45,048 bases of DNA from Verrucomicrobiota bacterium (lineage in GTDB: Bacteria; Verrucomicrobiota; Verrucomicrobiia; Opitutales; UBA953): assembly GCA_016871725.1 (NCBI GenBank), contig VHCL01000009.1:1-45048 (forward strand). Reading direction: 5' to 3'. Within the stretch, counting starts at the first letter, position 1. Each line of letters begins with the position of its first letter. This document shows positions 1-45,048 of the stretch, piece after piece. Position numbers and translations under genes: made by a program. The notes under the pieces are model-generated. The model searched no databases. It worked only from the letters and a program-made list of their open reading frames with translations, and was not told the origin of the DNA.

Positions 1-79
1 GGTCAAGGGGCCAGAAGTCCCCGTGGGGTATTTTATGAACGAAATAATCATTTAATGATTAAATGAGCGATTTTAACCG
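1..79. other. AT-rich downstream flank of queA
   Basis: Short AT-rich stretch past the queA stop. Positions 46-60 form a perfect inverted repeat with 7-bp arms (AATCATT / AATGATT) around one base, which could be a weak hairpin at the queA 3' end. There is no clear T-run in the minus direction, so I do not call it a terminator. Confidence 0.4.
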
Positions 80-1147
80 TTAAAGGATCAACATGGCGTC
101 CCCGTAACTGAAGAACCGGTATTCCTGCCGGATGGCCTCGGCATAGATTTCCTTCAGCCAGGCCACCCCGGAGGGGTCCCCCGGGGTCAGGAAGACCCCG
201 ACCAAGCAGAGGAGGGTCGACTTGGGGAGGTGGAAGTTGGTCAGGAGGTGCTCGCAGCAGCCCAGGGTGTCGCCGGGTTGGATGTAGATCGAGGCCTCGG
301 AGACGAAGTCGCCCTCGTGGGCGAACCCGGGGACCTTCCGCAGGGCGTCTTCGCTGGCGCGCACGGACGTGGTGCCGATCGCCAGACGGGGACGGCGCTC
401 CCGCAGGGCCTGCAGGGTCCGGGCCGGGATCCGGTAGGTCTCCGCGTGCATGACGTGCGTGGTGATGTCCGTCGCGGTGACGGGCTGGAAGGTCCCGGGG
501 CCGACATCGAGCACGAGATCAAACGCCTCATGGCCGCGCGCCTTGAGGATCTCCAGCAGCTCCGGCGTGAAGTGCAGCCCGGCCGTGGGCGCGGCCGCCG
601 CCCGCGCGGCCTTGGGGTCCGCGTAGACGGTCTGATAACGCTCGGCATCGTCCGTGGGCGCGAGCCCGCGCTCCTTGCGCGCTTCGACGATGTAAGGCGG
701 CAGCGGGATCTCGCCGAGGCGTTCGGCGAGGTCCTGCACCGTCTCGCCGGGCGGGAGGTCGAAGCGCACGCGGTATTCGCCGTGCGCGTTCTCGACCGCG
801 ACGGCGCGTCGGCCGTCGACGAGGAAACCGGCGGCGTCGCCGGCGCGCTTGCCGGGCCGGAGCATGCACCACCATTCGAGCGGATCGAGCGTCGGACGCA
901 GGAGCAGGCACTCGACCTTGCCGCCGGTGGGACGCACGCCGAAGAGGCGTGCCTTCAGCACGGAGACGTTATTGCGGATGAGCACGGTGCCCGGCGGCAG
1001 GAGCTCCGGCAGGTCGCTGAAACGGCGATGCTCGATCGTCCGCGTGGCGCGGCGCACGACGAGCAGGCGCGAGGCGTCGCGCCGCGCGGCGGGCGTGGCG
1101 GCGATGCGTTCGGGCGGGAGGTCGAAGTCCAGCTCTTCGAGGCGCAT
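80..1147 (-). CDS. queA: S-adenosylmethionine:tRNA ribosyltransferase-isomerase QueA
   Basis: Transfers and isomerises the ribosyl group of SAM onto preQ1-modified tRNA to give epoxyqueuosine, in the cytoplasm. The 355-residue product has the usual family length and starts with the typical QueA N-terminus ([10 protein letters not shown], then [10 protein letters not shown]). The diagnostic motif [10 protein letters not shown] lies near residue 185, GTTSVRASE near 260 and [11 protein letters not shown] near 305. It stops with TAA. The start lies only 3 bp after the stop of the upstream HD-domain gene, so the two are almost certainly co-transcribed on the minus strand. Other queuosine genes are not in the window. 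Confidence 0.97.
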
Positions 1148-1150
1148 CGT

Positions 1151-2143
1151 TCAGGCTCCGGTCTTGGGCGGGGTGATCAGCAGCTGGCCGTCGATCGCGC
1201 GGAGAGGCATGAACTCCGCGCCAGGCGGGGCTTTCCGCAGTTCTTCCTCCACCGCGGACAGCTTGGCGTCCATGTCGTCGATGCGGGCCACGAACACGGC
1301 CTCCGGCGTGGAAGGCGTGGCGCAGGCGCCGTATTCGCGCATGGTGTGATGCGAGAGGATGACGTGCTCGAGACGCTCCATCAGCGAGGCTTCGAGGCCG
1401 ACCTTGGTGCCGTGGGCGCGCACGATGAAGGCGCCGAGGACGAGGTGGCCGTGCAGGTTGCCGGCGCGGGTGAAACCGGCCTTGGCCATGCCGGGCTCGA
1501 GGCGCGAATACTCCTGCACCTTGCCCATGTCGTGCAGCACGATGCCGGCGACGGAGAGGGAATGATCGACCTTCGGATAGAGCGGCAGGAGGGCTTCGGC
1601 GCACTTGGCCATGCGCAGGGTGTGCTCCAGCAGGCCATGGCGGTAGGCATGGTGCATGCCGAGGGCCGCGACGGCGTCGTAGAAGCGCTCGCCGTGCTCT
1701 TCCAAAGCGGATTCGACGGTCGCGCGCAGGCCGGCGTGGGGGATGCGGCTGACGATGCCGAGCAGGTCGGCCTTCATCTTCACGGGGTCATGCTGCGAGA
1801 CCGGCGTGAGGCGCCCCATGATCGCAGGGTCGGAACGCTCGGCGTCGGTGACCGGGGCGAGGGCATCCACCTTGAGGTCGGGGCGGCCGTTGAAATCGCC
1901 GACGACCCCGCCCACGCGGACGACCGCGCCGGCCTTGAGGGTGACGAGCACCGGCTTGACGGGGGAATCGCCGAAGACGCGGATCTTGATGTCGTCCGTG
2001 GCGTCCGCGATGACGGCCTCGTAATAGGTCGAACCGGTCTTGGCGGTCTTGGTGGCGATGTCACCCAGGGCGCAGATGGCCTGGAAGCGCGAGCCGACCG
2101 GGGAGGTCTTGCTTTCGCGGAGGGTCAGGAGGATTTCGGACAT
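1151..2143 (-). CDS. OB-fold / HD-domain 3'-5' exoribonuclease, YhaM-like
   Basis: Predicted cytoplasmic nuclease or phosphohydrolase of 330 residues. Residues about 20-100 look like an OB-fold nucleic-acid-binding domain (GDIATKTAKTGSTYYEAVI, then VGDFNGRPDLKV). An HD domain follows with His169/His174 (YRHGLLEHT), His204-Asp205 (LHDMGK), His265-His266 and Asp289-Asp290. This OB-then-HD order is that of Bacillus YhaM. I chose the ATG at 2143 because the reading frame upstream of it runs through repeat DNA and has no protein character. It overlaps no other gene and precedes queA by 3 bp. A 12-bp tandem array lies 54 bp upstream of the start. The exact substrate is not established by sequence. 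Confidence 0.85.
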   Translation of the reverse strand: MSEILLTLRESKTSPVGSRFQAICALGDIATKTAKTGSTYYEAVIADATDDIKIRVFGDSPVKPVLVTLKAGAVVRVGGVVGDFNGRPDLKVDALAPVTDAERSDPAIMGRLTPVSQHDPVKMKADLLGIVSRIPHAGLRATVESALEEHGERFYDAVAALGMHHAYRHGLLEHTLRMAKCAEALLPLYPKVDHSLSVAGIVLHDMGKVQEYSRLEPGMAKAGFTRAGNLHGHLVLGAFIVRAHGTKVGLEASLMERLEHVILSHHTMREYGACATPSTPEAVFVARIDDMDAKLSAVEEELRKAPPGAEFMPLRAIDGQLLITPPKTGA

Positions 2144-2196
2144 GGGGCGAGAGTGGCGGAGGGATGAAGGTGGGAAAGGAAAATGAGATGAATGGG

Positions 2197-2244
2197 GAGG
2201 ACTGAGTGGAGGCCTGAGTTGAGGACTGCATGGAGGGCTGAATG
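2197..2244. repeat. 12-bp tandem array (4 units), copy 1
   Basis: Four consecutive 12-mers close to GAGGRCTGARTG (2197, 2209, 2221, 2233), followed by GATGAA. The array lies 54 bp upstream of the HD-domain gene start. Copies occur at 5232, 8363 and 11608. Confidence 0.9.
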
Positions 2245-2301
2245 GATGAAATCCTCGAGGGAACCCGCTGGCAGGCTGGCCGGTTGACAAGGCAGTTACT
2301 G

Positions 2302-2326
2302 GTAGGGGCGCGACGGTGTCGCGACC
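2302..2326. repeat. REP hairpin with GTAG foot
   Basis: GTAG at 2302-2305 is followed by a 21-nt hairpin. The arms are GGGCGCGAC and GTCGCGACC around loop GGT, with one mismatched pair. Confidence 0.75.
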
Positions 2327-2350
2327 GCCTGTGCAAAAGTGGAAAAATGA

Positions 2351-2380
2351 GAGTATGGAGTTTGGAGTATCGAGTATAGG
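2351..2380. repeat. 7-bp tandem array (AGTATNG), copy 1
   Basis: Four degenerate 7-mers AGTATGG / AGTTTGG / AGTATCG / AGTATAG. Nearly the same string recurs at 10168-10197 between metK and ahcY. Confidence 0.85.
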
Positions 2381-2436
2381 GAGGGCCAAAAACACAGGTG
2401 GCGGGTGGAAGCCCCGGGTGGTAGGTGGCGGGAAAG

Positions 2437-2501
2437 GTAGGGATGCGATTACATCGCATCCGTTGGGTTTCAGAGCGGACGCGATGCCATCGCGCCCCTA
2501 C
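2437..2501. repeat. REPIN: two inverted REP hairpins with GTAG/CTAC ends
   Basis: GTAG, a 21-nt hairpin (2441-2461, left arm GGATGCGAT), a 15-nt spacer (GTTGGGTTTCAGAGC), a second 21-nt hairpin (2477-2497, left arm GGACGCGATG) and CTAC. The total is 65 bp. It is the reverse-complement counterpart of 5111-5175. Confidence 0.88.
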
Positions 2502-2511
2502 CCCAAGACAA

Positions 2512-2536
2512 GGCTGACCGGACGGGTCAGCCCTAC
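2512..2536. repeat. REP hairpin (GGCTGACC type) with CTAC foot
   Basis: 21-nt hairpin with arms GGCTGACC and GGTCAGCC, followed by CTAC. It belongs to the same stem family as the hairpins at 7000, 8512 and 20396. Confidence 0.8.
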
Positions 2537-2593
2537 CCAGGCACCTCCCCGTGTCCCCTTGCCCACGTGCCCACTTGCCCCCTAACTAGGGGA

Positions 2594-3379
2594 ATGCTCC
2601 GCCCCCTCCTCGCCCTGCTCCTCGCCTCGGTGGCCGCCCTCGCCGCCGAGCCTAACCGCGCCTTGGTCTTCTCGAAGACCGCCGGCTTCCGTCACAAGGA
2701 TTCGATCCCGCTCGGCAACGCCCTGTTGGCCCAGCAGTTGAAGGCCCAAGGCCTCGAAGTCGAGATCACCGAAGACGCCGCGGTCTTCACCGCCGAGAAT
2801 CTGGCCAAGGTCCGCGTGGTGGCGTTCATGAGCACGACGGGCGATGTGATGGGCGACGTCCTGCCCAAGGACGCTTCCAAGGCAGCCAAGGACGCCAACG
2901 CCAAGGTGGCCGAGGCCCGTCGCGCGGCCTTCCAGGCCTGGATGGAGAACGGCGGCGCGTTCGTCGGCGTGCATGCGGCTTCTGATGCCGGCGCGGCCGA
3001 CAAATACTGGCCGTGGTTCGCCCACATGGTCGGCGGCCTCTTCGCCGGCCACCCGGCCCAGCAGGTCGCGATCCTGCGTCCCATCGTCAAAGATCACCCC
3101 GCCAACGCCCACCTCGGCGCCGAGTGGAAGCGCAAGGACGAGTGGTACTCCTTCCGCAATCTCGCCCAGGACAACGTCGTGCTCCTGGAGATCGACGAAA
3201 AGTCCTACGCCCCGCAGAAGGGCAAGGAGATGGGCGACCATCACCCGATGACCTGGTGCAAGGAAGTCGGCAAGGGCCGCATGTTCTACACCGCCCTCGG
3301 CCACACCAAGGAATCGTTCGCGGAACCGGACTTCATCAAGCACCTCGACGGAGGCGTGCGGTGGGTGCTGAAGAAGTAG
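2594..3379 (+). CDS. Secreted ThuA-like domain protein
   Basis: 261-residue exported protein of the ThuA / glutamine-amidotransferase-like fold, linked in the literature to trehalose and 3-keto-sugar use. The first 18 residues (MLRPLLALLLASVAALAA) are a signal peptide. The mature protein opens with RALVFSKTAGFRH, the typical ThuA strand and loop. GGAFVGVHAASDA near residues 120-132 and HHPMTWC near 225 are characteristic of the family. I chose the ATG at 2594, which gives the signal peptide directly; an upstream in-frame start at 2567 would add non-signal residues encoded by a repeat word. The stop is TAG, and its last base begins a 7-bp repeat array. The exact substrate is unknown. Confidence 0.88.
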   Translation: MLRPLLALLLASVAALAAEPNRALVFSKTAGFRHKDSIPLGNALLAQQLKAQGLEVEITEDAAVFTAENLAKVRVVAFMSTTGDVMGDVLPKDASKAAKDANAKVAEARRAAFQAWMENGGAFVGVHAASDAGAADKYWPWFAHMVGGLFAGHPAQQVAILRPIVKDHPANAHLGAEWKRKDEWYSFRNLAQDNVVLLEIDEKSYAPQKGKEMGDHHPMTWCKEVGKGRMFYTALGHTKESFAEPDFIKHLDGGVRWVLKK

Positions 3380-3418
3380 AGTATAACGAGAGTATAGAGT
3401 CTGGAGTATTGAGTATCG
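3379..3418. repeat. 7-bp tandem array (GAGTAT orientation), copy 2
   Basis: Degenerate GAGTATN units starting at the last base of the ThuA-like stop codon. It forms the left edge of island 2. The opposite-orientation array at 3879-3907 forms the right edge. Confidence 0.85.
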
Positions 3419-3597
3419 GGTAAATGATGCCCCGTTAGTTGACCCGTTGGCCGGTTGACAAGGGAGGCACGCGATGCACGAGAGGCCCGGAGGCTCAGTG
3501 GCCCGGTTGATCAGAAATCGCCGGCTTCGGTCTGCCGTGACTGAAAGCCGAAATGAGTTCCTAACCGCCAACCGCTTACCGCTACCACCTGATATGG

Positions 3598-3622
3598 GTA
3601 GGGTCAGCACTGCGTGCTGACC
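3598..3622. repeat. REP hairpin (GGTCAGCAC type), GTAG foot
   Basis: GTAG followed by a 21-nt hairpin with perfect 9-bp arms (GGTCAGCAC / GTGCTGACC) and loop TGC. Confidence 0.88.
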
Positions 3623-3737
3623 TAGCTGTATCGGGTATGGCCGAAACCCGAAGCCGACGGCCGATGGCTGAAAAGCCAACTACCGAATGGCTGAGGCCCC
3701 GATGGCCGTCACCCGTCAGCATGCTCAAAGGCACCTA

Positions 3738-3762
3738 GGTCAGCACGCAGTGCTGACCCTAC
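3738..3762. repeat. REP hairpin (GGTCAGCAC type), CTAC foot
   Basis: Same stem as 3602-3622 in the opposite orientation: loop GCA, followed by CTAC and then CTCGAGGCAG. Confidence 0.88.
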
Positions 3763-3878
3763 CTCGAGGCAGCCCCGCCGATGATCTGGCCCCCGGGTTT
3801 CCTTTGAGACGTCCAATCTCTGGCCAACTGGTCAACGGGTCAACGGATCAACTAACGGCCTATCCCGCTGTCTTTCGC

Positions 3879-3907
3879 CGATACTCTATACTCGATACTC
3901 CATACTC
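3879..3907. repeat. 7-bp tandem array (ATACTC orientation), copy 3
   Basis: Four reverse-orientation units (ATACTCT / ATACTCG / ATACTCC / ATACTCT) ending 16 bp before the 3' end of the HEAT-like gene. Confidence 0.85.
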
Positions 3908-3923
3908 TCGAGTGGCATCGCGC

Positions 3924-4700
3924 TCACTTCGCCGCTTCGAGCTTCTTGATCAGGCGGCCGAGGGCGCCCTTGGTCGTCTCGTTCGTCACGGCCTGCTCGG
4001 CGTCGCGCAGGGCGGCGAGGTCCGCCGGCTGGGCGAGCTTGAGCAAGGCCTTCTGGCATTCGAGACGCATGGCCTCTTCCTTGATCGCGACGCACAAGGC
4101 GCCGGCGACGGAGCGGAGATTGCGGCCGACCGCGGCCTTGATGAGGGCATTGCGCGCGGCGACGGCGGACTTGGCGTCGGTGATGCCGGCGACGAACGCG
4201 TCGGTGACGCCGGGTCCGGCGACCTTGAGCAGGGCTTCCTGGATGCTGTCGGCGAGCGCGGCGTCCTTCGCGAGCGCGGCGAGCACCGGGACGGCCTTCG
4301 CGCCGCCGACCTCAGCCAGGGCGAGCGCGGCCGGCACGCGCAGCGGCGAATCCGCCTTGGCGGCAAGCGCGGCGACCTGCGGCGTGGCGCCGGCGGCCTT
4401 GGCTTCGGCGAGCGCGGAAAGCAGGAGCTTGGCGATCTCGACCTCGGTCGAGCCGAGCAGGTCGGCGACCTGGCCGGTCAGCGGTGAGTTCGGCTCGTCG
4501 ACCAGACGCTCACGGACGTCATCCACGGCGGCGAGGCGGACGGAGACGGACGCGTCGGACTTCTTCAGCGCGTCGATCGACTTAGCGGCGCCCTTACGGA
4601 AATCTTTGAGCGCGGCCGTGTAGACGGCGTGATCGACGGCCGGACGGTCCGCGGCGACCGCCAGCGTGGAGGCGAGGAGAAGGGCGAAGAGGGAGCGCAT
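3924..4700 (-). CDS. Secreted HEAT-repeat-like helical protein
   Basis: 258-residue exported protein. MRSLFALLLASTLAVAA is a clear signal peptide. The rest is alanine-rich helix pairs such as PLRVPAALALAEVGGAKAVPVLAALAKD and VRLAAVDDVRERLV, which resemble HEAT or PBS-lyase repeats. Such repeats normally mediate protein contacts, and no catalytic motif is visible. The start at 4700 is preferred over an in-frame ATG at 4718 because it begins exactly at the signal peptide. It is convergent with the ThuA-like gene across a repeat island. Similar HEAT stretches occur in the DUF7133-like protein at 11998-15117, but I cannot show that the two interact. Confidence 0.7.
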   Translation of the reverse strand: MRSLFALLLASTLAVAADRPAVDHAVYTAALKDFRKGAAKSIDALKKSDASVSVRLAAVDDVRERLVDEPNSPLTGQVADLLGSTEVEIAKLLLSALAEAKAAGATPQVAALAAKADSPLRVPAALALAEVGGAKAVPVLAALAKDAALADSIQEALLKVAGPGVTDAFVAGITDAKSAVAARNALIKAAVGRNLRSVAGALCVAIKEEAMRLECQKALLKLAQPADLAALRDAEQAVTNETTKGALGRLIKKLEAAK

Positions 4701-4795
4701 GTTCGAGGGCCCGAACATAAGAGGACCCGAGGACCCGAGGCGAGACTCCGTTAGTTGACCCGTTGTCTAGCGGCCAGTTGGCCAGGGCTGCATGG

Positions 4796-4851
4796 CACAG
4801 GTGCAAAAGTGCAAATCGGCCTGCGGCCTGTGCAAAGGTGCAAATGTGGAA
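4796..4851. repeat. 56-bp GTGCAAA module, copy 1
   Basis: Two direct half-copies (GTGCAAAAGTGCAAAT and GTGCAAAGGTGCAAAT) flank CGGCCTGCGGCCT. The same 56 bp recurs at 8261-8316 with one difference, and similarity continues about 25 bp further. Confidence 0.88.
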
Positions 4852-4903
4852 AACAAACTTCAGGTGGCGGGTGGCGAAGAGCCCAAGGACCGGAGGGCTC
4901 GAG

Positions 4904-4928
4904 GCAGGGTCAGCACTGCGTGCTGACC
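4904..4928. repeat. REP hairpin (GGTCAGCAC type), GCAG foot
   Basis: Perfect 9-bp arms around TGC. The foot has changed from GTAG to GCAG. Confidence 0.82.
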
Positions 4929-5110
4929 TAGTTGCATCGGGTCCGGCCGAATCCAGAAGCCGATGGCCGATGGCTGAATCGCCGACCCCTGAATGGCTGA
5001 GGACCGGAGGGCTGTCACCCGTCACCTGGGAATGTACGCCACTGGTTGACCAGAGGGAAGACATCTCAAGGGGAAACCGGAGACCGGATAATTGGCCGGG
5101 GGGCCTTGAG

Positions 5111-5175
5111 GTAGGGACGCGATGACATCGCGTCCGCCCTGAAACCCAACGGATTCGATGTCATCGCATCCCTAC
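5111..5175. repeat. REPIN, inverted counterpart of 2437-2501
   Basis: GTAG, a 21-nt hairpin with perfect 10-bp arms (GGACGCGATG, 5115-5135), a 15-nt spacer GCCCTGAAACCCAAC, a 21-nt hairpin (5151-5171) and CTAC. Its length and spacer match the reverse complement of the copy in island 1. Confidence 0.9.
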
Positions 5176-5231
5176 CTCTCCCGCCACCAGCCACCTGGGG
5201 CTGCCACCCGCCACCTGAAGTGCGTCTTTTC

Positions 5232-5279
5232 AATTCAGCCCTCCATGCAGTCCTCAACGCAGCCCTCTACTCAGTCCTC
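5232..5279. repeat. 12-bp tandem array (4 units), copy 2
   Basis: Four units in CATTCAGCCCTC orientation, ending 82 bp before the Gfo/Idh/MocA start. Relative to the gene it has the same polarity as the other three copies. Confidence 0.9.
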
Positions 5280-5361
5280 TCTTTCATCCCCGCTTTCCCT
5301 TCTTTCCACGGAACGTAACCCACGCTACACCTGTCCTACCCCCACCCCTATCCCTATCACG

Positions 5362-6651
5362 ATGTCCCACCTCACTCGTCGCTCGTTCCTGAAGAACACC
5401 GCCCTCGCCGGCGCCGCGCTCAGCTTCCCCTCCATCATCCCGGCGTCCGCGCTGGGCAAGGACGGCACGGTCGCCCCGAGCAACCGCCTCCAGCTCGTCG
5501 GCATCGGCCTGAAGTCCCAAGGCGGTGGCGACATGCGCCAGCTGATGTCCAAGAAGGGCGTGCAGGTGATCGCCGTCTGCGACGTCGACCGCCGCGTGCT
5601 GAAGTCCGCGTCCGAGAACGTCGTGAAGAAGGGCATGGCCGCGCCGAAGGAGTACGTCGATTTCCGCGAGATGCTCGCCAAGGAGAAGCCCGACGCCGCG
5701 GTGCACGGCCTGCCGGACCACTGGCACGGCGTGATCAGCTGCGCCCTCCTCCGCGCCGGCATCGACGTCTACGGGGAGAAGCCGCTCGCGAAGACCTGGG
5801 CCGAAGGCAAGGCCATCGCCGACGCGGTGAAGGAGAACGGCCGCGTCTGGCAGACGGGCATGTGGCAGCGCTCCACCCCGAATTTCCGCCGCGGCGTCGA
5901 GCTCGTCCGCAACGGCATGCTCGGCAAGATCCTCAAGGTCGAGGTCGGCACCGGCCCGAACAAGCAGGTCATGCCGCCCGCCCCGCAGCCGGGCGAGAAG
6001 GCCCCGGCCGAGGTCGATTACGACCTGTGGGTCGGTCCGTCCGCGGACTTCGCCTACGACCCGCGCGTCTTCCACTTCCACTGGCGCTGGAACATGAACT
6101 TCGGCGGCGGCATGCTGCTCGACTGGGTGTGCCACCACCCCGACATCGCCGCGTGGGCGATGGGCAAGGACGCCGAGTTCCCGGTGTCCGTCGAAGGCAC
6201 CGGCAAGCTCCGCGAAGGCCCCTGGGACACCCACGCCGAATACGACTACACCGTCGGCTACGCGGACGGCTTCCAGATGTCCATCAGCAGCTCGTTCATG
6301 GGCATGCGCTTCCACGGCGAGAAGGGCGAGCTCTTCGTCACCCGCGGCAAGCAGGAGTGCTCCGTCCCGGGCCTCTGGGAGAAGGACCTCGGTCCGGACG
6401 CCTGGCGCTGCCCCGGCACCACCGACCACTTCCAGGAATTCGTCGACTGCGTGCAGTCGCGTCGCCGACCGATCTCCCACGTCATGGCCGCGCACCACAC
6501 CACGACGATCGGCCACCTCGGCAACGCCGCGGTCTTCACCGGCCGCAAGCTCCGCTTCGACGGCGCCGCGGGCAAGTTCATCGACGACGCCGGCGCGACC
6601 GCGATGCTCTCGCGCGAGCTCCGCAAGCCCTGGTCGCTGGAGAAGATCTGA
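5362..6651 (+). CDS. Tat-exported Gfo/Idh/MocA-family oxidoreductase
   Basis: 429-residue NAD(P)-dependent sugar or polyol oxidoreductase, predicted periplasmic. The N-terminus TRRSFLKNTALAGAALSFP is a twin-arginine signal. The Rossmann part has LVGIGLKSQGGGDM near 45-58 and VIAVCDVDRR near 70, and the family EKP motif is at about 139-141 (GEKPLAKT). The C-terminal part carries LLDWVCHHPDIAAW near 253, typical of PVC members. I chose the ATG at 5362 because it immediately precedes the Tat motif; the open frame upstream is repeat DNA. The substrate cannot be told from sequence. A GC-rich hairpin and a terminator follow. Confidence 0.92.
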   Translation: MSHLTRRSFLKNTALAGAALSFPSIIPASALGKDGTVAPSNRLQLVGIGLKSQGGGDMRQLMSKKGVQVIAVCDVDRRVLKSASENVVKKGMAAPKEYVDFREMLAKEKPDAAVHGLPDHWHGVISCALLRAGIDVYGEKPLAKTWAEGKAIADAVKENGRVWQTGMWQRSTPNFRRGVELVRNGMLGKILKVEVGTGPNKQVMPPAPQPGEKAPAEVDYDLWVGPSADFAYDPRVFHFHWRWNMNFGGGMLLDWVCHHPDIAAWAMGKDAEFPVSVEGTGKLREGPWDTHAEYDYTVGYADGFQMSISSSFMGMRFHGEKGELFVTRGKQECSVPGLWEKDLGPDAWRCPGTTDHFQEFVDCVQSRRRPISHVMAAHHTTTIGHLGNAAVFTGRKLRFDGAAGKFIDDAGATAMLSRELRKPWSLEKI

Positions 6652-6709
6652 GCGCGGGCGCATTGCGCCCGCGAGGGGCACGCGGGCAAGGGGACACGGG
6701 GAAATGAAC

Positions 6710-6731
6710 AGGCGCCGTCAGGCGCCTTTTT
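6710..6731 (+). terminator. Rho-independent terminator after the Gfo/Idh/MocA gene
   Basis: Arms AGGCGCC and GGCGCCT around GTCA, followed by T residues to 6731. It lies 58 bp past the stop codon. Confidence 0.85.
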
Positions 6732-6775
6732 GCTTGGGCAGGGCCGGGACCGCGTCACGACATAGCTGTATCGAG

Positions 6776-6800
6776 GTAGGGTCAGCACCGCGTGCTGACC
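6776..6800. repeat. REP hairpin (GGTCAGCAC type), GTAG foot
   Basis: GTAG followed by a 21-nt hairpin with perfect 9-bp arms and loop CGC. Confidence 0.88.
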
Positions 6801-6838
6801 TAGTTGCATCGGGTGTGGCCGCCGCAGGGCGGCCAGAG

Positions 6839-6863
6839 GTAGGAGCGCGGCTACGCCGCGCCC
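6839..6863. repeat. REP hairpin (GCGCGGC type), GTAG foot
   Basis: GTAG followed by 21 nt with arms GAGCGCGGC and GCCGCGCCC around TAC, with one mismatch. It resembles the GTAGGAGCG start of published Pseudomonas REPs. Confidence 0.8.
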
Positions 6864-6926
6864 TCCACGCCGAAGGTCACGATGGATCGCGCCCCCACCT
6901 TGCGTTCCCCTGCGGCGAACTCCCTA

Positions 6927-6947
6927 GGTCAGCACGCAGCGCTGACC
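6927..6947. repeat. Diverged REP hairpin (GGTCAGCAC type)
   Basis: Arms GGTCAGCAC and GCGCTGACC around GCA, with one G-T type mismatch. The following foot reads CTGC instead of CTAC. Confidence 0.75.
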
Positions 6948-6964
6948 CTGCCACAAAACAGGGC

Positions 6965-7024
6965 GGACGCGATGTCATCGCGTCCCTACCTCGAGACATG
7001 GCTGACCGGGCCGGTCAGCCCTAC
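6965..7024. repeat. Two same-orientation REP hairpins
   Basis: 6965-6985 has perfect 10-bp arms (GGACGCGATG) and then CTAC. 7000-7020 has perfect 10-bp arms (GGCTGACCGG) and then CTAC. The linker CTCGAGACAT is similar to linkers in islands 2, 6 and 8. Confidence 0.88.
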
Positions 7025-7072
7025 CTAAAGACATCACTCCCCCGATACTCGATACACTCGCGGCTTTCGCCT

Positions 7073-8137
7073 TCACTTCCGGGCCGCGACCCAGCGCAGG
7101 GCGGCGAGCTCGCCTTCGGCCTTCATCTTGGCGAGATACTGGCCGCGCGTGGCGTCGTCCATCGTGGCGATGGTCTCGGCGAAACCGCCGGAGAGGGTCC
7201 GGATCTCGCGATAAGCGGAATCAATCGCCTCGAGGCGCGCGGCCACCGTCTGCCCGCCGGGTCCGGCGGCGGTCTGCGGGTCGAGCTGCTGGAGGAATTT
7301 CCGCTCGATGGACATGCCCATGAGCTGATCGATCAGATAGGGGCCCTGCTCTTGGAGGCGCTGGCCGAGGGTGAGGCCGATGACGACCGTCGGCTCGGCG
7401 GCGTCGAAGTCGGCCGTGCGGATGAATTCGTCCTGCAGCCCCTTGAGCTGGTCCGCCATGCCCATGAGCGCCTGCGAGCGTTCGAGGGTGAGCGAGAACA
7501 TCGCGGCGACGGAAGCCGCCTGCGGCTCGTAACCGGCGCTGAGAAAAGCCTGCTCGGAGCCATCGACGATCTGTTGGGAATAATCAGCGAAGAGCGGGCT
7601 ATCCAGGCTCTGGATGAGGGCGGCGCCGGCCGCGCCCGTGTCGCCGGACTCGAACGCCTGATGCGCGGCGAGGTAGTCGCCGAGGGAGTTGTCCGGGGCG
7701 GCCTTCCGGAAAGCGGCGAGCGCGGCGCCCTTCTCTTCCGTGGTCTCGCCGCGCAGGGCGAGCTCCAGCCGGGCCAGCGGATTCCCGGGCTCGAGGCTCG
7801 CGGCTTCGCGCGCGTATTTCAGGTCCTTGAGCAGCCGGGAGGCGGCGAGCAGGTTCTGGACGGTGCGTCCTTGGTCGCGGAGGAAGACGTCGATCTCGGC
7901 CGGACTCAGCGTCGGGACCTTGCCGGCCATGATGTCCTTTACCGTCACGACTTGGCGTTTGGGCGGCGCCGTCAATTGCGGGATGAGGTCGGCGGCGCTC
8001 CGCGGCTTGATCGCCGGCTTGGCGACGGTCACCGGCGGCTTACGGAAACGTTCCCAGGATCTGTCGCGCACGAGCCAGAACCCCGCGGCCAAGAGGCCGA
8101 GGCCGACGGCGATCTGCGCGGCGCGACGGGGAAGCAT
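7073..8137 (-). CDS. Membrane-anchored protein of unknown function
   Basis: I do not recognise a family. The 354-residue product starts MLPRRAAQIAVGLGLLAAG, a single N-terminal membrane anchor at about residues 6-24, followed by a mainly helical periplasmic or cytoplasmic body. Around residues 120-180 there are TPR-like helix pairs (AREAASLEPGNPLARLELAL, then AAHQAFESGDTGAAGAAL). The C-terminal third has long polar helices with conserved-looking QEQGPYLIDQLMGMSIERK. I chose the ATG at 8137 because it starts right before the anchor; the longer frame reaches into repeat DNA. It stands alone between two islands, so context gives no function. Confidence 0.75.
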   Translation of the reverse strand: MLPRRAAQIAVGLGLLAAGFWLVRDRSWERFRKPPVTVAKPAIKPRSAADLIPQLTAPPKRQVVTVKDIMAGKVPTLSPAEIDVFLRDQGRTVQNLLAASRLLKDLKYAREAASLEPGNPLARLELALRGETTEEKGAALAAFRKAAPDNSLGDYLAAHQAFESGDTGAAGAALIQSLDSPLFADYSQQIVDGSEQAFLSAGYEPQAASVAAMFSLTLERSQALMGMADQLKGLQDEFIRTADFDAAEPTVVIGLTLGQRLQEQGPYLIDQLMGMSIERKFLQQLDPQTAAGPGGQTVAARLEAIDSAYREIRTLSGGFAETIATMDDATRGQYLAKMKAEGELAALRWVAARK

Positions 8138-8150
8138 CGTTGAAGACGGA

Positions 8151-8180
8151 GAGTAGGGAGTATCGAGCATGGAGTATAGG
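8151..8180. repeat. 7-bp tandem array (GAGTAT orientation), copy 4
   Basis: Degenerate units GAGTAGG / GAGTATC / GAGCATG / GAGTATA, 13 bp upstream of the preceding minus-strand gene start. Confidence 0.8.
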
Positions 8181-8260
8181 CGAAAGACACGGGGGCAAGG
8201 GTGACCGATTAGGGCTAGAGCTGGGGCTAGGGCTAGGGCCAGTTTACCCGGACTGCACCG

Positions 8261-8316
8261 CACAGGTGCAAAAGTGCAAATCGGCCTGCGGCCTGTGCAA
8301 AGGTGCCAATGTGGAA
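8261..8316. repeat. 56-bp GTGCAAA module, copy 2
   Basis: Matches 4796-4851 except for one base, in the same orientation on the plus strand. Confidence 0.88.
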
Positions 8317-8362
8317 GACGGACTTCAGGCGGCGGGAGGCATTTAAAAAAGAGAGCAGAATG

Positions 8363-8398
8363 GAGGGCTGCGTAGAGGGCTGAGTGGAGGGCTGAATG
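8363..8398. repeat. 12-bp tandem array (3 units), copy 3
   Basis: Units GAGGGCTGCGTA, GAGGGCTGAGTG and GAGGGCTGAATG, then GATGAA. It lies 226 bp upstream of the 354-residue gene start. Confidence 0.88.
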
Positions 8399-8506
8399 GA
8401 TGAAGCTACCGCCAAGGCTGGACCCCGATGGCTGTCACCCGGGAGTGCTTTCATGCCCGCAGCATTCTGTCCGGTTTCCGGTCTCCCTTTGGGCTTCTGT
8501 CGCGAG

Positions 8507-8559
8507 GTAGGGGCTGACCGGCCCGGTCAGCCGCGGTTGAGCGGGCCGCTCAACCCTAC
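8507..8559. repeat. REPIN with 2-nt spacer
   Basis: GTAG, a hairpin with 10-bp arms GGCTGACCGG (8512-8532), two bases, a hairpin with 10-bp arms GGTTGAGCGG (8535-8555), and CTAC. The two stems differ by paired changes. Confidence 0.88.
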
Positions 8560-8571
8560 CCAAGACACCTA

Positions 8572-8634
8572 GGACAGCACGTGGTACGGTCCCTGCCTCG
8601 ATACAGCTAGATCGCGACGCGGTCCCGACCCTAC
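8572..8634. repeat. Two degenerate REP hairpins
   Basis: 8572-8592 and 8610-8630 each keep the 21-nt layout with two mismatched pairs. The second is followed by CTAC, which leads directly into the ahcY terminator. Confidence 0.6.
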
Positions 8635-8640
8635 CCAAAC

Positions 8641-8666
8641 AAAAAGGGCGCCCGCAGGCGCCCTCT
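8641..8666 (-). terminator. Rho-independent terminator of ahcY
   Basis: Read on the minus strand: GAGGGCGCC, loop TGCG, GGCGCCC, then TTTTTGTTT. It lies 64 bp beyond the ahcY stop. Near-identical copies are at 11929 and 20579. Confidence 0.88.
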
Positions 8667-8729
8667 TGAATTCCCCGTGTCCACGTGTCCCCTTGCCCAC
8701 GTGTCCCCTCGCGGCGTCTCACGCCGCGC

Positions 8730-10163
<1,434 letters not shown>

Positions 10164-10167
10164 ATGA

Positions 10168-10197
10168 GAGTATCGAGTATGGAGTTTGGAGTATAGG
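10168..10197. repeat. 7-bp tandem array inside the metK-ahcY spacer, copy 5
   Basis: Nearly the same string as 2351-2380. It fills most of the 48-bp gap between metK and ahcY and lies immediately upstream of the ahcY ATG. Confidence 0.88.
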
Positions 10198-10211
10198 GAA
10201 GTAAGCGGGGC

Positions 10212-11393
10212 TTACTGGCTGAGGGCCTTGTGGAAGGCGGCCATCTTAGACGTGACTTCCCAGGGCAGGCCCTTCTTGCCGAAGTGGCCGTAATGGGTGG
10301 ACGCGCGGTAGATAGGACGACGGAGGTCGAGCTGGCGGATGATCTCGGCCGGGTTGAAGAGGAAGACCTTCTTCACCGCGGCGAGGATCTGCTCGTCGGG
10401 GATCTCGCCCGTGCCGAAGGTGTCGAGGTGGATGCTGGTCGGCTCGGGGTGGCCGATGGCGTAGGCGACCTGCAGTTCGCAGCGTTCGGCGGCGCCGGAC
10501 GCGACGATGTGCTTGGCGACCCAGCGGGCCATGTAGGCCGCGGAACGGTCGACCTTGGTCGGATCCTTGCCCGAGAAGGCGCCGCCGCCGTGGCGGCCCA
10601 TGCCTCCGTAGGAGTCGACGATGATCTTGCGGCCGGTGAGGCCGCAGTCGCCCTGAGGTCCGCCGACGACGAAGCGTCCGGTCGGGTTGATCAGGTACTC
10701 GGTCTGCTTGCCGACGAGTTCCTTCGGGAGGACCTTGCGGATGACCTGTTCGACGCAGAACTTCTCGATCTGGCGGTGGGAGACGTCGGCGGTGTGCTGG
10801 GTCGAGATGACCACGTTCTCGACGGCGACCGGGCGGCCGTCGACGTAGCGGACGGCGACCTGCGACTTGCAGTCGGGGCGGAGCCACTCGGTGCCCTTGG
10901 CGCCGGACTTGCGGAGACGGGCCAGCTCGCGATTGAGGCGGTGGGCCAGCATGACCGGGGCGGGCATGTGCTCGGGGGTCTCGTTGGAGGCGTAGCCGAA
11001 CATGATGCCCTGGTCGCCCGCGCCCATCTTGGCGTGCTTCTTGCCCTCGGCCTTGCGCTCGTCGACGCCCTGGGCGATGTCCGGGGACTGCTTGGTGAGG
11101 AGGTTGGTGACGAAGACCTTGTCGGCGTGGAAGACGTCGTCGTCGTTCACGTAGCCGATCTCGCGGATGGCGGCGCGGACGACTTCCTCGAAGTTGACCT
11201 TGGCCTTGGTGGTGAGTTCGCCGGCGATGACGACGTGGTCGCTCTTGACCAGGGTCTCGCAGGCGACGCGGGAGAACCGGTCCTGCGCGAAGCAGGCGTC
11301 GAGGACGGAGTCCGAGATGCTGTCGGCGACCTTGTCAGGGTGGCCCTCGCCGACGGATTCGGACGAGAAGATGAAGGAGGCGTGGCGTGCCAT
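10212..11393 (-). CDS. metK: S-adenosylmethionine synthetase
   Basis: Makes SAM from methionine and ATP in the cytoplasm as a tetramer. The 393-residue product carries [18 protein letters not shown] at 11-28, the ATP motif [12 protein letters not shown] near 120 and the glycine-rich loop [16 protein letters not shown] near 262. I chose the ATG at 11393 (MARHASFIF) because it is the usual MetK beginning; an in-frame start at 11441 would add 16 residues with no counterpart in the family. The leader contains a pair of mutually exclusive hairpins at 11468-11495. It does not match the SAM riboswitch consensus sequences I know. Confidence 0.98.
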
Positions 11394-11467
11394 AAGGCAG
11401 GGGAAACAAACGGGCCGGCGGCGGATTGGCAAGTCGGACATCCAAATATCTGGATAGGAAGATGCGT

Positions 11468-11495
11468 CATAGGGATCGGCCTATGGACGATCCCT
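11468..11495 (-). promoter_or_regulatory. Possible structured leader of metK
   Basis: Read on the minus strand, AGGGATCG pairs with CGATCCCT (8 bp, 9-nt loop, 11471-11495). CATAGG inside that loop can instead pair with CCTATG just downstream (6 bp, 11468-11485). The two helices exclude each other, or could partly coexist as a pseudoknot. The structure ends about 75 nt before the metK ATG. No function is demonstrated. Confidence 0.3.
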
Positions 11496-11607
11496 GCGGC
11501 TGGAAGCGGTTGGCGGTTAGCGGTTAGGAAACACAGAGAGGACCGGAGGCCCAGAGATCAAACGGCTCAAGGGGAGACCGGATGATTGGCTGGGGGTATT
11601 TGAAAAG

Positions 11608-11643
11608 GAGGGCTGCGTTGAGGACTGAGTGGAGGACTGAATG
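11608..11643. repeat. 12-bp tandem array (3 units), copy 4
   Basis: Units GAGGGCTGCGTT, GAGGACTGAGTG and GAGGACTGAATG, then GATGAA. It lies 215 bp upstream of metK and has the same polarity relative to its gene as the other copies. Confidence 0.88.
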
Positions 11644-11795
11644 GATGAAGCTGCCGCCGAAACCCGGAGCCGGAGCCGATGGCCGAACTGCCGAATCCCG
11701 AAAGGCTGAGGCCCCGATGGCTGTCACCTGTCACCTGGAAAATGTCCGCAGCATCCTTCCCGGTTTCCGGTCTCCCTTTGAGACTCTGCCTCGAG

Positions 11796-11848
11796 GTAGG
11801 GCTGACCGGCTCTGGTCAGCCACGGTTGAGCGGGCCGCTCAACCCTAC
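11796..11848. repeat. REPIN, parallel to 8507-8559
   Basis: GTAG, a 22-nt GGCTGACC-type hairpin (11800-11821), a two-base spacer, a perfect GGTTGAGCGG hairpin (11824-11844), and CTAC. Confidence 0.86.
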
Positions 11849-11860
11849 CCGATACATCTA

Positions 11861-11922
11861 GGGCAGCACGCGGTGCTGCCCCTACCTCGATGCAGGCGGA
11901 CGTGATGACATCGCGTCCCTAC
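11861..11922. repeat. Two same-orientation REP hairpins
   Basis: 11861-11881 has perfect 9-bp arms (GGGCAGCAC) around GCG and then CTAC. 11898-11918 (left arm GGACGTGATG, one mismatch) is also followed by CTAC and leads straight into the terminator. Confidence 0.86.
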
Positions 11923-11928
11923 CCAAAC

Positions 11929-11951
11929 AAAAAGGGCGCCCGCAGGCGCCC
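11929..11951 (-). terminator. Rho-independent terminator of the DUF7133-like gene
   Basis: Minus-strand hairpin GGGCGCC / GGCGCCC with loop TGCG followed by TTTTTGTTT. It lies about 47 bp past the stop and is the same module as the ahcY terminator. Confidence 0.87.
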
Positions 11952-11997
11952 TCTCGACTTACCTGGCCCGAGCCCTGGCTCTGGCCCTGGCCCTTCC

Positions 11998-14900
11998 TCA
12001 GCCCCCGATCGACTTCAGGGTGACGAGATACTCGATGAGGGAGGTGAACTCCTCGACGGTGAGGCCCGCGGCGAGGCCGGCGGGCATCATCGACTGCGGG
12101 AGATGCTTCTCTTCCTTCACGTCGTCGCGCTTGATCTTGGAGACCTGGCCCGCGATGTTGCGGAGGGTGATCACGCCGTCGGCCTCGCCGGTGACGAAGC
12201 CCATCTGGTCGGGGCCGTTCTTCATGGCGAGGACGACGGTCTGGAAGCCCTGGGCGACGACCTTGTTCGGATCGAGGATCGAATCGATCAGGTATTCGCG
12301 CGGGAACTTCGCGCCGGCGGCGCCGAGGTACGGGCCCTTCTGCTCGGCGGCGAGGTCGACGGCGTGGCAGGCCACGCAGCCCTGCTGGGTGAAGAGGCGC
12401 TGGCCGGTCTTCACGTTCCCGCGGCCCTTGAGCGCGGCGGCCGTGACGGCCTTGGCGTCGAGCTGGGCGATCTTCTTGCCCTTGCTGGCGGCGGCGAGCT
12501 TGCCCGCGGCGAGCGCGGCCTTGGCGGCGTTGATCTGCAGGACGTTGTCGCCCTTCATGCCTTCCTGGAGCTGCTTGTCGAAGCCGGTGAGGCCGAGGTC
12601 GGCGATGGCGTGGAAGAAGCCGAGGTCGCGCGGGTTCTTGTCCACGTGGCCGCGGACGGCCTTCTTCTGCTGCTCCTTGGTGAGCGGGCTGCTGAGGACG
12701 TTGAGGAGGGCCTTCCAGAGGATCGTGGAGGCGGCGTCCTCGGCCTTGTTGGCCATCGAGCGCAGCTTGTTCACCTGGTTGCCGCGTTCGGCCTCGTAGA
12801 TGAAGTCACTGATCGCCTGCGTGGCGGCCGCGGGCGCCTGGGCGTCCTTGGACCAGCCGGCGAGGACCTTGACGCGCGGCTCGAGGCCGGCTTCGCCCTC
12901 GACCTTCAGGAGGGCCTTGTAGCAGTCGAGGCGCTCCTCCCACTTGCGGGAAGCCTGGAGCGCGGCGTCGACGAGCAGGGCCTGGTCGGCCGGACGCAGG
13001 GTCTGCGTGGCCATGGCGAGGCGGAGCGGGTCGAGGCCTTCGAGCTTGAGGTCGGTGATGGCGATGCGGTTCTTGGCGAGGATCTCGAGCGAGGCCATGC
13101 GCAGGTTGCCCGGCAGCTTGGCGTAGGCGGCCTCGAGGCCCTTGTGGATGCGCGGCGTGGCGGGCCAGGCGACGGGCTCGAAATACGGGCCGCGGTCGTC
13201 CGGACGGGTGCTCCACCAGTCCTTGTAGTTCCACGGCTTCTCGACGTGGTAGAGGCGGGCGAGCGCGGTGACGGCGCCGAAGCGCACGGACTCGTCGCCG
13301 CTCAGGCTCAGGGCGATGAGGCCGTCGACGGCTTCGTCGGTGTGGATGCCCTGGAGCGCGCGGAAGGCGACGAAGCGCTGCGCGGGATCGGCGAGCGCGG
13401 CGAGGCAGGCCTTGGCGTTGCCGAGGCTGCGGAGGGCCGCGATGGCGGTGTGCGGCAGGCGGTAGTGCTCGCCTTCGCCGAGCTGGGACTCGTCGGCCGG
13501 CCACTGGGCGGCGGCGGCGAGGATGGCCGGGGCGGCGTCCTTGGCGCCGAGGCGCTGGAGGCCGACGAGGGCCTGCAGGCGGACGCGCGGGTCGGCGTCC
13601 TTCAGGGCGTCGACGAAGAGCTGGACCGGCACGCCTTCGAGCTGCGTGGTGCGGTCGGCGAGCGCGCGCAGGACGAACTCGCGGACGGCGGCGTCCGGGG
13701 CGAGGCCGACGAGGCCGGCGTTGGCCTTGGCGCCGAGGAGCTGCTTATACGTGAAGATCGCGGCCACGCGGGCGTAGAGGTGCTCGGAACCGGAGCGCGC
13801 GACCGCGAGCACGGGCTCGGCGAGCGAAGGCTTGGCGCGGTCGAGGATCTGGCGCTGGGTCTCGAGGCGCTGGACGGCGGACTTCGAGGAGAGCTGCTTC
13901 ACGAGGTCGGCGTCGGAGAGCTTGGTGACGTCGACGTAGACGTTGGGCTTCACGTCCTTGGCGGTGATGATCTGGACGGTGCCGTTCGGGTAGTAGATCG
14001 GCTCTTCGACTTCCTTGCCGTCCTTCATGACCTTCTTGGTCTTCGGCTTGTTGGTGCCGAGGTAGCTGAAGCCGCCGCCGCGCCAGTCGGAGAGGAAGAG
14101 GCGGGAGTTTCCGTCGACGTCGAAGTCGGTGGCGCGGGCGACCTTCTCGAAGGTCTCCTGCTGGGCGACGAACGTGGCCTCGAACCGCTTGACCGGGTGG
14201 CGGTGCAGCGTGCCGGTCGTCCAGTCGCAGGTGAAGAGGGACTCGCCGAAGTCGCCGGGGAAGCCGGGCTCGCTCAGGTAGAGGCCGCCGGTGCCGGAGC
14301 CGCCGCCGTAGTCGGCGAGGGGATGGGCGATCTCGTCGGCGAAGTTCTTGTACAGGCGCGGGTAGCCGGCGTCGGCCAGCGAGGTGAAGTGGTGGAAGCG
14401 CGTGTTCCAGCCCTTGCCGTCGTTGGTGTTGTCGCGGGAGAAGAGGTCGAGGGTCGGGGAGATCGCGACGTCGCAGATGTTGCGGGTCATCACGGTGTAG
14501 TTCTCGAGCTCGGTGCCGTCCGGGCGGACGCGCATGACGCCGCCGCCGTACAGGGTGACGCGCTTCTTGTCGCCGAGGCCGAGGGCGCCGTCGTTGTCGC
14601 GCAGGAGGCCCGCGCCGAAGTCGCCGACGGCGATGTAGAGCCAGCCGTCGATGCCCATGCGGCAGCCGTTGGTGGTGTGGTCGGCGCCGCGGGGGTGCTC
14701 GATGCCGCCGCCGAGGCCGTCGACGAGGAGAGTGCGCTCGGTGGCGTAGTCGGCCTTGCCGTCGCCGTCCTTGTCCTGGAACTTGGAGAGGAAGGGCGGA
14801 TGGACGAGGTAGAAGACGCCGCCGACGAAGTGGCCTCCGCGGGGGCTCTCGACCTTGGCGTATTCGATGACCTGGTCGGCGACGCCGGCGCCCTTGGTGT

Positions 14901-15117
14901 CGCGGGCGATGAGGATGCGGCCCATGCCCGGGACGTGGCCGAGCGAGCCGTTCTTGTCGGAGGAGACGTAGACGTCGCCGTTGGCGGCGGCCGACACGGC
15001 GGTCGGGTAGATCTCGGGCACCTGGGCGTTGCCGAGGAACTCACGGATGACGAACCCTTCCGGCACGGCCTGGGCGGCCGCGGCGATGAGGAAGAGTCCA
15101 AGGGAGGAGCGTACCAT
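11998..15117 (-). CDS. Secreted PVC-type propeller-HEAT-cytochrome c protein (DUF7133-like)
   Basis: 1039-residue exported protein of a family expanded in Planctomycetes and Verrucomicrobia. MVRSSLGLFLIAAAAQAVP is the signal peptide. Residues about 20-380 look like a sugar-dehydrogenase-type beta-propeller (HPRGADHTTNGCRMGIDGWLYIAVGDFG; YLSEPGFPGDFGESLFTCDW). Residues about 420-860 are HEAT-like helices. The C-terminus is a c-type cytochrome with CVACH at 914-918 and LPQSMMPAGLAAG as a likely region for the distal ligand. Oxidation of a carbohydrate with electron transfer to the respiratory chain is the usual inference for the family; no activity is proven. The ATG at 15117 was chosen because it starts the signal peptide. 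It is divergent from the glycosidase gene, with 119 bp between the starts. Confidence 0.87.
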   Translation of the reverse strand: MVRSSLGLFLIAAAAQAVPEGFVIREFLGNAQVPEIYPTAVSAAANGDVYVSSDKNGSLGHVPGMGRILIARDTKGAGVADQVIEYAKVESPRGGHFVGGVFYLVHPPFLSKFQDKDGDGKADYATERTLLVDGLGGGIEHPRGADHTTNGCRMGIDGWLYIAVGDFGAGLLRDNDGALGLGDKKRVTLYGGGVMRVRPDGTELENYTVMTRNICDVAISPTLDLFSRDNTNDGKGWNTRFHHFTSLADAGYPRLYKNFADEIAHPLADYGGGSGTGGLYLSEPGFPGDFGESLFTCDWTTGTLHRHPVKRFEATFVAQQETFEKVARATDFDVDGNSRLFLSDWRGGGFSYLGTNKPKTKKVMKDGKEVEEPIYYPNGTVQIITAKDVKPNVYVDVTKLSDADLVKQLSSKSAVQRLETQRQILDRAKPSLAEPVLAVARSGSEHLYARVAAIFTYKQLLGAKANAGLVGLAPDAAVREFVLRALADRTTQLEGVPVQLFVDALKDADPRVRLQALVGLQRLGAKDAAPAILAAAAQWPADESQLGEGEHYRLPHTAIAALRSLGNAKACLAALADPAQRFVAFRALQGIHTDEAVDGLIALSLSGDESVRFGAVTALARLYHVEKPWNYKDWWSTRPDDRGPYFEPVAWPATPRIHKGLEAAYAKLPGNLRMASLEILAKNRIAITDLKLEGLDPLRLAMATQTLRPADQALLVDAALQASRKWEERLDCYKALLKVEGEAGLEPRVKVLAGWSKDAQAPAAATQAISDFIYEAERGNQVNKLRSMANKAEDAASTILWKALLNVLSSPLTKEQQKKAVRGHVDKNPRDLGFFHAIADLGLTGFDKQLQEGMKGDNVLQINAAKAALAAGKLAAASKGKKIAQLDAKAVTAAALKGRGNVKTGQRLFTQQGCVACHAVDLAAEQKGPYLGAAGAKFPREYLIDSILDPNKVVAQGFQTVVLAMKNGPDQMGFVTGEADGVITLRNIAGQVSKIKRDDVKEEKHLPQSMMPAGLAAGLTVEEFTSLIEYLVTLKSIGG

Positions 15118-15236
15118 GGGTGTGCGGGGTAAGGAGATAAGATGTAGGCGGTCCCTTGATTGTTCCAAGCGGGAAGCGAGGGCCGGACGCATCTTAGCGT
15201 CTTGCCCGTCGGGCCACGGGGGCTAACCCTCGGACC
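15118..15236. other. Divergent intergenic region
   Basis: 119 bp between the starts of the DUF7133-like gene (minus) and the glycosidase gene (plus). It must hold both promoters. I see no REP hairpin and no promoter I would stand behind. Confidence 0.5.
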
Positions 15237-16979
15237 ATGGCCCTTCCGGTGCTCAAGTTCTTCCCCCGTCCGCGGGAACTGACCCTCCGCGGGGGGTGGC
15301 TCAAGGCGCCCCCCCTGCCCCACCCGACGTCCGCCTTCCTCGCCGGCCTCCCGACGAACATGGACGAAGCCCGCGCGGCCCTGGCCCGGCCGACGGCAGG
15401 CGCCTGCCGGATCGTGCATACGCCGGAGCGCGGACCGGAAGGCTACCATCTCGAGATCCTCGCCAGCGGCATCCGCCTCCACGCCGGCGACGCGCACGGC
15501 GTGCTCTACGGCGCGCAGACGCTCCGCCAGATCGCCGCGCAATACCCCGACGAGCTCCCGCACCTCGAGATCACCGACTCGCCGGACCTGCCCGTGCGCG
15601 GCTTCATGCTCGACGTCTCGCGCACGCGCGTGCCGACGCAGGCCGAGCTGCTCGCGCTCGTCCGCGCCCTGGGGCGCCTGCGCGTCAACCAGCTCCAGCT
15701 CTACGTCGAGCACACCTTCGCCTTCCGCGGACACGAGGACGCGTGGCGCGACGCCTCGCCGCTGACGGCCGCGGAGATCCGCGAGCTCGACGACGCCTGC
15801 GAGGCGCTCGGCATCGAGCTCGTGCCGAACCTGAACACCTTCGGCCACATGGAGCGATGGCTGCGCCACCCGCGTTACCGCGCGCTGGCCGAATGCCCCG
15901 AAGGCTGGATCCATCCGCTGACCGGCCAGTTCAAGGAATTCCCCGGCACGCTGCGCCCCGACCAAGGCTCGCTCGATTTCGTGGCGGGGCTCCTCGACGA
16001 CTATCTCCCGAACTTCCGCAGCCGGCAGGTCAACATCGGCGGCGACGAACCGTGGGAACTCGGCCAAGGTTTCAGCAAGCAAGCCGTCGCCGAACGCGGC
16101 AAGCATCGCGTCTACCTCGACCACCTCAAGCCGCTCTGCGCCCTCGGTCGCGAGCGTGGCCGCACCGTGCAGTTCTGGGGCGACATCCTCCTCGAGGACC
16201 TCGCGCTCGCGCAGGACGCCCCGGCCGACGCCGTGCCGGTCGTGTGGGGCTACGACGCCGGCCACCCCTTCACGGAACAATGCGGGCGCCTTCGCGAACT
16301 CGGCCGCAGCTACCTTGTGGCGCCGGGCACGAGCGCGTGGCAGAGTTTCACCGGACGCCTCGACAACGCGCTGACCAACCAGGCCGAAGCCGTCGGCGCG
16401 GCCGTGCGCCACGGGGCGCGCGGCATCCTGCTCACCACCTGGGGCGACAACGGCCATCACCAGCCGTGGCCGACCGCCTGGCTGCCGATGGCGGCGGGCC
16501 TCGCGCAGGCCTGGGGCTTCGCCGCGAACGCCAGGACCGACTTCGCCGCCGGCTGCGCGCTCCTCGGCGGACTGGGCGGCGCCGACGGACAGGCCGTCGC
16601 CGCGGCGCTCACGCAGCTCGGCACGCTCGACGGCCGGATCGCCAAGGCGAACCGCAACAAGAGCCTGACCTGGGATTTCCTCACCGCCAAGCCCGACGCC
16701 CTCGCGAAGTTCACCGACGGCGTCACCCCGGCCGAACTCGCCGCCTCGCAGGCGCACCTCGCCGAAGCCGAGGCGCTCGTCGCCAGGATCGGCGACGCGA
16801 CGATCCGCGCCGAACTCTCGCTCGGCGCCCGCCTCGCCGGCGCCGGCCTGCGGCGCGCGATCGGCCGGCCCGTGTCCGCCGAAGAACAGGCGAAGCTGCA
16901 GCAGGAATATGAGGCCGTCTGGCTCCGGCGCTCCCGCCCCGGCGGCCTGGCGGAAAGCATGGGCCTGCTGTTCGGGTAG
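15237..16979 (+). CDS. GH20-type beta-N-acetylhexosaminidase-like glycosidase
   Basis: 580-residue putative exo-hexosaminidase. Residues about 60-105 resemble the GH20 N-terminal domain (GVLYGAQTLRQI). The TIM-barrel part begins at VRGFMLDVSR near residue 120. The catalytic Asp-Glu pair of the family is visible as GGDEPWEL, with Asp270 and Glu271. NTFGHMERW and TTWGDNGHHQPW provide further active-site-like aromatic positions. There is no convincing signal peptide, so a cytoplasmic location is likely. The C-terminal 150 residues are helical. It is divergent from the DUF7133-like gene. Its TAG stop codon is the TAG of a REP foot (GTAG, 16976-16979), so repeat DNA meets the coding end exactly. 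Confidence 0.85.
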   Translation: MALPVLKFFPRPRELTLRGGWLKAPPLPHPTSAFLAGLPTNMDEARAALARPTAGACRIVHTPERGPEGYHLEILASGIRLHAGDAHGVLYGAQTLRQIAAQYPDELPHLEITDSPDLPVRGFMLDVSRTRVPTQAELLALVRALGRLRVNQLQLYVEHTFAFRGHEDAWRDASPLTAAEIRELDDACEALGIELVPNLNTFGHMERWLRHPRYRALAECPEGWIHPLTGQFKEFPGTLRPDQGSLDFVAGLLDDYLPNFRSRQVNIGGDEPWELGQGFSKQAVAERGKHRVYLDHLKPLCALGRERGRTVQFWGDILLEDLALAQDAPADAVPVVWGYDAGHPFTEQCGRLRELGRSYLVAPGTSAWQSFTGRLDNALTNQAEAVGAAVRHGARGILLTTWGDNGHHQPWPTAWLPMAAGLAQAWGFAANARTDFAAGCALLGGLGGADGQAVAAALTQLGTLDGRIAKANRNKSLTWDFLTAKPDALAKFTDGVTPAELAASQAHLAEAEALVARIGDATIRAELSLGARLAGAGLRRAIGRPVSAEEQAKLQQEYEAVWLRRSRPGGLAESMGLLFG

Positions 16980-17036
16980 GGCGGGCAGGCCCGGTCAGCC
17001 GTGTCTTGAGGTAGGGACGTTATCACCATCGCGTCC
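16976..17036. repeat. Two same-orientation REP hairpins overlapping the GH20 stop codon
   Basis: GTAG at 16976-16979 followed by a degenerate GGCTGACC-type hairpin (16980-17000, three mismatches). Then GTAG at 17011 and a diverged GGACG-type hairpin (17015-17036). The intervening GTGTCTTGAG matches the linker at 20417-20426 (TTGTCTCGAG). Confidence 0.72.
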
Positions 17037-17106
17037 GTTCGCGGACGGACATCTGAGGTCGGCGCGCCCAGCCAAGACCCGGCGGCTCCCCGCTACGGCC
17101 TCGAAC

Positions 17107-17132
17107 GGCGGCGATGGCAATCGCCGCCCTAC
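17107..17132. repeat. REP hairpin (GGCGGCGAT type), CTAC foot
   Basis: Perfect 9-bp arms GGCGGCGAT and ATCGCCGCC around GGCA, followed by CTAC. Confidence 0.84.
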
Positions 17133-17150
17133 CACGAGGCAAGCATTCCC

Positions 17151-17183
17151 CGATACTCGAAACTCCATACTCGATACTCTCAT
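17151..17183. repeat. 7-bp tandem array (ATACTC orientation), copy 6
   Basis: Reverse-orientation units about 70 bp before the CotH-family gene. Confidence 0.83.
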
Positions 17184-17250
17184 ATTTACCCCAAGCCATT
17201 CCGGTTGCCTCCGCTCGGCGGCGACGGCATCAAAGGACGACCCCTCCGCC

Positions 17251-18840
17251 GTGGCCGCTTCCCGCCTGCTTCTTCCCCTGCTCCTCGCGGGCCTGACCAC
17301 GGCGCCCGCCCAGACCTTGCCGCCGCTGATCGTGCCGAAGACGCCGGCCGTGAACGCGAGCCCCGACGCCCTCTTCGCCGGAACGGTCCCGAAGCTCGAA
17401 CTGACGATCTCGCCCGAGAACCTCACCAAGCTCACGCAGAACCCGCGCGACTACGTCACGCTGACGATCAAGGAGCCGGGCGGCGTGACCTTGGAGAAAT
17501 GCTCGGTGAAGCTGAAAGGGTCGGCGGGCAGCTTCCGGCAGATCACCGATGACCGGCCCGGGTTCTCGCTGCGGACCGGCAAGGCGAAGAAAGGCCAGGA
17601 ATACCGCGGCCTCAGCAAGTTCCAGCTCAACAACTGCGCCCAGGACGGCACGATGCTGCTCGAGATGGTCGCGGGCGAGATGGCCCGCCGCTCCGGCGTG
17701 CCGGCCTCGCGCTGCACCCACGCCTACGTCGTCCTCAATGGCAAGCCGCTCGGGACCTACGTGCTCAAGGAAGGCTTCAACAAGGAGTTCCTCGGCGTGT
17801 TCTTCAAGGACCCCAAGGGGCACCTCTATGACGGGGGCTTCTGCAACGAGATCGACGGGCCGATCGAGGTCGACCAAGGCGACCCCGACGAGAAGGTCCG
17901 GCTGACGGAGCTGATCGGCGCCACGAAGGAACCCTCGCCGGCGCTGCGGCTCCAGCGGATGGACCGGATCCTGGACATCGACGCCTACTTCCGGCACCTC
18001 GCGCTCGAACAGATCCTCTGCCACTGGGACGGGTATTCGTTCAACCGGAACAACTACCGCTTCTACGAGGACCCCGCGGCCGGCAAGTTCCACTTCATCC
18101 TCCACGGCATGGACCAGGTCTTCGGCGACGACCGGTGGTACGTGTTCCGCCGGCCCGGAGCCTTGGTCCCGAACGCCTTGCTCGGGGAGCGCGTCATGCG
18201 TGACCGCTACCGGACGCAGTTCTTCGCCGTCTATGAGAAGAATTTCCGTTCGGTCGACTGGCCGAAGCGCATCCTCGAACTCGCCGCCAACGCCAAGGCC
18301 AGGCTCGCCCCCTTCGACGCCGAGGAGGCCAAGCGCTTCGACCAGCGCGGCAAGGACGCCGCCGAGCGCGTGAAGCACCGTCTCGCCGCCGTGCGCGCCC
18401 AGCTGGACGACGCCGCGCAGCTGCGCTCGCTCGGCGGCAAGGCCGGCCTGGCGAAATACGCCTGGGAACGGAACGCCGAAGAGAAGTTCGCGTTCGAGCA
18501 GGACATGGACGGACGCAACTGCTTCTACGTGATGGCCGGCCCGAAGAAGGGCGGCGACTACCGCCTGCAGTTCGCGACCGGCCCCGGCCGCTACCGGCTC
18601 ACGGCCATGGTGAAGACGGCGGGCGCCGTCGCGGGCAAGGAAGAGAACGAACGGGGCCTGCGCCTGCGCATCTCCGGCCTCGGCGGCGTGGCCGCGCTCG
18701 CCGGGACCAACGGCTGGCGCCAGACCTCCGTCGAATTCTCCGTGACCGACGCCGATCCGGTGCTCGTCCTCGAATTCCGCGCCGAGGCGGGCGAAGCCTG
18801 GTTCGACCGGAACTCGCTCACGCTCACCCGCATCAACTGA
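17251..18840 (+). CDS. Secreted CotH-family protein kinase-like protein
   Basis: 529-residue exported protein. With the GTG start at 17251 it begins VAASRLLLPLLLAGLTTAPAQ, a signal peptide; no ATG is available near this point. CotH is an atypical secreted kinase that phosphorylates spore-coat proteins in Bacillus. The CotH core here spans about residues 45-330. It has KLKGSAGSFRQ, GTYVLKEGFNKEF, the catalytic-loop-like HWDGYSFNRNNY with Asp260, and a metal-binding HGMDQVFG with Asp288. The C-terminal 120 residues look like a beta-sandwich carbohydrate-binding or lectin-like module. It is followed after one base by the VTC-domain gene and then by DUF4956, a recurring trio. The substrate is unknown. 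Confidence 0.86.
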   Translation: MAASRLLLPLLLAGLTTAPAQTLPPLIVPKTPAVNASPDALFAGTVPKLELTISPENLTKLTQNPRDYVTLTIKEPGGVTLEKCSVKLKGSAGSFRQITDDRPGFSLRTGKAKKGQEYRGLSKFQLNNCAQDGTMLLEMVAGEMARRSGVPASRCTHAYVVLNGKPLGTYVLKEGFNKEFLGVFFKDPKGHLYDGGFCNEIDGPIEVDQGDPDEKVRLTELIGATKEPSPALRLQRMDRILDIDAYFRHLALEQILCHWDGYSFNRNNYRFYEDPAAGKFHFILHGMDQVFGDDRWYVFRRPGALVPNALLGERVMRDRYRTQFFAVYEKNFRSVDWPKRILELAANAKARLAPFDAEEAKRFDQRGKDAAERVKHRLAAVRAQLDDAAQLRSLGGKAGLAKYAWERNAEEKFAFEQDMDGRNCFYVMAGPKKGGDYRLQFATGPGRYRLTAMVKTAGAVAGKEENERGLRLRISGLGGVAALAGTNGWRQTSVEFSVTDADPVLVLEFRAEAGEAWFDRNSLTLTRIN

Positions 18841-18841
18841 C

Positions 18842-19579
18842 ATGGAGATCGCCGCGCGCTTCGAGCACAAGTTCCTGATCGACGACGCCCGTCGTTCCGA
18901 ACTCCTCGCGCGCTTCGCCGACCGGCTGCGCCCCGACACCGCCGGCGGCGCCGACGGACGCTACCCGGTGGTGAGCCTGTACTGCGACACGCCGGACCGG
19001 CGCTGCCACTGGGAGGCCTGGCGCGGCGTGCCCTCGCGCCGCAAGCTCCGCGTACGGCTCTACGGCACCCGCGACGGCCTCATCCCGCCCGCGACGTTCG
19101 TCGAAGTGAAGCACCGCGACGGCCGGGAAGGCGCCAAGCGTCGCGTACCCCTGCCGACGGCGGCGGCCCTGGCGGTCGTGGGCGGCGCCGAGGTGACGAG
19201 CCCGGACCCGGCCGACGAACGCATCCTCGCCGAGATCCGGGCCATGGTGGCCCGCGACGGCTTCGCGCCGGCGTGCGTGATCCGCTACGACCGGGTCGCC
19301 TACCGGTACTGCGACCCGCGGGGCGCGGAGCTCCTCCGCGTGACCTTCGACCAGCGGATCGTCGCGCGCTTCGACCGGCTCACGCCGACGGCCGAAGACG
19401 ACGGCTGCGACCGGGCGGTGCTCCCCGCCGGAACGGCGGTCATGGAGGTCAAGGGCTCGACCGCGGTGCCCTATGAGCTGGCCGCCTGGCTGGGCGCGGC
19501 CGGACTCCACCCTCGACCCTTCAGCAAATATTCCGCATGCACGAACCTGCCGGCCGAGACCCCCGCCCGCCTTTCCTGA
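18842..19579 (+). CDS. VTC-domain polyphosphate polymerase-like protein
   Basis: 245-residue cytoplasmic protein related to the catalytic domain of yeast Vtc4 (polyphosphate synthesis from ATP, tunnel fold). Seen in order: RFEHKFLIDD at 6-15, YCDTPDRR near 43-50, RRKLRVRLYGT near 62, FVEVKHRDG near 82-90 followed by KRR, CVIRYDRVAYRY near 145-156, LRVTFDQR near 165, VMEVKGSTAVPYELAAWL near 200, and FSKYSAC near 226. These give the expected basic residues and the glutamates for metal binding. The start lies 1 bp after the CotH stop. The next gene begins 1 bp after this one ends, so translation is probably coupled. Confidence 0.88.
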   Translation: MEIAARFEHKFLIDDARRSELLARFADRLRPDTAGGADGRYPVVSLYCDTPDRRCHWEAWRGVPSRRKLRVRLYGTRDGLIPPATFVEVKHRDGREGAKRRVPLPTAAALAVVGGAEVTSPDPADERILAEIRAMVARDGFAPACVIRYDRVAYRYCDPRGAELLRVTFDQRIVARFDRLTPTAEDDGCDRAVLPAGTAVMEVKGSTAVPYELAAWLGAAGLHPRPFSKYSACTNLPAETPARLS

Positions 19580-19580
19580 G

Positions 19581-20327
19581 ATGACCCTGCCCCTCCCCGC
19601 CTGCTTCGCCGCGACGACCGCGCCCGAACCCGATTTCTTCGCGCAGCTCCTGGCCGCGCCCGCCGCGACGCCGCCCGCGGCGACCGAGATCCTGTTCGCC
19701 ATCGTCCTCAGCTTCCTGCTCAACGCGCTCGTCGCCTGGACCTACAAGCGGACCTACCGCGGCACGCGCTACTCGCAGGACTACGTGCACACCCTGCTCA
19801 TCCTCGGCACCGTCGTCACGCTCGTCATCCTCGTCGTCATGGGCAACCTCGCGACCGCCTTCGGGATGTTCGCGGCCTTCTCGATCATCCGCTTCCGGCG
19901 CAACGTCGGCCAGTCGCGCGACATCGGCTTCATCTTCCTCGCCATGGCGACCGGCCTCGCCGTGGGCGCGCGCCAGTACCTGCTCGCCGGCGTGACCGTC
20001 CCGCTCGTCTGCGCCTTCGTGTTCCTGCTCGCCCGCGCGAACCTCTTCTCCTCCTTCAAGGGCTCGCATCTCCTGCGCCTGCGCGTGGGCACCGACGTCG
20101 ACGCCGACCAGGCCTTCGCCGGCGTCTTCGCGCGGCACCTCGCGCACCAGGCGCTCAAGTCCGTCGAGACCGTGCAGGCCGGGCTCATGACCGAGCTCAC
20201 CTATGAGGTGACGCTCAAGGACGCCGGCGCCGTCGGCGAGTTCGTGCGGGCGCTGCAGGCCGCCAACGGCAACAACCGGGTCGTCCTGACGTGCGTCGGC
20301 GAGCAGGCCGTCGTCGAGGCGGAGTGA
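19581..20327 (+). CDS. DUF4956 membrane protein
   Basis: 248-residue protein of the DUF4956 family, whose function is unknown. Residues about 35-155 contain roughly four membrane segments: EILFAIVLSFLLNALVAW, LLILGTVVTLVILVVMG, then FGMFAAFSIIRFRRNVGQS, and a segment around LLAGVTVPLVCAFVFLLA. The signature FAAFSIIRFRR follows the third segment. The C-terminal 85 residues form a soluble domain (THLAHQALKSVETVQAG-like helices). It is last in the CotH-VTC-DUF4956 operon and could be a partner that anchors or exports the product of the VTC-like enzyme; that is an inference. I chose the ATG at 19581. Confidence 0.88.
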   Translation: MTLPLPACFAATTAPEPDFFAQLLAAPAATPPAATEILFAIVLSFLLNALVAWTYKRTYRGTRYSQDYVHTLLILGTVVTLVILVVMGNLATAFGMFAAFSIIRFRRNVGQSRDIGFIFLAMATGLAVGARQYLLAGVTVPLVCAFVFLLARANLFSSFKGSHLLRLRVGTDVDADQAFAGVFARHLAHQALKSVETVQAGLMTELTYEVTLKDAGAVGEFVRALQAANGNNRVVLTCVGEQAVVEAE

Positions 20328-20346
20328 GGGGTGCGCGGTGCGCCGC

Positions 20347-20371
20347 GAGTATAGAGTATCGAGTATGGAGT
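20347..20371. repeat. 7-bp tandem array (GAGTAT orientation), copy 7
   Basis: Units GAGTATA / GAGTATC / GAGTATG / GAGTA, beginning 20 bp after the DUF4956 stop. Confidence 0.85.
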
Positions 20372-20391
20372 AAAGGGGGAGTCTTGCCTGG

Positions 20392-20416
20392 GTAGGGCTG
20401 ACCGGCCCGGTCAGCC
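20392..20416. repeat. REP hairpin (GGCTGACCGG type), GTAG foot
   Basis: GTAG followed by a 21-nt hairpin with perfect 10-bp arms and a single-base loop. Confidence 0.9.
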
Positions 20417-20426
20417 TTGTCTCGAG

Positions 20427-20486
20427 GTAGGGGCGCGATTCATCGTGCACTTCTTAGCAGAGGGCGCGGCATAGCCACGCCCCTAC
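20427..20486. repeat. Degenerate REPIN
   Basis: GTAG with a poorly preserved hairpin (20431-20450), an 11-nt spacer, then a hairpin with arms GGGCGCGGC and GCCACGCCC around ATA (20462-20482) and CTAC. Confidence 0.68.
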
Positions 20487-20512
20487 CCTCGGCCGCCCGG
20501 CGACGGCCGCCA

Positions 20513-20569
20513 GGGCAGCACGCGGTGCTGCCCCTACCTCGAGACAGCGGATTCGATGTCATCGCACCC
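20513..20569. repeat. Two same-orientation REP hairpins
   Basis: 20513-20533 has perfect 9-bp arms GGGCAGCAC around GCG and then CTAC. 20549-20569 is a diverged GGATTCGATG type. The linker CTCGAGACAG is shared with other islands. Confidence 0.8.
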
Positions 20570-20578
20570 TGCCTAAAC

Positions 20579-20603
20579 AAAAAGGGCGCCGGACGGCGCC
20601 CTC
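20579..20603 (-). terminator. Rho-independent terminator of the sdh operon
   Basis: Minus-strand hairpin GGGCGCC / GGCGCCC with loop GTCC followed by TTTTTGTTT. It lies about 76 bp past the sdhB stop and belongs to the same module family as 8641 and 11929. Confidence 0.86.
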
Positions 20604-20613
20604 TTCACTTAAC

Positions 20614-20645
20614 CGATACTCAATACTCGATACTCGATACTCTAT
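20614..20645. repeat. 7-bp tandem array (ATACTC orientation), copy 8
   Basis: Four to five reverse-orientation units between the terminator and the 3' end of sdhB. Confidence 0.85.
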
Positions 20646-20678
20646 TCGGCGTGACCCTCGCGAAGCTTCGCCTCGCGC

Positions 20679-21488
20679 TCACTCTCCGCCCTTGGAAGGC
20701 TTGCCGGTGGAGGAGAAGAACTCCTTCACGCGGGCGCGGAGATAGTCGCGGTTGAGCTTGGCGATGACGTCGAGCGTGATGCTCTTCGGGCAGTGCGCCT
20801 GGCACTCGCCGTAGTTGGTGCAGTTGCCGAAGCCGGCCTCGTCCATCGTCTTCACCATGGCGAGGGTGCGGCGGTCGCGCTCGGCCTGGCCCTGGGGGAG
20901 GATGTTGAGGTGGTTGATCTTGGCGCCGACGAAGAGCATCGCGGAGCCGTTCTTGCAGGAGGCGACGCAGGCGCCGCAGCCGATGCACTCCGCGGCGTCC
21001 ATGGCCTCGTCGGCGACGGGCTTGGGCACCGGGATGTTGTTGGCCTCGGGGGCGGAGCCGGTGCGGACGGTGATGAAGCCGCCGGCCTGGATCACCTTGT
21101 CGAAGCCGGAGCGGTCGACGGCGAGGTCCTTGAGGACCGGGAAGGCGCGGGCGCGCCACGGCTCGACGGTGATCGTCTCGCCGTCGCGGAAGTTGCGCAT
21201 GTGCAGCTGGCAGGTCGTCACGCCCGGGAGGGGGCCGTGGGGCATGCCGTTGATCGTCATCGAGCACATGCCGCAGATGCCTTCGCGGCAGTCATGGTCG
21301 AAGGCGAAGGTGTCCTTGCCCTCCTTGATGAGCTGCTCGTTGAGCATGTCCATCATCTCGAGGAACGAGGCCGAGGTCGGCACCGCCGCGAGGGCGTGCT
21401 CCTCGAAGGCGCCGGGCTGGCCGCGGCGCTGGCGCCAGACGCGCAGCCTGAGCGCGAGGGTGGTTTCTTTTCCGTTGTCCTGGACCAT
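20679..21488 (-). CDS. sdhB: Succinate dehydrogenase / fumarate reductase iron-sulfur subunit
   Basis: Carries electrons from the flavoprotein to the membrane quinone site. The 269-residue product has the 2Fe-2S cysteines C67, C72, C75 (CREGICGMC) and C93. The ferredoxin-like part has [11 protein letters not shown] at 168-178 and C223, C229 and C233 ([12 protein letters not shown]). The full cluster set is therefore intact. I chose the ATG at 21488. A much longer open frame upstream only shadows sdhA. sdhB follows sdhA with a 5-bp gap. A terminator follows in island 8. Confidence 0.97.
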
Positions 21489-21493
21489 GGTGG

Positions 21494-23422
<1,929 letters not shown>

Positions 23423-23446
23423 GGGTCGGGGCTCGCGAGGTGACGC

Positions 23447-24118
23447 TTACTTCAGGACGCCGGTGAGCACGGCGAGAGGGATGGAGACGAAGCCGAGGGC
23501 CACGATCCAGGCGTAGGCCAGGGCGAGGACGTCGAGCCGGCCGCGCCAGCGCTCGTTGCGCAGGCCGAGGGTCTGGAAGACGCTGCTGACGCCGTGGCTG
23601 AGGTGCAGGCAGAGCAGCAGCATGCTGACGACATAGAAGACCGCGACCGGCTTGGAGGAGAAGCCCGCCACGACCATCTTGTAGACGTCGGGGCCGAAAT
23701 CGACGCCCCCCAGGGCGACCTGCTTGAGGGTGAAGTGGAGGAGGTGGAAGACCACGAAACCCAGGATCACCACGCCCGAATAGGGCATCGTGCGGGAGGC
23801 GAAGGTCGCCCGCCGGGTGGCTTCCACGGCCGGGCCGCCGGCCCGGGCCGCGCGGTTCTCCAGGGTCAGCTGGACGCCGGCCCAGATATGGGCGAAGACG
23901 CTGATGATCAGCACGGTACGCGCGGTCCAGAGCAGGGCCACGTTGTCATGGAGCCACTTGGCGTAGGCGTTGATCGCCTCGGGGCTCTTGAACATCAGCA
24001 GGTTGCCGGTCATGTGGCCGAGCACGAAGCCGGCGAGGACGAGGCCGGTGAGGGCCATCACGACCTTCTTCCCGATGGAAGAGGGACGACAGCTGGAACA
24101 GCAGGAGCTTGCGGACAT
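23447..24118 (-). CDS. sdhC: Succinate dehydrogenase cytochrome b subunit, type B
   Basis: 223-residue membrane anchor with about five transmembrane helices and di-heme type-B architecture. SSIGKKVVMALTGLVLAGF and HMTGNLLMF form the first helix with a heme-ligand histidine. Further histidines occur in IWAGVQLTLENRAAR-adjacent and FVVFHLLHFTLKQV regions and in LCLHLSHGVSSVFQTLG. It receives electrons from SdhB and reduces menaquinone, as inferred from the type. The N-terminus is odd: MSASSCCSSCRPSS has three cysteines before the usual SSIGKK start. A promoter-like sequence lies about 80 bp upstream. Confidence 0.95.
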   Translation of the reverse strand: MSASSCCSSCRPSSIGKKVVMALTGLVLAGFVLGHMTGNLLMFKSPEAINAYAKWLHDNVALLWTARTVLIISVFAHIWAGVQLTLENRAARAGGPAVEATRRATFASRTMPYSGVVILGFVVFHLLHFTLKQVALGGVDFGPDVYKMVVAGFSSKPVAVFYVVSMLLLCLHLSHGVSSVFQTLGLRNERWRGRLDVLALAYAWIVALGFVSIPLAVLTGVLK

Positions 24119-24197
24119 GGCGGAGCGGGACGGGATGCAAAAAGCATCAAATAGGCACTTTCCGTTGTTCCCACCCCGGACGCAGGGAAAAGGGGAG

Positions 24198-24226
24198 GTA
24201 TTAGCGAGACACCCCCGGATTGTGAA
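24198..24226 (-). promoter_or_regulatory. Candidate sdhC promoter
   Basis: On the minus strand TTCACA (24221-24226) is followed after 17 bp by TAATAC (24198-24203). The -35 box is close to the sigma-70 consensus and the -10 box is weak. Confidence 0.33.
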
Positions 24227-24238
24227 AAACCCTCATAA

Positions 24239-26035
<1,797 letters not shown>

Positions 26036-26123
26036 TTCGGAGACAAGTCCGGCCGGCCCGGACGCTGACCAGTGGGCGGAGAACCGCCGAACGCGCCTCC
26101 CCGCGCGCCCCTTCCCCACCCCT

Positions 26124-27092
<969 letters not shown>

Positions 27093-27106
27093 GCCGCCCG
27101 GCGACC

Positions 27107-28015
27107 GTGGCCACGCCCGTCCCGACCCACCCGCAGGAGACCCTCCGCCGCGCGCAGCGCGTGGAGCTCGTCGCGCTGCGCCAGGTCAACGACGCGATGG
27201 TCGGCGCCTACCTCTCGCGCTTCAAGGGCCGCGGCACCGACTTCGAGGAGCTGCGCGAATACGTCCCCGGCGACGACGTGCGCGCGATGGACTGGAACGT
27301 GACCGCGCGCACGGGCAAGCCGTTCGTGCGCCTCCATCGCGAAGAGCGCGAGCTCACGCTGGTGCTCGCCGTCGACGTCTCGGGCTCCGCCGGCTTCGGC
27401 TCCGGCGAGCAGACCCTGCGCGAACGCGCCGCCGAGGTCGCCGCCTGCCTGGCGGTCTCCGCGCTCAAGGCCGGCGACAAGGTCGGCCTGCTGCTCTTCA
27501 CCGACCGCGAGGAGCTCTGGGTCGCCCCGCGCAAAGGCCGCCGCCACGTGCTGCGCATCATCCGCGACGTCCTCGAGTTCCGCCCGGCCTCCCGGCGCAC
27601 CGCCTTCGCCCAGCCGATGCGCCGCCTCGGCCGCGCGCTCCGCCGCCGGTCGATGGTCTTCGTGGTCTCCGATTTCCTCGCCGGCGCCGAAGGCGGCGAC
27701 GCGATGGCCGCGGCGCTCGCCGAACTGAACGCCCGCCACGACACCGCGTGCGTGCAGCTCGTCGACGAACGCGAACGGACCCTGCCCGACGTCGGCGTGG
27801 TCGCCCTCGAGGACGCCGAGACCGGCGAGATCCGCGAGGTCGACACGGGCTCCGCGGCCGTCCGCGCGGCCTTCGCGGCGCAAGCCGAAGCCCGCCTGTC
27901 CGAGACGGCCGCCCTCCTCGGCCGCGCCGGCACCGACGTCGCCCGCCTCGACCCCGGCGCCGCCGTGGCCCCGGCCCTCGCCCGCTTCTTCGAACGCCGC
28001 CGGCGCCGCCGCTGA
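27107..28015 (+). CDS. DUF58 / VWA-like domain protein
   Basis: 302-residue protein always found beside MoxR in this type of cluster. The signature GRGTDFEELREYVPGDD, then RAMDWNVTARTGKPFVRLHREE, is at residues 41-80. A MIDAS-like DVSGS motif (Asp90, Ser92, Ser94) follows. Start is GTG at 27107; no ATG fits before the conserved part. It is presumably cytoplasmic and a client or adaptor of MoxR. The stop TGA overlaps the ATG of the next gene (TGATG). Confidence 0.93.
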   Translation: MATPVPTHPQETLRRAQRVELVALRQVNDAMVGAYLSRFKGRGTDFEELREYVPGDDVRAMDWNVTARTGKPFVRLHREERELTLVLAVDVSGSAGFGSGEQTLRERAAEVAACLAVSALKAGDKVGLLLFTDREELWVAPRKGRRHVLRIIRDVLEFRPASRRTAFAQPMRRLGRALRRRSMVFVVSDFLAGAEGGDAMAAALAELNARHDTACVQLVDERERTLPDVGVVALEDAETGEIREVDTGSAAVRAAFAAQAEARLSETAALLGRAGTDVARLDPGAAVAPALARFFERRRRRR

Positions 28016-28683
28016 TGCCTCCCGCCGAAGACATCCCGTTCACGCTGCTCGGCCCCAAGCCCGAGGTGCCGCCCGGCTTCTGGTCCTCCTACTGGGGCGG
28101 CGCCGTGCTCGTCGTCCTCTTCGTCGCCGTGCTCGCGCTCGTCGGCTGGCGTCTCCGGCGCCGCGCGCCGGCCGCGCGGCCGCCCCTCGCGCAGTTGGAG
28201 GCCGAACTCGCCGCCGCCGAGGCGGCGCCCGCGGCCGAGGCGGTGGTCCGCGTCACGCGCGCCTTCCGCGCCTACCTCTTCGCCGTCGACGCGCGCGCGC
28301 TGCCCGCGCTGGCCACCGAGGAACTGCTCGCGGTGACCGGCGTCATCCCGGTCTTCCTGCCCGCGCGCCAGCCGCTGACCGCCGCCTTGCGGAGCGCCGA
28401 CGCCGCGAAGTTCGCCGGGGCCGCCCTGGAGACCTCGCTGCTGATCGCCGGCGTGCGCGAAGCCGCCCGGCGCGTCGAAGACGCCCGCCGGACCTTCGCC
28501 CGGCCCGTGGCCCCGCTCGTGCCTCCGCGTACGCCGGTCGCGCCCGCGGTCACGATGGTGAGCACCGGCGGCTTCGGCGCCGTCGTCCCGGTCCCGACGG
28601 AGAACCTGCCGGCGCCGACCACGCCGACGTTGCCCCCGCCCCTCCCCGTCCCTCCGCCGCTGCCGCGGCGTGACCAAGCCTGA
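28015..28683 (+). CDS. DUF4381-like membrane protein
   Basis: 222 residues. A single membrane segment WGGAVLVVLFVAVLALVGW near 28-46 is followed by basic residues and a helical domain. The last 60 residues are proline-rich. In bat/moxR clusters this position, between DUF58 and the first VWA protein, is usually held by a DUF4381 protein. The assignment leans on that context and on the one-helix topology; sequence signature is weak. It overlaps both neighbours by 1 bp. Confidence 0.65.
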   Translation: MPPAEDIPFTLLGPKPEVPPGFWSSYWGGAVLVVLFVAVLALVGWRLRRRAPAARPPLAQLEAELAAAEAAPAAEAVVRVTRAFRAYLFAVDARALPALATEELLAVTGVIPVFLPARQPLTAALRSADAAKFAGAALETSLLIAGVREAARRVEDARRTFARPVAPLVPPRTPVAPAVTMVSTGGFGAVVPVPTENLPAPTTPTLPPPLPVPPPLPRRDQA

Positions 28684-29726
28684 TGGAACTCTTCGGCTAC
28701 GATTTCCAGTATCCTTGGGCGCTCCTCCTGCTCGCGCTCGTGCCGATCTACGCCTGGCTGCGCGGGCGCGTCGGCCGGGCGGCCGCGGTGCTCTACCCGG
28801 ACACGACGCTCCTCGGTCCGGCGGGCAAGCCCGTCCGCGAGCGGGCCGGCCGGCTCAGCCTCTTCCTCCGCCTGCTCACGGCGGTCCTGCTCGTGATCGC
28901 CATCGCCGGCCCGCGCACCGCCAACAAGGAGGTCGAACGCGAGGCCGAGGGCGTGGACATCATGCTCGTGGTGGACCTCTCGTGGTCGATGATGGCGCTG
29001 GACATGAGCACGCCGCGCGCCGAGGTGACGCGCTGGCAGGCCAGCCAGAAGGTGATCTATGACTTCCTCGCGCGGCGGCCCGACGACCGCATCGGCGCCG
29101 TGGTCTTCTCGGGCAAACCCTACCTGCTGAGCCCGCTCACGATCAACAAGATCTGGGTCGAGAAAGGCGTCGACCGCATGCACATCGGCATCATCCAGGA
29201 GACGGGCACCGCGATCGGCGAAGGCCTCGCCATGGCCGTCGACCGCATGAAGAACATCAAGGGCCGCCGCTCGAAGGTCATCATCCTCCTGACCGACGGC
29301 GACGACAACATGAGCAAGGCCATCCTGCCCGTGCCCGCCGCCGAACTCGCGGCCGCCCTCGGCATCCGCCTCTACTGCGTCGGCCTCGGCAAGGACGAGC
29401 CGACCGTCCTGCCGCGCTTCGACACGCGCACGGGCCGGCTCTACCGCGACGCGATGGGCCGCACGATCCCGATGCAGACCATCAACCCGGCGAACTACGT
29501 GATGCTCGCCAAGATGGCCAAGATCGCCGACGGCCGCTTCTACCGCGCGCTCGACCAGGACCAGCTCGGCCGCGTCTACGAGGAGATCGACCGCCTCGAA
29601 CGCACCGAGGTGCGCCTCCGCGAATCCGTCGTCTACGAGAGCCACCGCCTCGTCTGGGTCGGCCTCGCCGCCCTCCTCCTCCTCGCCGAGATCGGCTGGG
29701 CCGTCCTGCGGCCCCGCGCCCCCTGA
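28683..29726 (+). CDS. batA: BatA-like von Willebrand A-domain membrane protein
   Basis: 347 residues. N-terminal membrane segments are YPWALLLLALVPIYAWL and a second near 60-77. The VWA domain has an intact MIDAS: DLSWS (Asp98, Ser100, Ser102), the GTAIGEGLA threonine near 180, and LLTDGDDNMS near 205. A C-terminal helix (LVWVGLAALLLLAEIGW) follows, so the domain faces the periplasm between anchors. Bat proteins were linked to aerotolerance in Bacteroides fragilis. It overlaps the preceding gene by 1 bp. Confidence 0.92.
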   Translation: MELFGYDFQYPWALLLLALVPIYAWLRGRVGRAAAVLYPDTTLLGPAGKPVRERAGRLSLFLRLLTAVLLVIAIAGPRTANKEVEREAEGVDIMLVVDLSWSMMALDMSTPRAEVTRWQASQKVIYDFLARRPDDRIGAVVFSGKPYLLSPLTINKIWVEKGVDRMHIGIIQETGTAIGEGLAMAVDRMKNIKGRRSKVIILLTDGDDNMSKAILPVPAAELAAALGIRLYCVGLGKDEPTVLPRFDTRTGRLYRDAMGRTIPMQTINPANYVMLAKMAKIADGRFYRALDQDQLGRVYEEIDRLERTEVRLRESVVYESHRLVWVGLAALLLLAEIGWAVLRPRAP

Positions 29727-29729
29727 GCC

Positions 29730-30743
29730 ATGGACTTCACCGACCCGCATTTCGAGGAGCCGCGTCTGCTGGCGGTCGCCGCCGCCGCGGGGCTGGTGGT
29801 CTTCCTGGCGCTGCGCTGGGCCGAGCACCGCCGCCGCCGCGGGCTCGCCGGCTTCGCCTCCGCGACGCTGCTCGGCCGGCTGGTGCCCGGCTTCTCCGCC
29901 GCCCGCCGGCTCTCCAAGGACGTCGCCGTCGCGGTCGCCTTCGCCCTCCTCGCGGCCTGCTTCGCCGGCCCGCGCTGGGGCGTCGAGGAGACCCGCCAGA
30001 AAGGCGCGACCGAGGACGTGATCTTCGCGCTCGACGTCTCGAAGTCGATGCTGGTCGCCGACATGAGCCCGACGCGGCTCGCCCGCGCCAAGGCCGCCAT
30101 CGCCGGCTTCGTCCGCCGCAAGGGCACCGGCAACGTCGGCCTGATCGCCTTCGCCGGGCAGGCCTTCCTGCAGTGCCCGCTGACGCGGGACTACGACGCC
30201 TTCTACCGCACGCTCGAGGAGACCGACACGACCAGCATCCAGGTGAGCGGGACCGACCTCGGCCGCGCCGTCGAGGAGGCCGAGCTGGCGTTCTACTCCA
30301 ACCGCAACCGCAAGCTCCTCATCCTGCTGACCGACGGCGAGGACCTCGAGTCCGGCGGCGTCGAGATGGCGAAGAAGCTCAAGCGCAAGGGCCTCGTCGT
30401 GCACGCCGTGGGCGTCGGCACGCCTTCGGGCGGCCCGATCCGCGTCATCGGCGAGACCGGCTCGGTCGAGACCCTCAAGGACGCCGCGGGCGAGGAGGTC
30501 CTCAGCCGGCTCGACGAGAAGACCCTCGGCGAGGTCGCCGCGGCCACCGGCGGACGCTTCGTGCGCCTCGGCCAGGCGGGCGAAGGCATGGAAGCCCTCC
30601 GCCTCGCCATCCAGGCCGGGACCGACGAACGCGGCGCCGGCCGCCAGGGCGTCCCCCGCGAGGAATGGTTCCTGGGCCTCGCCCTCCTCCTGCTGGTCGC
30701 CGAATCCCTCTTCTCCACCCGCCGCCGCCCGACCACGCCATGA
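29730..30743 (+). CDS. batB: BatB-like von Willebrand A-domain membrane protein
   Basis: 337 residues, paralogue of the preceding gene. Membrane segments are at about 11-28 and 64-79. The MIDAS is intact: DVSKS (Asp102, Ser104, Ser106), SGTDLGRAVE near 175, and LLTDGEDLESGG near 198. A C-terminal helix is WFLGLALLLLVAESLF. The start lies 3 bp after batA ends and its stop overlaps the next ATG (ATGA), indicating coupled translation. Confidence 0.92.
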   Translation: MDFTDPHFEEPRLLAVAAAAGLVVFLALRWAEHRRRRGLAGFASATLLGRLVPGFSAARRLSKDVAVAVAFALLAACFAGPRWGVEETRQKGATEDVIFALDVSKSMLVADMSPTRLARAKAAIAGFVRRKGTGNVGLIAFAGQAFLQCPLTRDYDAFYRTLEETDTTSIQVSGTDLGRAVEEAELAFYSNRNRKLLILLTDGEDLESGGVEMAKKLKRKGLVVHAVGVGTPSGGPIRVIGETGSVETLKDAAGEEVLSRLDEKTLGEVAAATGGRFVRLGQAGEGMEALRLAIQAGTDERGAGRQGVPREEWFLGLALLLLVAESLFSTRRRPTTP

Positions 30744-31720
30744 GATCCCTGCTCGCCCTCCTGCTGCTCGCGACCGCCGCCCCGGCCGCCGAGAAAGCCG
30801 CCGACCCGCTCGCGGGCCTCGACGCGCGCGAACTGCACAACCGCGGCACGCGGCGCCTCGCCGAAGGCGACCTGGCCGGCGCCGAGGAGGCCCTCCGCGC
30901 CGCGCTCGCCCGCGACGACGACGCGCTCCGCCCGCCGGCCCTCCACAACCTCGGCCACGTGCGCTTCGGCAAGGGCAAGGAAGGCCTCGACGGCCGCACC
31001 GCCGGCGACGTGACCGAACTCTCCATCGCGCGCTCCTACCTCGAGGCGGCCGACGCCGACATCTCGGACATGAAGGACCAGATCGAGCTGCTCGACAAGG
31101 CCAAGGCCGAAGGCCGCGAGCCGGACTACGTACCCGCGACCGCCGCGCTCGGCGGCGGCATCAACACCTACCGCACCATCCGGAAGCTGATCCCGAAGGA
31201 GGAGGCGATGGTCACCAAGCGCGCCGGCGTCATCGCCCTCTGGACACGTTCGGTCGGCGACTTCCGCGGCGCCCACGAGCTCGACGCCGGCGACGCCCAG
31301 GGCAAGGCCAACGCCGACGCCGTCGAGGAGCTGCTCCGCGCCCTGCGCCGGGAGACGACCGCCCTCGACGAGGCGATCGAGGCCCAGCGCCGGAAACTCA
31401 CGGAACTCCGCGACGTCATCCGCGAGCTGATCAAGCGCATCCCCGACGACAAGCTGCCGCCCGAGGCGGAAAACGGCGAGGAGGAGGAAGAGGAGGACTT
31501 CCTGCCGCCCGAACGCCGCAAGCCGAAGCCCCGCTCCGGCAGCGACAAGAAAGGCGAGGAAGGCAAGGAGGAGAAGATGACCGAACAGGAGGCCCGCGGC
31601 TCGCTCGAAGGCCTGAAGAACGAGTTCGGCCGCAAGATGCCCGCCGGCCAGCAGGACGGCAAGAGCGGCAACGGCGGCAACGGCGGCAAGCCCAAGGACA
31701 AGAAAGGCAAGGACTACTGA
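30740..31720 (+). CDS. BatC-like TPR protein with charged C-terminal tail
   Basis: 326 residues. MRSLLALLLLATAAPAAEK is a signal peptide. ELHNRGTRRLAEGDLAGAEEALRAAL near 30-55 and PALHNLGHVRFGKGKEGL form TPR-like helices. A long coiled segment (about 195-245) follows. The C-terminal 80 residues are low complexity: glutamate-rich (GEEEEEED) and then lysine-, glycine- and asparagine-rich (SGNGGNGGKPKDKKGKDY). Position and layout match BatC. ATG at 30740 overlaps the batB stop. Confidence 0.78.
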   Translation: MRSLLALLLLATAAPAAEKAADPLAGLDARELHNRGTRRLAEGDLAGAEEALRAALARDDDALRPPALHNLGHVRFGKGKEGLDGRTAGDVTELSIARSYLEAADADISDMKDQIELLDKAKAEGREPDYVPATAALGGGINTYRTIRKLIPKEEAMVTKRAGVIALWTRSVGDFRGAHELDAGDAQGKANADAVEELLRALRRETTALDEAIEAQRRKLTELRDVIRELIKRIPDDKLPPEAENGEEEEEEDFLPPERRKPKPRSGSDKKGEEGKEEKMTEQEARGSLEGLKNEFGRKMPAGQQDGKSGNGGNGGKPKDKKGKDY

Positions 31721-31721
31721 G

Positions 31722-33398
31722 ATGCGCCGCCTCCTCGCCGTCTGCGCCGGACTCGTCCTCGGGCTCCTCGCCCGCGCGGAGGACCGCGTCAGCTGGGAGA
31801 TCACCCCGCGCGTGACCGCGCCGGGCCAGCCTTTCCGCCTCCAGATCATGGTCGAGTCCGACGTCGTGCTCGGCGGCGCGCAGTTCATCAGCCGCGAGAT
31901 CAAGCCGCCCCGCGGCATGGCCCTGCGCCTGTCCGGCCAGATCATCCGGCCCGACTCCAACGAGGCCACCTTCAACTTCTCGGGCGTCGCCCCCGAGCAG
32001 CTCGGCGAGCACGTCATCCCGTCGTTCAACCTGCGCTTCGCCCGCAAGGCCGTGACCGTGCCGGAGATCCGCCTCCGCGTCAGCGACCAGGTCGCCTACC
32101 GCCGCGAGGCCCAGGCCCGCGCCGAACTCGTCCTGCCCGACCGCGTCTTCTACGTCGGCGAACTCATCCGCGGCGCCATCCGCATGCGCGGCGGCGAGGA
32201 CGAGGCCGTCGTCGCGAGCTACGGGCTGGAATCCCTGGCCGAGGGCTTCTCGATGGCCGTGACCGCCGAACGCCAGGCCCTGCCCGACGAGCTGGGCCAG
32301 GGCCTGCAGACGACCTTCGACCTGACGCCGATCCGCGAGGGCGTCGGCGAGTTCTCCCTCAACGGCATCATGCTCGTGCAGAACGGCGAGGCCGGCGTCT
32401 TCAACCAAGGCGGCCGCGACCGCCCGTTCGCCTTCCGCCGCCGCCTGACGGTCGCGCACGTGCCGGAGCGCGGCCGGCCGCCCGAATGGAACGGCGCCAT
32501 CGGCCGCTTCGTCGCCGAAGGCCTGCAGGTCTCGAAGGACAGGCCGGAGGTCGGCGAACCCATCCGCCTGCGCGCGATCCTGACCGGCGACGGCAACCTC
32601 GACCGCATCCTGCCGCCCGACGTGCGCGGCGACGAGACCTGGGACGTCCTCCCGGCCACCGAACGCCGGCGCCACGCCGAGGACCAGCGGATGTTCGTCT
32701 ACACGCTCGTGCCGCGCCTGCCCGGCAAGCTGCGCACGCCCGCCGTGCGTCTCGCCGCGTTCGACCCGGCGACCAAGACCTTCAGCCGCCTCGAGTTCGC
32801 CCCGCTCGAGCTCACCGTGACCGGCAACGCGCCGGCCCAGGTCGACCTCGTGACGGCCGACCCCGCCGCGCCCGCCGCCGCCCAGCCGAAGGCCGTGACC
32901 GGCCTCGCGACGCCCGAACCGAACCGCTCCTCGCCCTTCTTCCGCGGCTCGCCCGCCGGTTCGCTCGGCGACGCGCAGGGCTTCTGGTCGGCCAACGCCG
33001 CCGCCCTCGGCCTGGTCGTGGCCGCGACGACCGTGACGGGCGTCCTCGGCTACCTCGCCGCGCACCCGGAGATCCGCCGGCGCCGCCGCGCCCGCGCCGT
33101 CATGCGCGCCGCGCTGGCGGAAGCCGAGGCCTGCCGCCGCCGCGGCGACGCCCGCGGCCTGGCCGCCGCCGTCGTCCGCGGCCTGCAGACGGGCGTCGCC
33201 GCGCGCCTCGACGCCGAGGACCAGGCCATGACCCAGAGCGACGTCGAGCGCGTCCTCCCCGGCGCCGACCGCGCCCGGCTCGACGGGCTGTTCCAGCGCG
33301 CCCACGCCGACCGCTTCGCGTCGGCCCCGCCCCCCGCCGACGCCGGCGAGGCCGACGCCGGCCTCGCGCTCCTGCGCCGCCTGCTCGCCACGCGATGA
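31722..33398 (+). CDS. batD: BatD-like protein (oxygen tolerance family)
   Basis: 558 residues. MRRLLAVCAGLVLGLLARAED is a signal peptide. The body holds repeated beta-sandwich domains (VTAPGQPFRLQIMVESDV; DRVFYVGELIRGAIRM; GEPIRLRAILTGDGNLDRI), the usual BatD build. A single membrane helix near 424-446 (AAALGLVVAATTVTGVLGYLA) is followed by a cytoplasmic helical tail of about 110 residues. It begins 1 bp after the BatC-like gene, and its stop overlaps the next ATG. Confidence 0.88.
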   Translation: MRRLLAVCAGLVLGLLARAEDRVSWEITPRVTAPGQPFRLQIMVESDVVLGGAQFISREIKPPRGMALRLSGQIIRPDSNEATFNFSGVAPEQLGEHVIPSFNLRFARKAVTVPEIRLRVSDQVAYRREAQARAELVLPDRVFYVGELIRGAIRMRGGEDEAVVASYGLESLAEGFSMAVTAERQALPDELGQGLQTTFDLTPIREGVGEFSLNGIMLVQNGEAGVFNQGGRDRPFAFRRRLTVAHVPERGRPPEWNGAIGRFVAEGLQVSKDRPEVGEPIRLRAILTGDGNLDRILPPDVRGDETWDVLPATERRRHAEDQRMFVYTLVPRLPGKLRTPAVRLAAFDPATKTFSRLEFAPLELTVTGNAPAQVDLVTADPAAPAAAQPKAVTGLATPEPNRSSPFFRGSPAGSLGDAQGFWSANAAALGLVVAATTVTGVLGYLAAHPEIRRRRRARAVMRAALAEAEACRRRGDARGLAAAVVRGLQTGVAARLDAEDQAMTQSDVERVLPGADRARLDGLFQRAHADRFASAPPPADAGEADAGLALLRRLLATR

Positions 33399-34150
33399 AG
33401 ACCTTCGCCTTGCTCCTCCTCTGCTGGCTCGCGCCGCTCGCCGCGGCCGAGACGCCCGGCGCCGCCGGCCAGGCCTACGCCCGGGGCGATTACGCGGCCG
33501 CGGTCGAGCTCTGGGGCGCGGAGATCCGCTCCGACGGCGTGACGGCCGCCCGGCTCGCGGCGCTCGGCAACGCCGAATGGCGGCTGGGCCGCAAGGGCCG
33601 CGCGATGGTCTGCTGGGAGCGCGCGCTGCTGATCGACCCCCGCGACCCGGTCGCGCGCGCCGGTATCCGGCACGGCCTCGACGCCGGCGGGGTCGAACGT
33701 CCGAAACCCACCGCCGCCGAGGAATACGCGGCCTTCCTCACCGCCGACCTCTGGCTCCTGCTCGCCGTCGCCGCCTTCTGGACCACGGTGCTCTGCGTGG
33801 CCGTGCCGCGGCTGCGCGGACGCCCGGCGAGCGAAGCCAACCAATGGACCCGCGTAGGCGCGCTGACCGTCCTCGCCCTCTGCGTCCCGGGACTCTGGGG
33901 CGGCCGTTCGCTCGACGCCCGCGCCGTGATCCGCCGCGCCGAAGTCTCGCTCCGCCTGACGCCGACGCAGTTCGGCGAGCCGCTCCGCGGGGTGGCCGAA
34001 GGGGACGTCGTGCGGACCGAGCGCCCGCTCAACGGTCACGTCCGCGTACGCACCGCCGACGGCAAGACCGGGTGGGTGCGCGCCGGCGAGATCGAGGCCG
34101 TCCGCGGACCGGGGCTGCCGGCCGACCTGGACCAGAAGACGGCTCCCTGA
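33395..34150 (+). CDS. BatE-like TPR / SH3 membrane protein
   Basis: 251 residues. MKTFALLLLCWLAPLAAAET is a signal peptide. A TPR-like part follows (AYARGDYAAAVELWGAE, AALGNAEWRLGRKGRAMVCWERALLIDP). Two membrane helices lie near 115-135 and 150-170. The C-terminus is an SH3-like domain (VSLRLTPTQFGEPLRGVAEGD, then GKTGWVRAGEIEAV). This matches BatE. It is the last of eight tightly packed genes of the cluster, starting with moxR. Confidence 0.8.
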   Translation: MKTFALLLLCWLAPLAAAETPGAAGQAYARGDYAAAVELWGAEIRSDGVTAARLAALGNAEWRLGRKGRAMVCWERALLIDPRDPVARAGIRHGLDAGGVERPKPTAAEEYAAFLTADLWLLLAVAAFWTTVLCVAVPRLRGRPASEANQWTRVGALTVLALCVPGLWGGRSLDARAVIRRAEVSLRLTPTQFGEPLRGVAEGDVVRTERPLNGHVRVRTADGKTGWVRAGEIEAVRGPGLPADLDQKTAP

Positions 34151-34183
34151 GCCTTTCGCCTTGGAGAGGACGGCGGGGTCGGC

Positions 34184-35341
34184 TTGGATGCTGAGGTGCG
34201 CCTCCTCGACCGCCACGTCCTGACCGAAACCGCCGTCGCCGGCGGGGGCGCCACGGCCGCGTTCGTCTTCGTGCTCGTCGCCGGCAACGTCCTCAACCAG
34301 GTCTCGGGCGCCGTCGCGTCGGGCCGCGTGACCGGCTGGGAAGGCCTCGAGCTGATCGCCCTCCTCGTCCCCGGCGTGCTGCCCTACGCCCTGCCGCTCG
34401 GCCTGCTCACCGGCGTGCTGCTCGCCTTCGGCCGCATGGGCGCGCAGCACGAGATCACCGCGATGAAGGCCGGCGGGCTGAGCCTCGGGCGCATCGCGCG
34501 CCCGGCCCTGTTGCTGGCCGCCGCCTGCGCCCTGCTCTCCGCGTGGCTCAACCTCGAGGTGGCGCCCGCCGCCAACTCCGAATACCGCCGCCTGCTCGTG
34601 GGTTCCGCGAAGGACAACCCCGCCTCCGTGATCGTGCCCGGCCAGCTCAACCGCCAGTTCCCCGGGATGGTCATCCGCGCCGGCGCGCGCGAAGGCGAGG
34701 TCCTCCGCGACTTCTGGCTCTGGCGCGTCGACGACCGCGGCCGTCTCCTGCAGACGATCCACGCCCGCGAGGCGCGCCTGGCGCGCGCGGTCTCCAAGGC
34801 CGGCGAAGGCGTGCTCCGCATCACGCTCACCGACGCGCGCGTCGATTCCCGGCCCGCCGGCGACCAGGGTTTCCAACAGCCTTCCTCGTTCGCCACCGCC
34901 GCCCTCTCGACGCTCGAGTTCCCGGCCGCCGGCGTCTTCAAGGACGGCGACAACTTCCAGCGCAAGCTCCGCTGGCTGACGACCGAGGAACTGCTGGTCG
35001 CCATCGACAAAGGCTGGGAAGTGCCGGCCGGCGCCGACGCCGCGACCCGCGACCGCGGCCGCATGGTCGCGATGACCCAGCTGATGGCGCACCTGGCGAG
35101 CGCGTTCTCCGTCTTCTCGCTCGCGTTCCTCGCCGTGCCCCTCGCCGTCCGCGTCGGCCGGTCGGAGACCTTCGTGAACGCGGCGGTGGCCCTCGCCATC
35201 GCCCTCAGCTACTACCTGCTGAGCTCGATGGCGGCCTACGTGAAGGATCCGGCGCTCCGGCCGGACCTGCTGGTGTGGATGCCGAACCTGGTCGTCGTCG
35301 CGCTCGGCTGGTCCCTGCTGCGCCGCGCCTCGCGGCACTGA
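34184..35341 (+). CDS. LptF/LptG-family (YjgP/YjgQ) permease
   Basis: 385-residue inner-membrane permease of the lipopolysaccharide export transporter LptB2FG. The N-terminal RLLDRHVLTETAVAGG, the helix before NVLNQVSGAVASGRV, PGVLPYALPLGLLTGVLLAFGRM and the cytoplasmic coupling-helix region HEITAMKAGGLSLGRIARP are characteristic. A central periplasmic domain and three C-terminal helices follow. Start is TTG at 34184, 13 bp behind GGAGAGGA; a GTG at 34196 is the alternative. Only one of the usual two permease genes is here, and I cannot tell LptF from LptG. Confidence 0.87.
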   Translation: MDAEVRLLDRHVLTETAVAGGGATAAFVFVLVAGNVLNQVSGAVASGRVTGWEGLELIALLVPGVLPYALPLGLLTGVLLAFGRMGAQHEITAMKAGGLSLGRIARPALLLAAACALLSAWLNLEVAPAANSEYRRLLVGSAKDNPASVIVPGQLNRQFPGMVIRAGAREGEVLRDFWLWRVDDRGRLLQTIHAREARLARAVSKAGEGVLRITLTDARVDSRPAGDQGFQQPSSFATAALSTLEFPAAGVFKDGDNFQRKLRWLTTEELLVAIDKGWEVPAGADAATRDRGRMVAMTQLMAHLASAFSVFSLAFLAVPLAVRVGRSETFVNAAVALAIALSYYLLSSMAAYVKDPALRPDLLVWMPNLVVVALGWSLLRRASRH

Positions 35342-35347
35342 GGCGGC

Positions 35348-36127
35348 TCACTTCTCGCGCTGGTACCAGGCGAAGAAGGCGTAGCCCATGCAGCCGAGGG
35401 CGAAGACCTCGTTGAAGCCCTTCATCACGACCGCGCCGAGGATCATGTCGGCCGCGGCCGAGAGCTCGCTCACGCGCGGCGCCAGCCGGTAGGTCTCGTA
35501 GATCGGGTGGTCGCCGAAGATGAGCACCGCCCACAGCGGCAGGTCGGCGACCATCAGGCCGAAGGAATAGAAGATCGCCGCCCCATAGCCGATGCGAGGC
35601 AGCCGGCGGGAGAGCGAGAACAGCGGCCAGACCATCAGGACCGCCGGCAGGAACATCGACCAGTGCTCGACCACGTGGAGCGGACGGCTGCGCAGGGCGG
35701 CCTCGTAGAGCTCAGGGAAATGCCACATCGAGAAGCACAGCGTGAAGACCAGCCCGCCGGTGACCGGATGGGTCAGGAAGGCCAGCGCGCGCGTGAGCCG
35801 GGGCCGGGGCTCCAGGAAACCGTCGACGAGCTCCGGCGGAAGGCCCGTGACGATGAGCGGGGCGGCGACGTAGATCAGCAGCATGTGCTGCAGCATGTGG
35901 GCCCAGAACAGGAACCCCTCGCCGAGCTGGTCCAACGGGGAGCCGACGGCGACGTAGGCGACGAGCACGCCGAGATGGAACCGCACCGCGTGCCCCACGG
36001 GATACGCCGTGCGCCCCGGCAGGCAGCGGGCGCGGTACGGCCCGCAGGCGAGGGCGTGCGCCCAGGACGCGCCGACGACCAGGAGCAGCAGGAGCGGCTC
36101 CGTGTGCCAGTGCAGGGGGATGTTCAT
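35348..36127 (-). CDS. ctaG: Cytochrome c oxidase assembly factor, caa3 CtaG family
   Basis: 259-residue membrane protein with about seven helices, implicated in assembly of caa3 oxidase (copper delivery). WHTEPLLLLLVVGASWAHAL near 7-26, FWAHMLQHMLLIYVAAPLIVTG near 75-97, CFSMWHFPELYEAALRS near 135-151 and VEHWSMFLPAVLMVWPLF near 158 show the family's conserved histidines. I chose the ATG at 36127 because the longer frame runs into the terminator. It is convergent with the LptF/G gene (6 bp apart) and lies downstream of the cox operon terminator. Confidence 0.88.
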   Translation of the reverse strand: MNIPLHWHTEPLLLLLVVGASWAHALACGPYRARCLPGRTAYPVGHAVRFHLGVLVAYVAVGSPLDQLGEGFLFWAHMLQHMLLIYVAAPLIVTGLPPELVDGFLEPRPRLTRALAFLTHPVTGGLVFTLCFSMWHFPELYEAALRSRPLHVVEHWSMFLPAVLMVWPLFSLSRRLPRIGYGAAIFYSFGLMVADLPLWAVLIFGDHPIYETYRLAPRVSELSAAADMILGAVVMKGFNEVFALGCMGYAFFAWYQREK

Positions 36128-36179
36128 CGCCGATGATATGAAGCGCGCCCGCCCCGGCCCGCAAGCGTGGGGCACGAAA

Positions 36180-36205
36180 AAGGCCTCCGCGCGCGCGGAG
36201 GCCTT
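36180..36205 (-). terminator. Rho-independent terminator of the cox operon
   Basis: Minus-strand hairpin AAGGCCTCCGCG / CGCGGAGGCCTT followed by a T-run. It lies 23 bp past the subunit IV stop and about 50 bp before the ctaG start. Confidence 0.82.
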
Positions 36206-36227
36206 CGGCGGTCGGCGCGCGGCCGGC

Positions 36228-36569
36228 TCAGCTGAACCAGCGCGTGTCGATGCGGTCGGCGCTGAACAGGGCCAGCACCGCGGCGTAGGTCGCGAAGGCC
36301 AGCACCAGGCCGGCGAGGAAGCACCAGAAGAGCAGGCGCTTGTCGTAGATCAGGTGCATGAACCAGAGGATGACCGCGAAGAACTTGCCCGCGGACATCA
36401 GGGTCAGGACCGTGAAGATGACGGCGGTCGGCAGCGGCAGGTAGATCAGGACGATCTCGGCGCCGGTGACGACGGCCAGCCAGAGGGCCAGCACGATGAA
36501 GTGGTGGTAGCGGCGGACTTCCTCGGCGAGGAAGGCCTGGCTCGGAGCGGCTTCGTGGGAAGAGGACAT
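36228..36569 (-). CDS. ctaF: Cytochrome c oxidase subunit IV (prokaryotic type)
   Basis: 113-residue membrane protein with three helices: FIVLALWLAVVTGAEIVLIYL, AVIFTVLTLMSAGKFFAVILWFMHL, and FWCFLAGLVLAFATYAAVLAL. The sequence KFFAVILWFMHLIYD is typical of prokaryotic COX4 subunits. It probably stabilises the oxidase core. It starts 15 bp after ctaE ends on the minus strand and is followed by a terminator. Confidence 0.9.
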   Translation of the reverse strand: MSSSHEAAPSQAFLAEEVRRYHHFIVLALWLAVVTGAEIVLIYLPLPTAVIFTVLTLMSAGKFFAVILWFMHLIYDKRLLFWCFLAGLVLAFATYAAVLALFSADRIDTRWFS

Positions 36570-36584
36570 GGGCGGGAAGGCGGG

Positions 36585-37253
36585 TTATTTGAGGACGGCG
36601 GGCAGGCCGGACCCCCAGATGCCGTAGGGCCCGAGGTATTCGACGAGGTAGACGGCCGTGAAGATGATGATCCACACGATGTCGACGAAGTGCCAGTAGA
36701 GGCCCGCGACCTCGACGTCGAGGGCGCCCATGTGGCCGCCGAGCTTGCCGGTGAAGCTGTAGAAATAGAGCAGGATCAGCCAGAGCACGCCGATGGCCAC
36801 GTGCGTGCCGTGCGTGCCGGTGAGCACGTAGAACGTCGAGCCGAGGACGCTGTTCTGGATGGTCAGGCCCTTGTGGTAGAAGTGCGTGAACTCGTAGACC
36901 TGGCAGCCCAGGAAGATCAGGCCGAAGACGATCACGCCGAGGACGTTGCGCCGGAAGGACTTCAGCTGGCCCTTGTGCATCGCGGAGACGGCGAGCGCCA
37001 TCAGGAACGACGACATCAGGAGGATGAACGTCGAGAACGACGTCAGCTCGATGGAGAAGAGCTCCTGGATGAAGCGCTGGTGGCCTTCCGCGTCGGTGAA
37101 GCCGGCGGGGAAGAGCTTGCGGTACAGCAGGTGGGTCGAGATCAGCGTGCCGAAGAACATGCAGTCCGAAGCCAGGAAGAGCCACATGATGAGCTTCTTG
37201 TGGTCGATCCCGGTGGAGGTGGGCGCTTCGTGCGCGGCGGCGTGGTCAGACAT
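36585..37253 (-). CDS. ctaE: Cytochrome c oxidase subunit III
   Basis: 222-residue core subunit with five helices. KKLIMWLFLASDCMFFGTLIS near 19-39 opens the protein. FILLMSSFLMALAVSAMHKG, then GTHGTHVAIGVLWLILLYFY near 150 and YWHFVDIVWIIIFTAVYL near 190 are the usual helices, with the conserved histidines and the tryptophan-aspartate pair. The short form without the first two helices of mitochondrial subunit III is standard for caa3-type enzymes. It lies 35 bp after ctaD. Confidence 0.95.
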   Translation of the reverse strand: MSDHAAAHEAPTSTGIDHKKLIMWLFLASDCMFFGTLISTHLLYRKLFPAGFTDAEGHQRFIQELFSIELTSFSTFILLMSSFLMALAVSAMHKGQLKSFRRNVLGVIVFGLIFLGCQVYEFTHFYHKGLTIQNSVLGSTFYVLTGTHGTHVAIGVLWLILLYFYSFTGKLGGHMGALDVEVAGLYWHFVDIVWIIIFTAVYLVEYLGPYGIWGSGLPAVLK

Positions 37254-37288
37254 GGAGGTCAGCGTTTAAGGTGAGGAGGAAGGTCGGC

Positions 37289-39316
37289 TCAGCGGGCGAC
37301 GGTCTCGGCCGGGGCCGGAGCGCCGGCCGGGGCCGGGGTCTTGAGCATGTAGCCGCCCGGACCTTCGAGGGCCCAGAGCCAGACGCCGAGGAAGAGGACG
37401 CCGAGGCCGGCGATGACGAGCCAGCCCGCGTGCGGGATGCCCATCGCCATCATCGGCATGCCGAAGCCGATGAAGAGGAAGCCCGCCGAGGCGAGCATCG
37501 GCATCCAGGACTGGCTGGGCATGTGGACGCCGGCTTCGCCGCCGTCGTTCTCGGCGCCGATCCTCTTGGCGCCGTGCTTGTGCTCGAAGAAGGCGTCGCG
37601 GGTGGCGACGACCGGCGCCTGGGCGAAGTTGTACTCCGGCACCGGGGAGGGCAGCGACCACTCGAGGGTGCGGCCGTCCCACGGGTCGTTGCCGCACTTC
37701 TTGCCGCGGAACGCGGTCCAGACGAGGTTGCCGAAGACGATCACGACGCCGATGCCGAGGACGTAGGCGCCGATGGTGGCGACGAGGTTCCAGGTCTCCC
37801 AGCCGTTGCCGGCGTGGTAGGTGTGCGTGCGGCGCGGCTGGCCGGCGAGGCCGAGGTAGTGCATCGGGCCGAAGGCGAGGTTGAAGCCGAGGATGACGAG
37901 GGCGGAGCCGAGGTAGGCGACCGGGGCGTTCGGCATGCGGCCGAAGATCTTCGGGAACCAGAAGTAGAGGCCGGCCATCAGGCCGAGGAGCACGCCGCCG
38001 AGGAGCACGTAGTGGAAGTGCGCGATGACGAAGTAGCTGTCCTGCTGCTGGGAGTCGGCCGGGGCCGAGGAGTGCATGACGCCGGAGAAGCCGCCGCACA
38101 TGAACATCCAGATGAAGCCGAGGGCGAGGACCATGGGCGGCGTGAAGCGGATGCGGCCGCCCCAGATCGTGCCCAGCCAGTTGAAGATCTTCACGCCCGT
38201 CGGGACGGCGATGGCCATCGTGAGGAGCGAGAAGGCGGCGGTCGGCACGGGGCCGAGGCCGGTGGTGAACATGTGGTGGCTCCAGACGGCGAAGCCGAGG
38301 AAGCCGATGACGGCGCCGGAGAAGACGATGATCGGGTAGCCGAAGAGCGACTTGCCGGTGAACGTCGGGAGGACTTCCGAGACGATGCCCATCGCCGGGA
38401 GGACGAGGATGTACACCTCCGGATGGCCGAAGATCCAGAAGAGGTGCTGCCAGAGGACGGGCTGGCCGCCGGCCGACGGGTTGAAGAAGTTGGCGCCGAA
38501 GGCGCGGTCGAACATCAGCTCGATGAGCGCGACGGTGATGGCCGGGAAGGCCAGGATGATCAGCACGGAGGTGACGAGGGTCATCCAGGTGAAGACCGGC
38601 AGGCGCATCATCGTCATGCCCTTGGCGCGCATGTTGATGATGGTGCAGATGAAGTTGAACGAGGCCGCGAGCGAGGCGATGCCGAGGATCTGGATGCCGA
38701 TGATCCAGAAGTCGGTGCCGACGCCGGTGAAGCGCAGGGCCTGGCCGTTGGCGCCGAAGGTGCCGGAGAGCGGCGCGTAGCTGAACCAGCCGTTGGCCGG
38801 GGCGAAGTCGGTGTAGACGAGCGCCTTGTGCCAGGCGAAGGAGTCGAACCAGCCGGCGAGGTGGCCGAACTCGAAGAGCCAGGAGGCGTTGAGCACGAAC
38901 GCGCCGAACACGAAGGTCCAGAGCGAGAACGCGTTCAGGCGCGGGAAGGCGACGTCGCGCGCGCCGACCTGCAGCGGCACGAGGAAGTTGAAGAACGCGG
39001 CCGACAGCGGCATGACCCCGAGGAAGATCATCGTGGTGCCGTGCATGGTGAAGAGCTGGTTGTACATGCGCGCCGTGATGAAGTCGTTGTCCGGGCGGGC
39101 CAGCTGCGTGCGGATGGCGAGGGCCTCGACGCCGCCGATGAGGAAGTACAGCATCGCGAACGCGCCGTACATGATGCCGATCTTCTTGTGGTCGACGGTG
39201 GTCAGCCAGTCGGTCCAGCCGGTCGCCCGGTCCGGACGGTACAGGCCGAGGTCGCTGCGCTCGGGAGCGAGCTCCGTCTTGCAGGCGACGGGAGCGTGAT
39301 GGGAGTCGTGGGACAT
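37289..39316 (-). CDS. ctaD: Cytochrome c oxidase subunit I (heme a3-CuB)
   Basis: 675-residue catalytic subunit reducing oxygen to water and pumping protons. Type-A features are complete. The D-channel region is GARDVAFPRLNAFS, the CuB and crosslink motif is GHPEVYILVLP, the second copper pair is HHMFTTGL, the K-channel lysine lies in PTGVKIFNWLGTIWGG, and the heme ligands are in SYFVIAHFHYVLLGG. The length reflects extra C-terminal helices fused to the core, as in caa3 enzymes. It lies between the broken subunit II gene and ctaE. Confidence 0.97.
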   Translation of the reverse strand: MSHDSHHAPVACKTELAPERSDLGLYRPDRATGWTDWLTTVDHKKIGIMYGAFAMLYFLIGGVEALAIRTQLARPDNDFITARMYNQLFTMHGTTMIFLGVMPLSAAFFNFLVPLQVGARDVAFPRLNAFSLWTFVFGAFVLNASWLFEFGHLAGWFDSFAWHKALVYTDFAPANGWFSYAPLSGTFGANGQALRFTGVGTDFWIIGIQILGIASLAASFNFICTIINMRAKGMTMMRLPVFTWMTLVTSVLIILAFPAITVALIELMFDRAFGANFFNPSAGGQPVLWQHLFWIFGHPEVYILVLPAMGIVSEVLPTFTGKSLFGYPIIVFSGAVIGFLGFAVWSHHMFTTGLGPVPTAAFSLLTMAIAVPTGVKIFNWLGTIWGGRIRFTPPMVLALGFIWMFMCGGFSGVMHSSAPADSQQQDSYFVIAHFHYVLLGGVLLGLMAGLYFWFPKIFGRMPNAPVAYLGSALVILGFNLAFGPMHYLGLAGQPRRTHTYHAGNGWETWNLVATIGAYVLGIGVVIVFGNLVWTAFRGKKCGNDPWDGRTLEWSLPSPVPEYNFAQAPVVATRDAFFEHKHGAKRIGAENDGGEAGVHMPSQSWMPMLASAGFLFIGFGMPMMAMGIPHAGWLVIAGLGVLFLGVWLWALEGPGGYMLKTPAPAGAPAPAETVAR

Positions 39317-39340
39317 GGTCGGGAAATCTCGCGGTCAGGC

Positions 39341-39859
39341 TTACTTGAGGGTGAGGAGGTATTCGGCGAGGTGGTCGAGCTCCTCGGCGGTGAACTGCTG
39401 GTTGGTCTCGCGGAGACCGGCGACGTTGAACATCTTGTAATAGTGCATGCGGTTGCCGGGCTTGACGTCCTTGGTCGGCTTGCCGTCCGCGCCGTGCGCG
39501 ACGCCGGAGGAGCCGATCCACTTGATGAGGTTGGCCTTCAGCGTGACCGGATCGACCGGGACGGAGTCCTCGGTGTTGCCGGTCTTGCGCTCGAGCGCGA
39601 GCTGCTGGGCGGGGTCGCGGTTGTCGAGCCAGGCGCCGGCGAGGGACTTGCGCGAGGCGACGTGCGTGAGGTCGGGGCCGAAGGCGCCGGCGCCGAAGTG
39701 GCCGCCGACGTTATGGCACATCACGCAGCTCTTGGCGGCGAAGAGGGCCTTGCCCTTCTCGGCCTTGGAACCGGCGGCCACGGGGGCGGCCTCGGCCTTC
39801 TGCTTCTGCACCCACTTGGCGAACTCGGCGGGCTCGACGACCTCGACGCGGAAGAGCAT
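39341..39859 (-). CDS. ctaC: C-terminal part of CtaC: end of the CuA motif and cytochrome c domain
   Basis: The same reading frame as the upstream CtaC segment continues directly after the TAG at 39869-39871. The first residues after that codon are HAYMLFRVEV, which supply the CuA histidine and methionine, so this is not a separate gene. If translation restarts at the ATG at 39859 the product is 172 residues and lacks the CuA His. The rest is a fused c-type cytochrome: SCVMCHNVGGHFG with CxxCH near residues 46-50, and GNRMHYYKMF as the likely region of the distal methionine. The C-terminus AEELDHLAEYLLTLK is a normal family end. A CtaC-cytochrome c fusion defines caa3 oxidases. Confidence 0.85.
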   Translation of the reverse strand: MLFRVEVVEPAEFAKWVQKQKAEAAPVAAGSKAEKGKALFAAKSCVMCHNVGGHFGAGAFGPDLTHVASRKSLAGAWLDNRDPAQQLALERKTGNTEDSVPVDPVTLKANLIKWIGSSGVAHGADGKPTKDVKPGNRMHYYKMFNVAGLRETNQQFTAEELDHLAEYLLTLK

Positions 39860-39868
39860 GTAGGCGTG

Positions 39869-40624
39869 CTAGTCGCCGCAGAACTCGGCGCACTGGCCGT
39901 AGTAGTGGCCGGTCTGGTCGGCCTGGATCCACATGTGGTTCTTGCGGCCGGGCATGAGGTCGACCTTGCCGGCGATCTTGGGCACCCAGAAGGAGTGGAT
40001 GACGTCCTCGGAACGGAGGTTGATGCGGACGGCCTTGCCCTTCGGGATCACGAGCTCGTTCGGGACGGAATGCTTGGCGTCGTTGGTGAGGCCGAGCTGC
40101 GGGTATTCGAAACGGAACCACCACTGCTTGCCGATGACATCGACCTCGAGCACCTGCTCTTCGACGGTCTTGGCGTAGTTCTCGCGGCCGCCTTCGACGC
40201 GCGGATACCAGGCGGAAAGCTTGGAAGCCGGGACGGCTTCGGCCGGGACGTCGTCGGTGTACCAGATGGCGCTCAGGGTCGGGATCGCGATGACGACGAG
40301 CGCGCCGATGGACGCGGTGATGAGGCCGATCTCGATGAGGGGATTGCCGTGGCCGTCCTCGACGATGGCGGGCTTGTTCTCGTCGCCCGGACGCGAGCGG
40401 AACTTGATGACGGCGAAGACGAGCAGGCCGCCGACCAGCGTGAAGAGGACCACGACCAGCCAGACGGTGTCCATGAAGACATCGAACTGGACCTGCGCGA
40501 CCGGACCCTTGGGGTCCATGGTCGACTGACGGACGGTCAGCTCTTCCTTGGAGCAGCCGGCCATGACGAGGGCCAGGAGGGGGGCGGCGAACAGACCGAC
40601 CCGACTGAGGATACGAGAAAACAT
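39869..40624 (-). CDS. ctaC: Cytochrome c oxidase subunit II, N-terminal part, cut by an in-frame TAG in the CuA site
   Basis: Receives electrons from cytochrome c at the CuA centre. 251 residues are encoded before TAG. An N-terminal lipoprotein-like signal ends at MAGC (Cys24). Two membrane helices lie near 50-70 and 92-115. The cupredoxin domain has KQWWFRFEYP, DVIHSFWVPKIAGKVD with the first CuA histidine, and ends GHYYGQCAEFCGD just before TAG. Both CuA cysteines are present, but the following His and Met (HAYM) are behind the stop. Without the TAG the gene would run 39341-40624 and encode 427 residues. A sequencing or assembly error, a real nonsense mutation or readthrough all remain possible. 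Confidence 0.9.
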   Translation of the reverse strand: MFSRILSRVGLFAAPLLALVMAGCSKEELTVRQSTMDPKGPVAQVQFDVFMDTVWLVVVLFTLVGGLLVFAVIKFRSRPGDENKPAIVEDGHGNPLIEIGLITASIGALVVIAIPTLSAIWYTDDVPAEAVPASKLSAWYPRVEGGRENYAKTVEEQVLEVDVIGKQWWFRFEYPQLGLTNDAKHSVPNELVIPKGKAVRINLRSEDVIHSFWVPKIAGKVDLMPGRKNHMWIQADQTGHYYGQCAEFCGD

Positions 40625-40875
40625 AAAGGAGATGTTTCGGACGCGGAAAAGTCCGCAAAAGTGTGTTAATTTGCAAGCCCCGGCAGGCCAAATCGCTCAT
40701 AAATAGCCCGGGTTAGGGTCGATACCGAAGCAATAATCAGCAAGTTGTTGTTCATGAAGTGTTTATGTTTAATTATGCCTCATCATTCTCTCTAATATAT
40801 ATCAGTCTACCTAAAACACCCCCCTTTCCCCCTCTAGGATTGCGCCCTCCGAAGTCGCCCCCTAACCCCCTCGTG
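40625..40875. other. AT-rich divergent region between ctaC and folP
   Basis: 251 bp, clearly more AT-rich than the surrounding genes around 40730-40805 (TTTAATTATG, CTAATATATATC). It must hold promoters for the cox operon and for folP, but I cannot pick the boxes with confidence. No REP hairpin or tandem array is present. Confidence 0.5.
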
Positions 40876-41733
40876 ATGTCCTGGTCGAGCCCTCATGGCA
40901 CCCCCCTGCCCGACTGGCGCCGGCGTACATTAATCATGGGGATCATGAACCTGACGCCGGATTCCTTCTCCGACGGAGGGGCGCTCCCTGGCGTCGACGA
41001 CGCGCTCCGCCGCGCCGAAGCCTTGTTGCACGAGGGAGCCGACGTGCTCGATCTCGGCGCGGAGTCGACCCGGCCGGGCGCGGCGCCCGTCGCCGCCGCC
41101 GACGAACGCGACCGCCTCCTCCCGGTCGTCCAAGCCTTGCGCCGTCGCTTCCCGCAGGCCATGCTCTCGGTCGACACCTATAAGCCGGACGTCGCCGAGG
41201 CCGCCGTCGCCGCCGGCGCGGACCTCGTCAACGACGTCGAAGGCGGCCGCTTCGGCGCCCGCGGCGACGAGTCGCCGATGGGCGCGGTCTGCGCGAAGGC
41301 ACGTTGCCCGCTCATCCTGATGCACCGCCGCCGCGAAGCGGATTATCACGATTTCTGGCCGGAAATACTGGCCGATCTGCGCGGTTCACTGCGCGCGGCG
41401 ATGGCCGCCGGCATGGCGCCGGAACAGCTCTGGACCGATCCCGGTTTCGGCTTCGGGAAGACGCCGGACCAGAACCTCCGGCTCGTGCGCGACCTCGCCA
41501 AGGTCGCCGCGCTCGGTCACCCGGTCCTCCTCGGGACGAGCCGGAAGTCGACGCTCGGCCTCGTGCTCGGCGAAGCGGACCCCATGCGCCGGACGGCGGG
41601 CAATGACGTGACGGCCGCCTGGGGCGTCGCCCAAGGTTGTTCGATGGTGCGAGTCCATGACGTGGCCGCGATCCGCCCGGTCATCCGGATGGCCGATGCC
41701 CTCCGGCAGGGCTCCCTCCCGGCCGGAAAATAA
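40876..41733 (+). CDS. folP: Dihydropteroate synthase
   Basis: Joins p-aminobenzoate to the pterin pyrophosphate in folate synthesis. The 285-residue product has all the family motifs: MGIMNLTPDSFSDGG near 22-36, GAESTRPGA near 59, SVDTYKP near 98, NDVEGG near 114, LILMHRR near 139, DPGFGFGKTPDQN near 178, GTSRKSTLG near 211, and VRVHDV near 255. I chose the ATG at 40876. The frame stays open to 40759, but that part is AT- and proline-rich and unlike the family. It stands alone between the cox operon and the tRNA gene. Confidence 0.95.
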   Translation: MSWSSPHGTPLPDWRRRTLIMGIMNLTPDSFSDGGALPGVDDALRRAEALLHEGADVLDLGAESTRPGAAPVAAADERDRLLPVVQALRRRFPQAMLSVDTYKPDVAEAAVAAGADLVNDVEGGRFGARGDESPMGAVCAKARCPLILMHRRREADYHDFWPEILADLRGSLRAAMAAGMAPEQLWTDPGFGFGKTPDQNLRLVRDLAKVAALGHPVLLGTSRKSTLGLVLGEADPMRRTAGNDVTAAWGVAQGCSMVRVHDVAAIRPVIRMADALRQGSLPAGK

Positions 41734-41771
41734 CCGCATTCAGCCGCTTTTCGCGTAAAAACAGCGGGGAA

Positions 41772-41847
41772 TGGAGCCAGCAGTCGGACTTGAACCGACG
41801 ACCTGCCGCTTACAAGGCGGCTGCTCTACCAACTGAGCTATGCTGGC
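41772..41847 (-). tRNA. tRNA-Thr, anticodon TGT
   Basis: 76-nt cloverleaf read on the minus strand: a 7-bp acceptor stem (GCCAGCA / TGCTGGC), D stem GCTC/GAGC, anticodon stem GCCGC/GCGGC with loop CTTGTAA, T stem GTCGG/CCGAC with loop TTCAAGT, discriminator T, and an encoded CCA. A TTGACA box lies about 40 bp upstream (41887-41892), but no good -10 box accompanies it. Confidence 0.98.
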
Positions 41848-41971
41848 CAACTTCCCTTGCTCACAGGGTTGTTCACAGGACGAAGGTGTCAATCCCGCCC
41901 TCCGGACCGACGATTAGGGGTTGAAACCGGGTTCATTTTGGACGCAATCCACAGACCCCAAGCCCCGTCTC
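41848..41971. other. Divergent spacer between tRNA-Thr and the PEGA lipoprotein
   Basis: Contains a short direct repeat (TCACAGG twice, 41861-41879). A TTGACA box in the minus direction and the candidate lipoprotein promoter also lie here. Confidence 0.45.
41921..41948 (+). promoter_or_regulatory. Candidate promoter of the PEGA lipoprotein gene
   Basis: TTGAAA (41921-41926), a 16-bp spacer, then CGCAAT (41943-41948). It lies 23 bp before the ATG and resembles the pyrG candidate in spacing and the CAAT-type -10 box. Confidence 0.3.
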
Positions 41972-43354
41972 ATGCGTATCCACGTTTCCCTCCTCGCCTT
42001 TTGCGTCGCTCTCGCCGGCTGCAAGTCCTCGGTCGATTCGGCCAACATCGACTCGGTCGTGGTCTCCTCCAACCCGACCGCCGCAGCGGTCCGCCTCAAC
42101 GGCGAGGCCGTGGGTCGCACGCCGACCACCATCCGCCTCGACCGCACCAAGAACTACGAACTGCAGGTCGGCAAGGGCGGCTACCTGACGGAGACTTCCG
42201 AACTCAAGCCCCGCCTGATCACCACCAGCGAAGGCATCGAGTTCGGCTTCCCCGCCGCCGTGAAGGTCAACCTCACCAAGGTTCCGGCCGAAGGCGAAGC
42301 CGGCGTCCCGCCCGCCGACAGTCCGGAATTCAAGAAGCTCTCGAAGAAGGCGCTCGGCGAAGAAGCCGCCGCCAAGGAAGGTCTCCAGGCCGACATCGCC
42401 GCGACGAAGGAAGCGGCCGTGAAGATCCAGGCCGCCCTCGCCGCCCGCGAAGCCGCCGCCCAGGCCCGCCTCGCCGAGATCTCCAAGAGCATCGCCGAAG
42501 CCAAGGCCGCCAAGGGTGAGGACGAAACCGCCAAGGCCAAGCTCGCCGAAGCCGAGATCGCCCTCGCTCAGGCCACCGCCCAAGCCGAAGCCGCCCGCGC
42601 CGAAGCCGAGAAAAACCTCAAGACCGTCGAAGCCCGTCGCGCCGCCCTCGCCGCCTCCGACGGCAAGGTCGTCCAAGCCAAGGCCGTCGTCGCGCAGGCC
42701 AAGGCCGCCACGCAGTCGGGCGACGATCGCCTCGCCAAGCTCGAGCAGACCTACTCCGCTGAGATGAAGTCCCTGAAGGATTCTCAGAACAATGCGTCCA
42801 TCGCGATCAAGGCCCTCGCCGCCCGCGCCGATGAACTGAACCGCGTCGCCACCCAGGACACGAAGGGCAAGCAGTCAGAAGAAGCCCGCAAGCTCGCTGA
42901 CGCCAACAAGGCGCTCGAAGCCCAGAAGGCCGCCACCACCAAGGCCAACGAAGCCCTCGCCAAGGCCAAGGCCGAAGCCGCCAAGAACTCGGCCGCCGAG
43001 AAGGCCGCCGCGAAGGCGAACGCCGACGTCGAAGCCATGCAGGCCAAGCTCGCCGAAGCCAACAAGGCCGCCGAGAAGGCCGCCGCTGACGCCCGCGCCC
43101 AGGCCGAAGCCAAGCTCGCCGAAGCCAACAAGGCCGCCGAGAAGGCCGTCGCCGACGCCCGCCTCGACGCCGAGGCCAAGCTCGCCGAGGCCAACAAGGC
43201 CGCCGCCGCCGCCCGCGCCCAGGCCGAAGCCCTCAAGTATTCCGAGTTCAGCTCCCGCTACGCCCTGCTCGAAAGCAAGCGTCGCTCCAAGGCCATCTCC
43301 GAAGAAGACTTCAAGGCCGCCCTCGCCGCGCTCCGCAAGGAACTCGGCCTCTGA
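41972..43354 (+). CDS. PEGA-domain lipoprotein with long alanine-rich coiled coil
   Basis: 460 residues. MRIHVSLLAFCVALAGCKSS ends in a lipobox (LAGC, Cys17), so the protein should be lipid-anchored. Residues about 28-95 are a PEGA domain (VVVSSNPTAAAVRLNGEAVG, then TPTTIRLDRTKNYELQVGKGGY), a small surface-associated beta domain. From about residue 115 onward there is a continuous Ala/Lys/Glu-rich coiled coil. Its end contains two full and one partial 22-residue repeats (AKLAEANKAAEKA...), matching a 66-bp DNA repeat. The C-terminus has a short-domain-like sequence (RYALLESKRRSKAISEED). The layout suggests a periplasm-spanning or envelope-tethering role, which is an inference. Confidence 0.82.
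   Translation: MRIHVSLLAFCVALAGCKSSVDSANIDSVVVSSNPTAAAVRLNGEAVGRTPTTIRLDRTKNYELQVGKGGYLTETSELKPRLITTSEGIEFGFPAAVKVNLTKVPAEGEAGVPPADSPEFKKLSKKALGEEAAAKEGLQADIAATKEAAVKIQAALAAREAAAQARLAEISKSIAEAKAAKGEDETAKAKLAEAEIALAQATAQAEAARAEAEKNLKTVEARRAALAASDGKVVQAKAVVAQAKAATQSGDDRLAKLEQTYSAEMKSLKDSQNNASIAIKALAARADELNRVATQDTKGKQSEEARKLADANKALEAQKAATTKANEALAKAKAEAAKNSAAEKAAAKANADVEAMQAKLAEANKAAEKAAADARAQAEAKLAEANKAAEKAVADARLDAEAKLAEANKAAAAARAQAEALKYSEFSSRYALLESKRRSKAISEEDFKAALAALRKELGL
43043..43228. repeat. 66-bp in-gene tandem repeat
   Basis: Units begin at 43043, 43109 and 43175 (the third is partial). Each encodes AKLAEANKAAEK followed by a variable half. It lies within the lipoprotein coiled coil. Confidence 0.85.
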
Positions 43355-43376
43355 GCCGGACACCGCTCCGCTCCGA

Positions 43377-43405
43377 AAAGCCCGGCCGCACGGCCGGGCT
43401 TTTTT
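43377..43405 (+). terminator. Rho-independent terminator after the PEGA lipoprotein
   Basis: Arms AAAGCCCGGCC and GGCCGGGCTTT around GCAC, followed by a T-run to 43405. It lies 23 bp past the stop, so gcvT must have its own promoter in the next 40 bp or rely on readthrough. Confidence 0.92.
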
Positions 43406-43444
43406 GTTGGAAGAAAACCCGGGGGTCGCACCTTGGACGTCACC

Positions 43445-44536
43445 ATGTCGGCCCCGCTCTCCCGTACGCCTCTCTTCGCCCTGCACGTCGAACTCGGCGC
43501 GCGCATCGTCCCCTTCGCGGGTTGGGAGATGCCGGTTCAGTACGCGGGCATCATCGAGGAACACATGGCGGTCCGCCAGGCGGCCGGCCTCTTCGACGTC
43601 TCGCACATGGGCGAGGCCCGCGTCCGCGGCCGTGACGCCGCGAAGTTCCTCGACGGGCTCATGACCAACGAGATGGCCACGATCAAGGTGGGCATGGCTC
43701 GCTACACGGTGATGTGCCAGCCCGACGGCGGCTGCGTCGACGACCTGATCGTCTACCGCCTCGCCGAAGACGAATTCCTCATCTGCCTCAACGCTTCCAA
43801 CGCGCCGAAGGACATCGCCTGGATGCGCGCCCACGTCGGCTCCCATCAGGTCGAGGTGCTCGACGAATGCGCCGCCTGGGCCCAGCTCGCCCTCCAAGGC
43901 CCGCGCGCCGAGGCCATCCTCGCGCTCGTGACCGCGACCCCTCTCGCCGCGATCAAGCGCTTCGGCTTCGCGTTCGGGGAAGTCGCCGGCGTCGCCGGCT
44001 GCCTGATCTCCCGCACGGGCTACACGGGTTCGCCCGGCTTCGAGCTCTACCTGCCCGCGGCCGCCGCCGAACAGGTCGCCCGCGCGCTCCTGGCCGCCGG
44101 CAAGCCCCACGGCCTCGTGCCCGCCGGCCTCGGCGCCCGCGACTCGCTCCGCCTCGAGGCGAACTACCCGCTCTACGGCCATGAGATCTCGGAGAAGATC
44201 TCGCCCATCCAGGCCGGCCTCGGCTGGACGGTGAAATTCGCCAAGCCCGCCTTCATCGGCCGCGAGGCGCTCCACCGCCAGGCCCAGGGCGGCCCGGTCT
44301 CCTCGGTGGTCCTCTTCTCCCTCGAAGACCGTCGCATCGCCCGCCAGGGCGCGGTCGTCTACTCCGGCGAGACGCCCGTCGGCGAGGTGCTCTCGGGCAC
44401 GCAGTCGCCGGTCCTCGGCAAGCCGATCGGCACGGCGCTCGTCGCCGCCGGCCACGCTTCGTCCGCCGCGCTGACGGTCGACATCCGCGGCCACCGCATC
44501 CCGTTGCGCCTCGCGACCGAGCCTTTCGCGAAGTGA
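43445..44536 (+). CDS. gcvT: Glycine cleavage system T protein (aminomethyltransferase)
   Basis: Transfers the aminomethyl carbon from lipoyl-GcvH to tetrahydrofolate, releasing ammonia. The 363-residue product has FALHVELGARIVPFAGWEMP near 10-29, FDVSHMGEARVRG near 52, RYTVMCQPDGGCVDDLIVYR near 83, SRTGYTGSPGFELYLP near 190, GARDSLRLEANYPLYGHE near 230, and the C-terminal barrel with PVGEVLSGTQSPVLGKPIG. I chose the ATG at 43445 over a TTG at 43433. gcvH follows after 38 bp. No glycine riboswitch fold fits in the 90-bp upstream gap. Confidence 0.97.
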   Translation: MSAPLSRTPLFALHVELGARIVPFAGWEMPVQYAGIIEEHMAVRQAAGLFDVSHMGEARVRGRDAAKFLDGLMTNEMATIKVGMARYTVMCQPDGGCVDDLIVYRLAEDEFLICLNASNAPKDIAWMRAHVGSHQVEVLDECAAWAQLALQGPRAEAILALVTATPLAAIKRFGFAFGEVAGVAGCLISRTGYTGSPGFELYLPAAAAEQVARALLAAGKPHGLVPAGLGARDSLRLEANYPLYGHEISEKISPIQAGLGWTVKFAKPAFIGREALHRQAQGGPVSSVVLFSLEDRRIARQGAVVYSGETPVGEVLSGTQSPVLGKPIGTALVAAGHASSAALTVDIRGHRIPLRLATEPFAK

Positions 44537-44574
44537 AGGGTTGAAATAATCTCCGCCCGCTTTACCCAGAACCC

Positions 44575-44955
44575 ATGAGCAACGTCCCCGCCGACCTCCG
44601 TTACACCAAGGACCACGAGTGGATCAAGGTCGCCGCCGACGGCACCGCCGTCATCGGCATCACCGACCACGCGCAGGCCGCGCTCGGCGACGTGACGTTC
44701 GTCGACCTCCCGAAGGTCGGCGCTTCCTTCGGACATGGCGACGTGTTCGGCACGGTGGAATCCGTCAAGGCCGCCTCCGACCTCTACAGCCCGGTGTCCT
44801 GCGAGATCATCGAGGCCAACGCCGCCCTCAACGACTCCCCCGACCTGGTGAACCGCGAACCGTATGGCGGCGCCTGGATGATCAAGGTGAAGGTGAGGAA
44901 TCCGGGCGAACTGTCCGGCCTGCTCGACGCCGCCGGCTACGCCGCGCTGCTCTGA
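44575..44955 (+). CDS. gcvH: Glycine cleavage system H protein
   Basis: 126-residue lipoyl carrier that shuttles the aminomethyl group between the P and T proteins. The lipoylation lysine is Lys65 in FGTVESVKAASDLYSPV. RYTKDHEWIKV near 10-20 and GAWMIKVKVRNPGEL near 97-111 are typical ends. It is the second gene of a gcvTH pair. Confidence 0.97.
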   Translation: MSNVPADLRYTKDHEWIKVAADGTAVIGITDHAQAALGDVTFVDLPKVGASFGHGDVFGTVESVKAASDLYSPVSCEIIEANAALNDSPDLVNREPYGGAWMIKVKVRNPGELSGLLDAAGYAALL

Positions 44956-45007
44956 GCGCGCGCCCGCCCTTGCCCTGCGCGGGTTTTGGCCCACAGTATC
45001 GGGCCTG

Positions 45008-45048
45008 ATGTCGTTCGCCGAAGTCCATGCCGCCCATCCCTGGGACGA
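45008..45048 (+). CDS. Start of an open reading frame cut by the window end
   Basis: ATG at 45008 opens MSFAEVHAAHPWD and runs off the window. It lies 52 bp after gcvH on the same strand. Thirteen residues are too few to assign a family. They do not resemble the N-termini of GcvP forms I know, although gcvP would be expected from the context. Confidence 0.4.
   Translation, partial: MSFAEVHAAHPWD

Follow-up and report, generated by a model that had tools for sequence, protein, structure and literature searches.

An in-frame TAG in the CuA loop of an Opitutales ctaC gene: probably a wrong base in the assembly, or else a very recent loss of function

Background

The window analyzed here (the whole stretch of 45,048 nucleotides, which is the entire contig C9 of an uncultured Opitutales bacterium's draft genome of 178 contigs and 2.37 Mb that is 96% complete) carries ctaC, the gene for a caa3-type cytochrome c oxidase subunit II, at positions 40624-39341 of the minus strand. 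One in-frame TAG lies inside this gene (39869..39871, minus strand), and the question raised by the locus is whether this codon is a wrong base, a genuine lesion, or a stop codon that the cell reads as an amino acid. A first-pass annotation had proposed a sequencing or assembly error, a strain variant or pseudogene, or local readthrough. An error and a recent nonsense mutation remain, while functional readthrough has no support, as no relative read carries TAG at the site. In all likelihood the stop reflects either a mistake in the assembly or a loss of function that arose very recently, and not a new use of a stop codon.

The ctaC frame and its internal stop

Read from the ATG at 40624, the ctaC frame runs to ...HYYGQCAEFCGD, meets the TAG at 39871-39869, continues with HAYMLFRVEVVEP..., and stays open until the TAA at 39343-39341. 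The base next after the TAG is C, and 175 sense codons separate the TAG from the TAA. The frame reading confirmed the first-pass placement of the stop between the second CuA cysteine and the histidine and methionine of the ligand loop (CAEFCGD-stop-HAYM, 39857..39892, minus strand; ligand identities were taken from established CuA knowledge). The CuA spacing C-x3-C-x3-H-x2-M holds when the TAG is counted as one x. The codon usage score, trained on the genome's own genes, was 0.82 before the stop and 0.90 after it. Given these high scores through the stop, and with no other such stop in 457 kb, the TAG lies within a coding frame and is no chance pattern.

Read across the stop, the gene encodes a lipoprotein-like N-terminus, two transmembrane helices, a CuA domain, and a C-terminal cytochrome c domain. 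The part before the stop matched CoxB (TIGR02866) at E 6.5e-41 and 140.1 bits, slightly under the cut-off of 147.7, as expected because the query was truncated, and the COX2 (CuA) model PF00116 matched above its cut-off (E 2.7e-22, 79.8 bits) with one TAG within the match. When CtaC was translated with X at the stop, its best match among solved structures was 2yev chain B, Thermus caa3 subunit II (E 8.5e-43). This chain has Ala-Ser-His at the position of the TAG, and its match reaches query residue 336; the C-terminal CxxCH is present as CVMCH in the post-stop frame (39341..39859, minus strand), which holds the cytochrome c domain and a possible restart ATG at 39859 and has no signal peptide. 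Under the standard code, no single product carries the complete set of CuA ligands, since translation ends before the loop histidine and methionine; the set is complete only if the TAG site is truly a sense codon. A second intact copy of ctaC was not found, the COX2 domain search giving a single match in the genome.

The same codon in relatives

Using a subunit II query, matches were recovered from 53 of the 55 genomes of the same genus (the source genome included; some of the weaker matches are other cytochrome c domains), and a stop inside the match was seen only in the source genome. A COX2 domain search across the relatives gave the same outcome. With the source genome excluded, 58 loci from same-genus or same-order genomes could be read at the site, many of them repeats of one gene retrieved by both searches, and all had a sense codon: TCG in the nearest relatives, TCG, TCC, TCT, or TCA in the remainder, and GCG (alanine) in one distant relative of the same order. 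In a collection with one genome per species, which has some genomes in common with the 58-locus set, the 52 readable sites comprised 20 TCG, 20 TCC, 8 TCT, 3 TCA, and 1 GCC, with a stop in none of the 52. Alanine codons thus occurred in two relatives and serine codons in all others. No stop was present in any of the 54 distinct CtaC sequences besides that of the source (aligned, with identical rows removed).

The TAG is therefore private to the source assembly and differs by a single C-to-A change from the TCG of the nearest relatives, which was probably also the original codon in the source gene. This agrees with the single-base origin from TCG that had been proposed at the outset. The residue had been described as often Ser, Gly, or similar; serine was correct, and in this lineage it is nearly invariable, so that the position is more conserved than had been stated. 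A recoding shared by relatives at the same site, the outcome that would have favored a new codon meaning, was looked for in their ctaC genes and is rejected, as TAG occurred in no relative read. This comparison shows that the TAG is no evolved feature.

A ctaC match was absent from five genomes of the same genus in both searches (G003, G013, G014, G020, and G052) and from a sixth (G035) in the subunit II query search. Such absences may reflect true loss of the caa3 oxidase or incomplete bins. Separately, public bins titled Polynucleobacter meluiroseus, Rhodocyclaceae, and Akkermansia muciniphila (L098, L099, and L119) carried a ctaC 86-94% identical to the Opitutales gene, and on this basis the titles of these records look wrong.

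State of ctaC and the caa3 operon

Against its nearest relatives, ctaC has a similar dN/dS on the two sides of the stop, at 0.10-0.25 in the part before and 0.07-0.29 in the part after. In the alignment of 55 distinct CtaC rows, the source sequence had zero private changes at 170 otherwise invariant columns. Neither further damage nor relaxed selection, as would mark a decaying pseudogene, was found in ctaC.

Apart from the stop, the operon is intact. Downstream on the minus strand are the open frames of ctaD (oxidase subunit I, 37289..39316), ctaE (oxidase subunit III, 36585..37253), a ctaF-like small membrane protein that is probably oxidase subunit IV judging from its position and composition (36228..36569, intact, with no NCBIfam match), and a CtaG-like oxidase assembly protein (35348..36175, intact; TIGR02737 at E 8.4e-28, under the curated cut-off), the real start of which may be internal to the listed frame. 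The intact flanks and the lack of other private changes bear out the earlier view that this is not old decay. Because ctaC shows no other damage or relaxation and the operon is open, the stop is either an error or extremely recent.

Elsewhere in the window, ARAGORN called a tRNA-Ala(ggc) at 41455-41530, on the opposite strand within a folP-like frame. This is probably a false call, since it is missing from the matches of the Rfam tRNA model and contig C101 has an unambiguous tRNA-Ala(ggc).

A wrong base as the preferred explanation

We lean towards a consensus error in this 178-contig draft, or a minority base that found its way into the consensus, as the probable origin of the stop. On this reading, ctaC is an ordinary caa3-type gene whose conserved serine codon appears as TAG because the assembly shows A in place of C, and the living population would carry an intact ctaC. 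In favor of the base being wrong rather than mutated, all relatives readable at the site have a sense codon, with TCG in the nearest, and the stop is the sole feature distinguishing the source ctaC from the genes of its relatives. The source group is known almost only from metagenome bins. A C-to-A (G-to-T) change is the one expected from oxidised guanine during library preparation. Cooley and Wright (2024, PMC11017572) show that many 'pseudogenes' with internal stops in bacterial assemblies result from assembly errors, which depend on coverage, platform, and assembler; our literature search for internal stops in metagenome bins found nothing.

Internal stops across the assembly were surveyed in stretches of contigs C1-C4 and C8 together with the window (457 kb, about one fifth of the genome), by listing stops with 50 coding-like codons in frame on each side, using the score trained on the genome's own genes. 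The scan listed 38 places, and by inspection all except ctaC looked like either a gene end with another gene behind it or a frame without coding content. The ctaC TAG was the only stop in the 457 kb with a coding signal continuing through a conserved domain; with a sample of about one fifth, a few additional internal stops are possible in the remainder of the genome. An error-riddled assembly was thus not seen. A tblastn count with the stop-to-stop frames of relatives was too noisy and was not relied on, because the GC-rich genome yields antisense and shadow frames that also align well.

That 457 kb hold no other internal stop counts against an error, as the assembly is not generally poor, and it would be bad luck for an error to land exactly at the CuA site of ctaC. 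An error was nevertheless judged somewhat likelier than a mutation, as draft assemblies are known to yield single internal stops (PMC11017572) and the rest of ctaC is unchanged. A real mutation in the strain was kept as a substantial, lesser possibility because the rest of the sample is of good quality. This weighting is a judgement and not a measurement.

A real and recent nonsense mutation

The foremost alternative, credible enough to be carried forward but held with less confidence than a wrong base, is a real and recent nonsense mutation in the source strain, such that a working caa3 oxidase is not made. Translation would stop after 251 residues, so that the CuA histidine and methionine and the entire cytochrome c domain would be missing, and by established CuA knowledge the caa3 oxidase should be lost. 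The mutation would be a single-base step from TCG, and the clean stop scan, counted above against an error, here points to a good consensus.

Loss of caa3 need not be lethal nor stop aerobic respiration, as a cbb3 oxidase is encoded elsewhere in the genome. A fused CcoN-CcoO was found on contig C2 (G000:C2:111618-112904, L096), and a CcoN-like protein with an adjacent c-type cytochrome on contig C8 (G000:C8:24864-26099, L097), near an act-type (alternative complex III) cluster; the cbb3, CcoN, and act names are a reading of the sequences going beyond the COX1 domain match. Under a nonsense mutation, respiration would proceed via the cbb3 oxidase, or the cells bearing TAG would be a transient variant of low fitness. 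The several genomes of the genus in which ctaC had no match also suggest that the gene may be dispensable, though most of these bins are incomplete. Against a mutation, the event must be extremely recent given the lack of relaxation or other damage in ctaC, and nonsense alleles of core respiratory genes are rarely the major allele in a population.

Readthrough and a split gene

Functional readthrough or site-specific recoding, in which an amino acid is inserted at the TAG and a full-length subunit II is made, appears improbable. In its favor, the frame before and after the stop is intact and dN/dS is low. The decoding machinery of the genome and the lack of TAG at the site in any relative argue against it. 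Release factor RF1 is present and intact with its PAT and GGQ motifs, alongside RF2 with SPF. None of the 41 tRNAs found with the Rfam RF00005 model, all of which were identified by ARAGORN, has anticodon CTA, so the search for an amber suppressor tRNA that the first-pass annotation had called for came back empty. When the genome was scanned for the pattern of a CTA anticodon loop with a T loop behind it, two matches came up, neither true: one is a tRNA-Glu in which the match begins in the D arm and not at the anticodon, and the other is the opposite strand of a tRNA-Ser. With the genome 96% complete, the evidence for absence of a TAG-reading tRNA is strong, not absolute.

TAG terminates 18 of 306 coding-like frames in a 445 kb sample (17 others plus the ctaC site), including those ending at 3377 and 16977, which had been cited earlier as ordinary terminators and do end coding-like frames. 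With RF1 intact, no CTA tRNA found, TAG terminating genes, and no other internal TAG in the 457 kb sampled, genome-wide amber recoding, already thought unlikely, is rejected.

Near-cognate tRNAs at TAG usually insert Gln, Tyr, or Lys, not Ser. Low-level TAG readthrough is known in E. coli, with library means in rich medium, relative to a positive control, of about 0.5-0.8% at 18-25 °C and 0.01-0.03% at 37-42 °C (PMC11126739). Untuned TAG readthrough, which averages 1% or less in E. coli reporters, would yield little enzyme, too little for normal expression. Still more improbable is a site-specific, possibly conditional, amber readthrough in the CuA loop that tunes the amount of caa3 oxidase in one species only. 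Were the TAG truly translated, ctaC would offer an example, unusual in bacteria, of a metal site that depends on essential readthrough.

A ctaC divided into two functional parts, with translation of the second piece beginning anew at the ATG at 39859 nine bases past the stop, where a 172-residue open frame follows, is rejected as next to impossible, because a restart on the CuA methionine itself leaves the histidine ligand missing from both pieces, the second piece lacks the signal peptide without which c-type heme attachment in the periplasm is impossible, and no relative shows such a split.

Comparison with known systems

As it stands, the locus is useful as a caution, since a respiratory oxidase can seem to be lost from a draft genome on account of one base. 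The gene resembles known caa3 subunit II (CtaC/CoxB, TIGR02866; PF00116; Thermus caa3, PDB 2yev chain B) in its CuA domain with CAExCGxxHxxM, its transmembrane part, and its fused C-terminal cytochrome c domain, and the operon order ctaCDE(F)G is that of caa3 systems; it differs in the in-frame TAG in the CuA loop, which occurs in the source assembly only. In amber recoding, TAG is read as Gln in some phages and ciliates and as pyrrolysine in some archaea and bacteria. The ctaC gene shares with such systems an in-frame TAG within a conserved gene; the source genome differs in having no detected CTA tRNA, in having RF1, in relatives without TAG, and in ctaC being the sole case in the sample. 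In being an otherwise perfectly conserved gene with a single internal stop in a draft assembly, ctaC resembles the spurious 'pseudogenes' that arise from assembly errors (PMC11017572), although internal stops are not in excess in the 457 kb sampled and the genome overall is not flagged as poor.
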